Origin: Methanothrix sp.
GTDB lineage: Archaea; Halobacteriota; Methanosarcinia; Methanotrichales; Methanotrichaceae
DNA length: 64,000 nt
Reading direction: 5' to 3'
NCBI GenBank assembly: GCA_026394565.1
Contig: JAPKYA010000002.1
Coordinates: 1 to 64,000, forward strand
Positions 1-64,000 of this stretch are shown here, piece after piece. The notes under the pieces are model-generated. The model searched no databases, was not told the origin of the DNA, and was given only the letters and a program-made list of their open reading frames with translations. A program made the translations under genes and the position numbers. The stretch's first letter is position 1. Each line of letters opens with the position of its first letter.

Positions 1-1
1 A

Positions 2-445
2 TCTTCTCTCAGACGAAAAGCGTCCAAAACGGTGACCAGAATTCATGAAAGAATCGGAGACCGGAGAACCGATTTCTCCAATCAGGTTAGTCGCCAATTG
101 GTAAACCGTTTCGGCGTAATAGTCTTTGAAGATCTTGATATCCAGAACATGCTCAAGAACCATCACCTGGCAAAATCCATCTCGGACGTTGCATGGGGAA
201 TGCTGGTAAAAACAACCGAGAGCAAAGCAGCATACGTTGGCTCTAAGGTTGTCCTGGTTGATCCCAAGTACACATCACAGATGTGTTCCAGGTGCGGCAT
301 GATAGTCAAAAAAGATCTCTCTGAAAGAATCCATAGCTGCTCGGAATGTGGCTTGACTATGGACAGAGATCTCAATGCAGCAATCAACATTCTCAGACTG
401 GGGATGCAGTCTGTTCGCAAAAACGATAGAAGCCCCGTCCTTTAG
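2..445 (+). CDS. tnpB: RNA-guided endonuclease TnpB family (IS200/IS605 OrfB), C-terminal part, truncated by window start
   Basis: Open frame runs back to base 2 (SFSRRKASKTVTRIHERIGDRRTDFSNQ). RuvC-like VIVFEDL, zinc ribbon CSRCG...CSECG, and DRDLNAAINIL C-terminal motif. Confidence 0.93.
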   Translation, partial: SSLRRKASKTVTRIHERIGDRRTDFSNQVSRQLVNRFGVIVFEDLDIQNMLKNHHLAKSISDVAWGMLVKTTESKAAYVGSKVVLVDPKYTSQMCSRCGMIVKKDLSERIHSCSECGLTMDRDLNAAINILRLGMQSVRKNDRSPVL

Positions 446-461
446 GGCGGGGAGCGTTCAC
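429..461 (+). mobile_element. Probable right end of the IS200/IS605-type element, with GC-rich subterminal hairpin
   Basis: AGCCCCGTCCTTTAGGGCGGGGAGCGTTCAC directly overlaps and follows the tnpB stop. Position and hairpin are typical of IS605-family right ends. Exact boundary inferred. Confidence 0.55.
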
Positions 462-463
462 GC

Positions 464-793
464 TGATTTCTTGATATCCTCTTTCATCTCCATAAGCTGC
501 TCTCAGGTCAGCTCTCCCGTTGCGCATCGTTCGGCCGGGAGATCCTCGGCGCTTTTGCTAGGCGCAAGGATCGTTCTGCTTTTGATCTGCTGATCGAAAA
601 TGATTTCTTTATGTACAGCACATATTTCAAGGGTGATACCATTTCGACAGTAGGTATTGATGGAGATTTCCTTTCAGGCTTTAACATAGCTGGGGCAAAT
701 GAATTTCTTTTGGCTCTCAAGATTCTCATTGCTTTATTTGTAATCCTGCTTGTGATATGGAAGCTGCATCTCCTAAGCATATCGAGATACTGA
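464..793 (+). pseudogene. Truncated remnant of a membrane-protein ORF downstream of the tnpB element
   Basis: Frame reads FLDILFHLHKLLSGQLSRCASFGREILGAFARRKDRSAFDLLIENDFFMYSTYFKGDTISTVGIDGDFLSGFNIAGANEFLLALKILIALFVILLVIWKLHLLSISRY stop; protein-like with a C-terminal TM helix, no proper start before the element end. Confidence 0.4.
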
Positions 794-810
794 TGTCTGA
801 TGATTTCACA

Positions 811-3771
811 TCACTGCAGGGAGTTTTCGCGGCCCTTGCCGCAAACCTCCAGAGCGGCCCTCAGCATTTCTATCTTGACCGGCTTGCTTACGTAGCCATC
901 CATGCCTGCAGCCAAACACATCTCTTTATCGCCCTTGAGGGCAGAAGCGGTCATAGCGATGATCACCGGCAGCTCCCCATCCGGCCATCTTTCATGTATC
1001 GCCTGGGTAGCTTTCAGGCCATCCATTTCAGGCATCTGCACGTCCATTAATACCACATCGTAATGCCGGCGCTCCAGGGCTTGCAAGACCTCGATGCCGT
1101 TGGCTGCAACATCCGCTCTATATCCCAGCTTATTGAGCATTCTCTGAGTCACAATCTGGTTAACCAGGTTATCTTCTGCCAGCAGTATGCTCAAACTTTT
1201 ATCGAGATCTCTCTGGACGGCGACCCTGGAAGAAGGCCTCCCGATTTCAATAGGCCCGCAGAGGGTCGGTTCCACCTGGATTGTGAAGTGAAAAGCGGAC
1301 CCCTTGCCAACCTCACTCTCAACCCACATCTTTCCTCCCATCAGCTCCGCCAGCCTCTTGCTTATGGCCAGTCCGAGGCCGGTGCCCCCGTACCGGCGCG
1401 CTGTCGATGCATCGACCTGACAAAACGACTGGAATAGGCGTCCCATCTTATCTTCCGGAATGCCGATTCCCGTATCTTTTACAGCAAAATGGATTTCATA
1501 GTTGCCGTCTTCTACCACTCTCCCAGAAACGGAAATTGTGATTTTGCCTTTTTCTGTAAACTTCACCGCGTTATTGAGCAAATTAATCAAGATCTGATTG
1601 ATCCTGGTGGGATCGCCCAGTATCACCGTTGGAAAATAGTCTTCGAAGGTGTACACTATGTCCAGACCCTTCCGGTTGGCATCCGCGGCCACCATATCCA
1701 GAGACACGTCAAGGCAGTCATGCAGGTCGATGGGCTGGCGCTCCAGTTCGATCTTCTCCGTTTCGATCTTGGTGAGATCGAGGATGTTGTTGATGATGGT
1801 GAGAAGCGTATCTCCACTGCTGCGGATTATCTCAACGTACTCCCTCTGACTCTCAGTCAGATCCTCATCCAGCAGAAGGCCGGTCATGCCTATTACGGCA
1901 TTCATGGGCGTGCGGATCTCGTGGCTCATATTGGCCAGGAATTCGGACTTGGCTCGCGTGGCAAATTCAGCTTTCTCCTTGGACCTCTGCAGATCTTCTT
2001 CAGCGCGTTTTCGATTTGTGATGTCGCGGATGGATTCGATCGCCCCCCAGTAATTTCCCTCAGAGTCATAGAGAGCCGATGCGCTTCCCAGGAGATAGGC
2101 TTCATTTCCGCGCAGATTGGGGATGTAGGCTTCGGCATCGAGAGTGCCGTCTTCTTGTCTTTTTATAGTCTCATATCCCTTCTCAAAATTTTTATCCGAT
2201 CCGCGAACTGCATCAATGAGTATCGGCCTGCGCTCACCATAGAATGGCAGAGCGTATTCGTAATCGCCTTTTCCCAGGATCTGCTCGGACTTGACGCCGG
2301 TAATCATCTCCATCGATTGGTTCCAGGATATGACTCTGCCTTCTTTGTCGATGACCAGGGTGGCATCGGGAAGGAAGTTTATTATGCTGGCAAGAAGGCG
2401 CTCGGACTCTTTCAGAGCGCTCTCAGCTTTCTTGCGGTCGCTGATGTTTAGAGCTACGTGGACTACTCCCGCGACCATCTCCCCGGCATTCTTGATAGGA
2501 CTGCTCCGAGAAAGCCAGGTCTTGCCGTCAGGGGTGATCAATTCTCCTTCTTGCGATTGGCCGGTCTGCAGGGCTTTGTTGGCAGTGCAGCCTTCACAGG
2601 GTTCATCGATCCCCTGGATGATCTTAAAGCAGTGTTTTTCCTTGATTTCGTCCTCGAGGATGCCGAGATGCTTTTTCACGGCAGAATTAACCCAGATGAT
2701 GCGCATCTGAGGATCTAGATATTCTACAGCCACTTTTCTTAGGCCGCTGAGAATTGCCGCTTTTTCCTTTTCCGATTGATTGCTTTCATCAAGAACCACC
2801 TTCTGACGGATGAACATCAGACCAATGAGGAGTCCGAAGGTGGCGGTTACCATAGAATAGTTGATGAGACGTGTGAATTCCTGGCCCCAGACGAAGAGCA
2901 AAAAAACGGCACTGATCCCAAGTAAGGGCAAGTTGCGAGTCCAATCCGCCCTCCTGCTTTGAACAACGTCCGAAGCTCTAGACAGATCCAATGCTGGAGC
3001 GTTTATCTGCAGAATTCCTGCCAGCCCCATAAGGAGATAGCTTATCACCCAGCCGCTATCGAGGAAGCGGCCGGAGACGAAAGTTCCCTGCTGTGTTTGA
3101 ATGCTGAATATCACATCTGTAAAAATCAATGTCGCATTGCTGAGAGCCAGAATGATGATGGGACCGTGTTCGCGAGAGTCGAGCTTTCTGAAGAGCAACT
3201 CTATGAGAGCGATGAAAAGGAGCAAATCCATGACGGGGTAAGCCAGCGAAACCGCCGATTCCAGATTAAATACTTCTATGGAAACAACAATAGGGGCAAT
3301 CAGTAAGACCCAGAATACCAAAGTGACGGATACAATAACGATCGCAGCATCCAGCAGGATCTTAATTTTCTCCCGAGGAGAGAGTGGTACCTCCGGCAGA
3401 AGAAATATGCCCAAAGCGAAGAGGGGGTAGAACATGAGGTAACCGATGTCCGCCACTGAAGGAAACGGATTCTGATGGAGGACGACCTCGATCACCGACC
3501 AGGATAAATCCCCAAGAGTATTGAACAACATGGCTGCAGCAATCGTTATCCAGGCTTTTCTGGCCCGGCCCATACAGTGGCGTGCTGTGTAAAACAAGAC
3601 GGCTGCAGCCAGCCCGCTGGTTACGGTTACAAATCCATCCTCAATTGGAAGGAGGCTCTCATTTCTTTCGACGAGAATCACCAGTGTCAGGTGAAGCAGC
3701 AAAATTGTGGCGGCCAGAATAACGGCTGTGCGAAAAGATAAAAACCTCTCACCTTCTGCCGAGTCCGACAT
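811..3771 (-). CDS. Hybrid sensor histidine kinase: N-terminal multi-TM region, PAS domains, HisKA/HATPase, C-terminal receiver
   Basis: FLANMSHEIRTPMNAVIGMTGLL H-box; DTGIGIPEDKMGRLFQSFCQVD and GGTGLGLAISKRL ATPase motifs; receiver ILLAEDNLVNQ...DVVLMDVQMPEMDGL. Confidence 0.95.
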   Translation of the reverse strand: MSDSAEGERFLSFRTAVILAATILLLHLTLVILVERNESLLPIEDGFVTVTSGLAAAVLFYTARHCMGRARKAWITIAAAMLFNTLGDLSWSVIEVVLHQNPFPSVADIGYLMFYPLFALGIFLLPEVPLSPREKIKILLDAAIVIVSVTLVFWVLLIAPIVVSIEVFNLESAVSLAYPVMDLLLFIALIELLFRKLDSREHGPIIILALSNATLIFTDVIFSIQTQQGTFVSGRFLDSGWVISYLLMGLAGILQINAPALDLSRASDVVQSRRADWTRNLPLLGISAVFLLFVWGQEFTRLINYSMVTATFGLLIGLMFIRQKVVLDESNQSEKEKAAILSGLRKVAVEYLDPQMRIIWVNSAVKKHLGILEDEIKEKHCFKIIQGIDEPCEGCTANKALQTGQSQEGELITPDGKTWLSRSSPIKNAGEMVAGVVHVALNISDRKKAESALKESERLLASIINFLPDATLVIDKEGRVISWNQSMEMITGVKSEQILGKGDYEYALPFYGERRPILIDAVRGSDKNFEKGYETIKRQEDGTLDAEAYIPNLRGNEAYLLGSASALYDSEGNYWGAIESIRDITNRKRAEEDLQRSKEKAEFATRAKSEFLANMSHEIRTPMNAVIGMTGLLLDEDLTESQREYVEIIRSSGDTLLTIINNILDLTKIETEKIELERQPIDLHDCLDVSLDMVAADANRKGLDIVYTFEDYFPTVILGDPTRINQILINLLNNAVKFTEKGKITISVSGRVVEDGNYEIHFAVKDTGIGIPEDKMGRLFQSFCQVDASTARRYGGTGLGLAISKRLAELMGGKMWVESEVGKGSAFHFTIQVEPTLCGPIEIGRPSSRVAVQRDLDKSLSILLAEDNLVNQIVTQRMLNKLGYRADVAANGIEVLQALERRHYDVVLMDVQMPEMDGLKATQAIHERWPDGELPVIIAMTASALKGDKEMCLAAGMDGYVSKPVKIEMLRAALEVCGKGRENSLQ

Positions 3772-4012
3772 ATTGATCTTGGTCCCTCCCGATCATTCAA
3801 GATAAAAGAACTTAGCGAAAAAGCTTTTGGTAGTTTGCTTTCATTGGGCAAAATTAACTGATTAGTAATATTGTAATAGTAAAGTTGGGCCAATCGTTTT
3901 TTTAAAGCTCGGATTGCGAGGATTATTAAGAAAGCCCATCCCTTAAAAATCCTTAAATAGTAATAACATCAAAATAATGGCAATTGCAAAAATATATTCG
4001 GTGGTTATAGAC

Positions 4013-4444
4013 ATGAAAATAGTCTTGGTATGCATTCTTTTATTACTACTATGTATAAGTGTGGATACTGTAAGCGCAGACACAATCTCCGCCCAGATAG
4101 ACTCGTTCGATTTTCCATCTGGAGATTGGTACCGGGGGTCCAATCAGGGTGGGGCCAATGTCTGGATAAAAAATACAGGTGATGTAGGCCATCTTTTTTG
4201 GGTATCCTATGAAGTGATGGATAGAAGTGGCCAGTGGTACAGTGCGCCTCCAGAGCCGGTTTATGCGGAACCTGGCGACAGCACATATTTTGCTAACCCT
4301 GTTTGGCATATTCCTGATGATGCGGATCTGGGCAGCTATCAGGCTGATTTATATTTATATAGCTATTACGATAGCCGCACCGGAGAGCTGTCCGAACAGC
4401 TGGATCAAGTTGACCAGGTGGGTGCATTTAGCGTTGTAGGATGA
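4013..4444 (+). CDS. Predicted secreted beta-rich protein of unknown function
   Basis: Signal peptide MKIVLVCILLLLLCISVDTVSA followed by beta-sandwich-like sequence. Start placed at the internal Met of the ORF track entry. Confidence 0.7.
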   Translation: MKIVLVCILLLLLCISVDTVSADTISAQIDSFDFPSGDWYRGSNQGGANVWIKNTGDVGHLFWVSYEVMDRSGQWYSAPPEPVYAEPGDSTYFANPVWHIPDDADLGSYQADLYLYSYYDSRTGELSEQLDQVDQVGAFSVVG

Positions 4445-4564
4445 ATTGTATGGGTAGGGGGTACAAAAGCCCCTTCTCTCTTTTTCTGCAGCGCCCCATC
4501 CAAATCCTTTTCTTCTCGTTTTCCCATTCACATAAACGTCTCACGTTTACAGGATGATGCATAT

Positions 4565-5692
4565 TTGAACCGGCTCAAAACGTGGTTTCGCTACAACAGC
4601 AAGAACTCCTACAGCATTGCCGCCCTCATGCCGCTGATAGAGGCGGGCATCGCCCGCGAGCCGAAGGAGGGCATCATGCTCTACAGCTTTGCCACTGCCC
4701 AGGCGGCGGAGATCTACCGCGAGGTCTTGGAAGCCAAGGCGACGAAGATAGATGCGATCTTTGTCGCAGGCGGCCCACATCCCTCTGCCCTGCCCGAGGA
4801 GGTCCTGAAGCACTTCGACTTCGTGGTGATTGGCGAGGGCGAGGAGACGCTGCCGGAATTGCTGCAGGCAATCGAAGCGGGCCAAGATCCGGTCGGCGTT
4901 AAGGGCATCGCCTACAAATGCCGGGGTAGGGTTCGATTCACGGAAAAAAGGGATCCTGTGGAATTGGACTGCTATCCGCCTTTTGGAAAGATCCTGGCCC
5001 CAATCGAGATCTCCCGCGGCTGCCCCTGGGGCTGCACCTACTGCCAGACGCCGCGCCTCTTCGGATCCTGCATGCGTCACAGGTCTATTCCCTTCATCGC
5101 TAAATACGCCCGCCGCCACAAGGATATCCGCTTCACCTCCCCCAACTCGCTGGCCTACGGCTCAGATGGGCGAAGGCCCCGTTTGGAGAAGGTCGAGGCA
5201 CTGCTCAAGGTCCTAGCCGAGCTAAAAAAGCCCATCTTTTTTGGTACATTTCCCTCCGAGGTCCGGCCGGAGTTCGTCTCAAGGGCAGCCCTGGAGCTCA
5301 TCGCCAAATACTGCGCCAATAAGAGCCTAAGCCTGGGCGGTCAGTCCGGCAGCCCTGCCGTGCTGCGCCGCATCGGCCGGGGCCACGGGCGCGCTGAGAT
5401 CATAGCGGCCTGTGAACTGGCCCGGGACTATGGTCTCACGCCCCAGGTGGATCTGATCTTCGGCCTTCCAAAGGAGTCGGAGGAGGATCAGCGCATGACC
5501 CTCGACCTGGCAAGATGGATCACGGCCAAGGGCGGCAAGGTAAGGGCGCACCGCTTCACGCCTCTGCCGGGAACGCCCCTGGCGGCAGCGCGCCCCGCGC
5601 CTTTAGCGCAAGATGTGGAGGCGTGCCTGGGCAAGATGGCACTGGAGGGACGGCTGACGGGAAGCTGGTCGACCGGGAGCAGGGCCGATTGA
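4565..5692 (+). CDS. B12-binding/radical SAM protein (TIGR04013-like)
   Basis: Cobalamin-binding-like N-terminus; radical SAM motif PIEISRGCPWGCTYCQTP; TTG start. Confidence 0.85.
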   Translation: MNRLKTWFRYNSKNSYSIAALMPLIEAGIAREPKEGIMLYSFATAQAAEIYREVLEAKATKIDAIFVAGGPHPSALPEEVLKHFDFVVIGEGEETLPELLQAIEAGQDPVGVKGIAYKCRGRVRFTEKRDPVELDCYPPFGKILAPIEISRGCPWGCTYCQTPRLFGSCMRHRSIPFIAKYARRHKDIRFTSPNSLAYGSDGRRPRLEKVEALLKVLAELKKPIFFGTFPSEVRPEFVSRAALELIAKYCANKSLSLGGQSGSPAVLRRIGRGHGRAEIIAACELARDYGLTPQVDLIFGLPKESEEDQRMTLDLARWITAKGGKVRAHRFTPLPGTPLAAARPAPLAQDVEACLGKMALEGRLTGSWSTGSRAD

Positions 5693-5694
5693 CA

Positions 5695-6039
5695 TTAGTG
5701 ATAGAATTGCCTGAAAGGCTTTCTGTACTCGTCCTGAAGCTCGTATTTTATTACCATCTTATCGGGCATAATTTGAATCTCTTTAACCGATTGGGTGAAG
5801 AGGTACCAGATAAAGCCTCTGTCTGGGAGCCTGTACCTATCCGGCAAGGTAGTGGTAAACTCAGATGTGCCCATGATATAAGTTCTGAGCAGCTCGCTTC
5901 CTGAGGCAAAGAGGAAGGGAAAGCTTACATTTTCAATCTCTCGCTGGCAGTAGCCCTGCAGGCGCAGGCGCTGGGCCAGGAACTCCAGGTAATCTTCTTT
6001 GGTTACCACCAGCTCTCTGTACTCGCTCATCGCAATCAC
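5695..6039 (-). CDS. Hypothetical protein, 114 aa
   Basis: Compact ORF between two genes with protein-like composition. No family recognised. Confidence 0.6.
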   Translation of the reverse strand: MIAMSEYRELVVTKEDYLEFLAQRLRLQGYCQREIENVSFPFLFASGSELLRTYIMGTSEFTTTLPDRYRLPDRGFIWYLFTQSVKEIQIMPDKMVIKYELQDEYRKPFRQFYH

Positions 6040-6092
6040 TCTCGATGATACTCGCAGAGGGTGAGATAAAAGTTATCGTCGCGGATAAAAAG

Positions 6093-7445
6093 CTAAACCA
6101 TCTGCTCCAGTCTCACCTTTTCGTTTTCCTGGACCGATGCGTCCCTGCCGGAAGAATGAGAATGAATATGCTCTCGGGATACGCAGCCTTCCTGTGCCCG
6201 GCTTTTGCCTGCATAAAACTCAGGGATATCGGACCCGAGGTCGTTGATCTGCATGATTAAGCCCGTGAAGGCTTCTATCTCCTTTTCCAGCACCTCTTCT
6301 CGCGTAGTGTAAATGCTTCTTTCCGGTACAACCGTGAGCTCATCTGGGCCTCGAAAGACCAATCTTCTCTTGCCGTCCCGCTGCAAGGCTTTGCGAATAT
6401 CTCTATCATGAGCCAGCACCATGCCGGGGATAATCACTCTTTCTTTAACATTTTTTAGTGCAAGCTTCTCAAAGTCCTCCTGGGTGATCAGATTGCCGAT
6501 CTCTTTTTCTGCGGCCACCACATTTACCTCGTCTCCCAGTTCTTGGAATATCGATGATAAAAGGGGATAGGCAACGGAACTGGTAATAATGGTCGCGCTC
6601 TTCTCAATGACGGGAAGCCTCGTCAGCACTTCTTTATGATGGGCCAGGGCAAATGGCGCTCCCGTGAGGGGATCCCAGAGCGGTGTGCCGATAACCCTTA
6701 TGTCATAATTCTCGCCGATCTCCGTCGCGATGCGGCGAATATCCAGCACGCTGTAGGGTGTTACATCCGGCATTACCGGATCATTGCCGAAGATGAGGCC
6801 CTGCTCTCGAGTATTGGCAAACGACATGAGCATAAGGCCCTTAGCCCCCATCTCCTGCAGATCCCGGCAGGTCTTCTCCAGCTCCAGGCCGTCGTTTACT
6901 CCGGGAATGAGGACGATCATGGCGTAAAGTTCGGATCTCTCGCAGAAGGTCTTAAAATTGCTGAGCACATTCTCCGGATGTTTATCATTTACGTACTTGC
7001 GGCGAAGATTTGGGTTGGTGGAGAAGATTGAGAAGCTGATTCTCTCTACGCCAGCATCGATCAGGAGATCTGCTTCACCTCCTTCTGCAAATCCTTTTCC
7101 GCTGGTGTAATCTAAAAAAACCGGCACCCTACCGTCGCTTACCGTCCTCACCAGATTGAGAAGATGTGGGTAGCAGCTTATATCGCCGTTTCCCTTGATG
7201 GTGATCATCTCCGGCGCAGAAGAGATGCTTTTTTGGGACACCTCGAAGATCAGTTGTTGCAGGGGCTTATAGCCCGGTTCGATCTCTATTACCTCTCTTG
7301 AGCAGTAATCGCAGCCTTTTTTATAGGGTTTGCATCGCCTGCATCCGGACGGTTCTACTCTTTCAACGCCTTTAAAATAACAGAAGCTGCAAAAACCTCT
7401 GCAATCCAGACCGGGCCTGCCACCTACATCCACAGTCACCTGCAT
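6093..7445 (-). CDS. mmp10: Methanogenesis marker radical SAM protein Mmp10 (McrA arginine C-methyltransferase family)
   Basis: MQVTVDVGGRPGLDCRGFCSFCYFKGVERVEPSGCRRCKPYKKGCDYC Cys-rich N-terminus characteristic of the family. Confidence 0.92.
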   Translation of the reverse strand: MQVTVDVGGRPGLDCRGFCSFCYFKGVERVEPSGCRRCKPYKKGCDYCSREVIEIEPGYKPLQQLIFEVSQKSISSAPEMITIKGNGDISCYPHLLNLVRTVSDGRVPVFLDYTSGKGFAEGGEADLLIDAGVERISFSIFSTNPNLRRKYVNDKHPENVLSNFKTFCERSELYAMIVLIPGVNDGLELEKTCRDLQEMGAKGLMLMSFANTREQGLIFGNDPVMPDVTPYSVLDIRRIATEIGENYDIRVIGTPLWDPLTGAPFALAHHKEVLTRLPVIEKSATIITSSVAYPLLSSIFQELGDEVNVVAAEKEIGNLITQEDFEKLALKNVKERVIIPGMVLAHDRDIRKALQRDGKRRLVFRGPDELTVVPERSIYTTREEVLEKEIEAFTGLIMQINDLGSDIPEFYAGKSRAQEGCVSREHIHSHSSGRDASVQENEKVRLEQMV

Positions 7446-7515
7446 AGTTACTGATTAGTCGTAAGGTAGTTAAATCTTATGTAAAATTATTCAACTGATT
7501 AAAAAATCTCATTAG

Positions 7516-8178
7516 TTAGGCTGTACCGCCATCCAGCAGCTTTCTGGCCAGGCATAGCTCTGTTAGACTCATCTGTCCGGGAGCCGTGCTCTGTGTGACA
7601 AAGCCGTAGGTTAGGGCCGAGCCGTAGATGGGAGCTACGGCGCGTAGATGCCTGCCCATTCGGCCCATGGCGATCATGCATAGCGGCATATCTGCATCCA
7701 ACAAAAACTGCAGGATCCTCAAATTATCCCTGAGTGTTTTAGGCGTCACGGCGATTTTGGCAATGGCAGCTTTTGTCTTCTTCATCTCCTGGTAGATGCC
7801 GTTCAATTGCATTTCCTCAGGCATGCCCTGAAAATCGTGGTAGGATACAATCACCGGTCTTTTTATTCCGGCAATGGCATCGTCTCTTTGATCAGCTAGA
7901 AGTTCCACGTCCACGTAGTCGGCATAGCATGCGGCCTTGATGAGCAGATCGATCCGCTCTCTTTCGCTGCCCTGGAACATTCCCCCTTCCGTCTTGAGGC
8001 GAGCCGTGGCGATGATCGGCTTGGCTGTGGCCTTTCGCACTGCCTTTATGATTTGAAGGGGATCGCCACCGGCGAGCAGGTCCAGTCGCAGCTCGATCAT
8101 ATCGGCTTCGCCTGTGGCCGAGACCTCTTTTTCTGCATCCTTTCCCAGGACGGCTACTATGCGCGACTTGTGATTCAC
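7516..8178 (-). CDS. aroD: Type I 3-dehydroquinate dehydratase
   Basis: EADMIELRLDLL, YADVELL and VSYHDFQG motifs. Directly follows the 3-dehydroquinate synthase II gene. Confidence 0.93.
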   Translation of the reverse strand: MNHKSRIVAVLGKDAEKEVSATGEADMIELRLDLLAGGDPLQIIKAVRKATAKPIIATARLKTEGGMFQGSERERIDLLIKAACYADYVDVELLADQRDDAIAGIKRPVIVSYHDFQGMPEEMQLNGIYQEMKKTKAAIAKIAVTPKTLRDNLRILQFLLDADMPLCMIAMGRMGRHLRAVAPIYGSALTYGFVTQSTAPGQMSLTELCLARKLLDGGTA

Positions 8179-8182
8179 GGTT

Positions 8183-9304
8183 TCATTGCTCCACTATGCT
8201 CTCCTCAATCTTCATGCCGAAGTGGCGGGCGCTCTTTTCCAGATGCACCAGCACCTCTTCTCCGGCTTTGAGATCGGTCACCGGCCTGGGTGTGCCGTCT
8301 GAGCCGACCAGCTTTATGGTCTCGGCATTTTGCAGCAGAGTGCTTATCCTCTGGCCATTGGCCTCCGCCTCGATGAGGATCATGGGCCTCTTTTCGATCT
8401 TGGCGCGGCCGACTATGGCCGTTCTGGCCAGGCCCTCTTTGCTGACGATGGTAACCTCATCACCCGATTTAAGCTCGGAGAGGTAGCGCGTCTTCTCTCC
8501 CACCCGGATGTAAGCGTGCACGGCGCCGGCATTCACCCGGAAAGGCCGCGCTGCCACATAGGGGCTGTCCTCGGACTCGCTGTGAACCAGGAAGAATCCT
8601 TTGGCCTGGGAGCCTATGAGCATACCCTCTCCAAAAGACATCATGCTGGCCGTGTCCACGCAGACTCGGTCGCCCATGCCCACGGCTTTGACTGCGGTGA
8701 TCGCAGCGGAAATAAGCTCGATGCGGCCCTTCTCGGACTGCTCGACTGCGTCCATGACCCTCTTGATCTCAGAAGGATCACAGCTATCCAGCAGCACCCC
8801 ATCAGCTCCCTTTTCCAGAGTGGCCAATGCCAGGCGCGCTTCCTCTGCCGTCTTGACGCCGCTGATGATCTTGACAGTCGCGCCCTGCAGTCCGGCAATC
8901 ATGTTCTCCAGAGGAATGACCTTCCAGTCCGTGCCTATGACGAGAAGATAGTCTACCATCCTGCCCATAACTACGGCGAACTCTTCGTACTTCTTGTTGG
9001 CAATGACCACATAGGCAGCCCTTGTCCCGGAAACGGTCTTGGCAAGAGCCCCGTCCATGGAGCTGCTCGGATCTTTGGGCAGAGCCGTCGTCCCATCGCC
9101 TTCGCCGCCCTTGCCCACCACTAAAATATCCTCCGTCCCCCTCTCTACCCCAAAGCAGGCCACATTGATCTTGCCCAGCTCCCTCACCCGCTCGATGTTC
9201 TCCCTATCCACCAGCACGCAATCGAAGCCCGACTCGAGAGCCGTGGTGATCCTGGGCTTGATTTCCTGCCACGACCCTTCGGCCATGAGCCACTTCTCTT
9301 TCAT
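8183..9304 (-). CDS. aroB': 3-dehydroquinate synthase II (archaeal alternative shikimate pathway)
   Basis: AEGSWQEIKPRITTALESGFDCVLVD; PLENMIAGLQG; GVLLDS; RPFRVNAGAVHAYIRVGEKTRYLSEL. Confidence 0.94.
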   Translation of the reverse strand: MKEKWLMAEGSWQEIKPRITTALESGFDCVLVDRENIERVRELGKINVACFGVERGTEDILVVGKGGEGDGTTALPKDPSSSMDGALAKTVSGTRAAYVVIANKKYEEFAVVMGRMVDYLLVIGTDWKVIPLENMIAGLQGATVKIISGVKTAEEARLALATLEKGADGVLLDSCDPSEIKRVMDAVEQSEKGRIELISAAITAVKAVGMGDRVCVDTASMMSFGEGMLIGSQAKGFFLVHSESEDSPYVAARPFRVNAGAVHAYIRVGEKTRYLSELKSGDEVTIVSKEGLARTAIVGRAKIEKRPMILIEAEANGQRISTLLQNAETIKLVGSDGTPRPVTDLKAGEEVLVHLEKSARHFGMKIEESIVEQ

Positions 9305-9386
9305 GTGTTACACCAGGGCATTCCATTACAAATCTCTTTTGCCGGAGTCAAAAAAACTTATACACGGAGGAGACACAGGAGTATTC

Positions 9387-10094
9387 ATGGGAAATCGTTT
9401 GGTTTATAGTCCGGTGGGCATGCTCCTTATGCTCCTATTTGCATTCTTGCTCTTTGCCGTTGTGGGCTTTCTATTTCTGGACCTTGCCAGGACGGCTTTT
9501 ACCAAGATAGGTTTTTCCTGGAGCCAGGCGCTCTTTGTCCTGCTCGCCTCCCTCCTGGGCAGCAGCATCAATATACCTGTGACCAATTTGCGGTGCAGCG
9601 TTCCCCTGGTGCGGGAGCGGTACGTTCGGGCCTTCGGCATCGCTTACCGGGTGCCTGTGGTGGATGTCGTGAGCTGCCATACCCTGCTGGCCGTCAACGT
9701 AGGCGGAGCGGTGATACCATCTCTGATCTCCATAGCGCTGATTCACCGGTTCCCCGAGTCTCTGAATTATGCCCTTGTCGGCATCGCTTTCGTGGCCGTT
9801 TTGACCAATCGTGTAGCCAGGCCTGTGAAGGGTCTGGGAATCGTCACTCCTGCTCTTCTCCCGCCCCTCAGTGCGGCATTAGCGGCGATCCTGCTCGTCT
9901 ATGTCGGGGGAGCCCCGCATGATCTCATCTTTCTCATCGCCTATGTGGGCGGAACTTTGGGGGCGCTCATTGGCGCAGATATCCTGAACCTGAACAAGAT
10001 CCGGGATCTTGGGGCACCAGTGGCCAGCATCGGAGGAGCCGGAACCTTTGACGGCGTCTTTCTATCCGGTCTGATCGCCGTGCTCCTGGTATGA
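9387..10094 (+). CDS. DUF1614 family integral membrane protein
   Basis: GSSINIPV, VNVGGAVIPSLIS, IGADILNLNKIRDLGAPVASIGGAGTFDGVFLSG. Start chosen at internal ATG. Confidence 0.87.
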   Translation: MGNRLVYSPVGMLLMLLFAFLLFAVVGFLFLDLARTAFTKIGFSWSQALFVLLASLLGSSINIPVTNLRCSVPLVRERYVRAFGIAYRVPVVDVVSCHTLLAVNVGGAVIPSLISIALIHRFPESLNYALVGIAFVAVLTNRVARPVKGLGIVTPALLPPLSAALAAILLVYVGGAPHDLIFLIAYVGGTLGALIGADILNLNKIRDLGAPVASIGGAGTFDGVFLSGLIAVLLV

Positions 10095-10151
10095 GCTTTA
10101 TGCAATTAATGAATGGAAAAGAGCTTTAAGACAAACGTTAATAAGCATAAC

Positions 10152-11411
10152 ATGAGCTTTAGGGGATTCCTGGGTGATCTGCAAAAGGACGGACTGCTAA
10201 AAGAGGTGCATGAGCCCGTATCTCCCCTGCTTGAGGTAACGGAATGCGCCTGGGGAAAAGGCCCCATATTATTTGATAATGTGGATGGCCATAAGTGCTG
10301 CCTGAACATTCTGGGGTCGCGCAGTCTACTGGCCAGGGCTCTGGGAATTTCTGGCAAAGATATGGTCTCTCATCTTGCAGGCATCGGCTACGAGGGTCCA
10401 GTTCGCGAGGTGGACTCCTCGCCCTTTATGGAGTGCGTCTCCAAGCCCGATCTCACTCGCCTGCCCGTCCTCACCCATTTTAAGGGCGACGGCGGACCTT
10501 ACATTACCTCCGCCGTGGTGGTAAGCCGGTTTGAGGGAAAAATCAATGCCTGCGTGCACAGGCTCATGGTCCTGGGAAAAGACCGGCTGGCGGTGCGTCT
10601 CGTTCCAGGTCGGCATACTCATCAGTTCTACCAGGCGGCTATGGCCAAAGGAGAAGAAGTGCCTGTGGCCATTGCCATCGGCGTGGACCCGCTGCTGCTC
10701 ATGGCCGCTTCCACGCGCGTTCCCCCGGAGAAGGAGTTTTCCTATGCAGCCGCTCTGCGAGACTCAGCCGTGGAGCTGGTGCGTCTGGATAACGGCGTTT
10801 TCGCGCCCCATGCGGAGACTGTGCTGGAGGGCTATATCACCGGCGAGCGGGCCCATGAGGGTCCCTTTGTGGACATCACCGGCACCTGCGATCTCGTCCG
10901 GCAGGAGCCCGTCATCCGGCTCACCAGGATGATGACCTGCGAGGATCCCATCTACCATGGTCTCTTGCCTGGGGGCGGGGAGCATAAGATGCTCATGGGG
11001 GTGCCCTACGAGCCGCTGATTTACAAAGCAGCCTCGAAGGTTGCAAAGGTCAAGAACGTCATCCTGACGGATGGCGGATGCAACTACTTCCATGCAGTTG
11101 TGCAGATAGAAAAGGAGACGGAAGAGGATGCCAGGCGAGCCATCGAGGCCGCTTTCCAGGCGCACGGCTCGCTAAAGCATGTGCTGATCGTGGACACGGA
11201 TATAGACATCTACGATCCTCATGACCTGGAGTATGCCGTTGCCACGCGCATGCGTGCCGACGAGGATCTCGTCATCCATCCCAATGTGCGGGGCAGCACC
11301 CTTGATCCGCGAAGTAGAGAGGGCATCACCACCAAGGTGGGAGTGGATGCCACAGCCAAGCTGGATCGGCTCTGGAAGTTTCAGAGGGTGACACCAAAGG
11401 GGCAGGGCTAA
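10152..11411 (+). CDS. UbiD-family decarboxylase (candidate anhydromevalonate phosphate decarboxylase)
   Basis: UbiD-family sequence (MSFRGFLGDLQKDGLL...PILFDNVDG...). The specific archaeal mevalonate role is inference. Confidence 0.85.
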   Translation: MSFRGFLGDLQKDGLLKEVHEPVSPLLEVTECAWGKGPILFDNVDGHKCCLNILGSRSLLARALGISGKDMVSHLAGIGYEGPVREVDSSPFMECVSKPDLTRLPVLTHFKGDGGPYITSAVVVSRFEGKINACVHRLMVLGKDRLAVRLVPGRHTHQFYQAAMAKGEEVPVAIAIGVDPLLLMAASTRVPPEKEFSYAAALRDSAVELVRLDNGVFAPHAETVLEGYITGERAHEGPFVDITGTCDLVRQEPVIRLTRMMTCEDPIYHGLLPGGGEHKMLMGVPYEPLIYKAASKVAKVKNVILTDGGCNYFHAVVQIEKETEEDARRAIEAAFQAHGSLKHVLIVDTDIDIYDPHDLEYAVATRMRADEDLVIHPNVRGSTLDPRSREGITTKVGVDATAKLDRLWKFQRVTPKGQG

Positions 11412-11426
11412 AAGGCCCTTTGCCTT

Positions 11427-11522
11427 TCAGATTTCCAGGTAGAGGCGTATGCTGAAGATGGTGCCCACTGCCAGGACTATTGATAGCAGCAGGGCCAGGA
11501 TCTGCAACATCATCTCGCTCAT
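11427..11522 (-). CDS. 31-aa predicted single-TM micro-protein, translationally coupled to ftsZ
   Basis: MSEMMLQILALLLSIVLAVGTIFSIRLYLEI; ATG overlaps the ftsZ TGA as ATGA at 11519-11522. Below the ORF-track cutoff. Confidence 0.6.
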   Translation of the reverse strand: MSEMMLQILALLLSIVLAVGTIFSIRLYLEI

Positions 11523-12583
11523 TTTATCACATCTATCATCTTTTCTCTCTGCGGCCTAAATCGCCGGGACTCTGTTGGCGCCAGAACCTGGGCTGATTTG
11601 ACGCCTGTGATTATGGCCATCAATCTCACCCTTCCGGTAAATTCGGGCCGAATTCTCGCTCCCCAGATGACATTAGCCCTGGGGTCGAGCTCCTGGGTAA
11701 GGGCCCCGGCTATGGCGGCTGCCTCTTTCATGGTCATATCCGGCCCGCCGGTCATATGCAGAAGGCAGGCCCCGGCTCCGCGATAGTCCACATCGAGCAG
11801 CGGGTTTCTCAAGGCCGTGCGCACGATCTTCTCAGGGCTGCTTTTCATCTTACCCTCGCCCACAAACATGAAGGAGGCCCCACCGGAGCTCATGATGGTG
11901 CGAACATCGGCATAGTCCAGATTGATGAGGGAGGGACTTGTCAGGGTCTCGCAGATGCCCTGCACGATATCGGCGATGATCTGGTCGACCACGGAAAAGG
12001 CGTGCTCGAAGGGCAGATGGGGCGCGCATTCCAAAAGGCGGTTGTTATCCATGACGATTGCAGTGTCGGTGAAGCCCCGCAGCGCTTCCAGCCCCTCCTC
12101 CGCCACAAAGATGCGCGCCCTCTCCAGGTGAAAGGGCGTGGTCACCATGGCCACGACAATTGCGCCCCGCTCTTTGGCCAGGCGCGCCACGACCGGGGCC
12201 GAACCAGTGCCCGTGCCTCCGCCCAGGCCCGCGATCACGAAGACCAGGTCGGCTCCCCGCAGCATGCTCTCCAGCTCTGCCGCGGCCAGCTCCGCCGCCT
12301 TTTTGCCCACAACGGGGTCGCCGCCCGCGCCCATGCCCCGGGTGAGCTTTTGCCCGATCAGGATTTTCTCATCCGCCTGGGCCGTTTTCAGGTGCTGGCC
12401 GTCCGTGTTGACGGCCACGGTCTTTGCTCCTGCAAGGCCCATCCTGGCCAGCCGGCTCACGGTGTTATTGCCTGCTCCACCGCAGCCGACGACCAGGATT
12501 TTGGGCTTGCCGAAACCGTCTTCATATTCGGAAAACTCACTAGACTCACGTAGATCTGACTGCAATACCTTTTTCCCCCTCAC
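11519..12583 (-). CDS. ftsZ: Cell division protein FtsZ
   Basis: Tubulin signature GGGTGTGSAP, VVGCGGAGNNTVSRL, NLDYADVRTIM. Start GTG (12583) or TTG (12565) rather than the 12703 Met. Confidence 0.95.
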   Translation of the reverse strand: MRGKKVLQSDLRESSEFSEYEDGFGKPKILVVGCGGAGNNTVSRLARMGLAGAKTVAVNTDGQHLKTAQADEKILIGQKLTRGMGAGGDPVVGKKAAELAAAELESMLRGADLVFVIAGLGGGTGTGSAPVVARLAKERGAIVVAMVTTPFHLERARIFVAEEGLEALRGFTDTAIVMDNNRLLECAPHLPFEHAFSVVDQIIADIVQGICETLTSPSLINLDYADVRTIMSSGGASFMFVGEGKMKSSPEKIVRTALRNPLLDVDYRGAGACLLHMTGGPDMTMKEAAAIAGALTQELDPRANVIWGARIRPEFTGRVRLMAIITGVKSAQVLAPTESRRFRPQREKMIDVIK

Positions 12584-12802
12584 TGCTAGCTTGGCTAAAT
12601 AGTGATATATGTTAATAATTATTGCGGATGGAGAAATGTTTTCTTGATGTCGGGGCGCAGGAGATGCGGGCGTGATGCGGATCCGGGGGGCAGGACGACA
12701 CATTTTCCTCCCCTCACCGAAAGACCTAATTACCTTAGTCGCGAAATAACAGGCATCTGGCGCTTCAAATCACGGCGCATAAGAGTGAGGGAGCGGTTGG
12801 TT

Positions 12803-13531
12803 GTGGCAGTACAAAGCAGCAAATTCCCCAGGTCCAAGTCGGGCGTACCTGGATTTGATGAACTGGTCGATGGCGGTTTTCACAAAGGAACAGTCAACAC
12901 CATCACCGGATCTTCCGGTACGGGCAAGACCGTCTTTGCCGGCCAGTTCATAAATTACGGCATCAAGATGGGCGAAAAGGGAATGATCATCACCCCGTCG
13001 GAGAGCGCAGAATACCTGAAGCGAGAGATGATGTCCTCCTTCGGCTGGGACTTCTCCAACCTGGAGAAGGAGGGAAAACTCACCATCGTTGATGTCACCG
13101 ACCCCGTTTTGCGCCTGCAAAAGAGCATCGATGTCGATCCGGTGGATTTTCTCATAAACTTCCGTAAGCTTGTGGAGAGAAAGCTGGAGGAGGCCAGGCC
13201 CGCCCGGCTCTTCATAGACGACCTGACTGCCTTCTTCATGGCCGTAGAGGCTCCCTTTAAGATCCGCTCCCTGACCGACGACCTCTTCGGCACCATTCGT
13301 GCCGGCGACGTCACATCCGTGGTCACCATCGGCACGGCTTTCGGCACCAACCAGTTCCTGGAGTACGGAGCAGACTCGGCCACCATGCTCAGCCGTGAGC
13401 GCATCGGCAACACTCTCATCCGATCAATTTACATCATGAAGATGCGCGGCTCTAAGATCGCCAATAGCATCAGGGTCCTGGACATATCCGATGAGGGAAT
13501 CTCCGTGTCCTCGCTCTCGCCCTATCCCTGA
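12803..13531 (+). CDS. RAD55/KaiC-like single-domain RecA ATPase
   Basis: GVPGFDELVDGGFHKGTVNTITGSSGTGKTVFAGQFINYG (Walker A), RLFIDDLTAFF (Walker B). GTG start. Confidence 0.88.
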   Translation: MAVQSSKFPRSKSGVPGFDELVDGGFHKGTVNTITGSSGTGKTVFAGQFINYGIKMGEKGMIITPSESAEYLKREMMSSFGWDFSNLEKEGKLTIVDVTDPVLRLQKSIDVDPVDFLINFRKLVERKLEEARPARLFIDDLTAFFMAVEAPFKIRSLTDDLFGTIRAGDVTSVVTIGTAFGTNQFLEYGADSATMLSRERIGNTLIRSIYIMKMRGSKIANSIRVLDISDEGISVSSLSPYP

Positions 13532-13576
13532 ATGGGCCATGAAACGCAGATAGCATGAAACCTGAGGGTGCATGAA

Positions 13577-15361
13577 ATGATCGAAAGATGGATCGTCCTG
13601 GCTGCGGAGGAAGCTGGTCCCGTCTCGAATAAGATGGGCGGCATCTGGAATGTGGTGGATGCCGAGGCGGTAACGCTGGCCCGGCTGGAGGCGCGAGGAG
13701 GGGTGGAAAGCGGCCTGCACATCCTGGTGGCGGGTCCCAACTATCCCACCTCCGGCTCAGACTGGAATACAGGCAGAAACCGGGTCACAGATCTCACGGG
13801 ACTGGAGAAGCTGGAGATGGGACAAGAGCTGCTGTCCGTTCTTGCGGCACTGAATGCTTCCGGCATTGAGACTGTCACCGGGCAAAGAATGGTGGAGGGC
13901 GTTCCCATCGGCTATGCGCTCTTCAATACCAATTATTATCAGTCTCACATGGTGCACTGGAATAATCAGGAGATGACCCGAAACAACGCCATCAAGACGG
14001 AGGCCTTTGATCTGGTGGGCCTCGATTCCATGAACTTCGAGAGAGCGCACTATGGCTCGGAGTACAACCACTACCTCAACCTCTCCTATGCCGTATCCGA
14101 GCTTGTCCGAGGCCTGGCAAAAGCCCCGGAAGAGATGGCGCAAAAGTACACCGACAGGGCAGTCTCCGAGTTTGCCAAGTCGGTAATGCCCAAAGTGAGA
14201 GTCTCCATGCACTGCCATGAGTTTGGAGTCTTCTATGCGGCAGCCAGGCTGAAGAAGCTGGGCGCTCCCGTAAGATCTGTCTGCACCCTGCACGCCACGG
14301 TTCCCGGTCGCACGGCGGGCTATAAGTCTCTGCAAAAGGTAGCCCAAGGCGAGTCAAACATGGAGCCGGGAACGCCCTTTGGCTTTGCCACATTGGAGGC
14401 TCTGGCCCGCTATGCCGATGCCGTTACATTCGTGGGCGATTCGACCATGAAAGAGGCCATGCTCTTTTACCGCTTGAAAGGCATTGTCATCAGGAATGGA
14501 ATTGATGTAGAGACGCAAGAGATCGACTGGGATAAAAAGGAGCGCTGCCGGGCCAAGATCCAGCAGTTTCTGGCCGACAACCTCTACAAATACTGCGACG
14601 GCAAGTGTGTAAAACGGGAGAACATAATTCCGGTCTTCACCATATCCCGCATAGAGATCGAGAATAAGGGATATCTTCAGCTCCTTGATGCCCTGATGCT
14701 TCAGGATCACCTGCTCAAGCACAGACTAACCGGTCAGCGTCATGCCGAGGAGACAAGGGTGGTATGCTTCCTCATTGCCGCTCACGGTCCCAAAGACAAG
14801 GAGAAGCTGCCGGAGGGATTTCCCATCAATCTCACGCCGGAGGTCCTGGTGGGCGAGGAGATCCGCCTGGAGAATATGATCAAGGATCGGGGCCTGGATG
14901 AGTCGGAGCTGATCTCGGGCAAACGAATGGTGGCGGCACTGCTCTATCCTCAATGGGTGGGACCCGACGACGGCGGCCTGGGCATGCAGGTTGATGAGAT
15001 CATGGCCGGCTGCGTTGCCGGGATATTTCCCTCCCAATATGAGCCCTTCCTTCTCACCGCCCTGGAAGCGGGCAGGGAAGGCACACCCAGCATCGTCAGC
15101 CGGGCGGCAGGATACAGCGATGCTTTAAAGAAGATCAAACGTCGCGTGCCGGGCCTGGGGGGCGTGGTGGTTGTGGACAACATCGAGGCTCAGCCCCAGG
15201 AGACCGTCCTGGATTACGCCCTGGCCCTGGACTACTTCACCTGGACCTATCTTGATGACGAGGTCAAATACCGGCTGCTCTGCGAAGAGTCCTTCTCTTT
15301 AGCCAGGCAGTTTAGCTGGAAGGAGCCGGTACTGGAGTATTATAAGAACCTGGTAGCTTAG
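13577..15361 (+). CDS. Glycogen synthase, GT3-like (glycogen[starch] synthase family)
   Basis: Long GT3-style N-terminus (EEAGPVSNKMGGIWNVV), FTISRIEIENKGYLQLLDAL, FPSQYEPFLLTALEAGREGTPSIVS. Confidence 0.85.
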   Translation: MIERWIVLAAEEAGPVSNKMGGIWNVVDAEAVTLARLEARGGVESGLHILVAGPNYPTSGSDWNTGRNRVTDLTGLEKLEMGQELLSVLAALNASGIETVTGQRMVEGVPIGYALFNTNYYQSHMVHWNNQEMTRNNAIKTEAFDLVGLDSMNFERAHYGSEYNHYLNLSYAVSELVRGLAKAPEEMAQKYTDRAVSEFAKSVMPKVRVSMHCHEFGVFYAAARLKKLGAPVRSVCTLHATVPGRTAGYKSLQKVAQGESNMEPGTPFGFATLEALARYADAVTFVGDSTMKEAMLFYRLKGIVIRNGIDVETQEIDWDKKERCRAKIQQFLADNLYKYCDGKCVKRENIIPVFTISRIEIENKGYLQLLDALMLQDHLLKHRLTGQRHAEETRVVCFLIAAHGPKDKEKLPEGFPINLTPEVLVGEEIRLENMIKDRGLDESELISGKRMVAALLYPQWVGPDDGGLGMQVDEIMAGCVAGIFPSQYEPFLLTALEAGREGTPSIVSRAAGYSDALKKIKRRVPGLGGVVVVDNIEAQPQETVLDYALALDYFTWTYLDDEVKYRLLCEESFSLARQFSWKEPVLEYYKNLVA

Positions 15362-15387
15362 TCTTATCGACTGGATGTGGAGAAACA

Positions 15388-16605
15388 ATGAGAATTGCCT
15401 ACATAAGCCTCGAGTTTCCGCCCAGGATCTTCGGCGGCCTTGGTGTGTACGTGGATGAAATATCCAGAGAATTGGTTTCCCTGGGAGAGAATATCTCGGT
15501 CTTTACATTGGGAGACGGCAAGCTGAAGAGATACCAGGATATGAACGGGGTGGAAGTATTCCGAATGTATCCTCTTCCCATCCGGGACGGCCTGGAGATA
15601 TTCCTATCCGCTCAGACCCTTTCCTGGGGGAAAGGTCTTTGCTTCCTGCAGGACCTTTTAAGCCTAAATCAGCTCTCTGCGGCAAGCATCATGGAGAATG
15701 GGCCGTTCCATCTCTGTGTGGCCCACGACTGGCTTGGCCTCCTGGGAGCCATGGCCGTCAAAAGAGAGGGCGTTCCCATGATCTACCACGTACACGGCCT
15801 GGAGGGGGGAAGGGCGGAAAATCCCAATGCTCAACTCATAGCTTTGGAAAAGAAAGGAGCGGAAATAGCCGATAGGATAATCACCGTCTCCGAGGCCATG
15901 AAGCGAGAGCTGGTAGTCCTTGGCGCACCCGTTGAGAAGGTTTCCGTCTGCTATCATGGCGTGAATGCCGATTTCTTCGATCCCGATCGGGCCGATCCCA
16001 CAATTCTGGCCTCCCAGCGAGAGAGGTATGGCTTTGCCGAGGATGATATCATAATCCTCTTCGTAGGCCGGCTGGAACCTGTTAAAGGCGTCAAAGAGCT
16101 CTTTTCCGCAATGCCACAGGTCCTGGCTGTTCATGCTAAAGTGAAGCTTCTTGTGGTAGGCAGGGGCAGCCTTGAGGCCTGGGCAGCAGAGGAAGTGCAG
16201 AGGCAGGGCAAAAGCTACGTAACGCTTGTCACAGACTTTCTGGATGCCGAGGAGAAGATGCACACTTACGCCCTGGCGGATTTGTGCGTATTTCCCAGCA
16301 TTTATGAGCCCTTTGGCATTGTGGCTCTCGAGGCAGCGGCCATGGGCAAGGCGGCAGTGGTAGGCGCAGCCGGCACCTCCGGTCTGGCGGAGATCGTGAA
16401 AAACCCGGCCACAATGCGCCCTACGGGCGTTCATGTTAATGCTCGCGATCCCAGGGATATCGCCTGGGGCATTAATCTTGCCCTGGAGGACCTGGACCGG
16501 CTGAAATCCTGGGGAAAGAACGCCAGGGCCAGGGTGCTTGAAGAGTTCACCTGGCAGAAAGCAGCCGAGAGAACCCTGGCGATTTATAATGAATGCATAG
16601 GCTAA
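15388..16605 (+). CDS. Glycosyltransferase family 4 (glycogen/starch synthase-like)
   Basis: MRIAYISLEFPPRIFGGLGVYVDEISREL, FVGRLEPVKGVKELF, FPSIYEPFGIVALEAAAMGKAAVV. Confidence 0.92.
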   Translation: MRIAYISLEFPPRIFGGLGVYVDEISRELVSLGENISVFTLGDGKLKRYQDMNGVEVFRMYPLPIRDGLEIFLSAQTLSWGKGLCFLQDLLSLNQLSAASIMENGPFHLCVAHDWLGLLGAMAVKREGVPMIYHVHGLEGGRAENPNAQLIALEKKGAEIADRIITVSEAMKRELVVLGAPVEKVSVCYHGVNADFFDPDRADPTILASQRERYGFAEDDIIILFVGRLEPVKGVKELFSAMPQVLAVHAKVKLLVVGRGSLEAWAAEEVQRQGKSYVTLVTDFLDAEEKMHTYALADLCVFPSIYEPFGIVALEAAAMGKAAVVGAAGTSGLAEIVKNPATMRPTGVHVNARDPRDIAWGINLALEDLDRLKSWGKNARARVLEEFTWQKAAERTLAIYNECIG

Positions 16606-16750
16606 GAGCTATCTAAGAGCGCCGAAAAGTTAATCAATTATCTGGATGCAAAGAATCACAATTTGCTTATTCAATGTATTTCATAAAGCATATAGTACCG
16701 ATAAAGGATCATTAACCATCGCGACAAGGCAAGACAATACCGGTGAAGAG

Positions 16751-17926
16751 ATGCGAATTGGAATGCTCTCCTGGGAGAGCTTATACTCAATAAAGGTCGG
16801 CGGGGTAGCCCCCCACGTCTCAGAGATCTCGGAAGCGCTGGCCAGAAGGGGCCATGAAGTACATATCTTTACGCGCAGAGGCGATTTTGAGTCCTACGAT
16901 AAAATCAACGGCGTCCATTATCAGAGGGCCGATGTAGACAGCTTTGGCGATGTCCTGGCTCAGATGAACCGGATGTGTGAATCACTTTACGATCGCTTCG
17001 GTGCGGTGCAAAAGCTCTTCGGCAAATTCGATATAGTGCATGGTCATGATTGGCATCCGGTGCTGGCTTTAACCCGCATCAAGCAGGAGTACAGCCTGCC
17101 CTTTCTTCTCACCATGCACAGCACTGAATGGGGCAGGAATGGAAACAACTTCGGTTACGGCATATCTCAGGAGATCTCTCATCGAGAGTGGCTGGGCTGT
17201 TATGAGGCCGCCAGGGTGATTGTAACCACCAGGCGCATGCAAGATGAGCTGATATGGATATACAGCCTGCCTGAAGACAAGATCAGGATTATACCAAACG
17301 GAATCATTGTGGGAAAGATGAGGCGGGGCTTGGACGCCGGCCGGGTCAAGGAGAAGTACGGCATTCACCCCATGGCACCTCTGGTGCTCTTCTGCGGCAG
17401 GATGAGCATTCAGAAGGGACCGGACCTCCTGGTAGAGGCTGTGCCTCATATCTTGAGAAAAAGATCCGATGCACGTTTTATCTTCATGGGAGAAGGGAGC
17501 ATGAGGCAGGACTGCGAGAGGAGAGCCCGCGAGCTTGGAGTAGCGGATGCCTGCCGGTTCCTGGGATACACCTCCAGCGCCGAGAAAGAGGAGCTGGTCA
17601 ATGCCTGCGATCTCATGTGCGTTCCCAGCAGAAACGAGCCTTTCGGCGTGGTGGTCCTGGAGGCCTGGGATGCCTGCAAACCAGTGGTGGCAACGGAGGC
17701 TGTGAGCATAATCAAGAACTTCGAGGACGGCCTCCTGGCCTACGTCCAGCCGGAGTCCATCGCCTGGTGTATAAACCGTTTGCTGGCCGATCCTGAGGAG
17801 ATGATGAAGCTGGCCCGGGCAGGATGCAGCCGGATCGATGCAGAGTTCAGCTGGGATCGCATCGCCAAGAGGACGGAAGACGTTTATGATGAGGCGAGAA
17901 AACACAGCCAACCGAAAGGTTCTTGA
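16751..17926 (+). CDS. Glycosyltransferase family 4 (second paralog)
   Basis: MRIGMLSWESLYSIKVGGVAPHVSEISEAL, FCGRMSIQKGPDLLVEA, VPSRNEPFGVVVLEAWDACKPVV. Start at internal ATG after GGTGAAGAG. Confidence 0.92.
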   Translation: MRIGMLSWESLYSIKVGGVAPHVSEISEALARRGHEVHIFTRRGDFESYDKINGVHYQRADVDSFGDVLAQMNRMCESLYDRFGAVQKLFGKFDIVHGHDWHPVLALTRIKQEYSLPFLLTMHSTEWGRNGNNFGYGISQEISHREWLGCYEAARVIVTTRRMQDELIWIYSLPEDKIRIIPNGIIVGKMRRGLDAGRVKEKYGIHPMAPLVLFCGRMSIQKGPDLLVEAVPHILRKRSDARFIFMGEGSMRQDCERRARELGVADACRFLGYTSSAEKEELVNACDLMCVPSRNEPFGVVVLEAWDACKPVVATEAVSIIKNFEDGLLAYVQPESIAWCINRLLADPEEMMKLARAGCSRIDAEFSWDRIAKRTEDVYDEARKHSQPKGS

Positions 17927-17954
17927 AGGGTGAGCAGCACAAGGGGCTCTTAGC

Positions 17955-18028
17955 GCCTCGATAGCTTAGCCCGGTATAGCGCGTCCTTGGTAAGGACGAG
18001 GTCGCGGGTTCGAATCCCGTCCGAGGCT
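17955..18028 (+). tRNA. tRNA-Thr (anticodon GGT)
   Basis: GCCTCGATAGCTTAGCCCGGTATAGCGCGTCCTTGGTAAGGACGAGGTCGCGGGTTCGAATCCCGTCCGAGGCT folds as a cloverleaf; 7-nt anticodon loop TTGGTAA. Confidence 0.9.
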
Positions 18029-18073
18029 TATATTTTTTGTTGATTTGAGAGCCCAATGTTGAGGTGAGTTCAT

Positions 18074-18505
18074 ACGGACAAGAAGAGCATATTGATTATC
18101 GACGACGATAGAGTCATGCTTAATAGCTTCAAGCTTCTCTTGGAGATGAAGGGTTACTTAACAGATACAGCAGAATCTGGAAGTGAAGCCATCGAAAAGG
18201 TACGCTGCAAATATTTTAATCTGGCATTGATTGACATCAGCCTTCCTGATATGGATGGAACAGCTCTTCTCTCTGAATTTCGCGAGCTTAACCCGGAGAT
18301 GAAAAAGATAATCATTACAGGTTATTCCACTAGAGAAAATGCCATTGAATCCCTAAATCTAGGGGCAAACGCATATTTAGAAAAGCCGGTAACTCCAGGA
18401 AAATTGCTGGAATTCGTGACAAAAAAATTGGCGGAACAAGAATATGAGATCAAGTATCATGAGGATACTGTGAATAACTTGATCCAATCCCGTAAGCAAG
18501 CTTGA
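18074..18505 (+). CDS. Stand-alone response-regulator receiver domain protein
   Basis: (T)DKKSILIIDDDRVMLNSFKLLLEMKGYLTDTAESGSEAIEKV...ALIDISLPDMDGTALL...YLEKPVTP. Start ambiguous: ACG at 18074 behind GAGGTGA, or TTG at 18092. Confidence 0.88.
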   Translation, partial: TDKKSILIIDDDRVMLNSFKLLLEMKGYLTDTAESGSEAIEKVRCKYFNLALIDISLPDMDGTALLSEFRELNPEMKKIIITGYSTRENAIESLNLGANAYLEKPVTPGKLLEFVTKKLAEQEYEIKYHEDTVNNLIQSRKQA

Positions 18506-18597
18506 ACTGTACGATCTCCTTTGTATTTTTTTGCGATTTGCTTTTTTTTAAATTTCGACATTAACACAACGAATAATATTTAGATGTTACTACTATT

Positions 18598-19690
18598 GCA
18601 CATTGTCCCAGGCTCGGAGCACCTCCGCCACCGACCAGGCCTGAGAGATGCAGCCGCCCGGCCGCTGGGGGCAGTCGCCGTCAAAGACCTCGGGTAGAGT
18701 GTTAATCCCCGCCGACCTGCATGGTTATCAAGGGCCGGAGAAGCTCTCTGGCCTCTCCCAGGACCGACTCGGACCTGCCGTTCACAGAGAGCAGAGCATC
18801 AATGTACGGCCCCATGAGCCAGGGCCAGACGGTGCCCTGGTGGTAGGCCCCATCCCGGCGGCGAGCATCGTCCTCGTACCTGCCCGCATAGCGCATATCG
18901 CGAGGCGAGAGCGTTCGGAGGCCAGAAGGCGTGAGCAATTCCTTTGTTACAACATCAAGAATGCCCTCTCTCTTAATCCGGGGCAGCAGATCGGGAATTC
19001 CTGCGGCGATGATCTGATTTGGCCGGATGGAGGCGTCCTCATGATCAATTACATCATAAAGGCAGCCGGTCTCACTGTTCCAAAACCTCTGGTAGCCGTT
19101 CCTGGCCTTTCGGCCAGCTCTGCGAACCCAGGACCCTGGGACTTGCCTATTGCCTCGCCCAACTTTTGCATATCTCTCAAGGCGCAGAACCAGAGCGCAT
19201 TTATCTCGCAGCATTTTCCCGCCCGCGGCGACACCGGCCGGCCACCCAGGCGCGCGTCCATCCAGGTGAGCGCGGGGCCGGATACGATCAGACCATCCTC
19301 GGCCCCGCCAAAGTCCTCTCCCGGCCTGGAATAGCGACGAAATACCTCCAGCAGCCTTTGCCAGAGCTGCCCGACAAACTCCCGGTCTTTCGAAAAAGGA
19401 TTTCAGGACCTTCCCGGCCTCCTCAAAGCGCCCAGTGCAGAGCAAGAGGCCGGGCAGGGAGATCATGGCGTCCCTCCCCCAATCATCAAACCAGTGGTAT
19501 CCGGCGATGAGGCTCATGCCCTGTCCTCTTTTCACCAGGAACGAGTCAGCGGCCCCGGCCAGTTCCTGAAGGGGAGCCGTCAGCTTTTCCAGGCGCTCCT
19601 TTTCTTTTTTCTGCTCTGTCCTCCAGTCAGGCATGGAGATGGGCAAGCATCCTCTCCAGTTGGAAAAAATTCTTTTAGGCCTGCAAACCT
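18598..19690 (-). pseudogene. Degraded amylo-alpha-1,6-glucosidase (glycogen debranching enzyme), 5' part missing and several frameshifts
   Basis: Frame A: AADSFLVKRGQGMSLIAGYHWFDDWGRDAMISLPGLLLCTGRFEEAGKVLK; frame B: ALTWMDARLGGRPVSPRAGKCCEINALWFCALRDM; frame A again: GYQRFWNSETGCLYDVIDHEDASIRPNQIIAAGI; third frame: [39 protein letters not shown]. All align in order with the intact copy at 23655-25538. Confidence 0.9.
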
Positions 19691-19755
19691 ATGAAATGAT
19701 TTTTTATATATCCTGATTTCTCTTTAGGTACAGGGACCATAGAGGGTGGATAATA

Positions 19756-21480
19756 ATGTCCATTAAACCGAAGAGTCTTAAAACATTAAACTTTAAGCCA
19801 TTTTGCAGAGTATTCCCTTCGCCTAATGATTGGAGAGACCAGTTTATATATCATTTGCTTATAGACAGATTCAATAGCACAGGACCAGATATACCGCCTT
19901 ACGATCCTGCCTTAGTTCCAAGATTGAGATGTGACACAGATGGTGATAAATGGCAGGGTGGAAATTTAATAGGAATTAGAAACAGACTTGATTATATTAG
20001 TGGCCTCGGATGCACTGCCTTATGGGTAACTCCAATATTTAAAAACCGCAAAGAGATGGATACATTTCATGGTTATGCTGTGCAAAATTTCCTAGATGTT
20101 GATCCTAGATTCGGAACGCTTAAAGATTTTCAATGCCTTGTTAGAGAAGCGCATGAAAGGAGCATGTATATAATTCTTGATATCGTCTTAGGCTATACAG
20201 GAGACAATTGGACATATCCAGACGGATATCCATTCTATATCGAAGGCAAAAAATATCCATTTGGATCTTGGCGATTGGCGGACCCAACACGCGGTATTCA
20301 ATGGCCCGACGATGCAATATGGCCTCTTGAATTTCAAAATCCGGAATGGTATATGAGAAACGGAGAGATTCGAGATTGGACTTCGTATCCTGAAAACATG
20401 GTGAGCGATTTCATTTCTATGAAGAAGCTCGATACCTCAAATCCCGAAGTTGTGAAAGCTCTTATAGATGTCTATAGATATTGGATTGCAGTTTCAGACG
20501 TCGATGGCTATTGTATAGATGCAGCAAAACATATAGAAGAACCGAGCATCGCAAGGATCTCGTCAGCAATAAGGGAATATGCTTACAGCATCGGCAAGAA
20601 GAATTTCTTAATATGCGGGGAGATTTATGGGGGCGATGAGCTTATTGAGCGATATTTAAGGTGCAAAGGTTCATCATCCTGCATCCGCAAGGATTTTCAG
20701 TCTATTAATGCCGTCCTCGATTATCCATTACGAGAGACTTTAGAGTGGGTTATTAAAGGATACATTAATCCCAAGGAGTTGATAGAAAGATACGAACATC
20801 TCAACAAGACTTGGCATGATATTGAGTGGATTGGCCATCATTTTGTGACCTTTGCTGATGATCATAATGTAAAAGATAGTTCAATGATCGGTAGGTTTCT
20901 CTATAATAATCGATTTTATAAACAGGTCATTCTAGCAATTGGGTATCTGCTAACTAGTAAAGGAATTCCTCGGATCTACTATGGAACTGAGCAGGGATTT
21001 GATGGAGGAGGAAAAGACAATCTTTATCCGGATAAATATAAGAGAGAGTGTATGTTTGGTGGAAAATGGGGGGCTTTTAATACAACCGGCCATCATTTCT
21101 TTAATCCTAAAAACCCAATCTACCAAGAAATTAGCCACATAGCAAAGATAAGAAAGCAGGAACCGGCATTGCGATATGGGAGGCAATACTTTAGGGCGAT
21201 TTCTGGTAATGGCGTGGATTTTGGTTATCCTATTGATGGTAAATGCACTCTTGCGTATTCTAGAATCTTGGATGACACAGAGATCCTCATTGCAATGAAT
21301 TTAGATTCAAAGCCAAGGATTGAGCTTGTAACTGTTGATTATAACTTATCACCAGCACAGAAAGAAATGGTAAATCTATTAGGACCGGAGAAAAGCTACG
21401 TTGTGAATTTAATTGGTGATCGACATGCTGTCAGAATACCTTTAGATTGCCATGAAATGGCTATTTTAAAATTAAGATAA
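19756..21480 (+). CDS. Alpha-amylase family glycoside hydrolase (GH13-like)
   Basis: DQFIYHLLIDRFN, GCTALWVTPIF, DVDGYCIDAAKHI, FLICGEIYGGDE, FVTFADDHNVKD, GIPRIYYGTEQGFDGGG. Confidence 0.92.
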   Translation: MSIKPKSLKTLNFKPFCRVFPSPNDWRDQFIYHLLIDRFNSTGPDIPPYDPALVPRLRCDTDGDKWQGGNLIGIRNRLDYISGLGCTALWVTPIFKNRKEMDTFHGYAVQNFLDVDPRFGTLKDFQCLVREAHERSMYIILDIVLGYTGDNWTYPDGYPFYIEGKKYPFGSWRLADPTRGIQWPDDAIWPLEFQNPEWYMRNGEIRDWTSYPENMVSDFISMKKLDTSNPEVVKALIDVYRYWIAVSDVDGYCIDAAKHIEEPSIARISSAIREYAYSIGKKNFLICGEIYGGDELIERYLRCKGSSSCIRKDFQSINAVLDYPLRETLEWVIKGYINPKELIERYEHLNKTWHDIEWIGHHFVTFADDHNVKDSSMIGRFLYNNRFYKQVILAIGYLLTSKGIPRIYYGTEQGFDGGGKDNLYPDKYKRECMFGGKWGAFNTTGHHFFNPKNPIYQEISHIAKIRKQEPALRYGRQYFRAISGNGVDFGYPIDGKCTLAYSRILDDTEILIAMNLDSKPRIELVTVDYNLSPAQKEMVNLLGPEKSYVVNLIGDRHAVRIPLDCHEMAILKLR

Positions 21481-21635
21481 TACTGGGATAAAAAATGTAT
21501 TGAATTATATATCTATATCTAAAACTATGGCATATTCAAATTAATTATTTTAAAGAATTTGAATCAATACCCAGAAACTTTTATATAGATTACGATCCTA
21601 AACATAAAAGTACCTAATACAATTCGGGATCCATA

Positions 21636-22532
21636 ATGCCGATAAGAAGAGAATTCGGGGAGATAGCTGGGCGGTATGTAGGCAAATCTCATCTGGGTGA
21701 TTTAAAATGTGGTTATTTAGATATAGTAGGTGAAACTAATCCCAAATTGAGCAACTTGCCTATTATTGAAAATGGAAAAGAAAAATATGACTTTTATGTT
21801 TATGAATACTGGTGGACTTTAGGATTTACAAGGACAATTTCTGAGCGTGCAAGCTGCAAACATGAAGGGAAAACAGTTTCGACAGAGCCATATCACCGAC
21901 GCAGCGGAGGTTGGACAAATCTGAAAAAAAGCGGGAACGAGGCGATTCTAGTTCAAGTTTTTTTTCACACGCAAGATACTAACTATTCCGTCAGGGATAT
22001 TGCAGGAACCATTAAACCACCTTTTATGATTCAAAGAAGAGTAAGGGATTTCTTAGGAGATAGCTGGATGAGGCTTACTGGGACGGCCGTACAGTCGTTC
22101 GGAGAATACGCAAAAATACCTATGGTGAAGGAAATAAGTTCAGGGGTAACAGATGCGATTGCTCGGTTCGAGAAAGACGCAGCTCCCTCATCCAGTGCAT
22201 ATCCTTGGATTTCGAAGAAAATTGCAACATATGAGGGAGAGGGAAAAGAATTGAAGCAAATAGATGGCGTTGAGTGGCGTATTAGTAGAAGAGCGCACTT
22301 GAACTTAGGAAATAGATTGGAGGGCGCATTAGGACTTACTTTTATCGCATCTTCTGAAAAAGAAAATGCCAAACCACTCGAATTAGAAATCCGAGCACGA
22401 ATATCTTTTGAAAAGTCTAAAAAAAATGATTTAAATGCAGATAGTTCGATCTGGATACCATGGGACCCAAATGAATCAAATTTTGACGAAAAGAAAATAT
22501 GCTTGGCTGTAACGCCAATAAATCCAAATTGA
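21636..22532 (+). CDS. Hypothetical protein, 298 aa, within the alpha-glucan island
   Basis: Complete ORF between two same-strand glycosidase genes. No family recognised. Confidence 0.7.
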   Translation: MPIRREFGEIAGRYVGKSHLGDLKCGYLDIVGETNPKLSNLPIIENGKEKYDFYVYEYWWTLGFTRTISERASCKHEGKTVSTEPYHRRSGGWTNLKKSGNEAILVQVFFHTQDTNYSVRDIAGTIKPPFMIQRRVRDFLGDSWMRLTGTAVQSFGEYAKIPMVKEISSGVTDAIARFEKDAAPSSSAYPWISKKIATYEGEGKELKQIDGVEWRISRRAHLNLGNRLEGALGLTFIASSEKENAKPLELEIRARISFEKSKKNDLNADSSIWIPWDPNESNFDEKKICLAVTPINPN

Positions 22533-22545
22533 TTTTGGAGACGAC

Positions 22546-23610
22546 ATGTCGAGTATCGAAAGAACGGTTGAATTGTCCATGAAAGTGCTAATGGATTGCT
22601 GCCTCGAAAACGGAGCCATTGTTGCGGCTAACGCGATAAAAAACTATTATCCAGCCACCGCGGGTTGTTACTTCTACGTCTGGCCGCGAGATGCTTCTTA
22701 CGTGTGTATCGCAGCAGATTTGATGGGCATATGCGACATTCAAGAGGCGTTCTTTAAGTGGTGTCTCGAACGAGCAGAAGGATTCAGCCAGACAGGATTA
22801 TTTTTTGAGAAATACTACGTAAATGGGCTAAAGGCTTCGAGGAGGTTTCAACCAGATCAGACAGCGACCGTCCTTTTTGCCATCTGGCATCACTATCAGG
22901 ACGACCTGAAAAGCTCTCTAATATTCAAAGATTTGATTACTAAAGCAGCAGACGGCCTATGTACGAGATGGGAAATTGATCATTTTGATATCGTCACCAC
23001 TGATCTGTGGGAAGAGAGGCTAACCTTTCCGGATTTGGAAGATAACTTCACATATTCCTTAGCGGCGTGCATAAGAGGACTGGAATGCGCAAATGCCTTG
23101 ATTGTGAATAATAAATGGCAGAAAGTATCAAGGCAAATGAGAGAACAACTTGAGAAACATGTTGTGAATGGATATTTCGTAAGATCCTATGGTAAGTTGA
23201 AAGATGAACGTATCGATGCCTCATTGCTTGGCTTGGTCTATCCTTTTGGTATCTATAAAGCAGACGATCCAAAGGTAATTCTTAGCGTAAGAGAGATTGA
23301 GAAAAAGCTAGTAATCGATGGAGGTGTGCATAGGTACGAATTCGACGAGTATGATGGATGGATATATGAAGAAATACATCGTAAGAAGGGTGCTGGCGCT
23401 TGGCCCTTATTGAACTTCTGGCTTTCAATCTACTATTCGCTAAAGGGCGATGGAGATCATGCAGTAGAATGCTATAATTGGGTTTTAGACAAAGTAAATG
23501 GTTACATTCCAGAGCAGATCTTTGATAATGAACTCCAAGTCTCTATCTGCCCATTGGCATGGTCTCATGCAATGTTCATAATCGCCTCGAAGCTTTTGGG
23601 ATACATTTAA
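22546..23610 (+). CDS. Glycoside hydrolase family 15-like (glucoamylase/glucodextranase type) protein
   Basis: YFYVWPRDASYVCIAADLMG, DLWEERLTFPDLEDNFTYSLAACIRGL, EQIFDNELQVSICPLAWSHAMFI. Confidence 0.85.
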   Translation: MSSIERTVELSMKVLMDCCLENGAIVAANAIKNYYPATAGCYFYVWPRDASYVCIAADLMGICDIQEAFFKWCLERAEGFSQTGLFFEKYYVNGLKASRRFQPDQTATVLFAIWHHYQDDLKSSLIFKDLITKAADGLCTRWEIDHFDIVTTDLWEERLTFPDLEDNFTYSLAACIRGLECANALIVNNKWQKVSRQMREQLEKHVVNGYFVRSYGKLKDERIDASLLGLVYPFGIYKADDPKVILSVREIEKKLVIDGGVHRYEFDEYDGWIYEEIHRKKGAGAWPLLNFWLSIYYSLKGDGDHAVECYNWVLDKVNGYIPEQIFDNELQVSICPLAWSHAMFIIASKLLGYI

Positions 23611-23654
23611 ATGAGACTGTAATTATCATGAATTAGACAATCAATATAGTTTGA

Positions 23655-25538
23655 TCAATAATGCAAATTAGGGAATAATTCGCTTTTTCCCCCCAATATA
23701 ATATCCTCGTACCAAGCTCGCATAACTTCGGCAACCGACCAAGCTTGGGATATGCAGCCTCTGGGCATATGGGGTGCATCTCCGTCTAGGATCTCTGGGA
23801 TTGTATTGATGCCTGCTTGGTTAAAAGCAATAAGTGGACTTAGGATCTCTTTGGCCTGCACTCTGCTCTCTTCTGAATACCGATTAACCGAGAGAAAAGC
23901 TGTAATATAAGGACCTAAGAGCCATGGCCAGACAGTGCCCTGATGATATGCCAGCGATCGCTCGTTCCAGTTGCCCTCATATTTTCCAATATACCGTGAA
24001 TCTTCAAAGGATAGCGTTCTTAAGCCATATGGAGTTAAAAGCTCACGCGTCACTACGTCGACTATGCTCTTCTTCTGTTCTAGCGAAAGAAGATCAAAGG
24101 AGATCGCAGCTGCAATTATCTGGTTTGGCCTTATTGAGCTGTCTCTTGGGTTTATTACGTCGTAGAGGCATCCCTTATCCTCATTCCAGAACTCTTGATA
24201 GCTATTCTTCACGCGTTCAGACATCTTGTCTTCCCTCTCTTCGCCCAAATAGCCAGCTAGGATATCCATTATTCTCAGAGAGCTGTACCATAGGGCGTTG
24301 ATTTCGCATGCTTTTCCTGCTCTGGGAGTTACTGGCACTCCATTCACCTGAGCATCCATCCAGGTCAGAGCGGGTTCCGTGTTTATGAGATAATCAGAAT
24401 GCATGCACGCTCCAGGTATACATGTTGAGTAGCTATCTATTATGCAATTCATTGAAGGCCATAGATGACGAATGAATTCGAGATCTCTGGTGTACTTAAA
24501 GAGACTGAAGACCGCTTGGATAAACCAAAGAGAAGCATCAATGGTGTTGTAGGATCCGGCATCTAAGTCGTTGGGCAAAATTCCATCCTTCATCGCTCCT
24601 GCGAATATTTTCAGCACTGCTCGTGCATCATTGAAGCGTCCAGTTACTAGAAGCAAACCAGGCACTGAGATCATTGCATCTCTTCCCCAATCACCGAACC
24701 AATGATAGCCTGCAATTATGCTCTTTCCCAAACCCCTTTTCACAATGAAGGAATCTGCCGCTTGGGCCAAGTTCTGAACTGGTGCGCGAAGGTTGTTGAC
24801 AAATAACAATTCTTGTTCTAGCGATTTCTCCGGATCAAGAGCTGAGGCTCTCCAAGTTGACGCAATTATTTCAAAAGATGTATAATTATCCAAATCAACT
24901 TCGAAGTATCCGGGGCTAAATAAGTTTTCCTTCCAGGAAAGGCCGCGTCTCCTCTCCTCTTCGTACAAAAAGTTGTAGTAATTCATATCTTGTCTAACAT
25001 ATCGAGCTTTATCTGAAAGAAGAAAAAAGTCGCAATGCGATTTAAGGAGAACACCTCCTTGGACTAAAGTTTGATGGATGGTTGGGGAATCGGAAGCGAT
25101 GTGGAAGTTTCTGCAATTGACTAAGGGTACAATTCGCATGAGCCCTGAGCCCCCAATCACACTGTAGCGAACGACGGTAGTATTCTCTCCGAAGATCATA
25201 AATACTTTCTTATCGATTCTGACTTCGCCGATCTGATATGTAAAATGGGGGAGCGGGTCTAGATTGAACTCGCTAAGGTATCTAAAGCCCTCCGGATAAA
25301 CAACATCAGGATATTGATGATTCGCGAGCAAAAATCCATTCATATCTTCGTCGAGAGAAGAAAGCAGCAGTCTCCTATCTGCAGGAGATGACATAGCAGC
25401 GACCAGCAGCCCGTGATAGGCCCGCGTGTTGGCGCCCAAGGCTGTAGAGGAGGCATAGCCGCCCAGGCCGTTGGCCAGCAGCCACTCCCGGCTCGCGCCC
25501 TCAACATAACTCTGCGGGCGAAGGGCGAATCCGTTCAT
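23655..25538 (-). CDS. Amylo-alpha-1,6-glucosidase / glycogen debranching enzyme (GDE)
   Basis: [83 protein letters not shown]. Confidence 0.94.
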   Translation of the reverse strand: MNGFALRPQSYVEGASREWLLANGLGGYASSTALGANTRAYHGLLVAAMSSPADRRLLLSSLDEDMNGFLLANHQYPDVVYPEGFRYLSEFNLDPLPHFTYQIGEVRIDKKVFMIFGENTTVVRYSVIGGSGLMRIVPLVNCRNFHIASDSPTIHQTLVQGGVLLKSHCDFFLLSDKARYVRQDMNYYNFLYEEERRRGLSWKENLFSPGYFEVDLDNYTSFEIIASTWRASALDPEKSLEQELLFVNNLRAPVQNLAQAADSFIVKRGLGKSIIAGYHWFGDWGRDAMISVPGLLLVTGRFNDARAVLKIFAGAMKDGILPNDLDAGSYNTIDASLWFIQAVFSLFKYTRDLEFIRHLWPSMNCIIDSYSTCIPGACMHSDYLINTEPALTWMDAQVNGVPVTPRAGKACEINALWYSSLRIMDILAGYLGEEREDKMSERVKNSYQEFWNEDKGCLYDVINPRDSSIRPNQIIAAAISFDLLSLEQKKSIVDVVTRELLTPYGLRTLSFEDSRYIGKYEGNWNERSLAYHQGTVWPWLLGPYITAFLSVNRYSEESRVQAKEILSPLIAFNQAGINTIPEILDGDAPHMPRGCISQAWSVAEVMRAWYEDIILGGKSELFPNLHY

Positions 25539-27070
25539 TTTCCCTCCGAGAGGGCGGCATCCACTGCCGATAGCAGGCTTTTGCGCAGTCTTTCCCCCTT
25601 GCCGCCCCTTATTTTGGCCAACTGCTGCGCGAGAGGCGCATCTGCGAGGCTGGTCGCGGCCCAGAGGGCCAGATCTCCCCGGCTATTATGATATTGCAAT
25701 GAGTCGAGCGATACGGTCTTTAAAATATTCTGCATGCCGGCCAGGCTCCAGGCGACCTCTCCAGTGAACTGATCCACGCCTGTGGCAAAGCGGAAGGGCG
25801 AATCGGCCAGATGGATCTTCTTCTTAAGACGGTAGTGCAGGTCACACAGAACGCTGAAGTAGGTGACTGAGGCATCATAAGGAATGCCGTAGGGGCTGAA
25901 GTAGCTGTGCACCTCACCTGGGCCCCCGCCGTGGGTGAAGATGTAATAGAGATGATCAGATAGGCCAAGCGTCCTCCAGATCCAAAGGAGATCCTCGTCT
26001 TTGCTCTCCTTGACCGGTGCCTCCAGCCTCTTCTGGTAGATGAAGCAGGCCTGCTGCAGAGCATTACCCAGCCAGCAGCTCGTATCCCTCTCCAGGTCCG
26101 CCCAGGAGACATAATTCGGCACAGAGAGCTCCATTTTTGGGGGGGTGTCTCTTGCAATCTCGGCGGGCGTGGCGAAGCTGAGGTTTTCGTGCTTCATTAT
26201 CTCATCGGGCAGGTGGCGCAGAAACTCAAAGATGCCCGTGTCCACCCACTGATGCTCGCCGAAGGTCTCATAGTCGCAGAAGATGTTTATGCACTGGCCG
26301 GGGGTGGCGGCGAGCCAGCCGGCATACTTGTCGGCAGTGAGGGGATACTCCTCCCAGTTGTGCGAGGAGAAGCGAAAGCCGATGTCGTCTGTAAGCTTAT
26401 AATTTCTCAGCAGCAAAGAGATGCCGGTCTTGGGAGGCCGGTAAACGTAGTTTGGATCGGCCACCACACCCTCGGTGAAGACGGCCTTGTATCCCATGCC
26501 CTCGACCATTCCGGCAATCTCGTCATTGTAAATGAGCTCTGTGTTCTCGAAGGTAGTGGGGTGTAGCCCAAAGATGTCCCAGATAAGCTCTCTGTGCATC
26601 TTGACCTCCTCGAAGAACTCGCTCTTGTCCTCGTAGAGGCTGGCCAGAGAGTGATAGTAGGTCTGCTCCATCACCTCCACATTGGCCGTCTCCACCAGAT
26701 TGACAAAGGATTCCAAGACCTCGGGACGATAGGCGCGGCACTGCTCTAGGAAGACGCCGGAGAAGCTGTAAGCGACCTTAAAGGGCCTGTCCGCCCCCTC
26801 ATGCTTTCTAATGCACTCTAAGATCACCTCGTTGGCAGGCAGATAACATTTGTCGGATACGCGCTCAAATATCCTCCTATTCTCGGAATCATCGAAATAA
26901 AACTCCCGCAAATTGGGCACAACCTCCTTTAGGGGAGAGCTGTCCCAGAAGAAATTTTTCTTGAGACGGAGGGGCTGGTGGACCTCAAAGCAGAGGGAAA
27001 CAAGGGTCATGTTTTCTATATCTGGCTGCAAAATATTTACATCCTTCGCGCGGTCTTCCCGATTATCCAC
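25535..27070 (-). CDS. GH57 family alpha-amylase
   Basis: SLCFEVHQPLRLKKNFFWD, FENTELIYNDEIAGMVEGMGYKAVFTEG, FCDYETFGEHQWVDTGIFEFL. Confidence 0.93.
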   Translation of the reverse strand: MDNREDRAKDVNILQPDIENMTLVSLCFEVHQPLRLKKNFFWDSSPLKEVVPNLREFYFDDSENRRIFERVSDKCYLPANEVILECIRKHEGADRPFKVAYSFSGVFLEQCRAYRPEVLESFVNLVETANVEVMEQTYYHSLASLYEDKSEFFEEVKMHRELIWDIFGLHPTTFENTELIYNDEIAGMVEGMGYKAVFTEGVVADPNYVYRPPKTGISLLLRNYKLTDDIGFRFSSHNWEEYPLTADKYAGWLAATPGQCINIFCDYETFGEHQWVDTGIFEFLRHLPDEIMKHENLSFATPAEIARDTPPKMELSVPNYVSWADLERDTSCWLGNALQQACFIYQKRLEAPVKESKDEDLLWIWRTLGLSDHLYYIFTHGGGPGEVHSYFSPYGIPYDASVTYFSVLCDLHYRLKKKIHLADSPFRFATGVDQFTGEVAWSLAGMQNILKTVSLDSLQYHNSRGDLALWAATSLADAPLAQQLAKIRGGKGERLRKSLLSAVDAALSEGK

Positions 27071-27136
27071 AAATGAGCAAAAGGTATAAATCCTAGAATT
27101 GATTTCTTAATTGCTTCCAGTGGGGGAATCAGGTAA

Positions 27137-27409
27137 ATGGTATTCGGATTGACAATGATCAAGGTTAGCTCCGGCCGGGAAAGATCGGTTTATGCCCATC
27201 TGCAAAAGAGGCCGGAAGTAAGGGACGTCTATCGTCTCTTTGGAGAGTATAGCTTCTTTCTGGTTATGCAGGCAGAAGAAAGAAATGGACTCTCGCGCAT
27301 GCTCAGCGAGATAAAAGATCGAGAGAATGTCATCAAGACCGGGCCCGTCCTTCTCACCGCAGAAGGCGACGGCCCAAAAATGGGCAGAGCAGATTTCGCC
27401 GCTGCTTGA
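27137..27409 (+). CDS. Stand-alone Lrp/AsnC ligand-binding (RAM) domain-like protein
   Basis: RPEVRDVYRLFGEYSFFLVMQAEERNGLSRMLSEIKDRENVIKTGPVLL; no HTH. Confidence 0.65.
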   Translation: MVFGLTMIKVSSGRERSVYAHLQKRPEVRDVYRLFGEYSFFLVMQAEERNGLSRMLSEIKDRENVIKTGPVLLTAEGDGPKMGRADFAAA

Positions 27410-27414
27410 AATCT

Positions 27415-27855
27415 TCACTTATCCCCAGTTTTCTCTTCTGAGCAGCTCGGCTCCAGCAGAGGCGCAAACTTGGTGCCGTAGTAGATTATGCCCCTGTCAC
27501 CCTCTTTTCCGAGAATGCGAAATACAGGCCGAACGCGCATGCCGATCTTCACTCCAGCCGAGCTGGAGACAATCTGACCGGTAATCTTGGGTCCCTCATC
27601 CAGTTGAATGATGGCCAAATTATAGGGCGTCAGCCTCTCGAAGTCCTCTGTGGCGTTATAGATGGTAGTATAGGTGATAATGGTGCCGGTACCCTTGAAG
27701 GTGTACTCCTCTAAATGCGCCCCGCGACGGCAGTTGGGACAGAGGTTTCTGGGGGGAAAGAAGTATTCATTGCAGCTGGTGCAGTGTGTCCCGGAAAGAT
27801 TGTATCTTTGCGGTATGCTTCTCCAGAATCTGGGCGCTTGGTTTGTCATCCTCAC
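27415..27855 (-). CDS. Zn-ribbon/OB-fold DUF35 protein associated with thiolase/HMG-CoA synthase
   Basis: [23 protein letters not shown] zinc ribbon, then OB-fold-like [13 protein letters not shown]. Gene order matches the known archaeal cluster. Confidence 0.9.
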
Positions 27856-29015
27856 CTCGTAAATATGTGGACCAGAGCCGTTCCGCCCGAGCCGCCCACA
27901 TTGTGGGCCAGGCCCACCTCCGCATCATCCACCTGACGCTTGCCGGCCTTCCCGCGTAGCTGCAAGGCGATCTCGTAGGCCTGCTTTATTCCTGTAGCGC
28001 CCACGGGATGGCCGCAGGCCTTCAGCCCCCCGGAGGTATTGACGGGTAGGCTGCTGCCCAACGCCGTCAACCCCTCTTCGGTGACCTTGCCGCCCTGGCC
28101 CTTCTCCACAAATCCCAGGTCCTCTATGGCCAGTATCTCTCCTATTGTAAAGCAATCATGCACCTCGGCCACATCCACATGACGCGGCTCGATTCCGGCC
28201 TGGGTGAAGGCGGCCCGCCCGGCATGCACTGTGGCATCCAGAGTGGTCAGATCTCGACGATCATGCAAGGCGAGCGTATCGCTGGCCTGGGCACTGCCCG
28301 CGATCTTTATGGGCTCCTCGGAAAACCTTCTCGCATTCTCAGTAGGGGCAAGCACCACTGCCGCCGCTCCATCGGAGATGGGAGAGCAGTCCAGGACATG
28401 CAGGGGATCCGCCACCAGGGGAGACTTAAGCACATCATCAACCGTTATCTCCATGTGATACTGAGCTATGGGATTCATGCAGGCATGGTGGTGATTTTTC
28501 ACAGCCACCTGGGCCATCTGGTCGTGCGTTGTCCCATAACGGCGCATGTGCAGCCTGGCCATCATGGCATAGAGCGCGGGGAAGGTGGCGCCGAAGAAGC
28601 ACTCCCATTCCCTGTCCGCTGCCGCGGCCAGTGCGTCGGCGGCGGTGCCGGATGAGACATCGGTCATCTTCTCCACGCCCGCCGCGATGACAATATCGCT
28701 ATAGCCGCTGGCCACAGCCAGCACGCCCTGGCGTAGCGCCAGGCCCCCGGAGGCGCAGGCCGCCTCCACGCGCGTGGAGGGGATGTGCAGCCGCGAGAGG
28801 CCGGCGCAGTCGGCGATGAGCGCCCCGATGTGCTCCTGCTCGATGAATCGGCCGGCGCTCATGTTGCCCACGTAGAGGGCGTCGATCTGCTCGCCGGTGA
28901 TCTCGGCATCCTCAATTGCCATCACACCGGCCTCAGCGATCATGTCGCGCAAAGAGACATCCCATCTCTCTCCGAACTTGGTACAGCCTACACCAATTAT
29001 GGATACGGATCTCAT
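27852..29015 (-). CDS. Thiolase family protein (acetyl-CoA C-acetyltransferase)
   Basis: [57 protein letters not shown]. Confidence 0.94.
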
Positions 29016-30049
29016 ATTCTCAGCTTGCCCTTATGCTTGGCATACATGGCATAATCAAGATACTCGGCCCCGCCGATATAGTCGCGAACGCTCTGCGCGC
29101 CACATCGGATATCGTCAATCTTATCCAACACCCTTATGCTGAAGGCGTCGCTTCCCGCGCCGGAGCCGAAGCTGGTCACAAAGATGCGTTCCCCAGGCCG
29201 GGCGATATCCAAAGTTGCGGCGAGACCAATGAGACAGGACGCCGAGTACGTGTTACCAATCATAGGCACAATCAATCCCGGCTCGATCTGCTTTTTGGAA
29301 AAGCCCAGCATCTTGGCCACGCGTACAGGAAATTTGCCGTTGGGCTGGTGAAAGACGGCATAATCATAGTCCTCGGGCGCTGTCCCCATGCGTTCCATGA
29401 GGCCTCGCGCGGCGCCTGCCACATGCTTGAAGTAGGCCGGCTCGCCCGTGAATCTTCCCCCGTGCTCTGGATAGGGCATGCCCTCCCGCCTCCAGAAATC
29501 AGGGGTGTCCGTGGTGAATGAATAAGTGCCCTCGATCTCCGCCGCCAAATCCCGGCTGCCTATCAGATACGCGGCTCCGCCGGCTGCGGCCGTATATTCC
29601 AGCATATCTCCCGGAGCGCCCTGGCTCACATCCGCGCCGATCGCCAGGCCCAGATCAATTAGATTGGAGCCGACAAGGCCCAGGCACGCCTGGACGGCAG
29701 CGGTGCCTGCTTTGCAGGCAAACTCAAAGTCCGCAGCCGTGAAAGAGGATGATGTGCATATGGCCTGGGCCACGATCGTGGCGCTGGGCTTTACGGCGTA
29801 AGGATGGCTCTCCGAGCCGACATAAATAGCACCTATCCTTTTTGGATCAACACCGGCGCGCTGCAAGGCATTTCTTGCCGCCTCCACTGCGATGGTCACC
29901 GCATCCTCGTCCAGATCGGGCACGGATTTCTCGAAGACCTGCAGGCCCTCTGTGATCTCCTCTCCGTCCCCCCAAACCCTGGCAATCTCGTCCAGCCTTA
30001 TGCGAAATCGCGGGATATAGACCCCATAACTTACAATACCAGAGACCAA
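29012..30049 (-). CDS. Hydroxymethylglutaryl-CoA synthase
   Basis: [67 protein letters not shown]. Confidence 0.95.
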
Positions 30050-30055
30050 GAGATT

Positions 30056-30784
30056 TCACCCTTTGCTCAATGCGCTGGTGATCTCGTCAACGGAAAAATG
30101 TGTCGTTAAAAGAGGAATATTCTCGACCTGTGCGATTTTAATGGCAATGGGATCAACATCATACGGCATTATCCCCTGCAATACCACGGCACCGGGCTTG
30201 AGGTTGCTGACCCGCACCGCCACCATAGGCGATTTGCCCGAGTGAACGCCGGTGAATATCAGGGCGCGAGCAGTGCTGCGTCCGTAGATCTTCTGGAACT
30301 GGTCGGGAAGCATCTCAATTATGGCCTTCATGCTGTCTATTACAGTATAGCCCCAGATGGTGATATCCGTGCGGCCGAAGATGACCTCAGCCTTCAGTTT
30401 TTCGGCAATGGTCGCGAGGACGATGGGCTCCTGGTACTCGCAGACGCTGCAGATGGAATCCAGGCCCAATATGTCGCCCCACATGTTCTCGTAGGCGCGC
30501 AGAACATTGCAGCCGCGGCTCTCATCTATGCGCAGGAGTGCATCAATGATCTTGCTCACGATCATTATGCCTGGGGACTTTCGCCTGCCGCTCTCATAAT
30601 CGGAGATCACTGAAGGAGACATGCCCATGTGATTGGACAGGTCGGTCTGAGTTATGGCGAAGTTTCTGCGCCATTTCCTCAGGGTCTCGCCTGGACTTTG
30701 GGAAAGGGTGATCTCTCCTGCTATCTTCTCAGCCAGTAATCCTCGTGCGTTGGAGATCTCCCCACCGGAATGCATAAACAGCAA
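30056..30784 (-). CDS. Helix-turn-helix transcriptional regulator linked to the HMG-CoA synthase cluster
   Basis: RRNFAITQTDLSNHMGMSPSVISDYESGRRKSPG HTH. Directly upstream of HMGCS. Confidence 0.88.
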   Translation of the reverse strand: MLFMHSGGEISNARGLLAEKIAGEITLSQSPGETLRKWRRNFAITQTDLSNHMGMSPSVISDYESGRRKSPGIMIVSKIIDALLRIDESRGCNVLRAYENMWGDILGLDSICSVCEYQEPIVLATIAEKLKAEVIFGRTDITIWGYTVIDSMKAIIEMLPDQFQKIYGRSTARALIFTGVHSGKSPMVAVRVSNLKPGAVVLQGIMPYDVDPIAIKIAQVENIPLLTTHFSVDEITSALSKG

Positions 30785-30869
30785 CTGGTCAAACTAGGAT
30801 ATAAATCTAGCGAAAATAATTCGGCATTCAACGTAAGAATAGCATCAATAATGAAGATCAAAAAAGAAG

Positions 30870-30966
30870 TGCGTCGACCGGGATTCGAACCCGGGTTGTA
30901 GGCTTGCTTCGCAGATATCAAAATCCGCCTGGAAGGCCCAAGTCATAACCACTAGACCATCGACGC
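30870..30966 (-). tRNA. tRNA-Gly (anticodon TCC) with about 25-nt intron at 37/38
   Basis: Minus strand GCGTCGATGGTCTAGTGGTTATGACTTGGGCCTTCCA [intron GGCGGATTTTGATATCTGCGAAGCA, 30905-30929] AGCCTACAACCCGGGTTCGAATCCCGGTCGACGCA. Removing 25 nt gives a 72-nt cloverleaf. Confidence 0.85.
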
Positions 30967-31073
30967 CCGCCCCTTAGGTGGCAGAGGTTGGACTTAACTG
31001 TTTCGATCCGAAATCCATCTCTCAGATAGTTTGATATATGGGTGTGAACGCGAAAAGCGATTCAGGAATAAGA

Positions 31074-31610
31074 ATGAATGCCCTGATCGTTGCCTTCTGG
31101 CTGATGCTGCCCGCCTACATACCTAATAACTGTGCAGCGCTCTTTGGCGGAGGCATGCCTCTGGACGGAGGCCGGATCTTCTCGGACGGGCGGCGCACGC
31201 TTGGCGACGGCAAGACCTTTCGGGGAACCTTCGCGGGAACGGTCTGCGGCGTTTTGGTCGGGCTCCTGCAAAACCAGATTGCACCCTTTGTCGGTCTGCC
31301 CTCGTTCGGCGACGGCTACGAGCAGCTATTCATTCTCCCGGCCCTCTCCCTGGGAGCGATGCTGGGAGATATCGTGGCCGCATTCTTCAAGCGCCGCATG
31401 GGCTTACAGCGCGGTGCGCCCCTTTTTATCATAGATCAGCTTGATTTTGTCATTGGAGCCTGGCTTCTCACCCTGTTCATGGCACCGGACTGGTTTATGC
31501 TGCATTTCACATTCACCATAATATTAATCGTGCTCATAATAACCCCCATCCTGCACCGGGTTACAAATATCATAGGCTACAGGATGGGTGCGAAGAGAGA
31601 GCCCTGGTGA
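31074..31610 (+). CDS. carS: CDP-2,3-bis-(O-geranylgeranyl)-sn-glycerol synthase (CDP-archaeol synthase)
   Basis: [46 protein letters not shown]; integral membrane. Start could be 31038. Confidence 0.92.
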
Positions 31611-31706
31611 GATCACAATTGCTTTAGCCTTCTCGTATGCTCGTTTCACCGGCACCAAATAGCGAGGTGCAGCGAGGGGCGGGAAATTTTTTCTTGCCGG
31701 CTATCG

Positions 31707-31720
31707 CGAAAGGTTTATAA
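31707..31720 (+). promoter_or_regulatory. Candidate BRE/TATA element for the mtr operon
   Basis: GCGAAAGGTTTATAA upstream of mtrE. AAGGAGGAGG Shine-Dalgarno just before the ATG at 31807. Confidence 0.6.
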
Positions 31721-31806
31721 GTTTAGGTAATTGATACCGAGAGCGTCATAGCCAATTTTATCCTGAAACAGCATGAAATTGGTGAAATGAAAAGGAGGAG
31801 GAATAA

Positions 31807-32712
31807 ATGGACGCATTTGGCATGGGACTCGTAGCTGCTATGGGTGCCCTTGCGACAGTTGCGGGCGCTTCTGAGGATATCGACTCGGATATAGGCTCTC
31901 AAAGCAATCCCAACTCGCAAGTTCAACTGGCTGCCCAGGTCGGAAATCCCCATAGGATTTACAACAAGGCCATTGCAGGCGAGCCGCCATCGAACGCTCT
32001 GTGGTGCACAACCGCAGCCATCATGGCTTATGTGCTCATCGAAGGCTATCATATGCCCTTGCTCTTTGCAGCAGCCGCTGGCGCATCATTGGCCGCTCTA
32101 TTCGACGGTGTAATGTCTGTAAGCGCCTACCTTGGTAGGAACGCCAGCCAGGCCAGATTCAATCAGTGGATCTACCTGGATATCTTAAGGTATACTACGC
32201 CTTCCATCATGGCACATGTATGGATTACATCTTTCTGTATAGTATTGATTTCTATAATACAAGTTTATGTTCTAACGCCTCATCATCCCTTCCCGATTCC
32301 CGTCATCGCCCTGGTTTGGGGTCTGACAGTCGGTGCTATTGGGTCGTCCGTGGGTGATATTCATTATGGTGGTGAGCGTGAGTTCCAGTGGAGGTTGTTC
32401 GGACAGGGCCTCAACACCATGCTTTCCGGACAGATTGTGAGGAAGGCTGAAGCTGGTCTGCGAAACTCAATAGACAACGCCTGGTTCTGCGCCAAGTTCG
32501 GCGGACCGTGCACGGGAATGGGCTTCGGCCTGACTGTTTTCTTGGACAACTGGAGAACAACTGTCTTCGACCCCCTCACCCAGGCCACCGCGGCCATTGC
32601 CATGGGCATATTCTTTGTAATTGTGATGAACCTGTACAACTTCTACTGTGAGCTTTCCGCCAGGAGAAAGTACGGGCCGTATCCAGGATACAAGGGGGAT
32701 ATAGCTGCATGA
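31807..32712 (+). CDS. mtrE: Tetrahydromethanopterin S-methyltransferase subunit E
   Basis: First gene of the complete operon; multi-TM; typical VGNPHRIYNKAIAGEPPSNALWCTTAAIMAYVL. Confidence 0.97.
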   Translation: MDAFGMGLVAAMGALATVAGASEDIDSDIGSQSNPNSQVQLAAQVGNPHRIYNKAIAGEPPSNALWCTTAAIMAYVLIEGYHMPLLFAAAAGASLAALFDGVMSVSAYLGRNASQARFNQWIYLDILRYTTPSIMAHVWITSFCIVLISIIQVYVLTPHHPFPIPVIALVWGLTVGAIGSSVGDIHYGGEREFQWRLFGQGLNTMLSGQIVRKAEAGLRNSIDNAWFCAKFGGPCTGMGFGLTVFLDNWRTTVFDPLTQATAAIAMGIFFVIVMNLYNFYCELSARRKYGPYPGYKGDIAA

Positions 32713-33437
32713 ACTTCGATGCTAATACGATCATATATCTTCTGGAGATCATCATTGGAGGGCTTCTGGTGGGCGTTGGAGTTCACTTCGTGCCTGTGGG
32801 CGGAGCACCCGCAGCCATGGCCCAGGCAACAGGTATCGGAACAGGTACAGTGCAACTGGCTGCAGGATCAGGCCTTACCGGTCTCTTATCTGCCGGCCTG
32901 ATGATGCACGCTATGAGCCTGAGCCCGACCTTTGCCCAAGACGGCTACAGCATCTGGCCGATTCTTCTCACCGGAGCTGTTGGCGCCATGATCATGATGG
33001 ATGCCACAATGCTTACCGGTAGCTGGATCTACGCCTACGCCGTAGGTGCGCCTTTCGCATCAGCGAAGGTCAACTACGATCCCATCACCATGTTCTCCCA
33101 GCCGCCTTATGTCGCTCCCGGCACTGTCGGGCAGGGCATTCCCACGATTTGTTTCGTTTCCGGGACAATTGGTGCGGCCATGGGCGGCATCGGCGGTGCA
33201 ATGATCTACTTCCCGCTCGTGCTCATCAACCACAATCCAGCCATGAGCGCAGTCTTCGCTATCGGCATATTCTTCGTAGATGCCGTGCTCGCTTCCTGGA
33301 ACATCCAGGGAACCATCGAGGGCTTCCATGATCCCAAGTTCAAGAAGTGGCCCAAGGCATTCAAAGCCTGTCTTGTCTCCACAGCTATCCTGGCATTAGT
33401 GGCGGTACTGATTACACCCCTGGTTGGAGGTGTCTAA
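32709..33437 (+). CDS. mtrD: Tetrahydromethanopterin S-methyltransferase subunit D
   Basis: MtrD-like sequence and synteny. ATGA overlap with mtrE. Confidence 0.97.
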   Translation: MNFDANTIIYLLEIIIGGLLVGVGVHFVPVGGAPAAMAQATGIGTGTVQLAAGSGLTGLLSAGLMMHAMSLSPTFAQDGYSIWPILLTGAVGAMIMMDATMLTGSWIYAYAVGAPFASAKVNYDPITMFSQPPYVAPGTVGQGIPTICFVSGTIGAAMGGIGGAMIYFPLVLINHNPAMSAVFAIGIFFVDAVLASWNIQGTIEGFHDPKFKKWPKAFKACLVSTAILALVAVLITPLVGGV

Positions 33438-33438
33438 G

Positions 33439-34254
33439 ATGGCAGAAACCGTTAAGGGGTTTAAGCTTGAACCCAAACAGCTCAGGATCTACGGCCTGGT
33501 TGGCTCTGTTGTGGGCATATACCTGGCTTACATACTAAACAGTGTCACTGGAACCAACATATTCTCCTTCGTGGGAGCCTTGGCAGCCCTCTTCGGTGTG
33601 GTTATGGGCGCCAACGCAGTTCGAAGGGTGTGCGCTTATGGTATCGGCACAGGAGTTCCGTCTATCGGCATGCTCTCTTTAGGAATGGGAGTAGTCGCCG
33701 TTTTGTTCGGCCTCAGCATTGCAGAGCAGCTAGGCATTGGACTACTGGGTGTTATCATTGCCCTGGTTTACTCGCTGATATTCGGATATGTAGTCGGGCT
33801 TATCGCCAATAGGGTTATGGGCTTCAACATTCCCGTCATGGAGGAAGGCTTGACCGACCTCTCCGGCGCAGGAACCCTGGCCATATTGGGCTGGTCCTTT
33901 GCCATATCCGGATCTCTTGGCTATGCCGATATTGTCCACAGCGTCATCAACACTGGCTTCCTGGCTATTATCTTCATCTGCGGTGGTCTGGCCATTTTGC
34001 ATCCCTTCAACGCCAACCTGGGCCCGGATGAGAAGCAGGACAGGACACTGGTGAACGGCGTCATGGTCGGTGGCATGTCAACCATAGCCACAGGCATTTG
34101 TGCCCTCATGACATTGGGCCTTGCCGCTGGCATGGTGCAGATCGTAGTGGGCTTTGCAGTCTGGTATTACTTCTTTGTATGGTACTTCAGGCTGGCAAAG
34201 AGAGATGCCTCAGCAGTGGTCGGAACTGGACTTCTGCCGCCAACGGTGCAGTAA
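33439..34254 (+). CDS. mtrC: Tetrahydromethanopterin S-methyltransferase subunit C
   Basis: MtrC-like sequence and synteny. Start at the MAETVKGF Met. Confidence 0.97.
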   Translation: MAETVKGFKLEPKQLRIYGLVGSVVGIYLAYILNSVTGTNIFSFVGALAALFGVVMGANAVRRVCAYGIGTGVPSIGMLSLGMGVVAVLFGLSIAEQLGIGLLGVIIALVYSLIFGYVVGLIANRVMGFNIPVMEEGLTDLSGAGTLAILGWSFAISGSLGYADIVHSVINTGFLAIIFICGGLAILHPFNANLGPDEKQDRTLVNGVMVGGMSTIATGICALMTLGLAAGMVQIVVGFAVWYYFFVWYFRLAKRDASAVVGTGLLPPTVQ

Positions 34255-34267
34255 GGAGGTCTAGGAA

Positions 34268-34627
34268 ATGGGAATTGTTAGAATATCATCGGAACTGGGC
34301 CTGTCGTTCGATCCACTTAAGGGAATGGTAGCAGAGGAAAGAGACGACGTTGTTCAGTACGCGCTCGATCCCATCTACCCAATGGTGGAGAGACTGGACC
34401 ACATTGCAGATGACCTTGTGAACCAGTTGGGGCCGGACAGTGAGCTTATGGAGTCCTACGCCAACAGAGGCAAATGCTCCTACATCGGCGGCCTGTACAC
34501 CAACATCTGGATGGGCTTTATCATCGGCCTGGTAGTGGCCTTTGTCATCCTCATCAGCACCGCTTTCACAAGCGAGGCTGGACTGAAGATAATAAAGGCA
34601 GCACTCATGCCGGCAGGAGGTGCCTAG
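34268..34627 (+). CDS. mtrB: Tetrahydromethanopterin S-methyltransferase subunit B
   Basis: MtrB-like sequence, C-terminal TM helix, synteny. Confidence 0.95.
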   Translation: MGIVRISSELGLSFDPLKGMVAEERDDVVQYALDPIYPMVERLDHIADDLVNQLGPDSELMESYANRGKCSYIGGLYTNIWMGFIIGLVVAFVILISTAFTSEAGLKIIKAALMPAGGA

Positions 34628-34628
34628 A

Positions 34629-35360
34629 ATGGCCTTAAAAAAGAAGCCATCTGAGCCGTGGCCGCTCATCACCGGCGAGTATGAGGCAGGAAATCCGGAA
34701 AGTCCGGTGGCTGTCTGTTCCTGCGGATCTCACCTCAAGGGATCAGAGCTGCTCGCTGCCGGCGCCGGTCTGGTTGGACCGTGCAAGACAGAAAACATCG
34801 GCATTGAGAAGATGGTGGCAAACCTGGTCTCCAATCCCAACATCAGATACCTGATCGTCACGGGAATGGAGGTCAAGGGGCACATCACCGGTCAGGCCGT
34901 GGGAGCCTTCCTCAAAGACGGCATAGATAAGGAAGGAAGAATCATCGGTGCCAAGGGAGCTATTCCCTTCATCCAGAACCTGAACGAAGAGTCCATTGAG
35001 CGGGTCAAGCAGCAGGTTTCGCCCATCATGATGATGGACACCGAGGACATGGGCGTCATCAAGGCCAAGATTGCGGAGCTGATCTCCAAGGATCCGGGTG
35101 CCTTAGATGTCGAGCCTATGAGAATAGAGATCAAAGAGGGCGGGGAAGAAGAGGTAGAGACCGGCCCAAGACCCATGGCCGCAGAGGCTGTGGATATTCT
35201 GGGCAGAATGAGGTTGATGGATGCCGCGGTAACCAATAATGGTCTCCTCAACAAGTTCCAGGCAGGCATCTATGCAGGCAAGATAGAAGGCGTTGCTCTG
35301 GGCATGACGGTAGTCCTGATCTTCTTCGGCATAATCCTCAAGATGGTAGGAGGGCAGTAA
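34629..35360 (+). CDS. mtrA: Tetrahydromethanopterin S-methyltransferase subunit A (corrinoid protein)
   Basis: EPWPLITGEYEAGNPESPVAVCS...GMEVKGHITGQAV; C-terminal TM anchor. Confidence 0.97.
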   Translation: MALKKKPSEPWPLITGEYEAGNPESPVAVCSCGSHLKGSELLAAGAGLVGPCKTENIGIEKMVANLVSNPNIRYLIVTGMEVKGHITGQAVGAFLKDGIDKEGRIIGAKGAIPFIQNLNEESIERVKQQVSPIMMMDTEDMGVIKAKIAELISKDPGALDVEPMRIEIKEGGEEEVETGPRPMAAEAVDILGRMRLMDAAVTNNGLLNKFQAGIYAGKIEGVALGMTVVLIFFGIILKMVGGQ

Positions 35361-35361
35361 G

Positions 35362-35598
35362 ATGGCTGAAGAACAAGAGGTAATCTACGGCCAGGGCATC
35401 CCCAAGGTCATTGATCCTAGAGCACAGCATTTCCAGGACATTGTGGATGACATCAAGTACAAGGCCCAGCTCCTGGCCAGGGAGACGAAGCTATCCTCAG
35501 GAGTAATGGCCACCGTTTCCATGGGATTTGCCATCGGTTTCATCCTAGCAGTAATGCTGATGCTCGGGCCGTTCTTCATATTCCAAGGGGGGCTGTGA
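35362..35598 (+). CDS. mtrF: Tetrahydromethanopterin S-methyltransferase subunit F
   Basis: MtrF-like small protein with C-terminal TM; synteny. Confidence 0.93.
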   Translation: MAEEQEVIYGQGIPKVIDPRAQHFQDIVDDIKYKAQLLARETKLSSGVMATVSMGFAIGFILAVMLMLGPFFIFQGGL

Positions 35599-35601
35599 GC
35601 A

Positions 35602-35847
35602 ATGGTGAATGAAGGGCGAGAAGCGGTTCCGGTAGCCGTGGTTGATAAGAATCAGTTCAATGAGATCATGGCAAGGCTGGATAGAATCGATGAGAAGATT
35701 GAGTTCTACTCAGGCGAGAAGTTCCTGCGCGCCGGCAAGTCCGTCGGCAGGGATCTGGGTACAGCCTACGGAGTTTGCGCTGGATTGATCATAATATTGG
35801 CGTATATACTGTTTGTATATGCCGGCCACTGGACGAGGGTGATTTGA
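35602..35847 (+). CDS. mtrG: Tetrahydromethanopterin S-methyltransferase subunit G
   Basis: ARLDRIDEKIEFYSGEK...GRDLGTAYG and C-terminal TM; synteny. Confidence 0.94.
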   Translation: MVNEGREAVPVAVVDKNQFNEIMARLDRIDEKIEFYSGEKFLRAGKSVGRDLGTAYGVCAGLIIILAYILFVYAGHWTRVI

Positions 35848-36783
35848 ATGTTCAAGTTTGATAGGAAGCAAGAGGTCTTCGATTTCGGCAATTTCAAGGT
35901 TGGGGGCCAGCCTGGAGAGTACCCCACATGCTGCATAGGCACCATGTTCTACGCCAGGCACAAGATTGTCTCCGATCCGGAGCATGGAGTCTTTGACGCG
36001 GCAGCCGCTGAGAGGCTCTGGAATGCACAGGTTGAGATGAGCGACCTAACTGGAAATTCCTGTATGAACCAGATCGTCGCGGAGAGCAACGAGGCCATGA
36101 AGAAGGAGATCGACTGGTTTGTGGGCATATCCGATTATCCATTCCTCATCGACTCCTCTGCTCCTGAGGTGCGCGCCTTCGGCGTCAAGTACGCCACTGA
36201 GATCGGCGTTGCCGATAGAGCCATCCATAACTCCATCAACGCCTCCATTACACCGGAGGAGCTGCTGGCCGTCAAGGAAAGCGACCTTGATGCGGCAATT
36301 GTTCTGGCCTTCAACGCCATGGAGAAGGGAACCGCAGGCAAGATGAACATCCTGACCAAAGCGGCTGGAGGCGCCAAGAAGGGCATGCTGGAGTACGCCA
36401 AAGAGTGCGGCATTACCAGGCCCCTCATCGATACTGCTGCCATGCCGCTGGGAGCCGGCTCCGGCGCAACCTATCGCGCCGTCATTGCCGTCAAAGCTCA
36501 ACTCGGCCTGCCGGTTGGTGCAGGATTCCACAACGGTGCCTCTGCCTGGGACTGGATGAAGAAGTGGAAGAAACAGCATAAAGAGGCCTTCTCTCCTGTC
36601 GATATCGGCTCCAATCTGGTAGCCGGAATCTTGGGTGCCAACTACTACCTCTACGGGCCCATAGAAAACGCCCCCATGATCTTCCCGGCTGCGGCCATGG
36701 TGGACATCATGACGGCGGAGTCGGCAGAGGAGTTGGGACTGAAAGTTCTGGCTGAAAAGCATCCTAAGAATACGACTCTGTAA
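35848..36783 (+). CDS. mtrH: Tetrahydromethanopterin S-methyltransferase subunit H
   Basis: MFKFDRKQEVFDFGNFKVGGQPGEYPTCCIGTMFYARHKIV; synteny. Confidence 0.97.
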   Translation: MFKFDRKQEVFDFGNFKVGGQPGEYPTCCIGTMFYARHKIVSDPEHGVFDAAAAERLWNAQVEMSDLTGNSCMNQIVAESNEAMKKEIDWFVGISDYPFLIDSSAPEVRAFGVKYATEIGVADRAIHNSINASITPEELLAVKESDLDAAIVLAFNAMEKGTAGKMNILTKAAGGAKKGMLEYAKECGITRPLIDTAAMPLGAGSGATYRAVIAVKAQLGLPVGAGFHNGASAWDWMKKWKKQHKEAFSPVDIGSNLVAGILGANYYLYGPIENAPMIFPAAAMVDIMTAESAEELGLKVLAEKHPKNTTL

Positions 36784-36808
36784 GTCGTCTTCTTTTTTTT
36801 CTATTTTT
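36784..36808 (+). terminator. T-rich candidate terminator of the mtr operon
   Basis: GTCGTCTTCTTTTTTTTCTATTTTT immediately after the mtrH stop. Confidence 0.5.
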
Positions 36809-36820
36809 CGAGGATATTCA

Positions 36821-37459
36821 TTGCCGCGCGTTATCATTAAAACGGCTTTTCATAATATCAGATTCAAATGCAGGAGATGTGGCACCTGCTGCCATCATAA
36901 GAGGCCGGAGGAGTTCGGAGATCTAATACCTCTGGAAAGGCTAAAGGAGTTCTGGGAGAAGTCGAATCTGATCTATATGACTGGTGAGGATATCGAGAAT
37001 ATCAGCCGCGAAACAGGCCTTGATCCTTCTGATTTTGTGGATACGCTTTACAGATATGACGGGAAATTCGTTCGCGTTGATGATTCCAAAAAGAGAATAA
37101 TCCTGGATTTTCCGGTCATGAAGAGCAAGGCAGATACTACCTGCGTCTTTTACAATAATGGCTGCAAAGTTTACTCCATTCGGCCCAAAGCCTGCCGCCT
37201 CTTTCCCTTTCGAGTCGAGGAGGAGAGCACACCGCAAGGCGACATAATATTAAACATTTCCTGCAATAAGAGCTGTCCCGGAATCGGGACTGGCAAAATA
37301 GCCGATAAGAAGTCGCTGGAAAAACTGGTATGCGATCAGTTTTTGGAGAGAAGCGAGTGCGTCGCGACTGAGGTCCGGACTCTGGCGCAGGAAGGCAGGA
37401 TTTCCAGGGATGCCAGGATATATCGCAGCCATCCCGGCCCAAGATTCCCGCCCAAATAA
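36821..37459 (+). CDS. YkgJ family cysteine cluster protein
   Basis: FKCRRCGTCCHHKRPEEFGDLIPLE...CVFYNNGCKVYSIRPKACRLFPF. Confidence 0.88.
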   Translation: MPRVIIKTAFHNIRFKCRRCGTCCHHKRPEEFGDLIPLERLKEFWEKSNLIYMTGEDIENISRETGLDPSDFVDTLYRYDGKFVRVDDSKKRIILDFPVMKSKADTTCVFYNNGCKVYSIRPKACRLFPFRVEEESTPQGDIILNISCNKSCPGIGTGKIADKKSLEKLVCDQFLERSECVATEVRTLAQEGRISRDARIYRSHPGPRFPPK

Positions 37460-37576
37460 ATCGGATAAAAGAGCAATCTCCGCGTCATTGGGCTTTAGGA
37501 AAGTTTTTCTCCTAAAGAGATCTATATGCAACGCGGCATGGGTTATCCCAGCGCCATGATTTGGGAGGTGAGATTC

Positions 37577-37747
37577 ATGACAGTTGTAAAGAGCGATGCT
37601 ATGTTGCAGCACGAAAAGACGATCGCAGAGGTGGTGGCTCACAGGCCGAAGCGCAGCAACGATCAAGTGATGCATATTGAATGGAGAAATATCTTACTGG
37701 CAGCGGCTGCAGTTGTAGTAGTGGTAATTGCAGCAACATCCATGTGA
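37577..37747 (+). CDS. 56-aa predicted tail-anchored small membrane protein
   Basis: Start behind GGAGGTGA; MTVVKSDAMLQHEKTIAEVVAHRPKRSNDQVMHIEWRNILLAAAAVVVVVIAATSM. Confidence 0.55.
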   Translation: MTVVKSDAMLQHEKTIAEVVAHRPKRSNDQVMHIEWRNILLAAAAVVVVVIAATSM

Positions 37748-37776
37748 ATAAGGCTTCATGGCCGGCCAACCGGCTT

Positions 37777-38637
37777 TTATTTACTTTTTTGTATAATCCA
37801 TGATTCGTTATCGGGATCAGAGCCGGATAGATATTTGGCAAGGGCTTCACTGAGGAAACCAGCAATACCCCCCGGATAGTGGACCTCCAAACAATCCAGC
37901 TCCGCCATCTTTCTTGGATCAATAGGGTAGGGCTTGAGATATCTCTTGAAACGATTATGGTCCTCCTTCGAATTCATTTTTGCATTGACCAGAGGAAGCT
38001 TCAGATCGAGGACTTGTTCCGGCTTAAGGCCGATGCATTTCAATTTTATATCCCTGTTGCCCATCGATGGCTCGACCTTGGCAATCTCCGACGCCAGATC
38101 GCTGCTGAAAAATGCGCCGGAGGGACTTAAGTCGGACAGACAGAGGATGATAGTCGGTTGGCGACAGCGCTGGTGCAGAGCAGAAATTGCATCCTCAGAT
38201 GCCCTGCCGTTGACTGAGACCAGGGTTACGCCATATTTCTGGCAGATGGGGTAAAGCAGGGGATTCAAAGCGGACTTAGCGACCCAAACCTCCAGGAAAT
38301 AGGGCCGCTCCCAATCGATCTCCGGCGGGAATAATTGCTCTCCTGCCGTCTCCTCCAGTATAGCGTCCGCAGGAATGAATCCCAGACTTCTCGCTTTGCT
38401 CATCCATTTGGGAAGCTTCTCGCCGTCGTTCTCATGGTACGGCCTCATGATCCTGATTTCTCCCACAAATCCTCCGCAGATGGGATAATCCGAGGCCTTC
38501 ATCTGCAGCGCGTGGTAGAATAATCCTCGCAGCGTGGTTCTTGATCGGCCTGTGCTTTTCACAAAATCCTGATATGCTCTTGCCACCCATCTGGATTTTG
38601 TTCTATCTGTCTCAGTGTATACAAATGCCTCAGTCAT
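37777..38637 (-). CDS. Stand-alone Topo VI-A/Spo11-like Toprim protein (putative)
   Basis: STGRSRTTLRGLFYHALQ resembles the winged-helix catalytic-Tyr segment; VSVNGRASEDAISALHQRCRQPTIILCLSDLSPSG resembles a Toprim core. Confidence 0.6.
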   Translation of the reverse strand: MTEAFVYTETDRTKSRWVARAYQDFVKSTGRSRTTLRGLFYHALQMKASDYPICGGFVGEIRIMRPYHENDGEKLPKWMSKARSLGFIPADAILEETAGEQLFPPEIDWERPYFLEVWVAKSALNPLLYPICQKYGVTLVSVNGRASEDAISALHQRCRQPTIILCLSDLSPSGAFFSSDLASEIAKVEPSMGNRDIKLKCIGLKPEQVLDLKLPLVNAKMNSKEDHNRFKRYLKPYPIDPRKMAELDCLEVHYPGGIAGFLSEALAKYLSGSDPDNESWIIQKSK

Positions 38638-38786
38638 ATCTGAATTTCCTTGGTCATACAAAGTATTTAGAGCAGAATGTTTCTGCAAGGATACCTGGCT
38701 GATGCCGTGCCACAAAGTTTATGTGGGATGCAGTAAATTGGCCTTCTGCCTAGTGTATTCATTGCTGAAAAGGAGGTGGAAATATA

Positions 38787-38885
38787 ACGGATCAATTGAT
38801 CGCCGTAGTAGTATTTGGCGTTTTAACATTCGTACTGCCATATGTATTAAATAAATGGTCAGACGGCAGGGCAGGAGTTAGGTAA
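38787..38885 (+). CDS. 32-aa single-TM micro-protein upstream of an SSS symporter, candidate ACG start
   Basis: AAAGGAGGTG, 8-nt spacer, then ACG GAT CAA TTG: (M)DQLIAVVVFGVLTFVLPYVLNKWSDGRAGVR stop. Confidence 0.55.
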   Translation, partial: TDQLIAVVVFGVLTFVLPYVLNKWSDGRAGVR

Positions 38886-39117
38886 ATCGTAATATGTTCT
38901 GCGATCCTGGCTTTTGCTAGGGTCGTTATTATTATTATCCGCTCATCATTGATATCTATGGCCACGACGTTTCCCGGACCATGCATCATTTGGGGCGCGA
39001 AGATGGGCGCGTCAATTGCGCCTTCAATTATTATCAACACTGCAGTTACAGCGAAAGTTTTATAGTTTTGTAAACCTTATTCGCGAAAAAGGGTTTACAA
39101 TTCGCGAGGTATGGTTT

Positions 39118-40476
39118 ATGGATCAGGCTGCCGTCGTAGTAGTAATATATTTGCTGGCGATGCTCGCCATTGGTGCTTGGGGGCTTCGCATGAAGGGACT
39201 GGAGGATTTCCACCTGGCTGGGCGGAGCATAAAACTGGTTCTTCTTACGGGCACTTTCTGTGCCAGCATCATCGGCGCTTCGGCAACACTGGGCATGGCG
39301 GGCCTGGGCTTTTCCAAAGGCCTGCCCGGGGCATGGTGGATGCTCTCCGGTACGGCCGGACTGCTGGTGCTGGCCACCTTTTTTGCCGGGAAAGTGAGAG
39401 CTAGCGGATGCTACACTCTGCCCGACTTGGTGGGCTCCTTTTATGGAGGAAGGGCAAGGTTTGTCGCCTCCGTTCTCATTGTTGTATCCTGGGTGGGAGT
39501 CATTGCCGTGCAGATTGTGGCATGCGGCAAGGTGCTGGGAGCAGTATTTGGAGGAAACGAGACCTTATTCATGGCAGCATGCACAGCAGTCTTCGTACTC
39601 TACACAGCTCACGGAGGGCAGGGCTCGGTGATAAGGACAGACCTGGTACAGCTCATGATAATCTTAGCGGGAATGATAGTCCTGTTTTTCAGAGCATCAG
39701 AGGCTGCTGGGCCCGGCTTGCTCCTCAGCCAGAGCTTTCCCACGTCGGCAGAGATGGGCGGCTGGGATGTACTGTCCATGCTGCTGGTTGTCGGCTCGGC
39801 ATATCTGGTCGGACCGGACATGTATTCTCGTTTGCTCTCCGCCCATAGCCAGAGAGATGCAAAGATATCCGCTGCGATCGCAGCCGTTATCCTCATTCCC
39901 CTGGCCTTCCTGATCGCATCCCTGGGCATCTTCGCCCGGTCGCTTTACCCGGCAGCATCACCTGAGCAGGCCCTTCCCGTGCTCCTGACAGGATTGCTGT
40001 CGCCCGGCCTAGAAGGACTGGTGGCGGCAGCTCTCCTGGCAGCATTCATGTCCTCAGCAGACACGAGCCTGATGACTGCCACCTCCATTTTAGCTCTGGA
40101 TATTTATAGAAAGGCAAGTCCCGCGTCGAGTGAAAGGAAACTGATGGCCATGTCGAGGCTTTTTGTGTTAATCATAGGTATTCTGGCTTTGGCGTTAGCC
40201 GTCTCAATGCCCGGCATCATCAAGACATTGCTTATCGCTTATACCGTCTTTACCAGCGGTCTGCTCTTGCCGGTTATTGCCGGATTCTACCGAGAGCGTC
40301 TGAGGCTTACGCCTTCCGGAGCTCTGGCAGCGCTGCTGGGTGGCGGGATAACTGCAATCTTCCTGGGCCGGACGTATCCGCTGCTTGGCATGGCGGTCTC
40401 CGCAGCATTCCTATTCGGGGTAAGCTGGTTGGAGAGACAGTATACGAAGCAGGAATGCCGGAACGCAATATTATAA
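39118..40476 (+). CDS. Sodium:solute symporter family (SSSF) transporter
   Basis: MDQAAVVVVIYLLAMLAIGAWG...DFHLAGRSIKLVLLTGTFCASIIGASATLGMAG; STSLMTA-like region SSADTSLMTATSILALDIYR. Confidence 0.93.
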   Translation: MDQAAVVVVIYLLAMLAIGAWGLRMKGLEDFHLAGRSIKLVLLTGTFCASIIGASATLGMAGLGFSKGLPGAWWMLSGTAGLLVLATFFAGKVRASGCYTLPDLVGSFYGGRARFVASVLIVVSWVGVIAVQIVACGKVLGAVFGGNETLFMAACTAVFVLYTAHGGQGSVIRTDLVQLMIILAGMIVLFFRASEAAGPGLLLSQSFPTSAEMGGWDVLSMLLVVGSAYLVGPDMYSRLLSAHSQRDAKISAAIAAVILIPLAFLIASLGIFARSLYPAASPEQALPVLLTGLLSPGLEGLVAAALLAAFMSSADTSLMTATSILALDIYRKASPASSERKLMAMSRLFVLIIGILALALAVSMPGIIKTLLIAYTVFTSGLLLPVIAGFYRERLRLTPSGALAALLGGGITAIFLGRTYPLLGMAVSAAFLFGVSWLERQYTKQECRNAIL

Positions 40477-40558
40477 AAGTTCTTTCGAATGTAATCGCTA
40501 TTGCTAATCCTTAAAAAATATTCAAGAGGCGGGCCCTATTGGCTATTCTCAATTCCAG

Positions 40559-40738
40559 TTACATGAACTGAGCAATAACTACAAAGACCAAAAAGAGCCC
40601 GGTCAACACGGCGACGATGTTCCTGGCATCTGGCCTTTTGATTCCATATTTTTTTGGGCTCTTTGGTTTATTGTTACAAATAAATTCAGTGCCTCTCTCA
40701 TATTGCATCATTTGATCTGTTATTCCAGTAACCGACAT
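40559..40738 (-). CDS. 59-aa predicted small membrane protein
   Basis: MSVTGITDQMMQYERGTEFICNNKPKSPKKYGIKRPDARNIVAVLTGLFLVFVVIAQFM; GGTGAAAT ribosome-binding-like sequence before ATG. Below the ORF-track cutoff. Confidence 0.5.
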   Translation of the reverse strand: MSVTGITDQMMQYERGTEFICNNKPKSPKKYGIKRPDARNIVAVLTGLFLVFVVIAQFM

Positions 40739-41159
40739 TTAATTTCACCTCAACCTTGTTTTTGCTTCATATGCTTCTTTTACCTATTTTACCTTTTTGG
40801 CATAATCATGAAAATGGTCCATATCAATAAAGGGAAAAAGTTAAATAACCATTAATACATCGCAAATGGTAGATGATAAAGAAATGGATGCTCGCGTAAT
40901 TGGCCCGACAGCACTATTTTGCCATGGGGATCGTAGTTATGTTCATTTCTGGCGGCCATAAGATGTTCCCAGTGCAGCTGGGCTGAAGTGGACAGGAAAA
41001 GCGCTCATCGACTAAAACTGGTCCTATTTAGACCTGGCTGTATCAGCGGTAGTCTTAAAAAATACCGAGAATAACTTTGGCAAGGCAGAGAGCCATAGAG
41101 CGGATACTTAATGAAGGACGAACTGAGAATAGGACAATTGTGCCTCGGAGACCAAGGAT

Positions 41160-41519
41160 ATGAGCCGTAAATTTAGCGATCTAAAATCGAGCGATCTGGC
41201 CAAGTTGCCTGGTTTAACATATGATCACGCTTATATTGGAGAAGAGATAATTTATATGCACCTTTTTAATAAAAAGAATATGCACTGGTATCTGGCAGAG
41301 TATGGTCCCATTGGTAAGAAATTCTTCGGATTCTTCGAGAATAAAACGGATGGACTGGCCTCGGGGCAATGCGGCATCGAAGAAATTCTCTATTGGGCGA
41401 AAAGGGGAGATACTCTGGAGCCGATGGTCGATGAAGACTGGAAGCCGATGAAAGCGAGAGAGATTCCTATTCTAACAGAATATGTAAAATTGATGATTTG
41501 CCAGCCGGATTTAACGTAA
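41160..41519 (+). CDS. DUF2958-like small protein
   Basis: MHWYLAEYGPIGKKFFGFFENKTDGLASGQCGIEEIL resembles the DUF2958 core. Confidence 0.55.
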   Translation: MSRKFSDLKSSDLAKLPGLTYDHAYIGEEIIYMHLFNKKNMHWYLAEYGPIGKKFFGFFENKTDGLASGQCGIEEILYWAKRGDTLEPMVDEDWKPMKAREIPILTEYVKLMICQPDLT

Positions 41520-41547
41520 AAACGGGCCTAGCGATCGTGAACCAGTT

Positions 41548-41700
41548 ATGGTTTGGAATTTGAATCTGCTACAGAAATCTACATTGTTGGATACTGATTA
41601 TTTAGGATTAACACACAATGAAAGCGTGTTCACAGTATCGCTATCCACAAACGAGTTCCAAAAGATTCCAACTTATTTATGGATCACGACCGATATTTAG
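41548..41700 (+). CDS. Possible 50-aa small ORF or gene remnant
   Basis: MVWNLNLLQKSTLLDTDYLGLTHNESVFTVSLSTNEFQKIPTYLWITTDI; protein-like composition only. Confidence 0.25.
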   Translation: MVWNLNLLQKSTLLDTDYLGLTHNESVFTVSLSTNEFQKIPTYLWITTDI

Positions 41701-41837
41701 CCCTTTCGGGAAATACCTGGGCAAAAAGACTAAGGCATCTCATTTTCATAAGAGCAAGAACAATTCCTGTCAAATCTTCCATAGTCTTTAATACTGATGA
41801 AGGCAGACCAAAATACAAAAAAAGGCCCGGCGAGCAA

Positions 41838-42287
41838 ATGCCCAGCGTCAAGTATACCAGAATAGAAATAACCCAAGAAGCATACATGGCTTTAGAGGCG
41901 GAAGCCATTCTCCAAGGTAAGACCTTGAAGAAACTCGCATCAGAAATGATATTGAAAGGGGCTTCTAAAAAGGCTCTAAATTTTGTCCAGGAATCAACGG
42001 TTTCAATCGAAGCCAACTTGAATTTTAGCAGAGATAAGCTATCAAGAGTGATAAACGATATCGGCACAACAAAGATAAACATCGATGAGGGCGTTATGGA
42101 GAACGTCCAGAAAAGTCTGGTTGATGAAGGATATCAAGGTGCGATGTTATATGTGGCTCAACATATGGCATCGATGCAACGGGACGAGCTTTTTCGGATA
42201 TTGACAACCTGTCAGCTCAATAGAGTGCCTTCGGCGATGGCTGTGGATATCATTAAGAGTTTGAAGAGAATGCAAGGCGGCAAATAA
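41838..42287 (+). CDS. Hypothetical protein, possible ribbon-helix-helix N-terminus
   Basis: MPSVKYTRIEITQEAYMALEAEAILQGKTLKKLASEMILKGA resembles an RHH DNA-binding segment. Confidence 0.5.
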   Translation: MPSVKYTRIEITQEAYMALEAEAILQGKTLKKLASEMILKGASKKALNFVQESTVSIEANLNFSRDKLSRVINDIGTTKINIDEGVMENVQKSLVDEGYQGAMLYVAQHMASMQRDELFRILTTCQLNRVPSAMAVDIIKSLKRMQGGK

Positions 42288-42394
42288 GCAAAAATGATGA
42301 TATGCTGTGATTTGACTTTTTGGCACCGAGATGCCACTTATCTCATCTTGCACTTTTTGTTATAGTGCTGTGTAGTCCCGAATGTTTGGATATC

Positions 42395-42436
42395 TTTATA
42401 TACCAATGCCGGAATGTGCATTCTCCTCATGGAGAA
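42395..42436 (+). promoter_or_regulatory. kdp promoter region: TATA box, palindrome and leader hairpin
   Basis: TTTATATA (42395-42402); GAATG-TG-CATTC (42412-42423); TTCTCC-TCAT-GGAGAA hairpin (42421-42436). Confidence 0.5.
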
Positions 42437-42604
42437 CGGCGCTGAGCAAGCAAGAAAATCTCTTCGTTTCTTCTCCTTTAAGAGGGATCAGAATAATGGA
42501 ATCAATTGATTTTGTATCCGGCCAACGTGAGCCAGATAAATTTAGAAACAATTAAGTCTTATCAGATTATCTCCTTAAGATTATTTCATTCGAAGGCGAC
42601 AAAA

Positions 42605-44308
42605 ATGTCAATGGAATTTGGTTACATTGCCCTGTTGTTAGGCACCCTGATAGTCCTGGCCGTGCCTACTGGAAGATATATTGCGAAAGTTTTCAACGGC
42701 GAGCCTACCCGAGTTACGCCTCTCTTCCGGCCTGTCGAAAAGGCGTTTTACAGGATGGCGGGTGTGGACGAGACAAGAGAGATGTCCTGGAAGAGCTACG
42801 TTGCCGCCCTCTTGATCTTCAATGCCCTGGGTCTGGCAGCCGTCTTTTTGCTGCAGGAACTGCAGGGCTTTCTTCCTTTCAATCCTCAGAACCTGGGAGC
42901 AGTTCGCTGGGATACGGCCCTCAATACGGCAGTCTCCTTCACCACCAACACCAACTGGCAGGCCTATAGCGGGGAACAGACGATGAGCTATCTCACCCAG
43001 ATGCTGGGCTTGACTGTGCAAAATTTCCTCTCCGCGGCTGTGGGGCTATCCGCAGCCATGGCCGTCATTCGAGGCTTCACTCGCAAAAATGCCGCCACCC
43101 TGGGGAATTTCTGGGTCGACCTCACCCGGTCGGCGCTTTATCTGCTGCTGCCCCTGGCCCTCATTTGGGCCCTCTTATTTGCATCCCAGGGCGTAATTCA
43201 GACCCTGGGCCCCTATGTCATTGCCCATACCCTTGAGGGAGGGGAGCAGGTCATCTCTTTAGGGCCCGTGGCTTCGCAGGAGGCCATCAAATTCCTGGGA
43301 ACCAATGGAGGCGGCTTCTTCAATGCCAACTCCGCCCATCCTTTTGAGAACCCCACGCCCCTCACGGACTTTTTGCAGGTGTTGGCCATGCTGCTGATAG
43401 CGGCATCGCTTCCCTTCGCCTTTGGAGCAATGGTCAATAACCCCAGACAGGGCTGGGCCATATTTGCGGCCATGTTCATTCTTTACCTGATGGGTTTGGG
43501 CTTCGCCCTCTGGGCGGAAGAACAGGGGAGCCCCCTGCTGGAGAGGCTGGGCGTGGCCGGCGGAGTCAATATGGAGGGCAAAGAGGTGCGCTTCGGCATA
43601 GTGCCATCGGTGCTCTTTGCCCAGTCTACCACAGTAACCTCCGATGGAGGCGTGAACAGCATGCACGACAGCTTTATGCCTCTAGCCGGCCTGGTTCTGC
43701 TTTTTAACATGTGCATAGGCGAGGTGATCTTCGGCGGAGTCGGGGTGGGACTGATAGGCATTTTCTTCTATGCCATCATGACCATGTTCTTAGCCGGCCT
43801 GATGATCGGCCGCACTCCTGAGCTCTTCGGCAAAAAACTGGAGCCCTTCGAGATGAGAATGGCCGTCATCGGTTTGCTGGCTCCTTCCATCGCTCTGCTG
43901 ATGCTGGCAGGTCTTGCCATAGTACTGCCCCAGGGCCTCCTTAGCCTGAACAACGGCGGCCCGCACGGACTCTCTGAGATCCTCTATGCTTTCGCCTCGG
44001 CCTGCGGCAATAACGGGTCCGCCTTTGCCGGCCTGAACGCCAACACCACCTTCTACAACCTGACCCTGTCTCTGGCGATGCTGGTAGGCAGATTTGCCAC
44101 GATATTGCCGGCGCTGGCCATAGCCGGCTCCCTGGCGGCAAAGAGGATAGTGCCCGCCAGCACGGCAACATTTCCCGTCGCCAGTCCGCTCTTCGTGATC
44201 ATGTTGGTAGGCACGGTCATCATAGTCGGGGCTCTGACCTTCTTCCCAGTCTTTGTGCTTGGCCCCATACTCGAGCACCTGCTGATGCAGGCTGGCAGGA
44301 CCTTTTAA
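42605..44308 (+). CDS. kdpA: Potassium-transporting ATPase subunit KdpA
   Basis: [61 protein letters not shown]. Confidence 0.96.
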
Positions 44309-44319
44309 GGAGTGATGAT

Positions 44320-46356
44320 ATGCACATCAATAAGTCCGATTTATGGCAGACTTCCCAGATAAAGCAGGCCATTTTAGATTCCATCCCCAAGCTGGACCCG
44401 CGCCGCCTCTGGCGCAGCCCAGTGATGCTCGCCGTGGAGATGGGCGCCATTCTGACCACACTGATCACGGCGCGCGATTTGATCACGGGCGGGAATGCGG
44501 GATTCGACGGCCAGATCAGCCTCTGGCTCTGGTTCACCATACTCTTCGCCAACTTCGCTGAGGCTCTGGCGGAAGGGCGGGGCCGGGCTCAGGCTGAGAC
44601 TCTTCGCAAGGCGAAGAGCGAGGCCATAGCCCAAAGATTGTCGGCCAATGGCAGCATCGAGCAGGTATCGGCCCTGCAGCTTGTCAAAGGCGATCTTGTT
44701 CTGGCAAAGGACGGCGAGACCATCCCCAGCGACGGCGAGATCGTAGAGGGAGTCGCACTGGTGGATGAATCAGCCATCACGGGCGAATCGGCACCAGTAG
44801 TTCGCGAGGCTGGAGGCGACCTCTGCGGCGTCACTGGCGGCACTAGAGTACTCTCCGGGAAGATCAAGATCCTCATCACTGCGGACCCGGGCAAGACCTT
44901 CCTTGACCAGATGATCGGCATGGTGGAGAGCGCCAAGCGCCAGAAGACTCCCAATGAGCAGGCTCTGGAGATACTGCTCATAGGTCTTACAGGGCTGTTC
45001 GCAGTGGTGGTAATCAGCCTGGAGGTCTTTGCCGGGTATATGGGTCTCATCGTTTCCGTGCCAGTGCTGGTGGCGCTGCTGGTCTGCCTGATGCCCACCA
45101 CTATCGGCGGCCTGCTGCCAGCCATCGGCATCGCCGGCATGGACAGGCTGCTTTCTCATAACGTCATCGCCATGAGCGGCAGGGCGGTGGAGGCCTCGGG
45201 CGACGTGGATGTGGTGCTCATGGACAAGACCGGCACCATCACCCTGGGAAACAGAATGGCCACACAGTTCCTGCCAGCAGTTGGAGTGACGAAAGAGGAG
45301 CTGGCTACGGCTGCGATGTATTCCTCCCTGGCGGACGAGACGCCGGAAGGGCGCAGCATAGTGGATCTGTGCAAGGAGACTCTGGGCATCCGCGGCAGGG
45401 ATATCCGGGCGCCGGATGGCTCCTCATTCATCCCCTTCAGTGCCGAGACTCGCATGAGCGGCATAGACTGGAGCGGGAGGGAGATTCGCAAAGGTGCCCA
45501 TGACGCCATTGAGGAATATGTGAAAAATAAGGGCGGTGCAATGCCTGAGAGCATCAGAGCTGCAGTTGACAGCATTGCGAGAGATGGCGGCACACCTCTG
45601 GTCGTCGCCGATGGCGCGAGGATTTTGGGGGCCGTCCGTCTGAAGGATGTGCTCAAGGAGAATATCAAGGAGCGCCTATCTCGCCTGCGATTGGTTGGCA
45701 TTCGCTCAGTCATGATCACGGGAGACAATCCCATGACGGCGGCAGCCATCGCCGCGGAGGCTGGAATCGATGACTTCATCGGCCAGGCCCGACCGGAGGT
45801 CAAGCTGGAGGCCATTCGAAAATATCAGAGGGAAGGGCACCTGGTGGCGATGATTGGAGACGGCACCAACGATGCCCCGGCTCTGGCCCAGGCCGATGTG
45901 GCCGTGGCCATGAATGCAGGAACTCAGGCCGCCAGGGAGGCGGCCAACATGGTGGATCTGGACTCCAATCCGGCCAAGCTGCTGGACATAGTGGAGATCG
46001 GCAAACAGATATTGATCACCAGAGGGGCGCTGACCACATTCAGCGTGGCCAACGATGTCTCCAAGTACTTCGCCATCATCCCCGCCATATTTGCGGCCGA
46101 GTATCCCATGCTGGGTGTGCTGAACGTCATGCATCTGGCTACGCCGAGCAGCGCGGTGCTTTCCGCGATTATCTTCAATGCCATCATCATCCCTCTCTTG
46201 ATACCGCTATCACTGCGAGGCGTGCGCTACACGCCCACGACCGCCTCCGAGCTGCTGCGACGCAATTTATTGATCTACGGCCTGGGCGGACTGGCAGTGC
46301 CTTTCATCGGCATCAAACTGATCGACATGCTGGTTATTTTCCTGCATCTGGAGTGA
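44320..46356 (+). CDS. kdpB: Potassium-transporting ATPase subunit KdpB
   Basis: P-type ATPase [42 protein letters not shown]. Confidence 0.97.
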
Positions 46357-46946
46357 GGAATATGTTCGAATTTGCAAAAGAAATAAGGCCTGCAGTGACT
46401 TTGTTCCTGGCCTTCACTCTGCTCACCGGTCTCGCCTATCCTCTGTTCATAACCGGCATAGTCCAGACTGCCATGCCTGCCAAGGCCGAGGGAAGCCTGC
46501 TGGTAGTTGACGGCAGAATCGTGGGCTCAGAGCTCATCGGCCAGACATTCCAGAGCCCCGGCTACTTCCATGGACGGCCTTCTTATGTCAATTACAGCGC
46601 CAACGGCTCAGGTGCCAGCAACCTCGGGCCAACCAGTGCCAGGCTTATGGAAGAGGTGAGCCGAAGGATAGATCAAGTCCGGCGCGAGAATGGGCTGTCA
46701 ACTGATCAGAGCGTGCCCGCTGATCTGGTCCTGACCTCAGGCAGCGGCCTGGACCCGCACATAAGCCGGCAGGGAGCAATAGAGCAGGTGGCGCGCGTGG
46801 CCGAAGCGAGAGGACTTACGCATTCTGCTGTGCAGGCGCTGGTCGATCAAAATGTCGAGCCTGCCATGCTTGGCATACTGGGGCAGGAGAGGGTGAACGT
46901 GCTCAGGCTCAACCTGGCCCTGGATGAGGTGACGAGGGAGAGTTAG
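46353..46946 (+). CDS. kdpC: Potassium-transporting ATPase subunit KdpC
   Basis: [46 protein letters not shown]. Confidence 0.95.
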
Positions 46947-46949
46947 ACA

Positions 46950-48923
46950 ATGGAGATGGATTGCCGTCCGGATCCGGATCAATTATTGCAGCAACTTCAG
47001 CATGAAGAGAGCGTGGCCAGCAGCAGCCGCGGACATCTCAAGATTCTCCTTGGCGCGGCTGCGGGCGTCGGCAAGACCTACAAAATGCTCGAAGAGGCAC
47101 AGCAACTAAAAAAGAGCTGTGTGGATGTCGTTGTCGCACTGGTGGAGACACATGGACGGCATGATACCGAGGTCCTGCTGGAGGGACTGGAGGTCACTGC
47201 GCGCTGCCGTCTCGATCGAGGCGGCCTGGAGACCCTGGAGATGGATCTGGACGCAGTCCTGGCCCGCCATCCGGCCATCGCCCTGGTGGACGAGCTGGCT
47301 CATACCAACGCACCGGACCTTCGTCATGCCAAGCGCTACCAGGATGTAGAAGAGCTGCTGGATGCGGGCATCGGCGTCTACACAACCCTGAACATCCAGC
47401 ACATTGAGAGCCTCAACGATATCGTATTTCAAATCACGGGCGTGCGGGTTCGAGAGACTCTGCCGGACAGGATATTAGAGCTGGCCGATGAGATAGAAGT
47501 CGTAGATCTGACTCCGGAGGATCTGCTGCAGCGGTTTAAGGACGGCAAGGTGTACGTGCCCGCCCAGGCAGAGCAAGCCGTGCAGCGCTTTTTCCGCAAA
47601 GGCAACCTGTTGGGACTGCGAGAGATAGCTCTGAGATATGCAGCCCGCATGGTGGATGAGGACATGCGCTCCTACATGGAGAGGCATGGCATCCTGGGCC
47701 CCTGGCCGGCCGGATCGAGGTTGTTGGTCTGCATCACCGCCAGTACCTTCTCAGAGCGGCTGGTACGCATAGGGCAGCGCATGGCTGCAGACCAGGATGC
47801 CGAGTGGTTCGGGGTTTATGTAGAATCTCCTCAAGAGACATCATCCACACAGATCGCTCGGAATCAGCTGGCGCGCAACTTGACACTGGCAAGGGAGCTG
47901 GGGGCAAAGGTTCAGATTCTGAGCGCACAGAATATCGCCGAGGAGGTCATCGCCTTCTCCAGAGAGCATAATATCACCGTCATCGTCGTCGGACTGCCGC
48001 GTCGCCGTTCGTGGAACAGATGGTGGAGGGGGTCAGTGGTAAACGAGATCATAAGACGAAGTGGACAGATCCATGTGCTCGTCATCGGCGGCGCAGAAGC
48101 CGATATAGCGAAACAAGAGGCCCCGTCGCTTGCGGGCGACATAAACTGGCGGCAGCTCTCCGGCAGCCTCTTAATCGTAGCGGCAACGGTCGTCTTTTGC
48201 TGGCTGCTGCAAAACCAGCTGGGCCTCATCAACATCGCCATGATCCTGCTCTTGCCTGTGATCTACAGCGGAATGACCTGGGGCAGGCGCTCAGGTCTGA
48301 TTGCATCAATCCTGGCCGTAGCCGCCCTGGATTTCTTCTTCGTGCCTCCCAGAATGACACTGGCAGTTGAAGATCTGCTCTATCTGCCCATGTTCATCGT
48401 TTTCGTTATAGTAGGAATAATAACCAGCTTTCTGGCGGATGTGGTGAGATGGCAGGGAGAGGGCGCCCGTCAAAGGGAGCGCTTTGTCTCCAATCTCTAT
48501 TCCTTCAGTCGCAACCTGATGGCAGCCGGGAACGGGGAAGAACTTCTGAGCTCTGCCGCCAGAGAGATTGCAGAGGCCTTCGAGTGTGAAGTGATGATAC
48601 TGCTGCCTGACGAAACCGGACGGTTGAAGGAACGGGCCAAGATGGGAGAACACCTGATATTTGATGAGCGCAAGCTGGGTGTGGCCACCTGGGTCCTCAG
48701 ACACGGCCAGGAAGCAGGACACGGCACTGAGACTCTTTCCTCAGCGACGCTTTTTTACCTGCCTCTTAAGACCAAAGAAGTCACCATTGGAGTGCTGGGT
48801 GTGGGATTGGGCAAGGCGGAACAGCTCTTGCTGCCTGAACAGAAGAGGTTACTGGAAGCATTCACGAACATCCTGGCCTTGTCTTTAGCCCGTAGCACGA
48901 ATTCGTCATCTACAAAAATATAA
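46950..48923 (+). CDS. KdpD-like sensor protein lacking the histidine-kinase module
   Basis: KdpD domain GAAAGVGKTYKMLEEA...VDELAHTNAPDLRHAKRYQDVEELLDAGIGVYTTLNIQHIESLND, UspA-like, four-TM DUF4118-like and GAF-like regions; ends before any HisKA/HATPase. Confidence 0.9.
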   Translation: MEMDCRPDPDQLLQQLQHEESVASSSRGHLKILLGAAAGVGKTYKMLEEAQQLKKSCVDVVVALVETHGRHDTEVLLEGLEVTARCRLDRGGLETLEMDLDAVLARHPAIALVDELAHTNAPDLRHAKRYQDVEELLDAGIGVYTTLNIQHIESLNDIVFQITGVRVRETLPDRILELADEIEVVDLTPEDLLQRFKDGKVYVPAQAEQAVQRFFRKGNLLGLREIALRYAARMVDEDMRSYMERHGILGPWPAGSRLLVCITASTFSERLVRIGQRMAADQDAEWFGVYVESPQETSSTQIARNQLARNLTLARELGAKVQILSAQNIAEEVIAFSREHNITVIVVGLPRRRSWNRWWRGSVVNEIIRRSGQIHVLVIGGAEADIAKQEAPSLAGDINWRQLSGSLLIVAATVVFCWLLQNQLGLINIAMILLLPVIYSGMTWGRRSGLIASILAVAALDFFFVPPRMTLAVEDLLYLPMFIVFVIVGIITSFLADVVRWQGEGARQRERFVSNLYSFSRNLMAAGNGEELLSSAAREIAEAFECEVMILLPDETGRLKERAKMGEHLIFDERKLGVATWVLRHGQEAGHGTETLSSATLFYLPLKTKEVTIGVLGVGLGKAEQLLLPEQKRLLEAFTNILALSLARSTNSSSTKI

Positions 48924-49143
48924 TATAGATTTAACGGAAACTCTTATATCCAAAGATCGCCACTACGGCGAGCTTCAGATGAAATCAACTGCAAAGGCAC
49001 GTCTTCAATGGAATAGGCCGGTTGACAGAGGTTTGAAACCTTGAAAGAATTCAGCGACCATCTTAACTTGGCAGAAGAGACGCCCGAACCTTGCGCTCCA
49101 CTCTTGAAGCCTGAACCCTGGGCTTGAATTCGGGGGAGGGGAG

Positions 49144-50706
49144 ATGAAGCTCAGAATCGTCTTTGATGTTATCGGCACCGTGCTGAAGATCATGGGGTTG
49201 TTGCTATTAGTGCCGGGATTCGTCTCTGCTTACTACCATGAAACCAGTGGGATTGCCGCCTTTGCCCTGACCTCCCTGCTCTCCATAGGTACAGGCATCA
49301 TCCTCAGTCGGCTGGGGACAAAAGGAGATGTGGGCAACAAAGAGGCCTTCGCCGCCGTCTCCTTGGGATGGCTCTCTGCCACTTTCTTCGGAGCTTTGCC
49401 CTTTGTATTTCAGGGCTTGCGGCCAGTCGATGCTCTCTTTGAATCCGTATCGGGCTTCTCGGCAACTGGAGCTACGATTCTGGTAGAATCAAACGCCAGA
49501 GGGTACTACATTGTCAATTCCACTCTGGTCGATAATAGTATCTGCACCGCTCTTATGAATGAGGTGACCGGCGACCTGGCTGGCTACAATATCGCCTTCC
49601 AGGCCATGAATAGCCAAACATTTTACGGCCTGCTCTTCTGGCGCTCCTTCCAGCAGCTCATTGGGGGTCTGGGCATAATTTTGATGGTGGTGGCCATCTT
49701 TCCCCAGCTGCGTGTGGCCGGCCGCCAGCTCTACCGGGCGGAGACGGTGGGACCATCCAAGGAGACCATCACGCCGCGTGCCACGGCCACGGCCAGGATC
49801 CTCTGGAAGGTTTATCTGCTCTTCAATGCCCTGGAGATCGTCCTGCTGATCGCAGTAGGAATGCCGATTTACGATGCGGTCTGCACCGCATTCTCGACTC
49901 TGGCGACAGGCGGCTTCTCTCCCCAAGCATCCAGCCTGGTCGCCTACCACAGCCCCCTCATAGAGGCCATAGTTGCCGTCTTTATCATCCTCGGCATGTC
50001 GAGCTTCACCCTTCACTACAAGGTGCTGACCTCAGATCGTTTAGCCTGGTTCAGAGATGCAGAGTTCAGGTTCATGCTTGCCATCCTGGCCATCACCACC
50101 ACAGTCCTGCTCTTCTTTGGCGGGATAGATGGGGGCCTGATGGAACGCTTCCGGTTTGCCGCCTTCCATGTTGTTTCCATGATGGGCACGTGCGGCTTCG
50201 TCAATACCCTGGATTATGATAAATGGTCCACAGCCGCCAAGCTGGCTTTGGTCATGGTCATTCTCATAGGAGGCTGCATCGGCTCGACTGCCGGAGGCAT
50301 AAAGGTAGGACGGCTTCTGGTGGACCTGAAGTATGCCTACAATGAGCTTCTCCATATGATTCATCCCCATGCGGTGATGTCGGTCCGCCTGGGAGATGCA
50401 CGGGTACAGGAGGATATCTTGCGACCCATGCTCTTCTACTCCTTCTTCTACCTCGCAACCTGGCTGGCTCTATCTCTGGTCCTGGCCATGGTCTCAGTCG
50501 GCGATTCGCGGGTGGACCTCATGGTGGTGGCCTCGGGAATTGCCTCCTGCATGGGCGGCGTGGGTCCGGGCTTTGGCATTATCACCTTTGATTGGTCGCA
50601 AATGTCGAATGCTGGCAAGATGATAGGCTTCTTTGCCATGTACATCGGCCGGCTGGAGCTGATGCCCATATTCTTATTATTTATCCCGGAACTGTGGAGG
50701 AAATAA
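49144..50706 (+). CDS. trkH: TrkH family potassium uptake protein
   Basis: SVSGFSATGATIL, FATLATGGFSPQ-type loops, GCIGSTAGGIKVGRLL. Confidence 0.94.
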   Translation: MKLRIVFDVIGTVLKIMGLLLLVPGFVSAYYHETSGIAAFALTSLLSIGTGIILSRLGTKGDVGNKEAFAAVSLGWLSATFFGALPFVFQGLRPVDALFESVSGFSATGATILVESNARGYYIVNSTLVDNSICTALMNEVTGDLAGYNIAFQAMNSQTFYGLLFWRSFQQLIGGLGIILMVVAIFPQLRVAGRQLYRAETVGPSKETITPRATATARILWKVYLLFNALEIVLLIAVGMPIYDAVCTAFSTLATGGFSPQASSLVAYHSPLIEAIVAVFIILGMSSFTLHYKVLTSDRLAWFRDAEFRFMLAILAITTTVLLFFGGIDGGLMERFRFAAFHVVSMMGTCGFVNTLDYDKWSTAAKLALVMVILIGGCIGSTAGGIKVGRLLVDLKYAYNELLHMIHPHAVMSVRLGDARVQEDILRPMLFYSFFYLATWLALSLVLAMVSVGDSRVDLMVVASGIASCMGGVGPGFGIITFDWSQMSNAGKMIGFFAMYIGRLELMPIFLLFIPELWRK

Positions 50707-50707
50707 C

Positions 50708-52027
50708 ATGCGCATCTTGATCACCGGAGCTGGCGAGGTAGGTTTTCTCATAGCCAGCGAGCTTTACGCGGGTAATGATGTAACCGTCATAGACAAGGAC
50801 CCGGCTGCCTGTGCCAGGCTGCAGGATATGGATGTGAAGGTCTTGCAGGGCAATTCCGCCAATGCCCGTCTGCTCATTACGGCCGGCATCAATAAAGCGG
50901 ACATAGTAGCGGCCGTGACCGGCAATGACGAGGTGAATGTGATCACCTGCATCATAGCCAGCCATCTCGGCGTGCGCCAGACCATTGCCAGAGTCAGCAA
51001 TCCAGAGTATATTGATCAGCCGGTTCAGGACCGGAAAGAGATAGGCATAAGCTACATGATCTGTCCGGAGCTGGCCATGGCCGAGGATATGGCAAGATCT
51101 CTTTATTTTCCGTCCATGCTCCTGGATAGGGAGCTGGCTGGGGGCAAGGTCGAGCTGATCGAGTTCAAGGTCACCGAAGAAATGCCTCTGCAAGGGCCGG
51201 TGGGTGAGGTCAAGGTCAACCTTCCGGATGGCTGCAAAATCATGGCCATAAACAGAAAGGGAGATATCAGCATACCTTTGAAAGAAGATATGATCATGTC
51301 CAATGATCACCTTTTCCTCCTTTGCGACCCTAAATCTCTTCCCGAACTGAGAAGAATGCTTCACGAAGAGTCCTCACCACATAAGGCCCTGATCGTCGGA
51401 GGCGGAATGGTTGGATTTTACCTGGCGAGCCGGCTGGAGAAGATGGGACTGGACGTGAAACTGATCGAAGTGAATACGGAGCGATGCAGGGAGATTGCTG
51501 ACAAGCTCTCCGGTACTATGATCCTCAATGGAGACGGAACGGATATCTCGCTCTTGAGAGAGGAGGGTGCTGAATATATGGATGTGGTCTTCGCTGTCAC
51601 CGGCCTGGATGAAAAGAACCTGCTCTGCTCTTTGCTCGCCAAGCAGCTTGGTGCAAAGAAAATCCTCTCCCGTGTTAACAGGTATGATTACATAAGGCTC
51701 TTCGAGCTGGTGGGAGTGGACAGAGCGGTCAGCCCGGGACAGGTAACTGCTGATGCCGTGCTGCAGAGGGTGAGCGGAGGAGAAGAGGTGATAACCCTGA
51801 GCGACGAGAGAATGGAGCTGGTGGATTTCATAGCCAAGGCCGGAGCCAAAATCATAGGAAAGAGCATCTCCAAAGAGCTGCCCAAGGACTCCATGGTGGG
51901 CATGATCTTGAGAGATGGAAGACCGATGATGCCCGATGACGGCTTCAAGGTCAGGGAGGGAGACCGCGTCTTTGTCATGTCCATGCCGGAAGTCGTCTCC
52001 AAGGTAAAGAAGCTCTTCGTATCCTGA
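50708..52027 (+). CDS. trkA: Trk system potassium transporter TrkA
   Basis: Two NAD-binding (MRILITGAGEVGFLIASEL; ALIVGGGMVGFYLASRLE) and two TrkA-C domains. Confidence 0.95.
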   Translation: MRILITGAGEVGFLIASELYAGNDVTVIDKDPAACARLQDMDVKVLQGNSANARLLITAGINKADIVAAVTGNDEVNVITCIIASHLGVRQTIARVSNPEYIDQPVQDRKEIGISYMICPELAMAEDMARSLYFPSMLLDRELAGGKVELIEFKVTEEMPLQGPVGEVKVNLPDGCKIMAINRKGDISIPLKEDMIMSNDHLFLLCDPKSLPELRRMLHEESSPHKALIVGGGMVGFYLASRLEKMGLDVKLIEVNTERCREIADKLSGTMILNGDGTDISLLREEGAEYMDVVFAVTGLDEKNLLCSLLAKQLGAKKILSRVNRYDYIRLFELVGVDRAVSPGQVTADAVLQRVSGGEEVITLSDERMELVDFIAKAGAKIIGKSISKELPKDSMVGMILRDGRPMMPDDGFKVREGDRVFVMSMPEVVSKVKKLFVS

Positions 52028-52110
52028 GCATACCTTTTTTATAGCAAGGTGAGAAGAGATCTGCCTACAAAAGGAGGATGCTCTCCGGCCCCCTGGGGCG
52101 GCATTGTTCG

Positions 52111-53679
52111 ATGAGGGTCAGGGTATTTCTTCGGCTATTCGCATCGCTTTCAAAGATCTTAGCGGTCTTGCTGCTGATACCGGGGGCTGTCGCCGCCTAT
52201 TATGGAGAGACGGGGGGCGTGATCGCCTTCGCCGTAACATCTCTTCTCACCCTGGCCTCAGGAATAGCCCTGGGACGGCTCTCCACGAAGGAGGAGCCGG
52301 GCTTAAAAGAGGGTTTTGCGCTCGTTGCCCTGGGCTGGCTGGGAGCTGCCTTCTTCGGGGCTCTGCCTTACGTCTTCCTGGGGCTCAGCCTCATCGACGG
52401 CCTTTTCGAGTCCATGTCGGCCTTTACCACTACCGGCTCCTCCATACTCATGGAGTCGAACGCCCAGGGGTACTGGATCATCAATTCAACTCTTGCCGAC
52501 AGCAGCTTGGCGCATCAACTGGAGCTGGGTCTGGCCTGGCTGATGGAAAACTCCACACTGCTTCAGATAAGAGGCAGCCCTGACAAGACCTACATGGGGC
52601 TGCTCTTCTGGAGGTCCTTTGCCCAGTGGCTGGGCGGAATGGGGATAATACTATTATTCGTAGCCATATTGCCCCGCCTGGGCGTGGCTGGACGCCAGCT
52701 CTACCGGGCAGAGGTGCCGGGTCCTGACAAGGATGCTCTGACGCCGCGCATAAAGCAGACCGCCCGGGTGCTCTGGGTGGTGTACATCCTCATGACCGTA
52801 GCTGAGATCGCGCTACTCTACATGGCAAAAATGCCCCTCTTCGACTCGCTCTGCAATACCTTTGCTTCCATGGCCACGGGCGGCTTCTCGCCGCAGGGCT
52901 TGAGCATAGCCGCTTATAGGAGCTGGATCATCGATGCCATTGTCACTTTATTCATGTTTTTAGCCGGGGCCAATTTCGCCCTGCATTACAGAATGCTCAC
53001 CTCCGACCGAAAAGCCCTTGTTAGGGACCCTGAGTTCAGATTCTATACTTTGATCGTACTGGCGACAACATTGATCATCGTCCTCTGGGGTGGATTGGAG
53101 GGTGATATTTGGCGCAAGATTCAGCTGGCGGGCTTCCAGGTAGTCTCCGTCATGACCACCACCGGCTTTGCCACGACGGACTTCGACCGGTGGACGGCAG
53201 CGGCCAAGTTCACTCTGATGCTGCTTATGATCATAGGCGCATGTGCCGGGTCCACGGGCGGAGCCATCAAGGTGGTAAGAATACTATTGGTTCTGAAGAG
53301 CGCCTACCGCGAGCTGCTTCATTCCCTGCACCCCAAGGCAGTCATTCCTCTGAAGCTGGGGGGGGTTTCTGTCAAGGATGAGGTTCTGCGGCCCAGCAAC
53401 ATCTTCGTGGCCACGTACATCATCATCTTTGCCCTGGCATCGCTGCTTTTGGCCATCATCTCCTACGACGATCCGCAGATGAACATCGAGTCTATTCTTT
53501 CTGCGGTGGCGACTACACTAGGCAATGCCGGGCCGGGCTTTGGCAGTGTGGGACCGATGTTGAGCTTTGCCGAGATTCATCCTGCCGGAAAGATGCTGCT
53601 CTTCTTTTGCATGTGGATCGGCAGGCTGGAGATAGTGACAGCCCTGATGCTGCTGGTGCCGGAGTTTTGGAAGAAATAA
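52111..53679 (+). CDS. TrkH family potassium uptake protein (second paralog)
   Basis: SMSAFTTTGSSIL, ATGGFSPQGLSI, GACAGSTGGAIKVVRIL. Start at the MRVRVF Met. Confidence 0.94.
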   Translation: MRVRVFLRLFASLSKILAVLLLIPGAVAAYYGETGGVIAFAVTSLLTLASGIALGRLSTKEEPGLKEGFALVALGWLGAAFFGALPYVFLGLSLIDGLFESMSAFTTTGSSILMESNAQGYWIINSTLADSSLAHQLELGLAWLMENSTLLQIRGSPDKTYMGLLFWRSFAQWLGGMGIILLFVAILPRLGVAGRQLYRAEVPGPDKDALTPRIKQTARVLWVVYILMTVAEIALLYMAKMPLFDSLCNTFASMATGGFSPQGLSIAAYRSWIIDAIVTLFMFLAGANFALHYRMLTSDRKALVRDPEFRFYTLIVLATTLIIVLWGGLEGDIWRKIQLAGFQVVSVMTTTGFATTDFDRWTAAAKFTLMLLMIIGACAGSTGGAIKVVRILLVLKSAYRELLHSLHPKAVIPLKLGGVSVKDEVLRPSNIFVATYIIIFALASLLLAIISYDDPQMNIESILSAVATTLGNAGPGFGSVGPMLSFAEIHPAGKMLLFFCMWIGRLEIVTALMLLVPEFWKK

Positions 53680-53734
53680 GATGTTTTTCAAGGAGTTTGG
53701 CGAAAGCTTCGTCTTCAACAACGCCGGGACGGTC

Positions 53735-53903
53735 CTAGTACAGCGAGGCTCAAATAAATCCATGAATGTGAGTGGATAAAAGAGTCGTCGTGAACGGCTG
53801 ATTGTTCTTCGCGCCTTCGCGGCTTCGCGCGAGATTCCTTTTCACGCGAAGGCGCGAAGCCGCGAAGTCAAACCGTTGGTTTATTTCGGCCTCGCTGTAC
53901 TAG
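53735..53903. mobile_element. MITE-like element with terminal inverted repeats and CTAG flanks
   Basis: CTAG|TACAGCGAGGCTCAAATAAATC ... GGTTTATTTCGGCCTCGCTGTA|CTAG; internal 16-bp perfect stem CTTCGCGGCTTCGCGC (53815-53830) / GCGCGAAGCCGCGAAG (53852-53867). Confidence 0.75.
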
Positions 53904-55351
53904 AGCTTTAGCCCAAAATGCTTGTGCCCGGGCCGCAGCCCCGAAATCACTGCGGCCAGGAGGGTGACGGCAAAGGAGGCCAGAAAGGCCTCATGCATGC
54001 CCGCCTCGAATGCGGCCAGGGGTGCGCCGCTCATTCCTCCCCCGTAGAGGAAAACGCGGAACATGACGTCCTCGGGAATGCGACTCAGCACCAGGGGAAA
54101 GACAATGGCGATGCTGAGCATCTGGCCGGTGTTCATCAGCATAGAGTTGATGCCCGCGGCCATGCCCCTTTTTTCCGGAGGCACTGAGGACATGATGGCG
54201 TTGGTGTTGGGCGAAGCGAAGAGGCCCGAGCCTCCGCCCATGAGCGCCTGGTAGAGGGCCAGCAGCCAGTAGGGCGTGCTGCTCACTACAGTGCTCAGGC
54301 CCAGCAGGCCGAGGCCGGAGATGAGCAGCCCGGTGGTGGCCAGCCCCCGAGAGCCGTATTTGTCTGAGAGGTAGCCTGAGACCGGCCCCACGAGCATGAA
54401 TGCGGCTCCGAAGGGGGCCATCATGATTCCGGCCCAGAGGGGATCGAGGCCGTAAGGCCCCTGCAGGAAGAAGATGAGGACGAAGAGCACAGCGCCGCGG
54501 GCGAGGCCGTTGATGGCATTGGCGGCACTGGCACAGGCAAAGAGCCTGTCCTGGAAGAGCCGAAAATCCATCATGGGCTGCACGGCCTGTCTTTCCCAGA
54601 TGAAGAAGGCAGCCAGGCCGAAGAGGGCAAAGGCAAAGAGAGCATAGACGTAGGCCTGGTCGATGAGCGGAAAGGCCACCAGGGAAGCCGCCAGCAGCAG
54701 CGAGCCCAGACCAAATGTGAAGGTGAGGCTGCCCGGCCAGTCGAAGCGCTGCATAGTAGGCAGGGAGACGGGCTCGCGAAGCCGCAGAATGCCCCAGACG
54801 GTTCCGGCAGCGCCTAAAGGCACATTGATCAGGAAGACCCAGCGCCAGTCGATGGCCGTGAGAATGCCACCAATGACCGGCCCCATGAGAAAGCCTGCGG
54901 AAAAGGCGATGGTGTTCACTCCCAGGCCCAGGCCCACCCGCCCTTTGCGAAAGGCATCGGTGACGATGGCTGCACTGTTGGTGAAGAGCAGGGCACCGCC
55001 CACTCCCTGGATCATGCGGTATGCCACCAGGTCCCAGCCCTGGAACTGAGGCTGAGAGAGGCCGCAAAGGAGAGAGCCCAATGTGAAAACGGCAAAGCCG
55101 GCGTTGTAGAGGTTCTTGCGGCCGAACATGTCTGCCAGACGCCCAACCACGGGCACCAGCGCCGTGGTGATGAGCATGAAGCCCAGCATCACCCACATGA
55201 CTGTCATGAATCCGGCATGAAGCTCTATCATGATATCCGGCAGGGCGATAAGCAGGGCTGAGCCCTGAATGGAGGCGAGCAATGCTCCAACGGTGGTGAC
55301 GGAGAGCGCAACCCACTCGTAGCCGCGCCAGTTTTCTTCTTCTGATGGCAT
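53900..55351 (-). CDS. MFS transporter, DHA2/EmrB-QacA type
   Basis: SIQGSALLIALPDIMIELHAG, GRLADMFGRKNLYNAGFAVFTLGSLLCG, GAGTVWGILRLREP. Start chosen at the MPSEEEN Met. Confidence 0.93.
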   Translation of the reverse strand: MPSEEENWRGYEWVALSVTTVGALLASIQGSALLIALPDIMIELHAGFMTVMWVMLGFMLITTALVPVVGRLADMFGRKNLYNAGFAVFTLGSLLCGLSQPQFQGWDLVAYRMIQGVGGALLFTNSAAIVTDAFRKGRVGLGLGVNTIAFSAGFLMGPVIGGILTAIDWRWVFLINVPLGAAGTVWGILRLREPVSLPTMQRFDWPGSLTFTFGLGSLLLAASLVAFPLIDQAYVYALFAFALFGLAAFFIWERQAVQPMMDFRLFQDRLFACASAANAINGLARGAVLFVLIFFLQGPYGLDPLWAGIMMAPFGAAFMLVGPVSGYLSDKYGSRGLATTGLLISGLGLLGLSTVVSSTPYWLLALYQALMGGGSGLFASPNTNAIMSSVPPEKRGMAAGINSMLMNTGQMLSIAIVFPLVLSRIPEDVMFRVFLYGGGMSGAPLAAFEAGMHEAFLASFAVTLLAAVISGLRPGHKHFGLKL

Positions 55352-55414
55352 AATAGCTGAGGCTAAAGCCGGGACCAATTTGTATTTAACGGTATAGACA
55401 AAATAATTTGAACC

Positions 55415-56617
55415 ATGAAAGTCCTCCTCTTCGACCCCAGCGCCGGAGCCTCCGGAGACATGATCATGGCCTCTCTCCTGGACCTGGGGGCAGATGCCGA
55501 TGCCGTCCGTGGGGCAGTTGAGTCGGTAGGCTGCGCGCTGGAGGTCTCCCGCCAGGAGAAGAGCCACATCATGGCCTGCCGGGCTCGTGTCATCTCGGAC
55601 CGGAGATACCAATCACTGGACGAGGCCAAATCCATTCTGCAGAATTCCAGCCTGGAGGGCAAAGCACTGGAAAAAGCGCTTTTTGCCCTGAACATCCTGG
55701 CAGTGGCAGAGAGCCGGGTGCACGGCGTGGCCAAAGAGGAGGCCCGGTTTCATGAGATCGGCGCCCTGGATGCGCTGGCGGATATCGCCGGAGCCTGCGC
55801 GGCATGGCATTGCCTGGCCGCAGAGCGCGTACTCTCCCGGCCCGTCTCTGTCGGCGGCGGCTTTGTACAGTCAGCGCACGGCCTTCTTGCCGTGCCTGGG
55901 CCGGCTGCACTGGAGATTTTGCGATCTCACGAAATTCCCTGGAAGGGGGGCCCGGTAGAAGAGGAGCTGCTCACCCCCACGGGCGCAGCCCTGCTGGCAA
56001 CTCTCGTCGATGAGTTTGTGCCAGACTTTCCCCTCATCCGGGCGGAGAGGGTGGGCTACGGAGCCGGAAAAAGGGAGCTGATCCTGCCCAATGTGCTGCG
56101 GGCCATAGTCGCAGACAGCCTCCAGGCGAAGGCAGGGCAAAATCACGGGCCGCAGGGCGATCGCATTGTGCAACTGGAGACCAATGTGGACGATGTGACT
56201 GGCGAGGTGCTGGGCCATTTGATAGAGTTGCTCATGCAGGCCGGGGCCTTGGATGTCTCAGTTCTGCCTGCCCTGATGAAGAAGGGGCGCGCCGGATTTG
56301 TGATCAGGGCCATTGTCCGGCAGGAAGAGACGGAATTGCTGGCGAAAATTATGATCAGGGAGACAGGCTCCCTGGGCGTGCGTGTTTTTCCCAGCATTCA
56401 CCGCCTGGTGGCGGAGCGGGAGCAAAGAAATGTGCCGGTGGAGATATGCGGCCGCATCTACCAGGCTCAGGTGAAGGTGAGCCGGATGGAAGGCGAGCTC
56501 TTAAGCGTCAAGCCCGAGTACGAGGACTGCAAGAGAATAGCTGACGAGACAGATCAGCCGCTACGCATGGTCATCAAAAAAGTGGAAGAGGCGGGGTGGC
56601 GGGCAGTAGCCCCCTAA
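55415..56617 (+). CDS. larC: Nickel pincer cofactor biosynthesis protein LarC (DUF111)
   Basis: LLFDPSAGASGDMIMASLLDLGAD, HEIGALDALADIAGA, LETNVDDVTGEVLGHLIELLMQAGALDVS. Confidence 0.93.
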   Translation: MKVLLFDPSAGASGDMIMASLLDLGADADAVRGAVESVGCALEVSRQEKSHIMACRARVISDRRYQSLDEAKSILQNSSLEGKALEKALFALNILAVAESRVHGVAKEEARFHEIGALDALADIAGACAAWHCLAAERVLSRPVSVGGGFVQSAHGLLAVPGPAALEILRSHEIPWKGGPVEEELLTPTGAALLATLVDEFVPDFPLIRAERVGYGAGKRELILPNVLRAIVADSLQAKAGQNHGPQGDRIVQLETNVDDVTGEVLGHLIELLMQAGALDVSVLPALMKKGRAGFVIRAIVRQEETELLAKIMIRETGSLGVRVFPSIHRLVAEREQRNVPVEICGRIYQAQVKVSRMEGELLSVKPEYEDCKRIADETDQPLRMVIKKVEEAGWRAVAP

Positions 56618-56819
56618 TTCGTGCCATCCCTTCTAACATATATCTTATTTTATTACTATGCCGCCGGACCAACTCGCCTCTTTAGCTGCATTGATTCTTA
56701 TCACTGACTTATAATACTAATATAGTCAGGATTGTAGTTGATATTATATATACTTTTCGTAAATAATAATAGTAGCAATCGCAAGTTTGATTAATCTGCC
56801 CCGTAGGATTGCTCTTCTC

Positions 56820-58088
56820 ATGCATATTGACTCCTCCATCCGGCTCTTTGATTGCGCCAAAAAGCTGATGCCCGGCGGCGTATCCAGCCCTGTACGCGCC
56901 ATCTCACCCTGCCCCTTTTACACGGCCCGAGCAGACGGCCCCTATTTGTGGGATGTGGACGCAAATCGGTACATCGATTACTGCTTAGCATACGGACCCA
57001 TGATCTTGGGCCATCGCCATCCGGCCATTATACAGGCCGTGACCGATCAGATGAGCCGCGGCTGGCTTTATGGAACGCCCTCCCAGTTGGAGGTTGCTGC
57101 GGCACAGAGAATCACCCGGCTTTACCCCAGCATGGAAATGGCGAGATTCGTCAGCTCCGGCACTGAGGCCACCATGGCTGCCATTCGCGTAGCGCGCGGC
57201 GCTACAGGCCGGGATAAAATCATCAAGATCGAGGGTGGCTTTCACGGGGCGCATGACAGCGTCCTGGTGAAGGCCGGCTCGGGAGCTACGACTTTAGGCA
57301 TTCCCGATTCTAGAGGCGTGCCTGTCGATACGGCCAAGAACACTCTGCAGGTGCCCTACAATGACCTGGAGGCCCTGGAGAGAGTGCTGAAGAGCAATCC
57401 CGGCCAGATCGCCTGCCTGATCATGGAGCCCGTCTTGGGCAACATCGGTCCGGTGCTGCCGGAGAAGGGCTACCTGGAGGGCGTGCGGCATCTTACCAAG
57501 GAGCATGATGTGCTTCTCATCTTCGACGAGGTCATAACCGGTTTCCGGCTGGCCCTGGGCGGAGCGCAGGAGCTCTTCGGCATTAAGCCCGATCTTACCA
57601 CCTTGGGCAAGATCATAGGTGGGGGCTTTCCCGTGGGCATCTTTGGCGGACGGCGCGATCTAATGGAGCAGGTAGCGCCCGGCGGTGGAATCTACCAGGC
57701 AGGAACCTTCAACGGCAGTCCTGTCTCTTTAGCCGCCGGCATGGCCACCCTGGACGTCCTGGAAAAGGAAAAAGTTCTGGAGAAGCTCAATGCCACGGGA
57801 ATGCAGATGAGAAAAGGGCTGCAAGAGATTGTAGAGGACCTGCGGCTCTCCTACAGCGTTGTCGGCATCGCCTCCATGTTCAAGATATTCTTTGGAGAGG
57901 AGCCTCACAATTATACACAGGCCCTGAAATGCGACAAAGCCAGCTATCTGGCCTTTTTCCGTCGCATGCTCGATGCCGGCATTTTCCTGACCCCCAGCCA
58001 GTATGAAACTGATTTCATATCGGCAGCCCATGGCCCGGAGGTAATACAAACCACCCTGGAGGCGTGCCGGTCCTGTCTGAAAAGCTAA
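56820..58088 (+). CDS. hemL: Glutamate-1-semialdehyde 2,1-aminomutase
   Basis: [81 protein letters not shown]. Confidence 0.96.
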
Positions 58089-59011
58089 TCGTGGGCAGCC
58101 GGGGTAGCCCTCTGGCGTTGCGCCAGACAGAGATTGTGCGGGAGAGGCTTCTATCCCTGGGCATAGAGACGGAGCGGACCCTGGTCAAGACCAGCGGAGA
58201 TGTATTCCTGGACAAGCCTCTGCACCAGCTCACCGGCTTTGGCGTCTTCGTGGCGGAGATAGACGAGCGCATGCTCAGCGGCGAGATCGATTTAGCCGTG
58301 CACAGCATGAAGGACCTGCCCACAAAAAGGCCGGAAGAGCTGATTATCTCTGCGATATTGAAACGCGATTCGCCCTATGATATAATGCTCTGCAGGGACG
58401 GCTCGGTGAAAAGCTTGGAAGAGCTGAAAGAGGGGGCGACCGTAGGCACCTCCAGCATGCGACGCACGGCGCAGCTGCGCCGGGCCAGGCCTGATCTGCA
58501 GATAATAAATTTGCGGGGAAATCTGCAGACTCGAATTCGCAAACTGTTTGAGGGAGACTACGATGCCATTGTCCTGGCGAAGGCCGGTCTGGAGAGGATG
58601 GGACAGGAGTTGGATTATGTGCCGCTGGATGGGGAGAGATTCGTTCCCTCAGCCAACCAGGGAACCATAATAGTCGTAGCCAGGAAGGGATCGAAGGCCG
58701 AATTTCATTCCCGATCGCTGGATGATGCGCACAGCAGAGTTGAAACCATGATAGAGCGTAAGATCCTGGAGACGGTAGGAGGCGGCTGCGTGGTGCCCAT
58801 GGCTGTGCACGCCTCAGCCAAGAACGACCAGGCCCGTGTCATTGCCGAGGTTCTCTCCTTAGACGGCAAGAGGTTTGTGCGATTGGATGAAAATATCTCT
58901 TTGCAGGAAGGTGATCCCCTGAGCCGGGCAGAGGATATGGGGCGAAGGCTCATGATGATGGGTGGACGAGAGCTGGTAGATGAGGCGGTGAAGGTATTTG
59001 GCACGCGGTAA
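58064..59011 (+). CDS. hemC: Hydroxymethylbilane synthase
   Basis: [65 protein letters not shown] start overlaps hemL. Confidence 0.96.
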
Positions 59012-60458
59012 GGTTTATCTGGTGGGGGCCGGCCCAGGGGACCCCGAGCTTATGACCCTGAAGGCGAAAAGGCTGCTAGGCATTGCGGATGTGGTCTTAT
59101 TCGACCGGCTGCTTGACCCCAGGATGCTGGAAGGGGTTATTGCGGAATTGATCGATGTGGGCAAGAACGCTGGCCAGCACAAGCTGACTCAGGAGGGCAT
59201 CAACCAACTGCTCATCGAGAAGGCGGAGGCAGGGGCTGTGGTTGTGCGGCTGAAGGGAGGCGATCCCTATCTCTTTGGCAGGGGCGGAGAGGAGGCCTTG
59301 GCCTTGCAGGAAAAAGGCATACCCTTTGAGGTTGTGCCAGGCGTGACCTCCTCCATTGCCGCTCCCGAGCTTGCCGGAATTCCCGTGACCCACCGGGGTG
59401 TGGCCTCTTCGCTTATCATTGTGACCGGCCACGAGGAGCCGGGAAAAGAGACCCCATTGGACTGGGCGGCCATTGCCGCCCTGGGCGGAACTCTGGTTGT
59501 GCTGATGGGGGTCTCCCGCCTGGAGCAGAATGTGGCGGCTCTGATCGAGGCCGGGAAATCGCCCCAAACACCGGCGGCCATGGTAGAAAAGGGAGGCTGG
59601 CCTGAGCAGAGGATGGTTTCGGCAACTCTGGCAGATATAGCCGAAAAGGCCAGGGAAGCAAAGATCGAGTCGCCGGCCATTCTGGTAGTAGGCGAGGTGG
59701 TGTTGCTGGCTGAGAAATTGGGGCAAAAGAGGATCGCCATTCTCCGGCCCGCTGCCCAGCAGAAGGAGTCGGCGGCCCTGGCACAGAGCTACGGCTTCTC
59801 ACCGATCCAGGCTCCAACAATCGCTCTGGCGGAAAAGCCCCTGCCCGATGATCTAGCGGAGAGGCTTAGCAAAGCAGAATGCGTGGCTTTTACCAGCGCC
59901 AACGGAGTGAAGATGGCACTGCATAGCCCTGCCATTCGCAAGGCTCTGGCGGAAAAGATGATCGTGGCCATTGGGCCCAAGACCGCCCTGGCTTTAACTG
60001 AGGAGGGCTTGACGGCAGCGATGCCTGAGGAGTACAGCTCGGAGGGAATGGAGAAGATGCTGCGGGGAAAATGCCGGAGCATCCTCTTCCTGAGAAGCGC
60101 TCAGGGAAGCTTGTATCTCTCTGAGGGCTTAAGGGCTGCAGGGCTTTTCGTGGATGACATTGCCCTTTACGAGGTTGTCCCCTCCAATGATCCCCGTCTG
60201 GACGAACTGATAAAGAAGGCGAGAAGCGTGGACATCTTTGCCTTCACCAGCTCCTCCACCGCTCGCTATCTGATAGAGAGGGCAAAAGCGATGGGCCTGG
60301 AAAAGCAGCTACGTGAGGCGCTCGCCGCCGGCATTGTGGCAGCCATCGGCAAGCCCACGGCCGAGGAGCTGGCCCGACTGGGCATAAAGGTGGACGTGAT
60401 GCCGGACAAATTCACCTTTGAGGCAATGCTTGCCGTTTTGCAGGAGAAGACAGGATAA
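58998..60458 (+). CDS. Fused uroporphyrinogen-III C-methyltransferase / uroporphyrinogen-III synthase
   Basis: N-terminal [23 protein letters not shown]...LKGGDPYLFGRGGEE (SUMT); C-terminal HemD-like VAFTSANGVKMAL...IFAFTSSSTARYL. Confidence 0.93.
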   Translation: MARGKVYLVGAGPGDPELMTLKAKRLLGIADVVLFDRLLDPRMLEGVIAELIDVGKNAGQHKLTQEGINQLLIEKAEAGAVVVRLKGGDPYLFGRGGEEALALQEKGIPFEVVPGVTSSIAAPELAGIPVTHRGVASSLIIVTGHEEPGKETPLDWAAIAALGGTLVVLMGVSRLEQNVAALIEAGKSPQTPAAMVEKGGWPEQRMVSATLADIAEKAREAKIESPAILVVGEVVLLAEKLGQKRIAILRPAAQQKESAALAQSYGFSPIQAPTIALAEKPLPDDLAERLSKAECVAFTSANGVKMALHSPAIRKALAEKMIVAIGPKTALALTEEGLTAAMPEEYSSEGMEKMLRGKCRSILFLRSAQGSLYLSEGLRAAGLFVDDIALYEVVPSNDPRLDELIKKARSVDIFAFTSSSTARYLIERAKAMGLEKQLREALAAGIVAAIGKPTAEELARLGIKVDVMPDKFTFEAMLAVLQEKTG

Positions 60459-60459
60459 A

Positions 60460-61620
60460 ATGATAATATTTTCCAAAGCCCTGGCGGATCAGGCCACTGT
60501 TTGGGAGGCGCTGCGCGCTTCCGAGTCGTGCCAGAATCTGCCGCCTGATTTGCTCAGGTTCTCGGCCCAGTCCAAACCGGTAGTGATGTGGAATTTGACA
60601 GCGCACTGCAATCTGGCCTGCCAGCACTGCTACATGGATGCCGGCAGCGAGGCACGAGAGGAAATGTCTCTGGAAGAAGGCATAGGCCTGGTAGATGAGC
60701 TGGCCGGGCTGAAAGTGCCCATCCTCATCTTCACAGGCGGCGAGCCCCTTCTCAGCCGCAATTTCTATGCCCTGGCCTTCCATGCCCGCGAGGTGGGCCT
60801 GAGGACAGTCATCTCCACCAATGGGACTCTGATTACCCAGGGGGTGGCCAGGCTTCTGGCTGAGGCCAAGATCAGATACGTGGGGGTGAGTTTGGACGCG
60901 GCGAAGCCGGAGCAGCACGACGTCTTCCGGGGCGTGGCCGGAGCGCATGCCCGGGCCTTGCAGGGGTTGAAAAACGCTCGCGATGCCGGCCTGAAGACGG
61001 GGCTGCGCATCACCCTCACTCGCGACAACTGGCAGGATGTTCCGGCTCTGCTCAATCTGGCAGTGCAAGAGAATATTCCTCGATTCTGTCTCTACCATCT
61101 GGTGCCCACGGGCCGGGGGGCGGGCATGGCCGACAGGGACGTCACGCCTGAGCAGCGGCGCAGCGTTATCCGCCTGCTGGCCGAGGCGGCTGAGGAGCTG
61201 AAAGGAGAGAACATCGAGATCCTGACCACGGACTCGCCCATGGATGGAGCCTATTTGCTGGAGCTATTAAAGGACGATCCCCGGCGCGAGAATGTGCATA
61301 AGCTGCTCTCCAATGCAGGCGGCTGCTCCACTGGAGTGAAGGTGGCCAATATCAATCAGCGAGGGGATGTGCACCCCTGCCACTTCATGCCCCAGGTGGT
61401 GGTGGGCAATGTGCGAGAACGCTCCTTCCGGGACATCTGGATAGATCATCCCTCCGCGGAGCTAGAGGCGCTGCGAGATATCAAGTCCAACCTCAAGGGT
61501 GCCTGCGGGAAGTGCGAATACCTGGATCTGTGCGGAGGATGCCGCCAGAAGGCCTATTACTATCATGGAGACCTGTTGGCAGAGGATCCCACCTGTATTC
61601 TGGAGCACAAGAGCCTCTGA
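60460..61620 (+). CDS. Radical SAM/SPASM heme-biosynthesis protein (AhbC/NirJ-like)
   Basis: VVMWNLTAHCNLACQHCYMDA, FTGGEPLL, SPASM Cys cluster CGKCEYLDLCGGCRQKAYYYHG; adjacent to heme/siroheme genes. Confidence 0.88.
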   Translation: MIIFSKALADQATVWEALRASESCQNLPPDLLRFSAQSKPVVMWNLTAHCNLACQHCYMDAGSEAREEMSLEEGIGLVDELAGLKVPILIFTGGEPLLSRNFYALAFHAREVGLRTVISTNGTLITQGVARLLAEAKIRYVGVSLDAAKPEQHDVFRGVAGAHARALQGLKNARDAGLKTGLRITLTRDNWQDVPALLNLAVQENIPRFCLYHLVPTGRGAGMADRDVTPEQRRSVIRLLAEAAEELKGENIEILTTDSPMDGAYLLELLKDDPRRENVHKLLSNAGGCSTGVKVANINQRGDVHPCHFMPQVVVGNVRERSFRDIWIDHPSAELEALRDIKSNLKGACGKCEYLDLCGGCRQKAYYYHGDLLAEDPTCILEHKSL

Positions 61621-61692
61621 ACATTTTTATTTGTATTGTTCACCGGAAGGTATAATTAAGATCAGATACAAGAATAGATAGAGGCCAGCAAA

Positions 61693-61812
61693 ATGACACA
61701 CCACGAAGAAAAGAAAGAGAAGAAGGAAGAGCCGGAAGCAAAAGTTGAGCCCATCAAACTCGGTGACAAAAGAGGCGGCAAGAAGAAGGGACTGCTCGAC
61801 ACCTGCGAGTAA
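61693..61812 (+). CDS. 39-aa highly charged Lys/Glu-rich small protein
   Basis: MTHHEEKKEKKEEPEAKVEPIKLGDKRGGKKKGLLDTCE stop. Below the ORF-track cutoff. Confidence 0.5.
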   Translation: MTHHEEKKEKKEEPEAKVEPIKLGDKRGGKKKGLLDTCE

Positions 61813-61861
61813 AACCTTGCGTCAATAAATCTTTTTTCTAACTTTCTCTTCATTGCACAAT

Positions 61862-62734
61862 TTAATGCTTCATCAGGGGCACATACTCGACGCCCGGGCG
61901 GCTTCTCCCCGCTTCCATGCGGTACAGATCCATAAGGGCATAGACCTCTTCCGGGACATCGGTCTGTATGCATTCGCCCAGCAAAGATTGAGCCTGCTCG
62001 GCCATAAAGGGATGGTCGTGAGTATATTTTCCCGAGACGAACTCCTCGATTATGCTGTCCTGCTTCTCGCCGCCGCACTTGCCATCCAGTATTTTTTTCA
62101 AGAGATTTCTCATCTGGCTCATGGCTTTCCTCGCCTCCTCTGCGTAGATGAGAGTCTTGTCATCTATCTCATCGATCTTCTTCTTGCCTACGACCGCAAG
62201 CAGCGACGTGGCAGGATAACTGCCCTGCATATCACCCAGTTGCGGGTCCACAGGACCCAGGGCCGCGTGCGGGTCCATGATTATCTTGTCTGCGGCAAAG
62301 GCGATGAGAGTTCCGCCGCTCATAGCGTAATGGGGCACAATCACCGTCTTCTTGGCGGGATGGGCCTTTAGCGCCATGGCGATTTGCGTGGCTGCCAGTG
62401 CCAGACCTCCCGGCGTATGCAGGATGATGTCGATAGGCACATCCTTTTGAGCTGCGCGAATGGCCCTTAAGACCCGCTCGCTGTCATCGATATCAATGTA
62501 GCGGGCTAAAGGGATGCCAAGAAAGCTGATGGTCTCCTGGCGATGGATGAGGGTTATGACCTGCGTGCCCCGCGTCTTGCCCAGCTTTGCCAGGACGCTC
62601 TTTCTTGCCGTCTGCAGGTAGTATCTCTGTACCATGGGAACTAGAAAGAGAAATATGAATAAGAGAAACCAGATATTATTGATCAGAGTACCGACTGCAT
62701 CTCCGCCTATCTGGGCCTGAAGTATATCCATCAT
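61862..62734 (-). CDS. SDH-family Clp-fold serine protease-like membrane protein
   Basis: IDIILHTPGGLALAATQIAMALKAHPAKKTVIVPHYAMSGGTLIAFAADKIIMDPHAALGPVDPQ; N-terminal TM. Confidence 0.88.
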   Translation of the reverse strand: MMDILQAQIGGDAVGTLINNIWFLLFIFLFLVPMVQRYYLQTARKSVLAKLGKTRGTQVITLIHRQETISFLGIPLARYIDIDDSERVLRAIRAAQKDVPIDIILHTPGGLALAATQIAMALKAHPAKKTVIVPHYAMSGGTLIAFAADKIIMDPHAALGPVDPQLGDMQGSYPATSLLAVVGKKKIDEIDDKTLIYAEEARKAMSQMRNLLKKILDGKCGGEKQDSIIEEFVSGKYTHDHPFMAEQAQSLLGECIQTDVPEEVYALMDLYRMEAGRSRPGVEYVPLMKH

Positions 62735-62913
62735 TTATTAGTATGTTCGATTCATATATTTAGCTTGCGGGATCGACAAGAGCAAACATTGCTGGCGATT
62801 TCGCAAGAGTTTCGACATGCCTGGATTTCATCGAGGAGGCTATTGATCAGTTCATAGAGGACGCGCAGAGCCATCTATATTAATATGATAGAAGCTCAAT
62901 AAGGCAGGATCAA

Positions 62914-63537
62914 ATGATAATAACGGAGGTTTGCAGCTTGATTATTAGAAATTTTCGTTTAATGGCAATTCTTCTTTTAACATTTTCGGCATCCATATCT
63001 TTGGTACCGGCTCAGGATTCCATAGGTGTGCAGGGCATCTGGAAAGCCACTTTGGGCGAAAAGGAGATCATCATGGCCGTGAACCAGTCAACCGAGTCGC
63101 TCTTCGGACTGGCCAAATTTGAGGGCGAAAATCCCTGGAACGGAGCCTTAGCAGGATCTCTTTCGTCCAATGCCGTATCCTTCTCACTGGCGGCTATGGA
63201 AGGCGAGGCGCTGGCATCCATCTATATAAGCGCTACCTTGGAAGGCGACAGAATGTTGGGATTCTTCATCCGATCGGATAGCAACGGAAAAGCCAGCCGG
63301 GGCGATTTCACCGCTATCATGATCAGCCCGGATATATCCAGCTACACCCCAGCCGCGGTCACAACCGCACCTTCGCCGGCTGTCCAGAAGGAGCAAGTGA
63401 GCATCGAGCAAAAGAAGGAGGCTATTTCCGAAGAAGAGCCTGCGGTCGTTTTGGAGAGCGGGAGCAGATTCAAGGATGTTACGAAACTGGCAAAAGGAAT
63501 CAATCCCGACATATTGCCAAGGATGGCTCCACTGTAG
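62914..63537 (+). CDS. Predicted exported protein of unknown function
   Basis: Hydrophobic leader LLLTFSASISLVPA, beta-strand-rich middle (GIWKATLGEKEIIMAVNQS), low-complexity C-terminus. Confidence 0.65.
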   Translation: MIITEVCSLIIRNFRLMAILLLTFSASISLVPAQDSIGVQGIWKATLGEKEIIMAVNQSTESLFGLAKFEGENPWNGALAGSLSSNAVSFSLAAMEGEALASIYISATLEGDRMLGFFIRSDSNGKASRGDFTAIMISPDISSYTPAAVTTAPSPAVQKEQVSIEQKKEAISEEEPAVVLESGSRFKDVTKLAKGINPDILPRMAPL

Positions 63538-63546
63538 GTGGTAATT

Positions 63547-64000
63547 GTGATATTAATAAAAGGCAGATACTGCTCAACTCTTTTTTTGCTTGGCCTGGCC
63601 ATAGGCCTGGCGCTCTTGCTTATTATGCAAGGGTCTGGCTCGATGATGGATGAACTGGACGTCACTTCCGTCTCAGAGGAATTCGGAAAATGGAAGGTCA
63701 GCTTCAACTGGTCGGAGATGGACGAGTACGCCAGCAGCGTGTCGCATGGAGACAGCACCTCCGGAAAAACGGCCATCGGGACAGATGCTTTGACGCTGGC
63801 GTCGGCATCCGATAATGCCAAGATCTTAAAGGTCTCAGTCATAATGTACTCCAAGAGCGATGCTTCCCTCATCAATCACACCAGCATGATGGCCCTTGCC
63901 AACGGTACCCTGGCCAAATCCAAAGTATGCAAAGAGATCGATGTGGCCGAGAGAGTGATGGACGGCAGATCGGGGATATTTGCCCGCGGCCTGAAGTGTC
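63547..64000 (+). CDS. Predicted membrane-anchored/exported protein, truncated by window end
   Basis: GTG start; VILIKGRYCSTLFLLGLAIGLALLLIMQGSG signal/anchor; open to window end. Confidence 0.6.
   Translation, partial: MILIKGRYCSTLFLLGLAIGLALLLIMQGSGSMMDELDVTSVSEEFGKWKVSFNWSEMDEYASSVSHGDSTSGKTAIGTDALTLASASDNAKILKVSVIMYSKSDASLINHTSMMALANGTLAKSKVCKEIDVAERVMDGRSGIFARGLKC

What the first reader, a model, noticed from the sequence alone, without database searches (positions are those of the whole stretch)
18598..25538. Carbohydrate island inserted inside a debranching-enzyme gene, leaving a chimeric intact copy and a pseudogene remnant
Direct: bases 25538 to about 25400 of the intact GDE gene are very GC-rich (44/60 G+C by hand count in the line at 25441), while the rest of that gene and the genes to 19756 are AT-rich (21/60 in the line at 20161). 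At the far edge lies a GC-rich, frameshifted remnant of the same family that starts at roughly residue 245 of the intact protein. Both edges therefore fall in GDE sequence. The GDE start overlaps the GC-rich GH57 stop as ATGA, as in a native operon. Inference: an incoming AT-rich GH13 + unknown + GH15 + GDE segment recombined into the resident GDE, keeping its first ~45 codons and stranding its 3' part, which then decayed.
Basis: partly seen in the sequence, partly recalled or inferred. Interest (0 to 1): 0.62.

Follow-up and report, generated by a model that had tools for sequence, protein, structure and literature searches.

The report
Foreign DNA hijacked a glycogen gene
In this methane-making archaeon a 5.8-kb piece of foreign DNA recombined into the resident glycogen-debranching gene, so that the first ~30 codons now run into a foreign enzyme body while the old gene's tail sits 5.8 kb away as a fresh pseudogene: a clean natural snapshot of known processes, gene displacement with homology at one end only.

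Summary
A 5.73-5.82 kb AT-rich segment (about 19,636/19,665 to 25,395/25,451; GC 0.408, while same-length blocks elsewhere in the window never fall below 0.470) carries GH13, an unknown gene, GH15 and the body of a glycogen-debranching enzyme (GDE). Same-genus relatives carry one GDE, downstream of GH57, exactly where the remnant and the hybrid now sit. The remnant (18,608-19,635) is the resident gene: up to 87% identical to the nearest relatives, sister to G009, with a lost 5' part, a 110-nt deletion and two 1-nt frameshifts. The intact GDE is chimeric: identity to G009 falls from 91% to 58% at 25,451 (codon 30). Its body branches outside the genus, from an unsampled lineage of the same family (AU p = 0.0017 against membership of the genus). 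Corrections: the retained start is about 30 (at most ~46) codons; ~0.6 kb of resident gene was lost; low GC alone misleads, since the AT-rich response regulator next door is native. Best mechanism: homology-facilitated illegitimate recombination; Campbell integration plus deletion is the main rival. A second species (G217) shows a decayed GDE beside an intact copy elsewhere.

The parts
18608..19635 (-). Decaying remnant of the resident GDE (codons ~236-615 of the G009 protein; homology may reach 19,664); 5' part lost, 110-nt deletion between 19,395 and 19,394, 1-nt loss after 19,107, 1-nt gain near 18,710
   Evidence: pieces 76-87% aa identity to GDE of G009/G020/G021, nucleotide alignment, coordinates, sister of G009 in the tree
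19636..19665 (.). Left junction between foreign DNA and resident GDE, without extended homology; a short TCCAACTGGAGA stretch resembles the resident sequence
   Evidence: alignment with G009/G020/G021, coordinates
19665..25451 (.). Incoming AT-rich segment (right edge between 25,395 and 25,451)
   Evidence: GC 0.408 vs minimum 0.470 elsewhere; gene content absent from same-genus relatives at this place
19756..21480 (+). GH13 alpha-amylase-family enzyme (cyclomaltodextrinase/neopullulanase-like), intact
   Evidence: PF00128 E 7.5e-49; nearest 58% in G221, another genus of the family
21636..22532 (+). Protein of unknown family; homologue lies directly upstream of GH15 in G041 as well
   Evidence: no Pfam/NCBIfam/PHROG/PADLOC match; homologues only in G041 and G177
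22546..23610 (+). Short GH15 enzyme, catalytic domain only, intact
   Evidence: PF00723; 73% to G041, 62-64% to G222/G224; PDB relative isomaltose glucohydrolase
23655..25450 (-). Foreign body of the hybrid GDE (codons ~30-627), full GDE_N/GDE_C domains, open frame
   Evidence: TIGR01561 above cut-off; at most 63% to any relative; outside the genus
25395..25455 (.). Right junction: in-frame crossover inside the conserved GLGGYASST...NTRAYHGLL block of GDE
   Evidence: identity changepoints 25,448-25,451 with G009/G020/G021 and 25,410 with G017; GC3 changepoint codon 46
25451..25538 (-). Resident start of the hybrid GDE (~29 codons), overlapping the GH57 stop as ATGA
   Evidence: 85-92% nucleotide identity to G009 per 60-nt block, continuous with GH57
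25535..27070 (-). Resident GH57 gene upstream of GDE; marks the native operon
   Evidence: 92% aa identity to G009; adjacent to GDE in the same-genus relatives whose contigs reach that far
18092..18505 (+). Response-regulator gene, AT-rich but native; resident neighbour on the other side
   Evidence: 90% identical at the same place in G020 (L043 7885-8289)

Best explanation
A fragment of DNA from an unsampled, probably AT-rich member of the same family (the clade of Methanothrix and its relatives) entered the cell and recombined with the resident GDE. At one end the exchange was homologous and in frame, inside the best-conserved part of the GDE N-domain (about codons 28-46), so the native GH57-GDE start signal now drives the foreign enzyme body. 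At the other end the foreign DNA was joined without extended homology to about codon 231-236 of the same resident gene, deleting ~0.6 kb and stranding its 3' part, which is decaying. This is the product expected of homology-facilitated illegitimate recombination (HFIR). Shown: chimeric gene, remnant identity, breakpoints, foreign affinity of the body, native synteny. Inferred: the recombination route, uptake as one linear fragment, the donor species, and that the hybrid is expressed and replaces the old enzyme while GH13 and GH15 add maltodextrin hydrolysis. The confidence given is for the whole statement with HFIR; for gene displacement by foreign DNA as such it is about 0.92.
For: Native layout GTa-GTb-RR-GDE-GH57-thiolase-HMGS in G020 and near-identical orders in G012, G017, G021, G010. 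One (near-)full-length GDE per genome in about 20 same-genus relatives. Remnant inside the genus, sister of G009; placing it outside is rejected, AU p 2.6e-6. GDE body outside genus+g9+g11+g13 (99.2/100) but inside the family; membership of the genus rejected, AU p 0.0017, and sisterhood with the remnant rejected. Identity step 0.91 to 0.58 at 25,451, lnL gain 256; GC3 step. Precise in-frame fusion and intact foreign ORFs. No direct repeats, transposase or integrase in the segment and no phage or virus match. HFIR is described as homologous at one end, illegitimate at the other, with coupled insertion and deletion (PMC3240628). Uptake of DNA is shown in other methanogens (PMC10133366).
Against: The inserted piece (~5.8 kb) is larger than the ~1 kb typical of HFIR and the deletion (~0.6 kb) smaller. 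Microhomology at the left junction cannot be judged without the donor. The three passenger genes do not share one nearest lineage with GDE: GH15 and the unknown gene are nearest to family f4, GH13 to other genera of the own family with weak support. The SH test does not exclude genus membership of the body (p 0.065). Only one assembly, a draft MAG of 79% completeness, shows the hybrid.
Confidence: 0.72

Rival explanations
1. Campbell-type integration: a circular molecule carrying the foreign GDE, GH15, unknown and GH13 genes integrated by a single homologous crossover in GDE, giving two hybrid GDE copies flanking the insert; the second copy then lost its donor start and resident codons ~30-231 by deletion.
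For: Explains at once why both edges fall in GDE.
Against: No donor GDE start, GH57 or vector-like sequence remains between GH13 and the remnant (only ~90-120 bp lie there); needs a second event with one end exactly at the insert; no replicon or integrase genes, and no plasmid match of 60% identity or more for the GH13 protein, the only one compared with plasmids.
Confidence: 0.2
2. Assembly artefact: the metagenome assembler joined an AT-rich contig of another organism to this genome at the conserved GDE motif and at the remnant.
For: Draft MAG of 124 contigs, 79% complete, seen in one genome only; one junction lies in a conserved motif, where chimeras arise.
Against: Two joins within 6 kb on a 95-kb contig that is otherwise syntenic with relatives; no N's; the remnant carries a 110-nt deletion and two frameshifts and lacks ~0.6 kb, which a chimera would not create; the left join has no long shared sequence to mislead an assembler.
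Confidence: 0.06
3. Old tandem duplication of GDE within the lineage followed by divergence of one copy and decay of the other.
For: Two GDE-family sequences stand side by side in the same orientation.
Against: Body as sister of the remnant rejected with AU p 2.8e-81, and as member of the near species group with p 9e-32; no relative carries two copies here; composition differs strongly.
Confidence: 0.01

Closest known systems
Xenologous gene displacement in situ / mosaic operons (Omelchenko et al. 2003, as cited in PMC1274311 and PMC4455057)
   Same: A foreign orthologue takes the place of the resident gene inside a native operon and the ancestral gene is lost
   Different: Here the displacement is partial within the gene (native start, foreign body), it brings three passenger genes, and the displaced gene's 3' part still lies there as a pseudogene
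Homology-facilitated illegitimate recombination (PMC3240628)
   Same: One homologous end, one end without extended homology, foreign DNA inserted and resident DNA deleted at the same place
   Different: Described in naturally competent bacteria and at low frequency in E. coli conjugation, with ~1 kb insertions; here an archaeon, ~5.8 kb in, ~0.6 kb out, and inferred only from the end product
Archaeal-type glycogen-debranching enzyme (TIGR01561, PF12439 + PF06202)
   Same: Full-length domains, native position after GH57
   Different: Start and body come from different lineages

Membership tests
Xenologous gene displacement in situ | Gene occupies the orthologue's native position | tested here: met
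   Hybrid GDE follows GH57 with ATGA overlap
Xenologous gene displacement in situ | Phylogeny of the gene conflicts with that of the host | tested here: met
   Body outside the genus, AU p 0.0017
Xenologous gene displacement in situ | Ancestral orthologue lost | tested here: met
   Present only as a frameshifted 3' remnant
Homology-facilitated illegitimate recombination | Homologous exchange at one end | tested here: met
   In-frame switch inside a conserved GDE block
Homology-facilitated illegitimate recombination | Other end joined without extended homology | tested here: met
   DNA upstream of GH13 abuts resident codon ~231-236
Homology-facilitated illegitimate recombination | 3-10 bp microhomology at the illegitimate end | not testable with these tools
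   Donor sequence not found; resident-like TCCAACTGGAGA seen at the edge
Homology-facilitated illegitimate recombination | Coupled insertion and deletion | tested here: met
   ~5.8 kb in, ~0.6 kb out
Homology-facilitated illegitimate recombination | RecA-dependent one-step event on a linear fragment | not testable with these tools
   Only the end product is visible
Mobile genetic element / genomic island with integrase | Integrase/transposase or terminal repeats | tested here: not met
   No such gene among the ORFs and no direct repeats at the edges
Archaeal GDE (TIGR01561) | Score above the curated cut-off over the full model | tested here: met
   494.6 bits vs cut-off 364, model 1-569/569

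The most novel reading that the evidence does not exclude
The GDE slot behind GH57 may be a repeated target of gene capture in this archaeal family: conserved GDE motifs would serve as homologous anchors through which foreign carbohydrate genes enter and take over the native operon start. The independent decayed GDE in G217, beside an intact copy elsewhere, would be a second instance.
Probability: 0.12. Interest if true: 0.55.

Novelty: new member of a known kind. Interest (0 to 1): 0.4.

Why it matters
Most horizontal gene displacement is seen long after the event, when the old gene is gone and the breakpoints are erased. Here the hybrid gene, the stranded remnant and both breakpoints are still visible in an archaeon, so the recombination route can largely be read from the sequence. 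It also shows how an incoming gene can be expressed at once, by keeping the resident start in a native operon. It warns that GC dips alone misassign native AT-rich genes, such as the response regulator next door.

Tried and rejected
Mobile-element origin: no integrase, transposase, terminal repeats or viral match for the island genes; plasmids were compared with the GH13 protein only, all matches below 60% identity. tRNA-Thr (17955-18028) as attachment site: the edges lie in GDE, not at the tRNA, and the same tRNA follows GDE in G021 without an island. Donor search: class, family and phylum genome searches gave no GDE above 63% (G213), no GH13 above 58% and no holder of the whole cluster. Structure of the unknown protein: single-sequence fold failed, pLDDT 30, so no fold search was made. 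A local-fit identity table was discarded because its end-gap setting inflated identities.

Full report
What is there. The window is part of a 95-kb contig of a draft archaeal MAG (2.29 Mb, 124 contigs, 79% complete). Between them lie a GC-rich GDE remnant (18,608-19,635, minus strand), then GH13, unknown and GH15 on the plus strand, then an intact 627-aa GDE on the minus strand.

Is the composition step real? Yes. The 5.7-kb block has GC 0.408; blocks of equal length elsewhere in the window never fall below 0.470. GC3 is 0.33-0.46 in the four island genes against 0.56-0.75 in most neighbours. Low GC by itself is not proof: the response regulator 18,092-18,505 has GC 0.40 and GC3 0.42 but is 90% identical to a gene at the same place in G020, so it is native.

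What the relatives show. In a search of 41 genomes (own genome included) the GDE protein was found in 38; about 20 same-genus genomes each gave one near-full-length GDE, 55-61% identical to the window's GDE. In G020 the order is GTa, GTb, response regulator, GDE, GH57, small ORF, OB protein, thiolase, HMGS, that is, the window's order with one intact GDE in place of remnant plus island; G012, G017, G021 and G010 have nearly the same order. GH57, directly beside the window's GDE, is 92% identical to G009 and 88% to G020/G021, while the GDE next to it is only ~60% identical to theirs. The remnant pieces are 76-87% identical to the GDE of G009, G020 and G021, and the DNA after the remnant's end still matches the spacer of G020.

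The remnant is the resident gene. In a tree of 54 relatives plus the window's GDE body and the remnant (560 columns), the remnant is sister to G009 deep inside the genus; placing it outside the genus is rejected (AU p 2.6e-6). It lacks everything before codon ~231-236, has a 110-nt deletion between 19,395 and 19,394, a 1-nt loss at 19,107 (which restores the frame lost by the deletion) and a 1-nt gain near 18,710. Differences from relatives by codon position (30/26/69 of 343 each against G009; 33/22/83 between intact G009 and G021) still look like those of a selected gene, so the decay is recent.

The intact GDE is a chimera. Nucleotide identity to G009 runs at 85-98% through GH57 and the first ~30 codons of GDE and then drops to ~58%; the best changepoint is 25,451 (lnL gain 256). 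With G020 and G021 it is 25,448 (range 25,398-25,453), with G017 25,410; the GC3 changepoint is codon 46 (range 40-50). The crossover therefore lies between codons ~28 and ~46, inside the most conserved stretch of the N-domain. The body (residues 49-609) branches just outside the clade of this genus plus g9, g11 and g13 (99.2/100), still inside the family. Genus membership is rejected by AU (p 0.0017) and KH but not by SH (0.065); descent from a duplication in the near species group is rejected outright. No GDE above 63% identity was found in the family, class or phylum searches. The donor is thus an unsampled relative, probably AT-rich; the sampled genus g13 (G217, GC ~0.43 at this locus) shows that AT-rich members of the family exist.

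Passenger genes. GH13 is nearest to genera g15 and g12 of the family (54-58%), GH15 to G041 of another family (73%) and to G222/G224 of g15 (62-64%), and the unknown gene is found only in G041, again directly before GH15, and in G177. The cluster was not found whole anywhere. In G222 GH15 lies 2.3 kb from GDE beside a TnpB-like gene, and in G224 beside a tyrosine recombinase-like gene (gene names judged from sequence, not tested), so GH15 appears to move.

Mechanism. The end product has one homologous, in-frame junction and one junction without extended homology, with ~5.8 kb gained and ~0.6 kb lost in the same gene. That is the signature of homology-facilitated illegitimate recombination as described in PMC3240628, although the insert is larger than the ~1 kb typical there. 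Natural transformation is known in other methanogens (PMC10133366); in this genus it is an assumption. Campbell integration followed by a deletion gives the same product and cannot be excluded, but needs a second event and leaves no donor GDE start behind. No integrase, transposase or terminal repeats were found. A chimeric assembly is unlikely because of the two joins, the lesions and the deletion, but only reads can exclude it.

Function. All four foreign ORFs are open and the known ones match their catalytic families. Because the GH57-GDE overlap is kept, the hybrid is probably translated by coupling as the old gene was (inference). The likely outcome is replacement of the debranching step of glycogen use, with an added alpha-amylase-type and a GH15 hydrolase for maltodextrins (inference from family membership).

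Assessment. This is a clear and unusually complete natural case of displacement of a gene by a foreign orthologue inside an operon. The kind of event is known (PMC1274311, PMC4455057 and the work they cite); the interest lies in the readable breakpoints in an archaeon.

Noticed in passing
L132 9227-9689 (G217:C189) and L101 (G217:C211): In G217, another genus of the family, the GDE behind GH57 is a frameshifted remnant with a large internal deletion (residues ~127 to ~575 missing), while an intact GDE sits on another contig without GH57: a possible independent displacement.
   Followed up: partly
window 21636-22532: Protein of unknown family with homologues only in G041 (also directly before GH15) and G177 among the genomes searched; fold prediction from the single sequence failed.
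   Followed up: partly
L127 6737-9030 and L128 6859-8576: Homologues of the short GH15 lie next to a TnpB-like gene (G222) and a tyrosine recombinase-like gene (G224), hinting that this GH15 travels.
   Followed up: no
L134 4311-5728 (G220): Fragments of GH57, the glycogen synthase-like gene and the gene before it lie near an intact GH57-GDE pair: another rearranged glycogen locus.
   Followed up: no
window 18092-18505: AT-rich response-regulator gene beside tRNA-Thr, native by synteny with G020 but not found by the same search in the other same-genus loci.
   Followed up: partly
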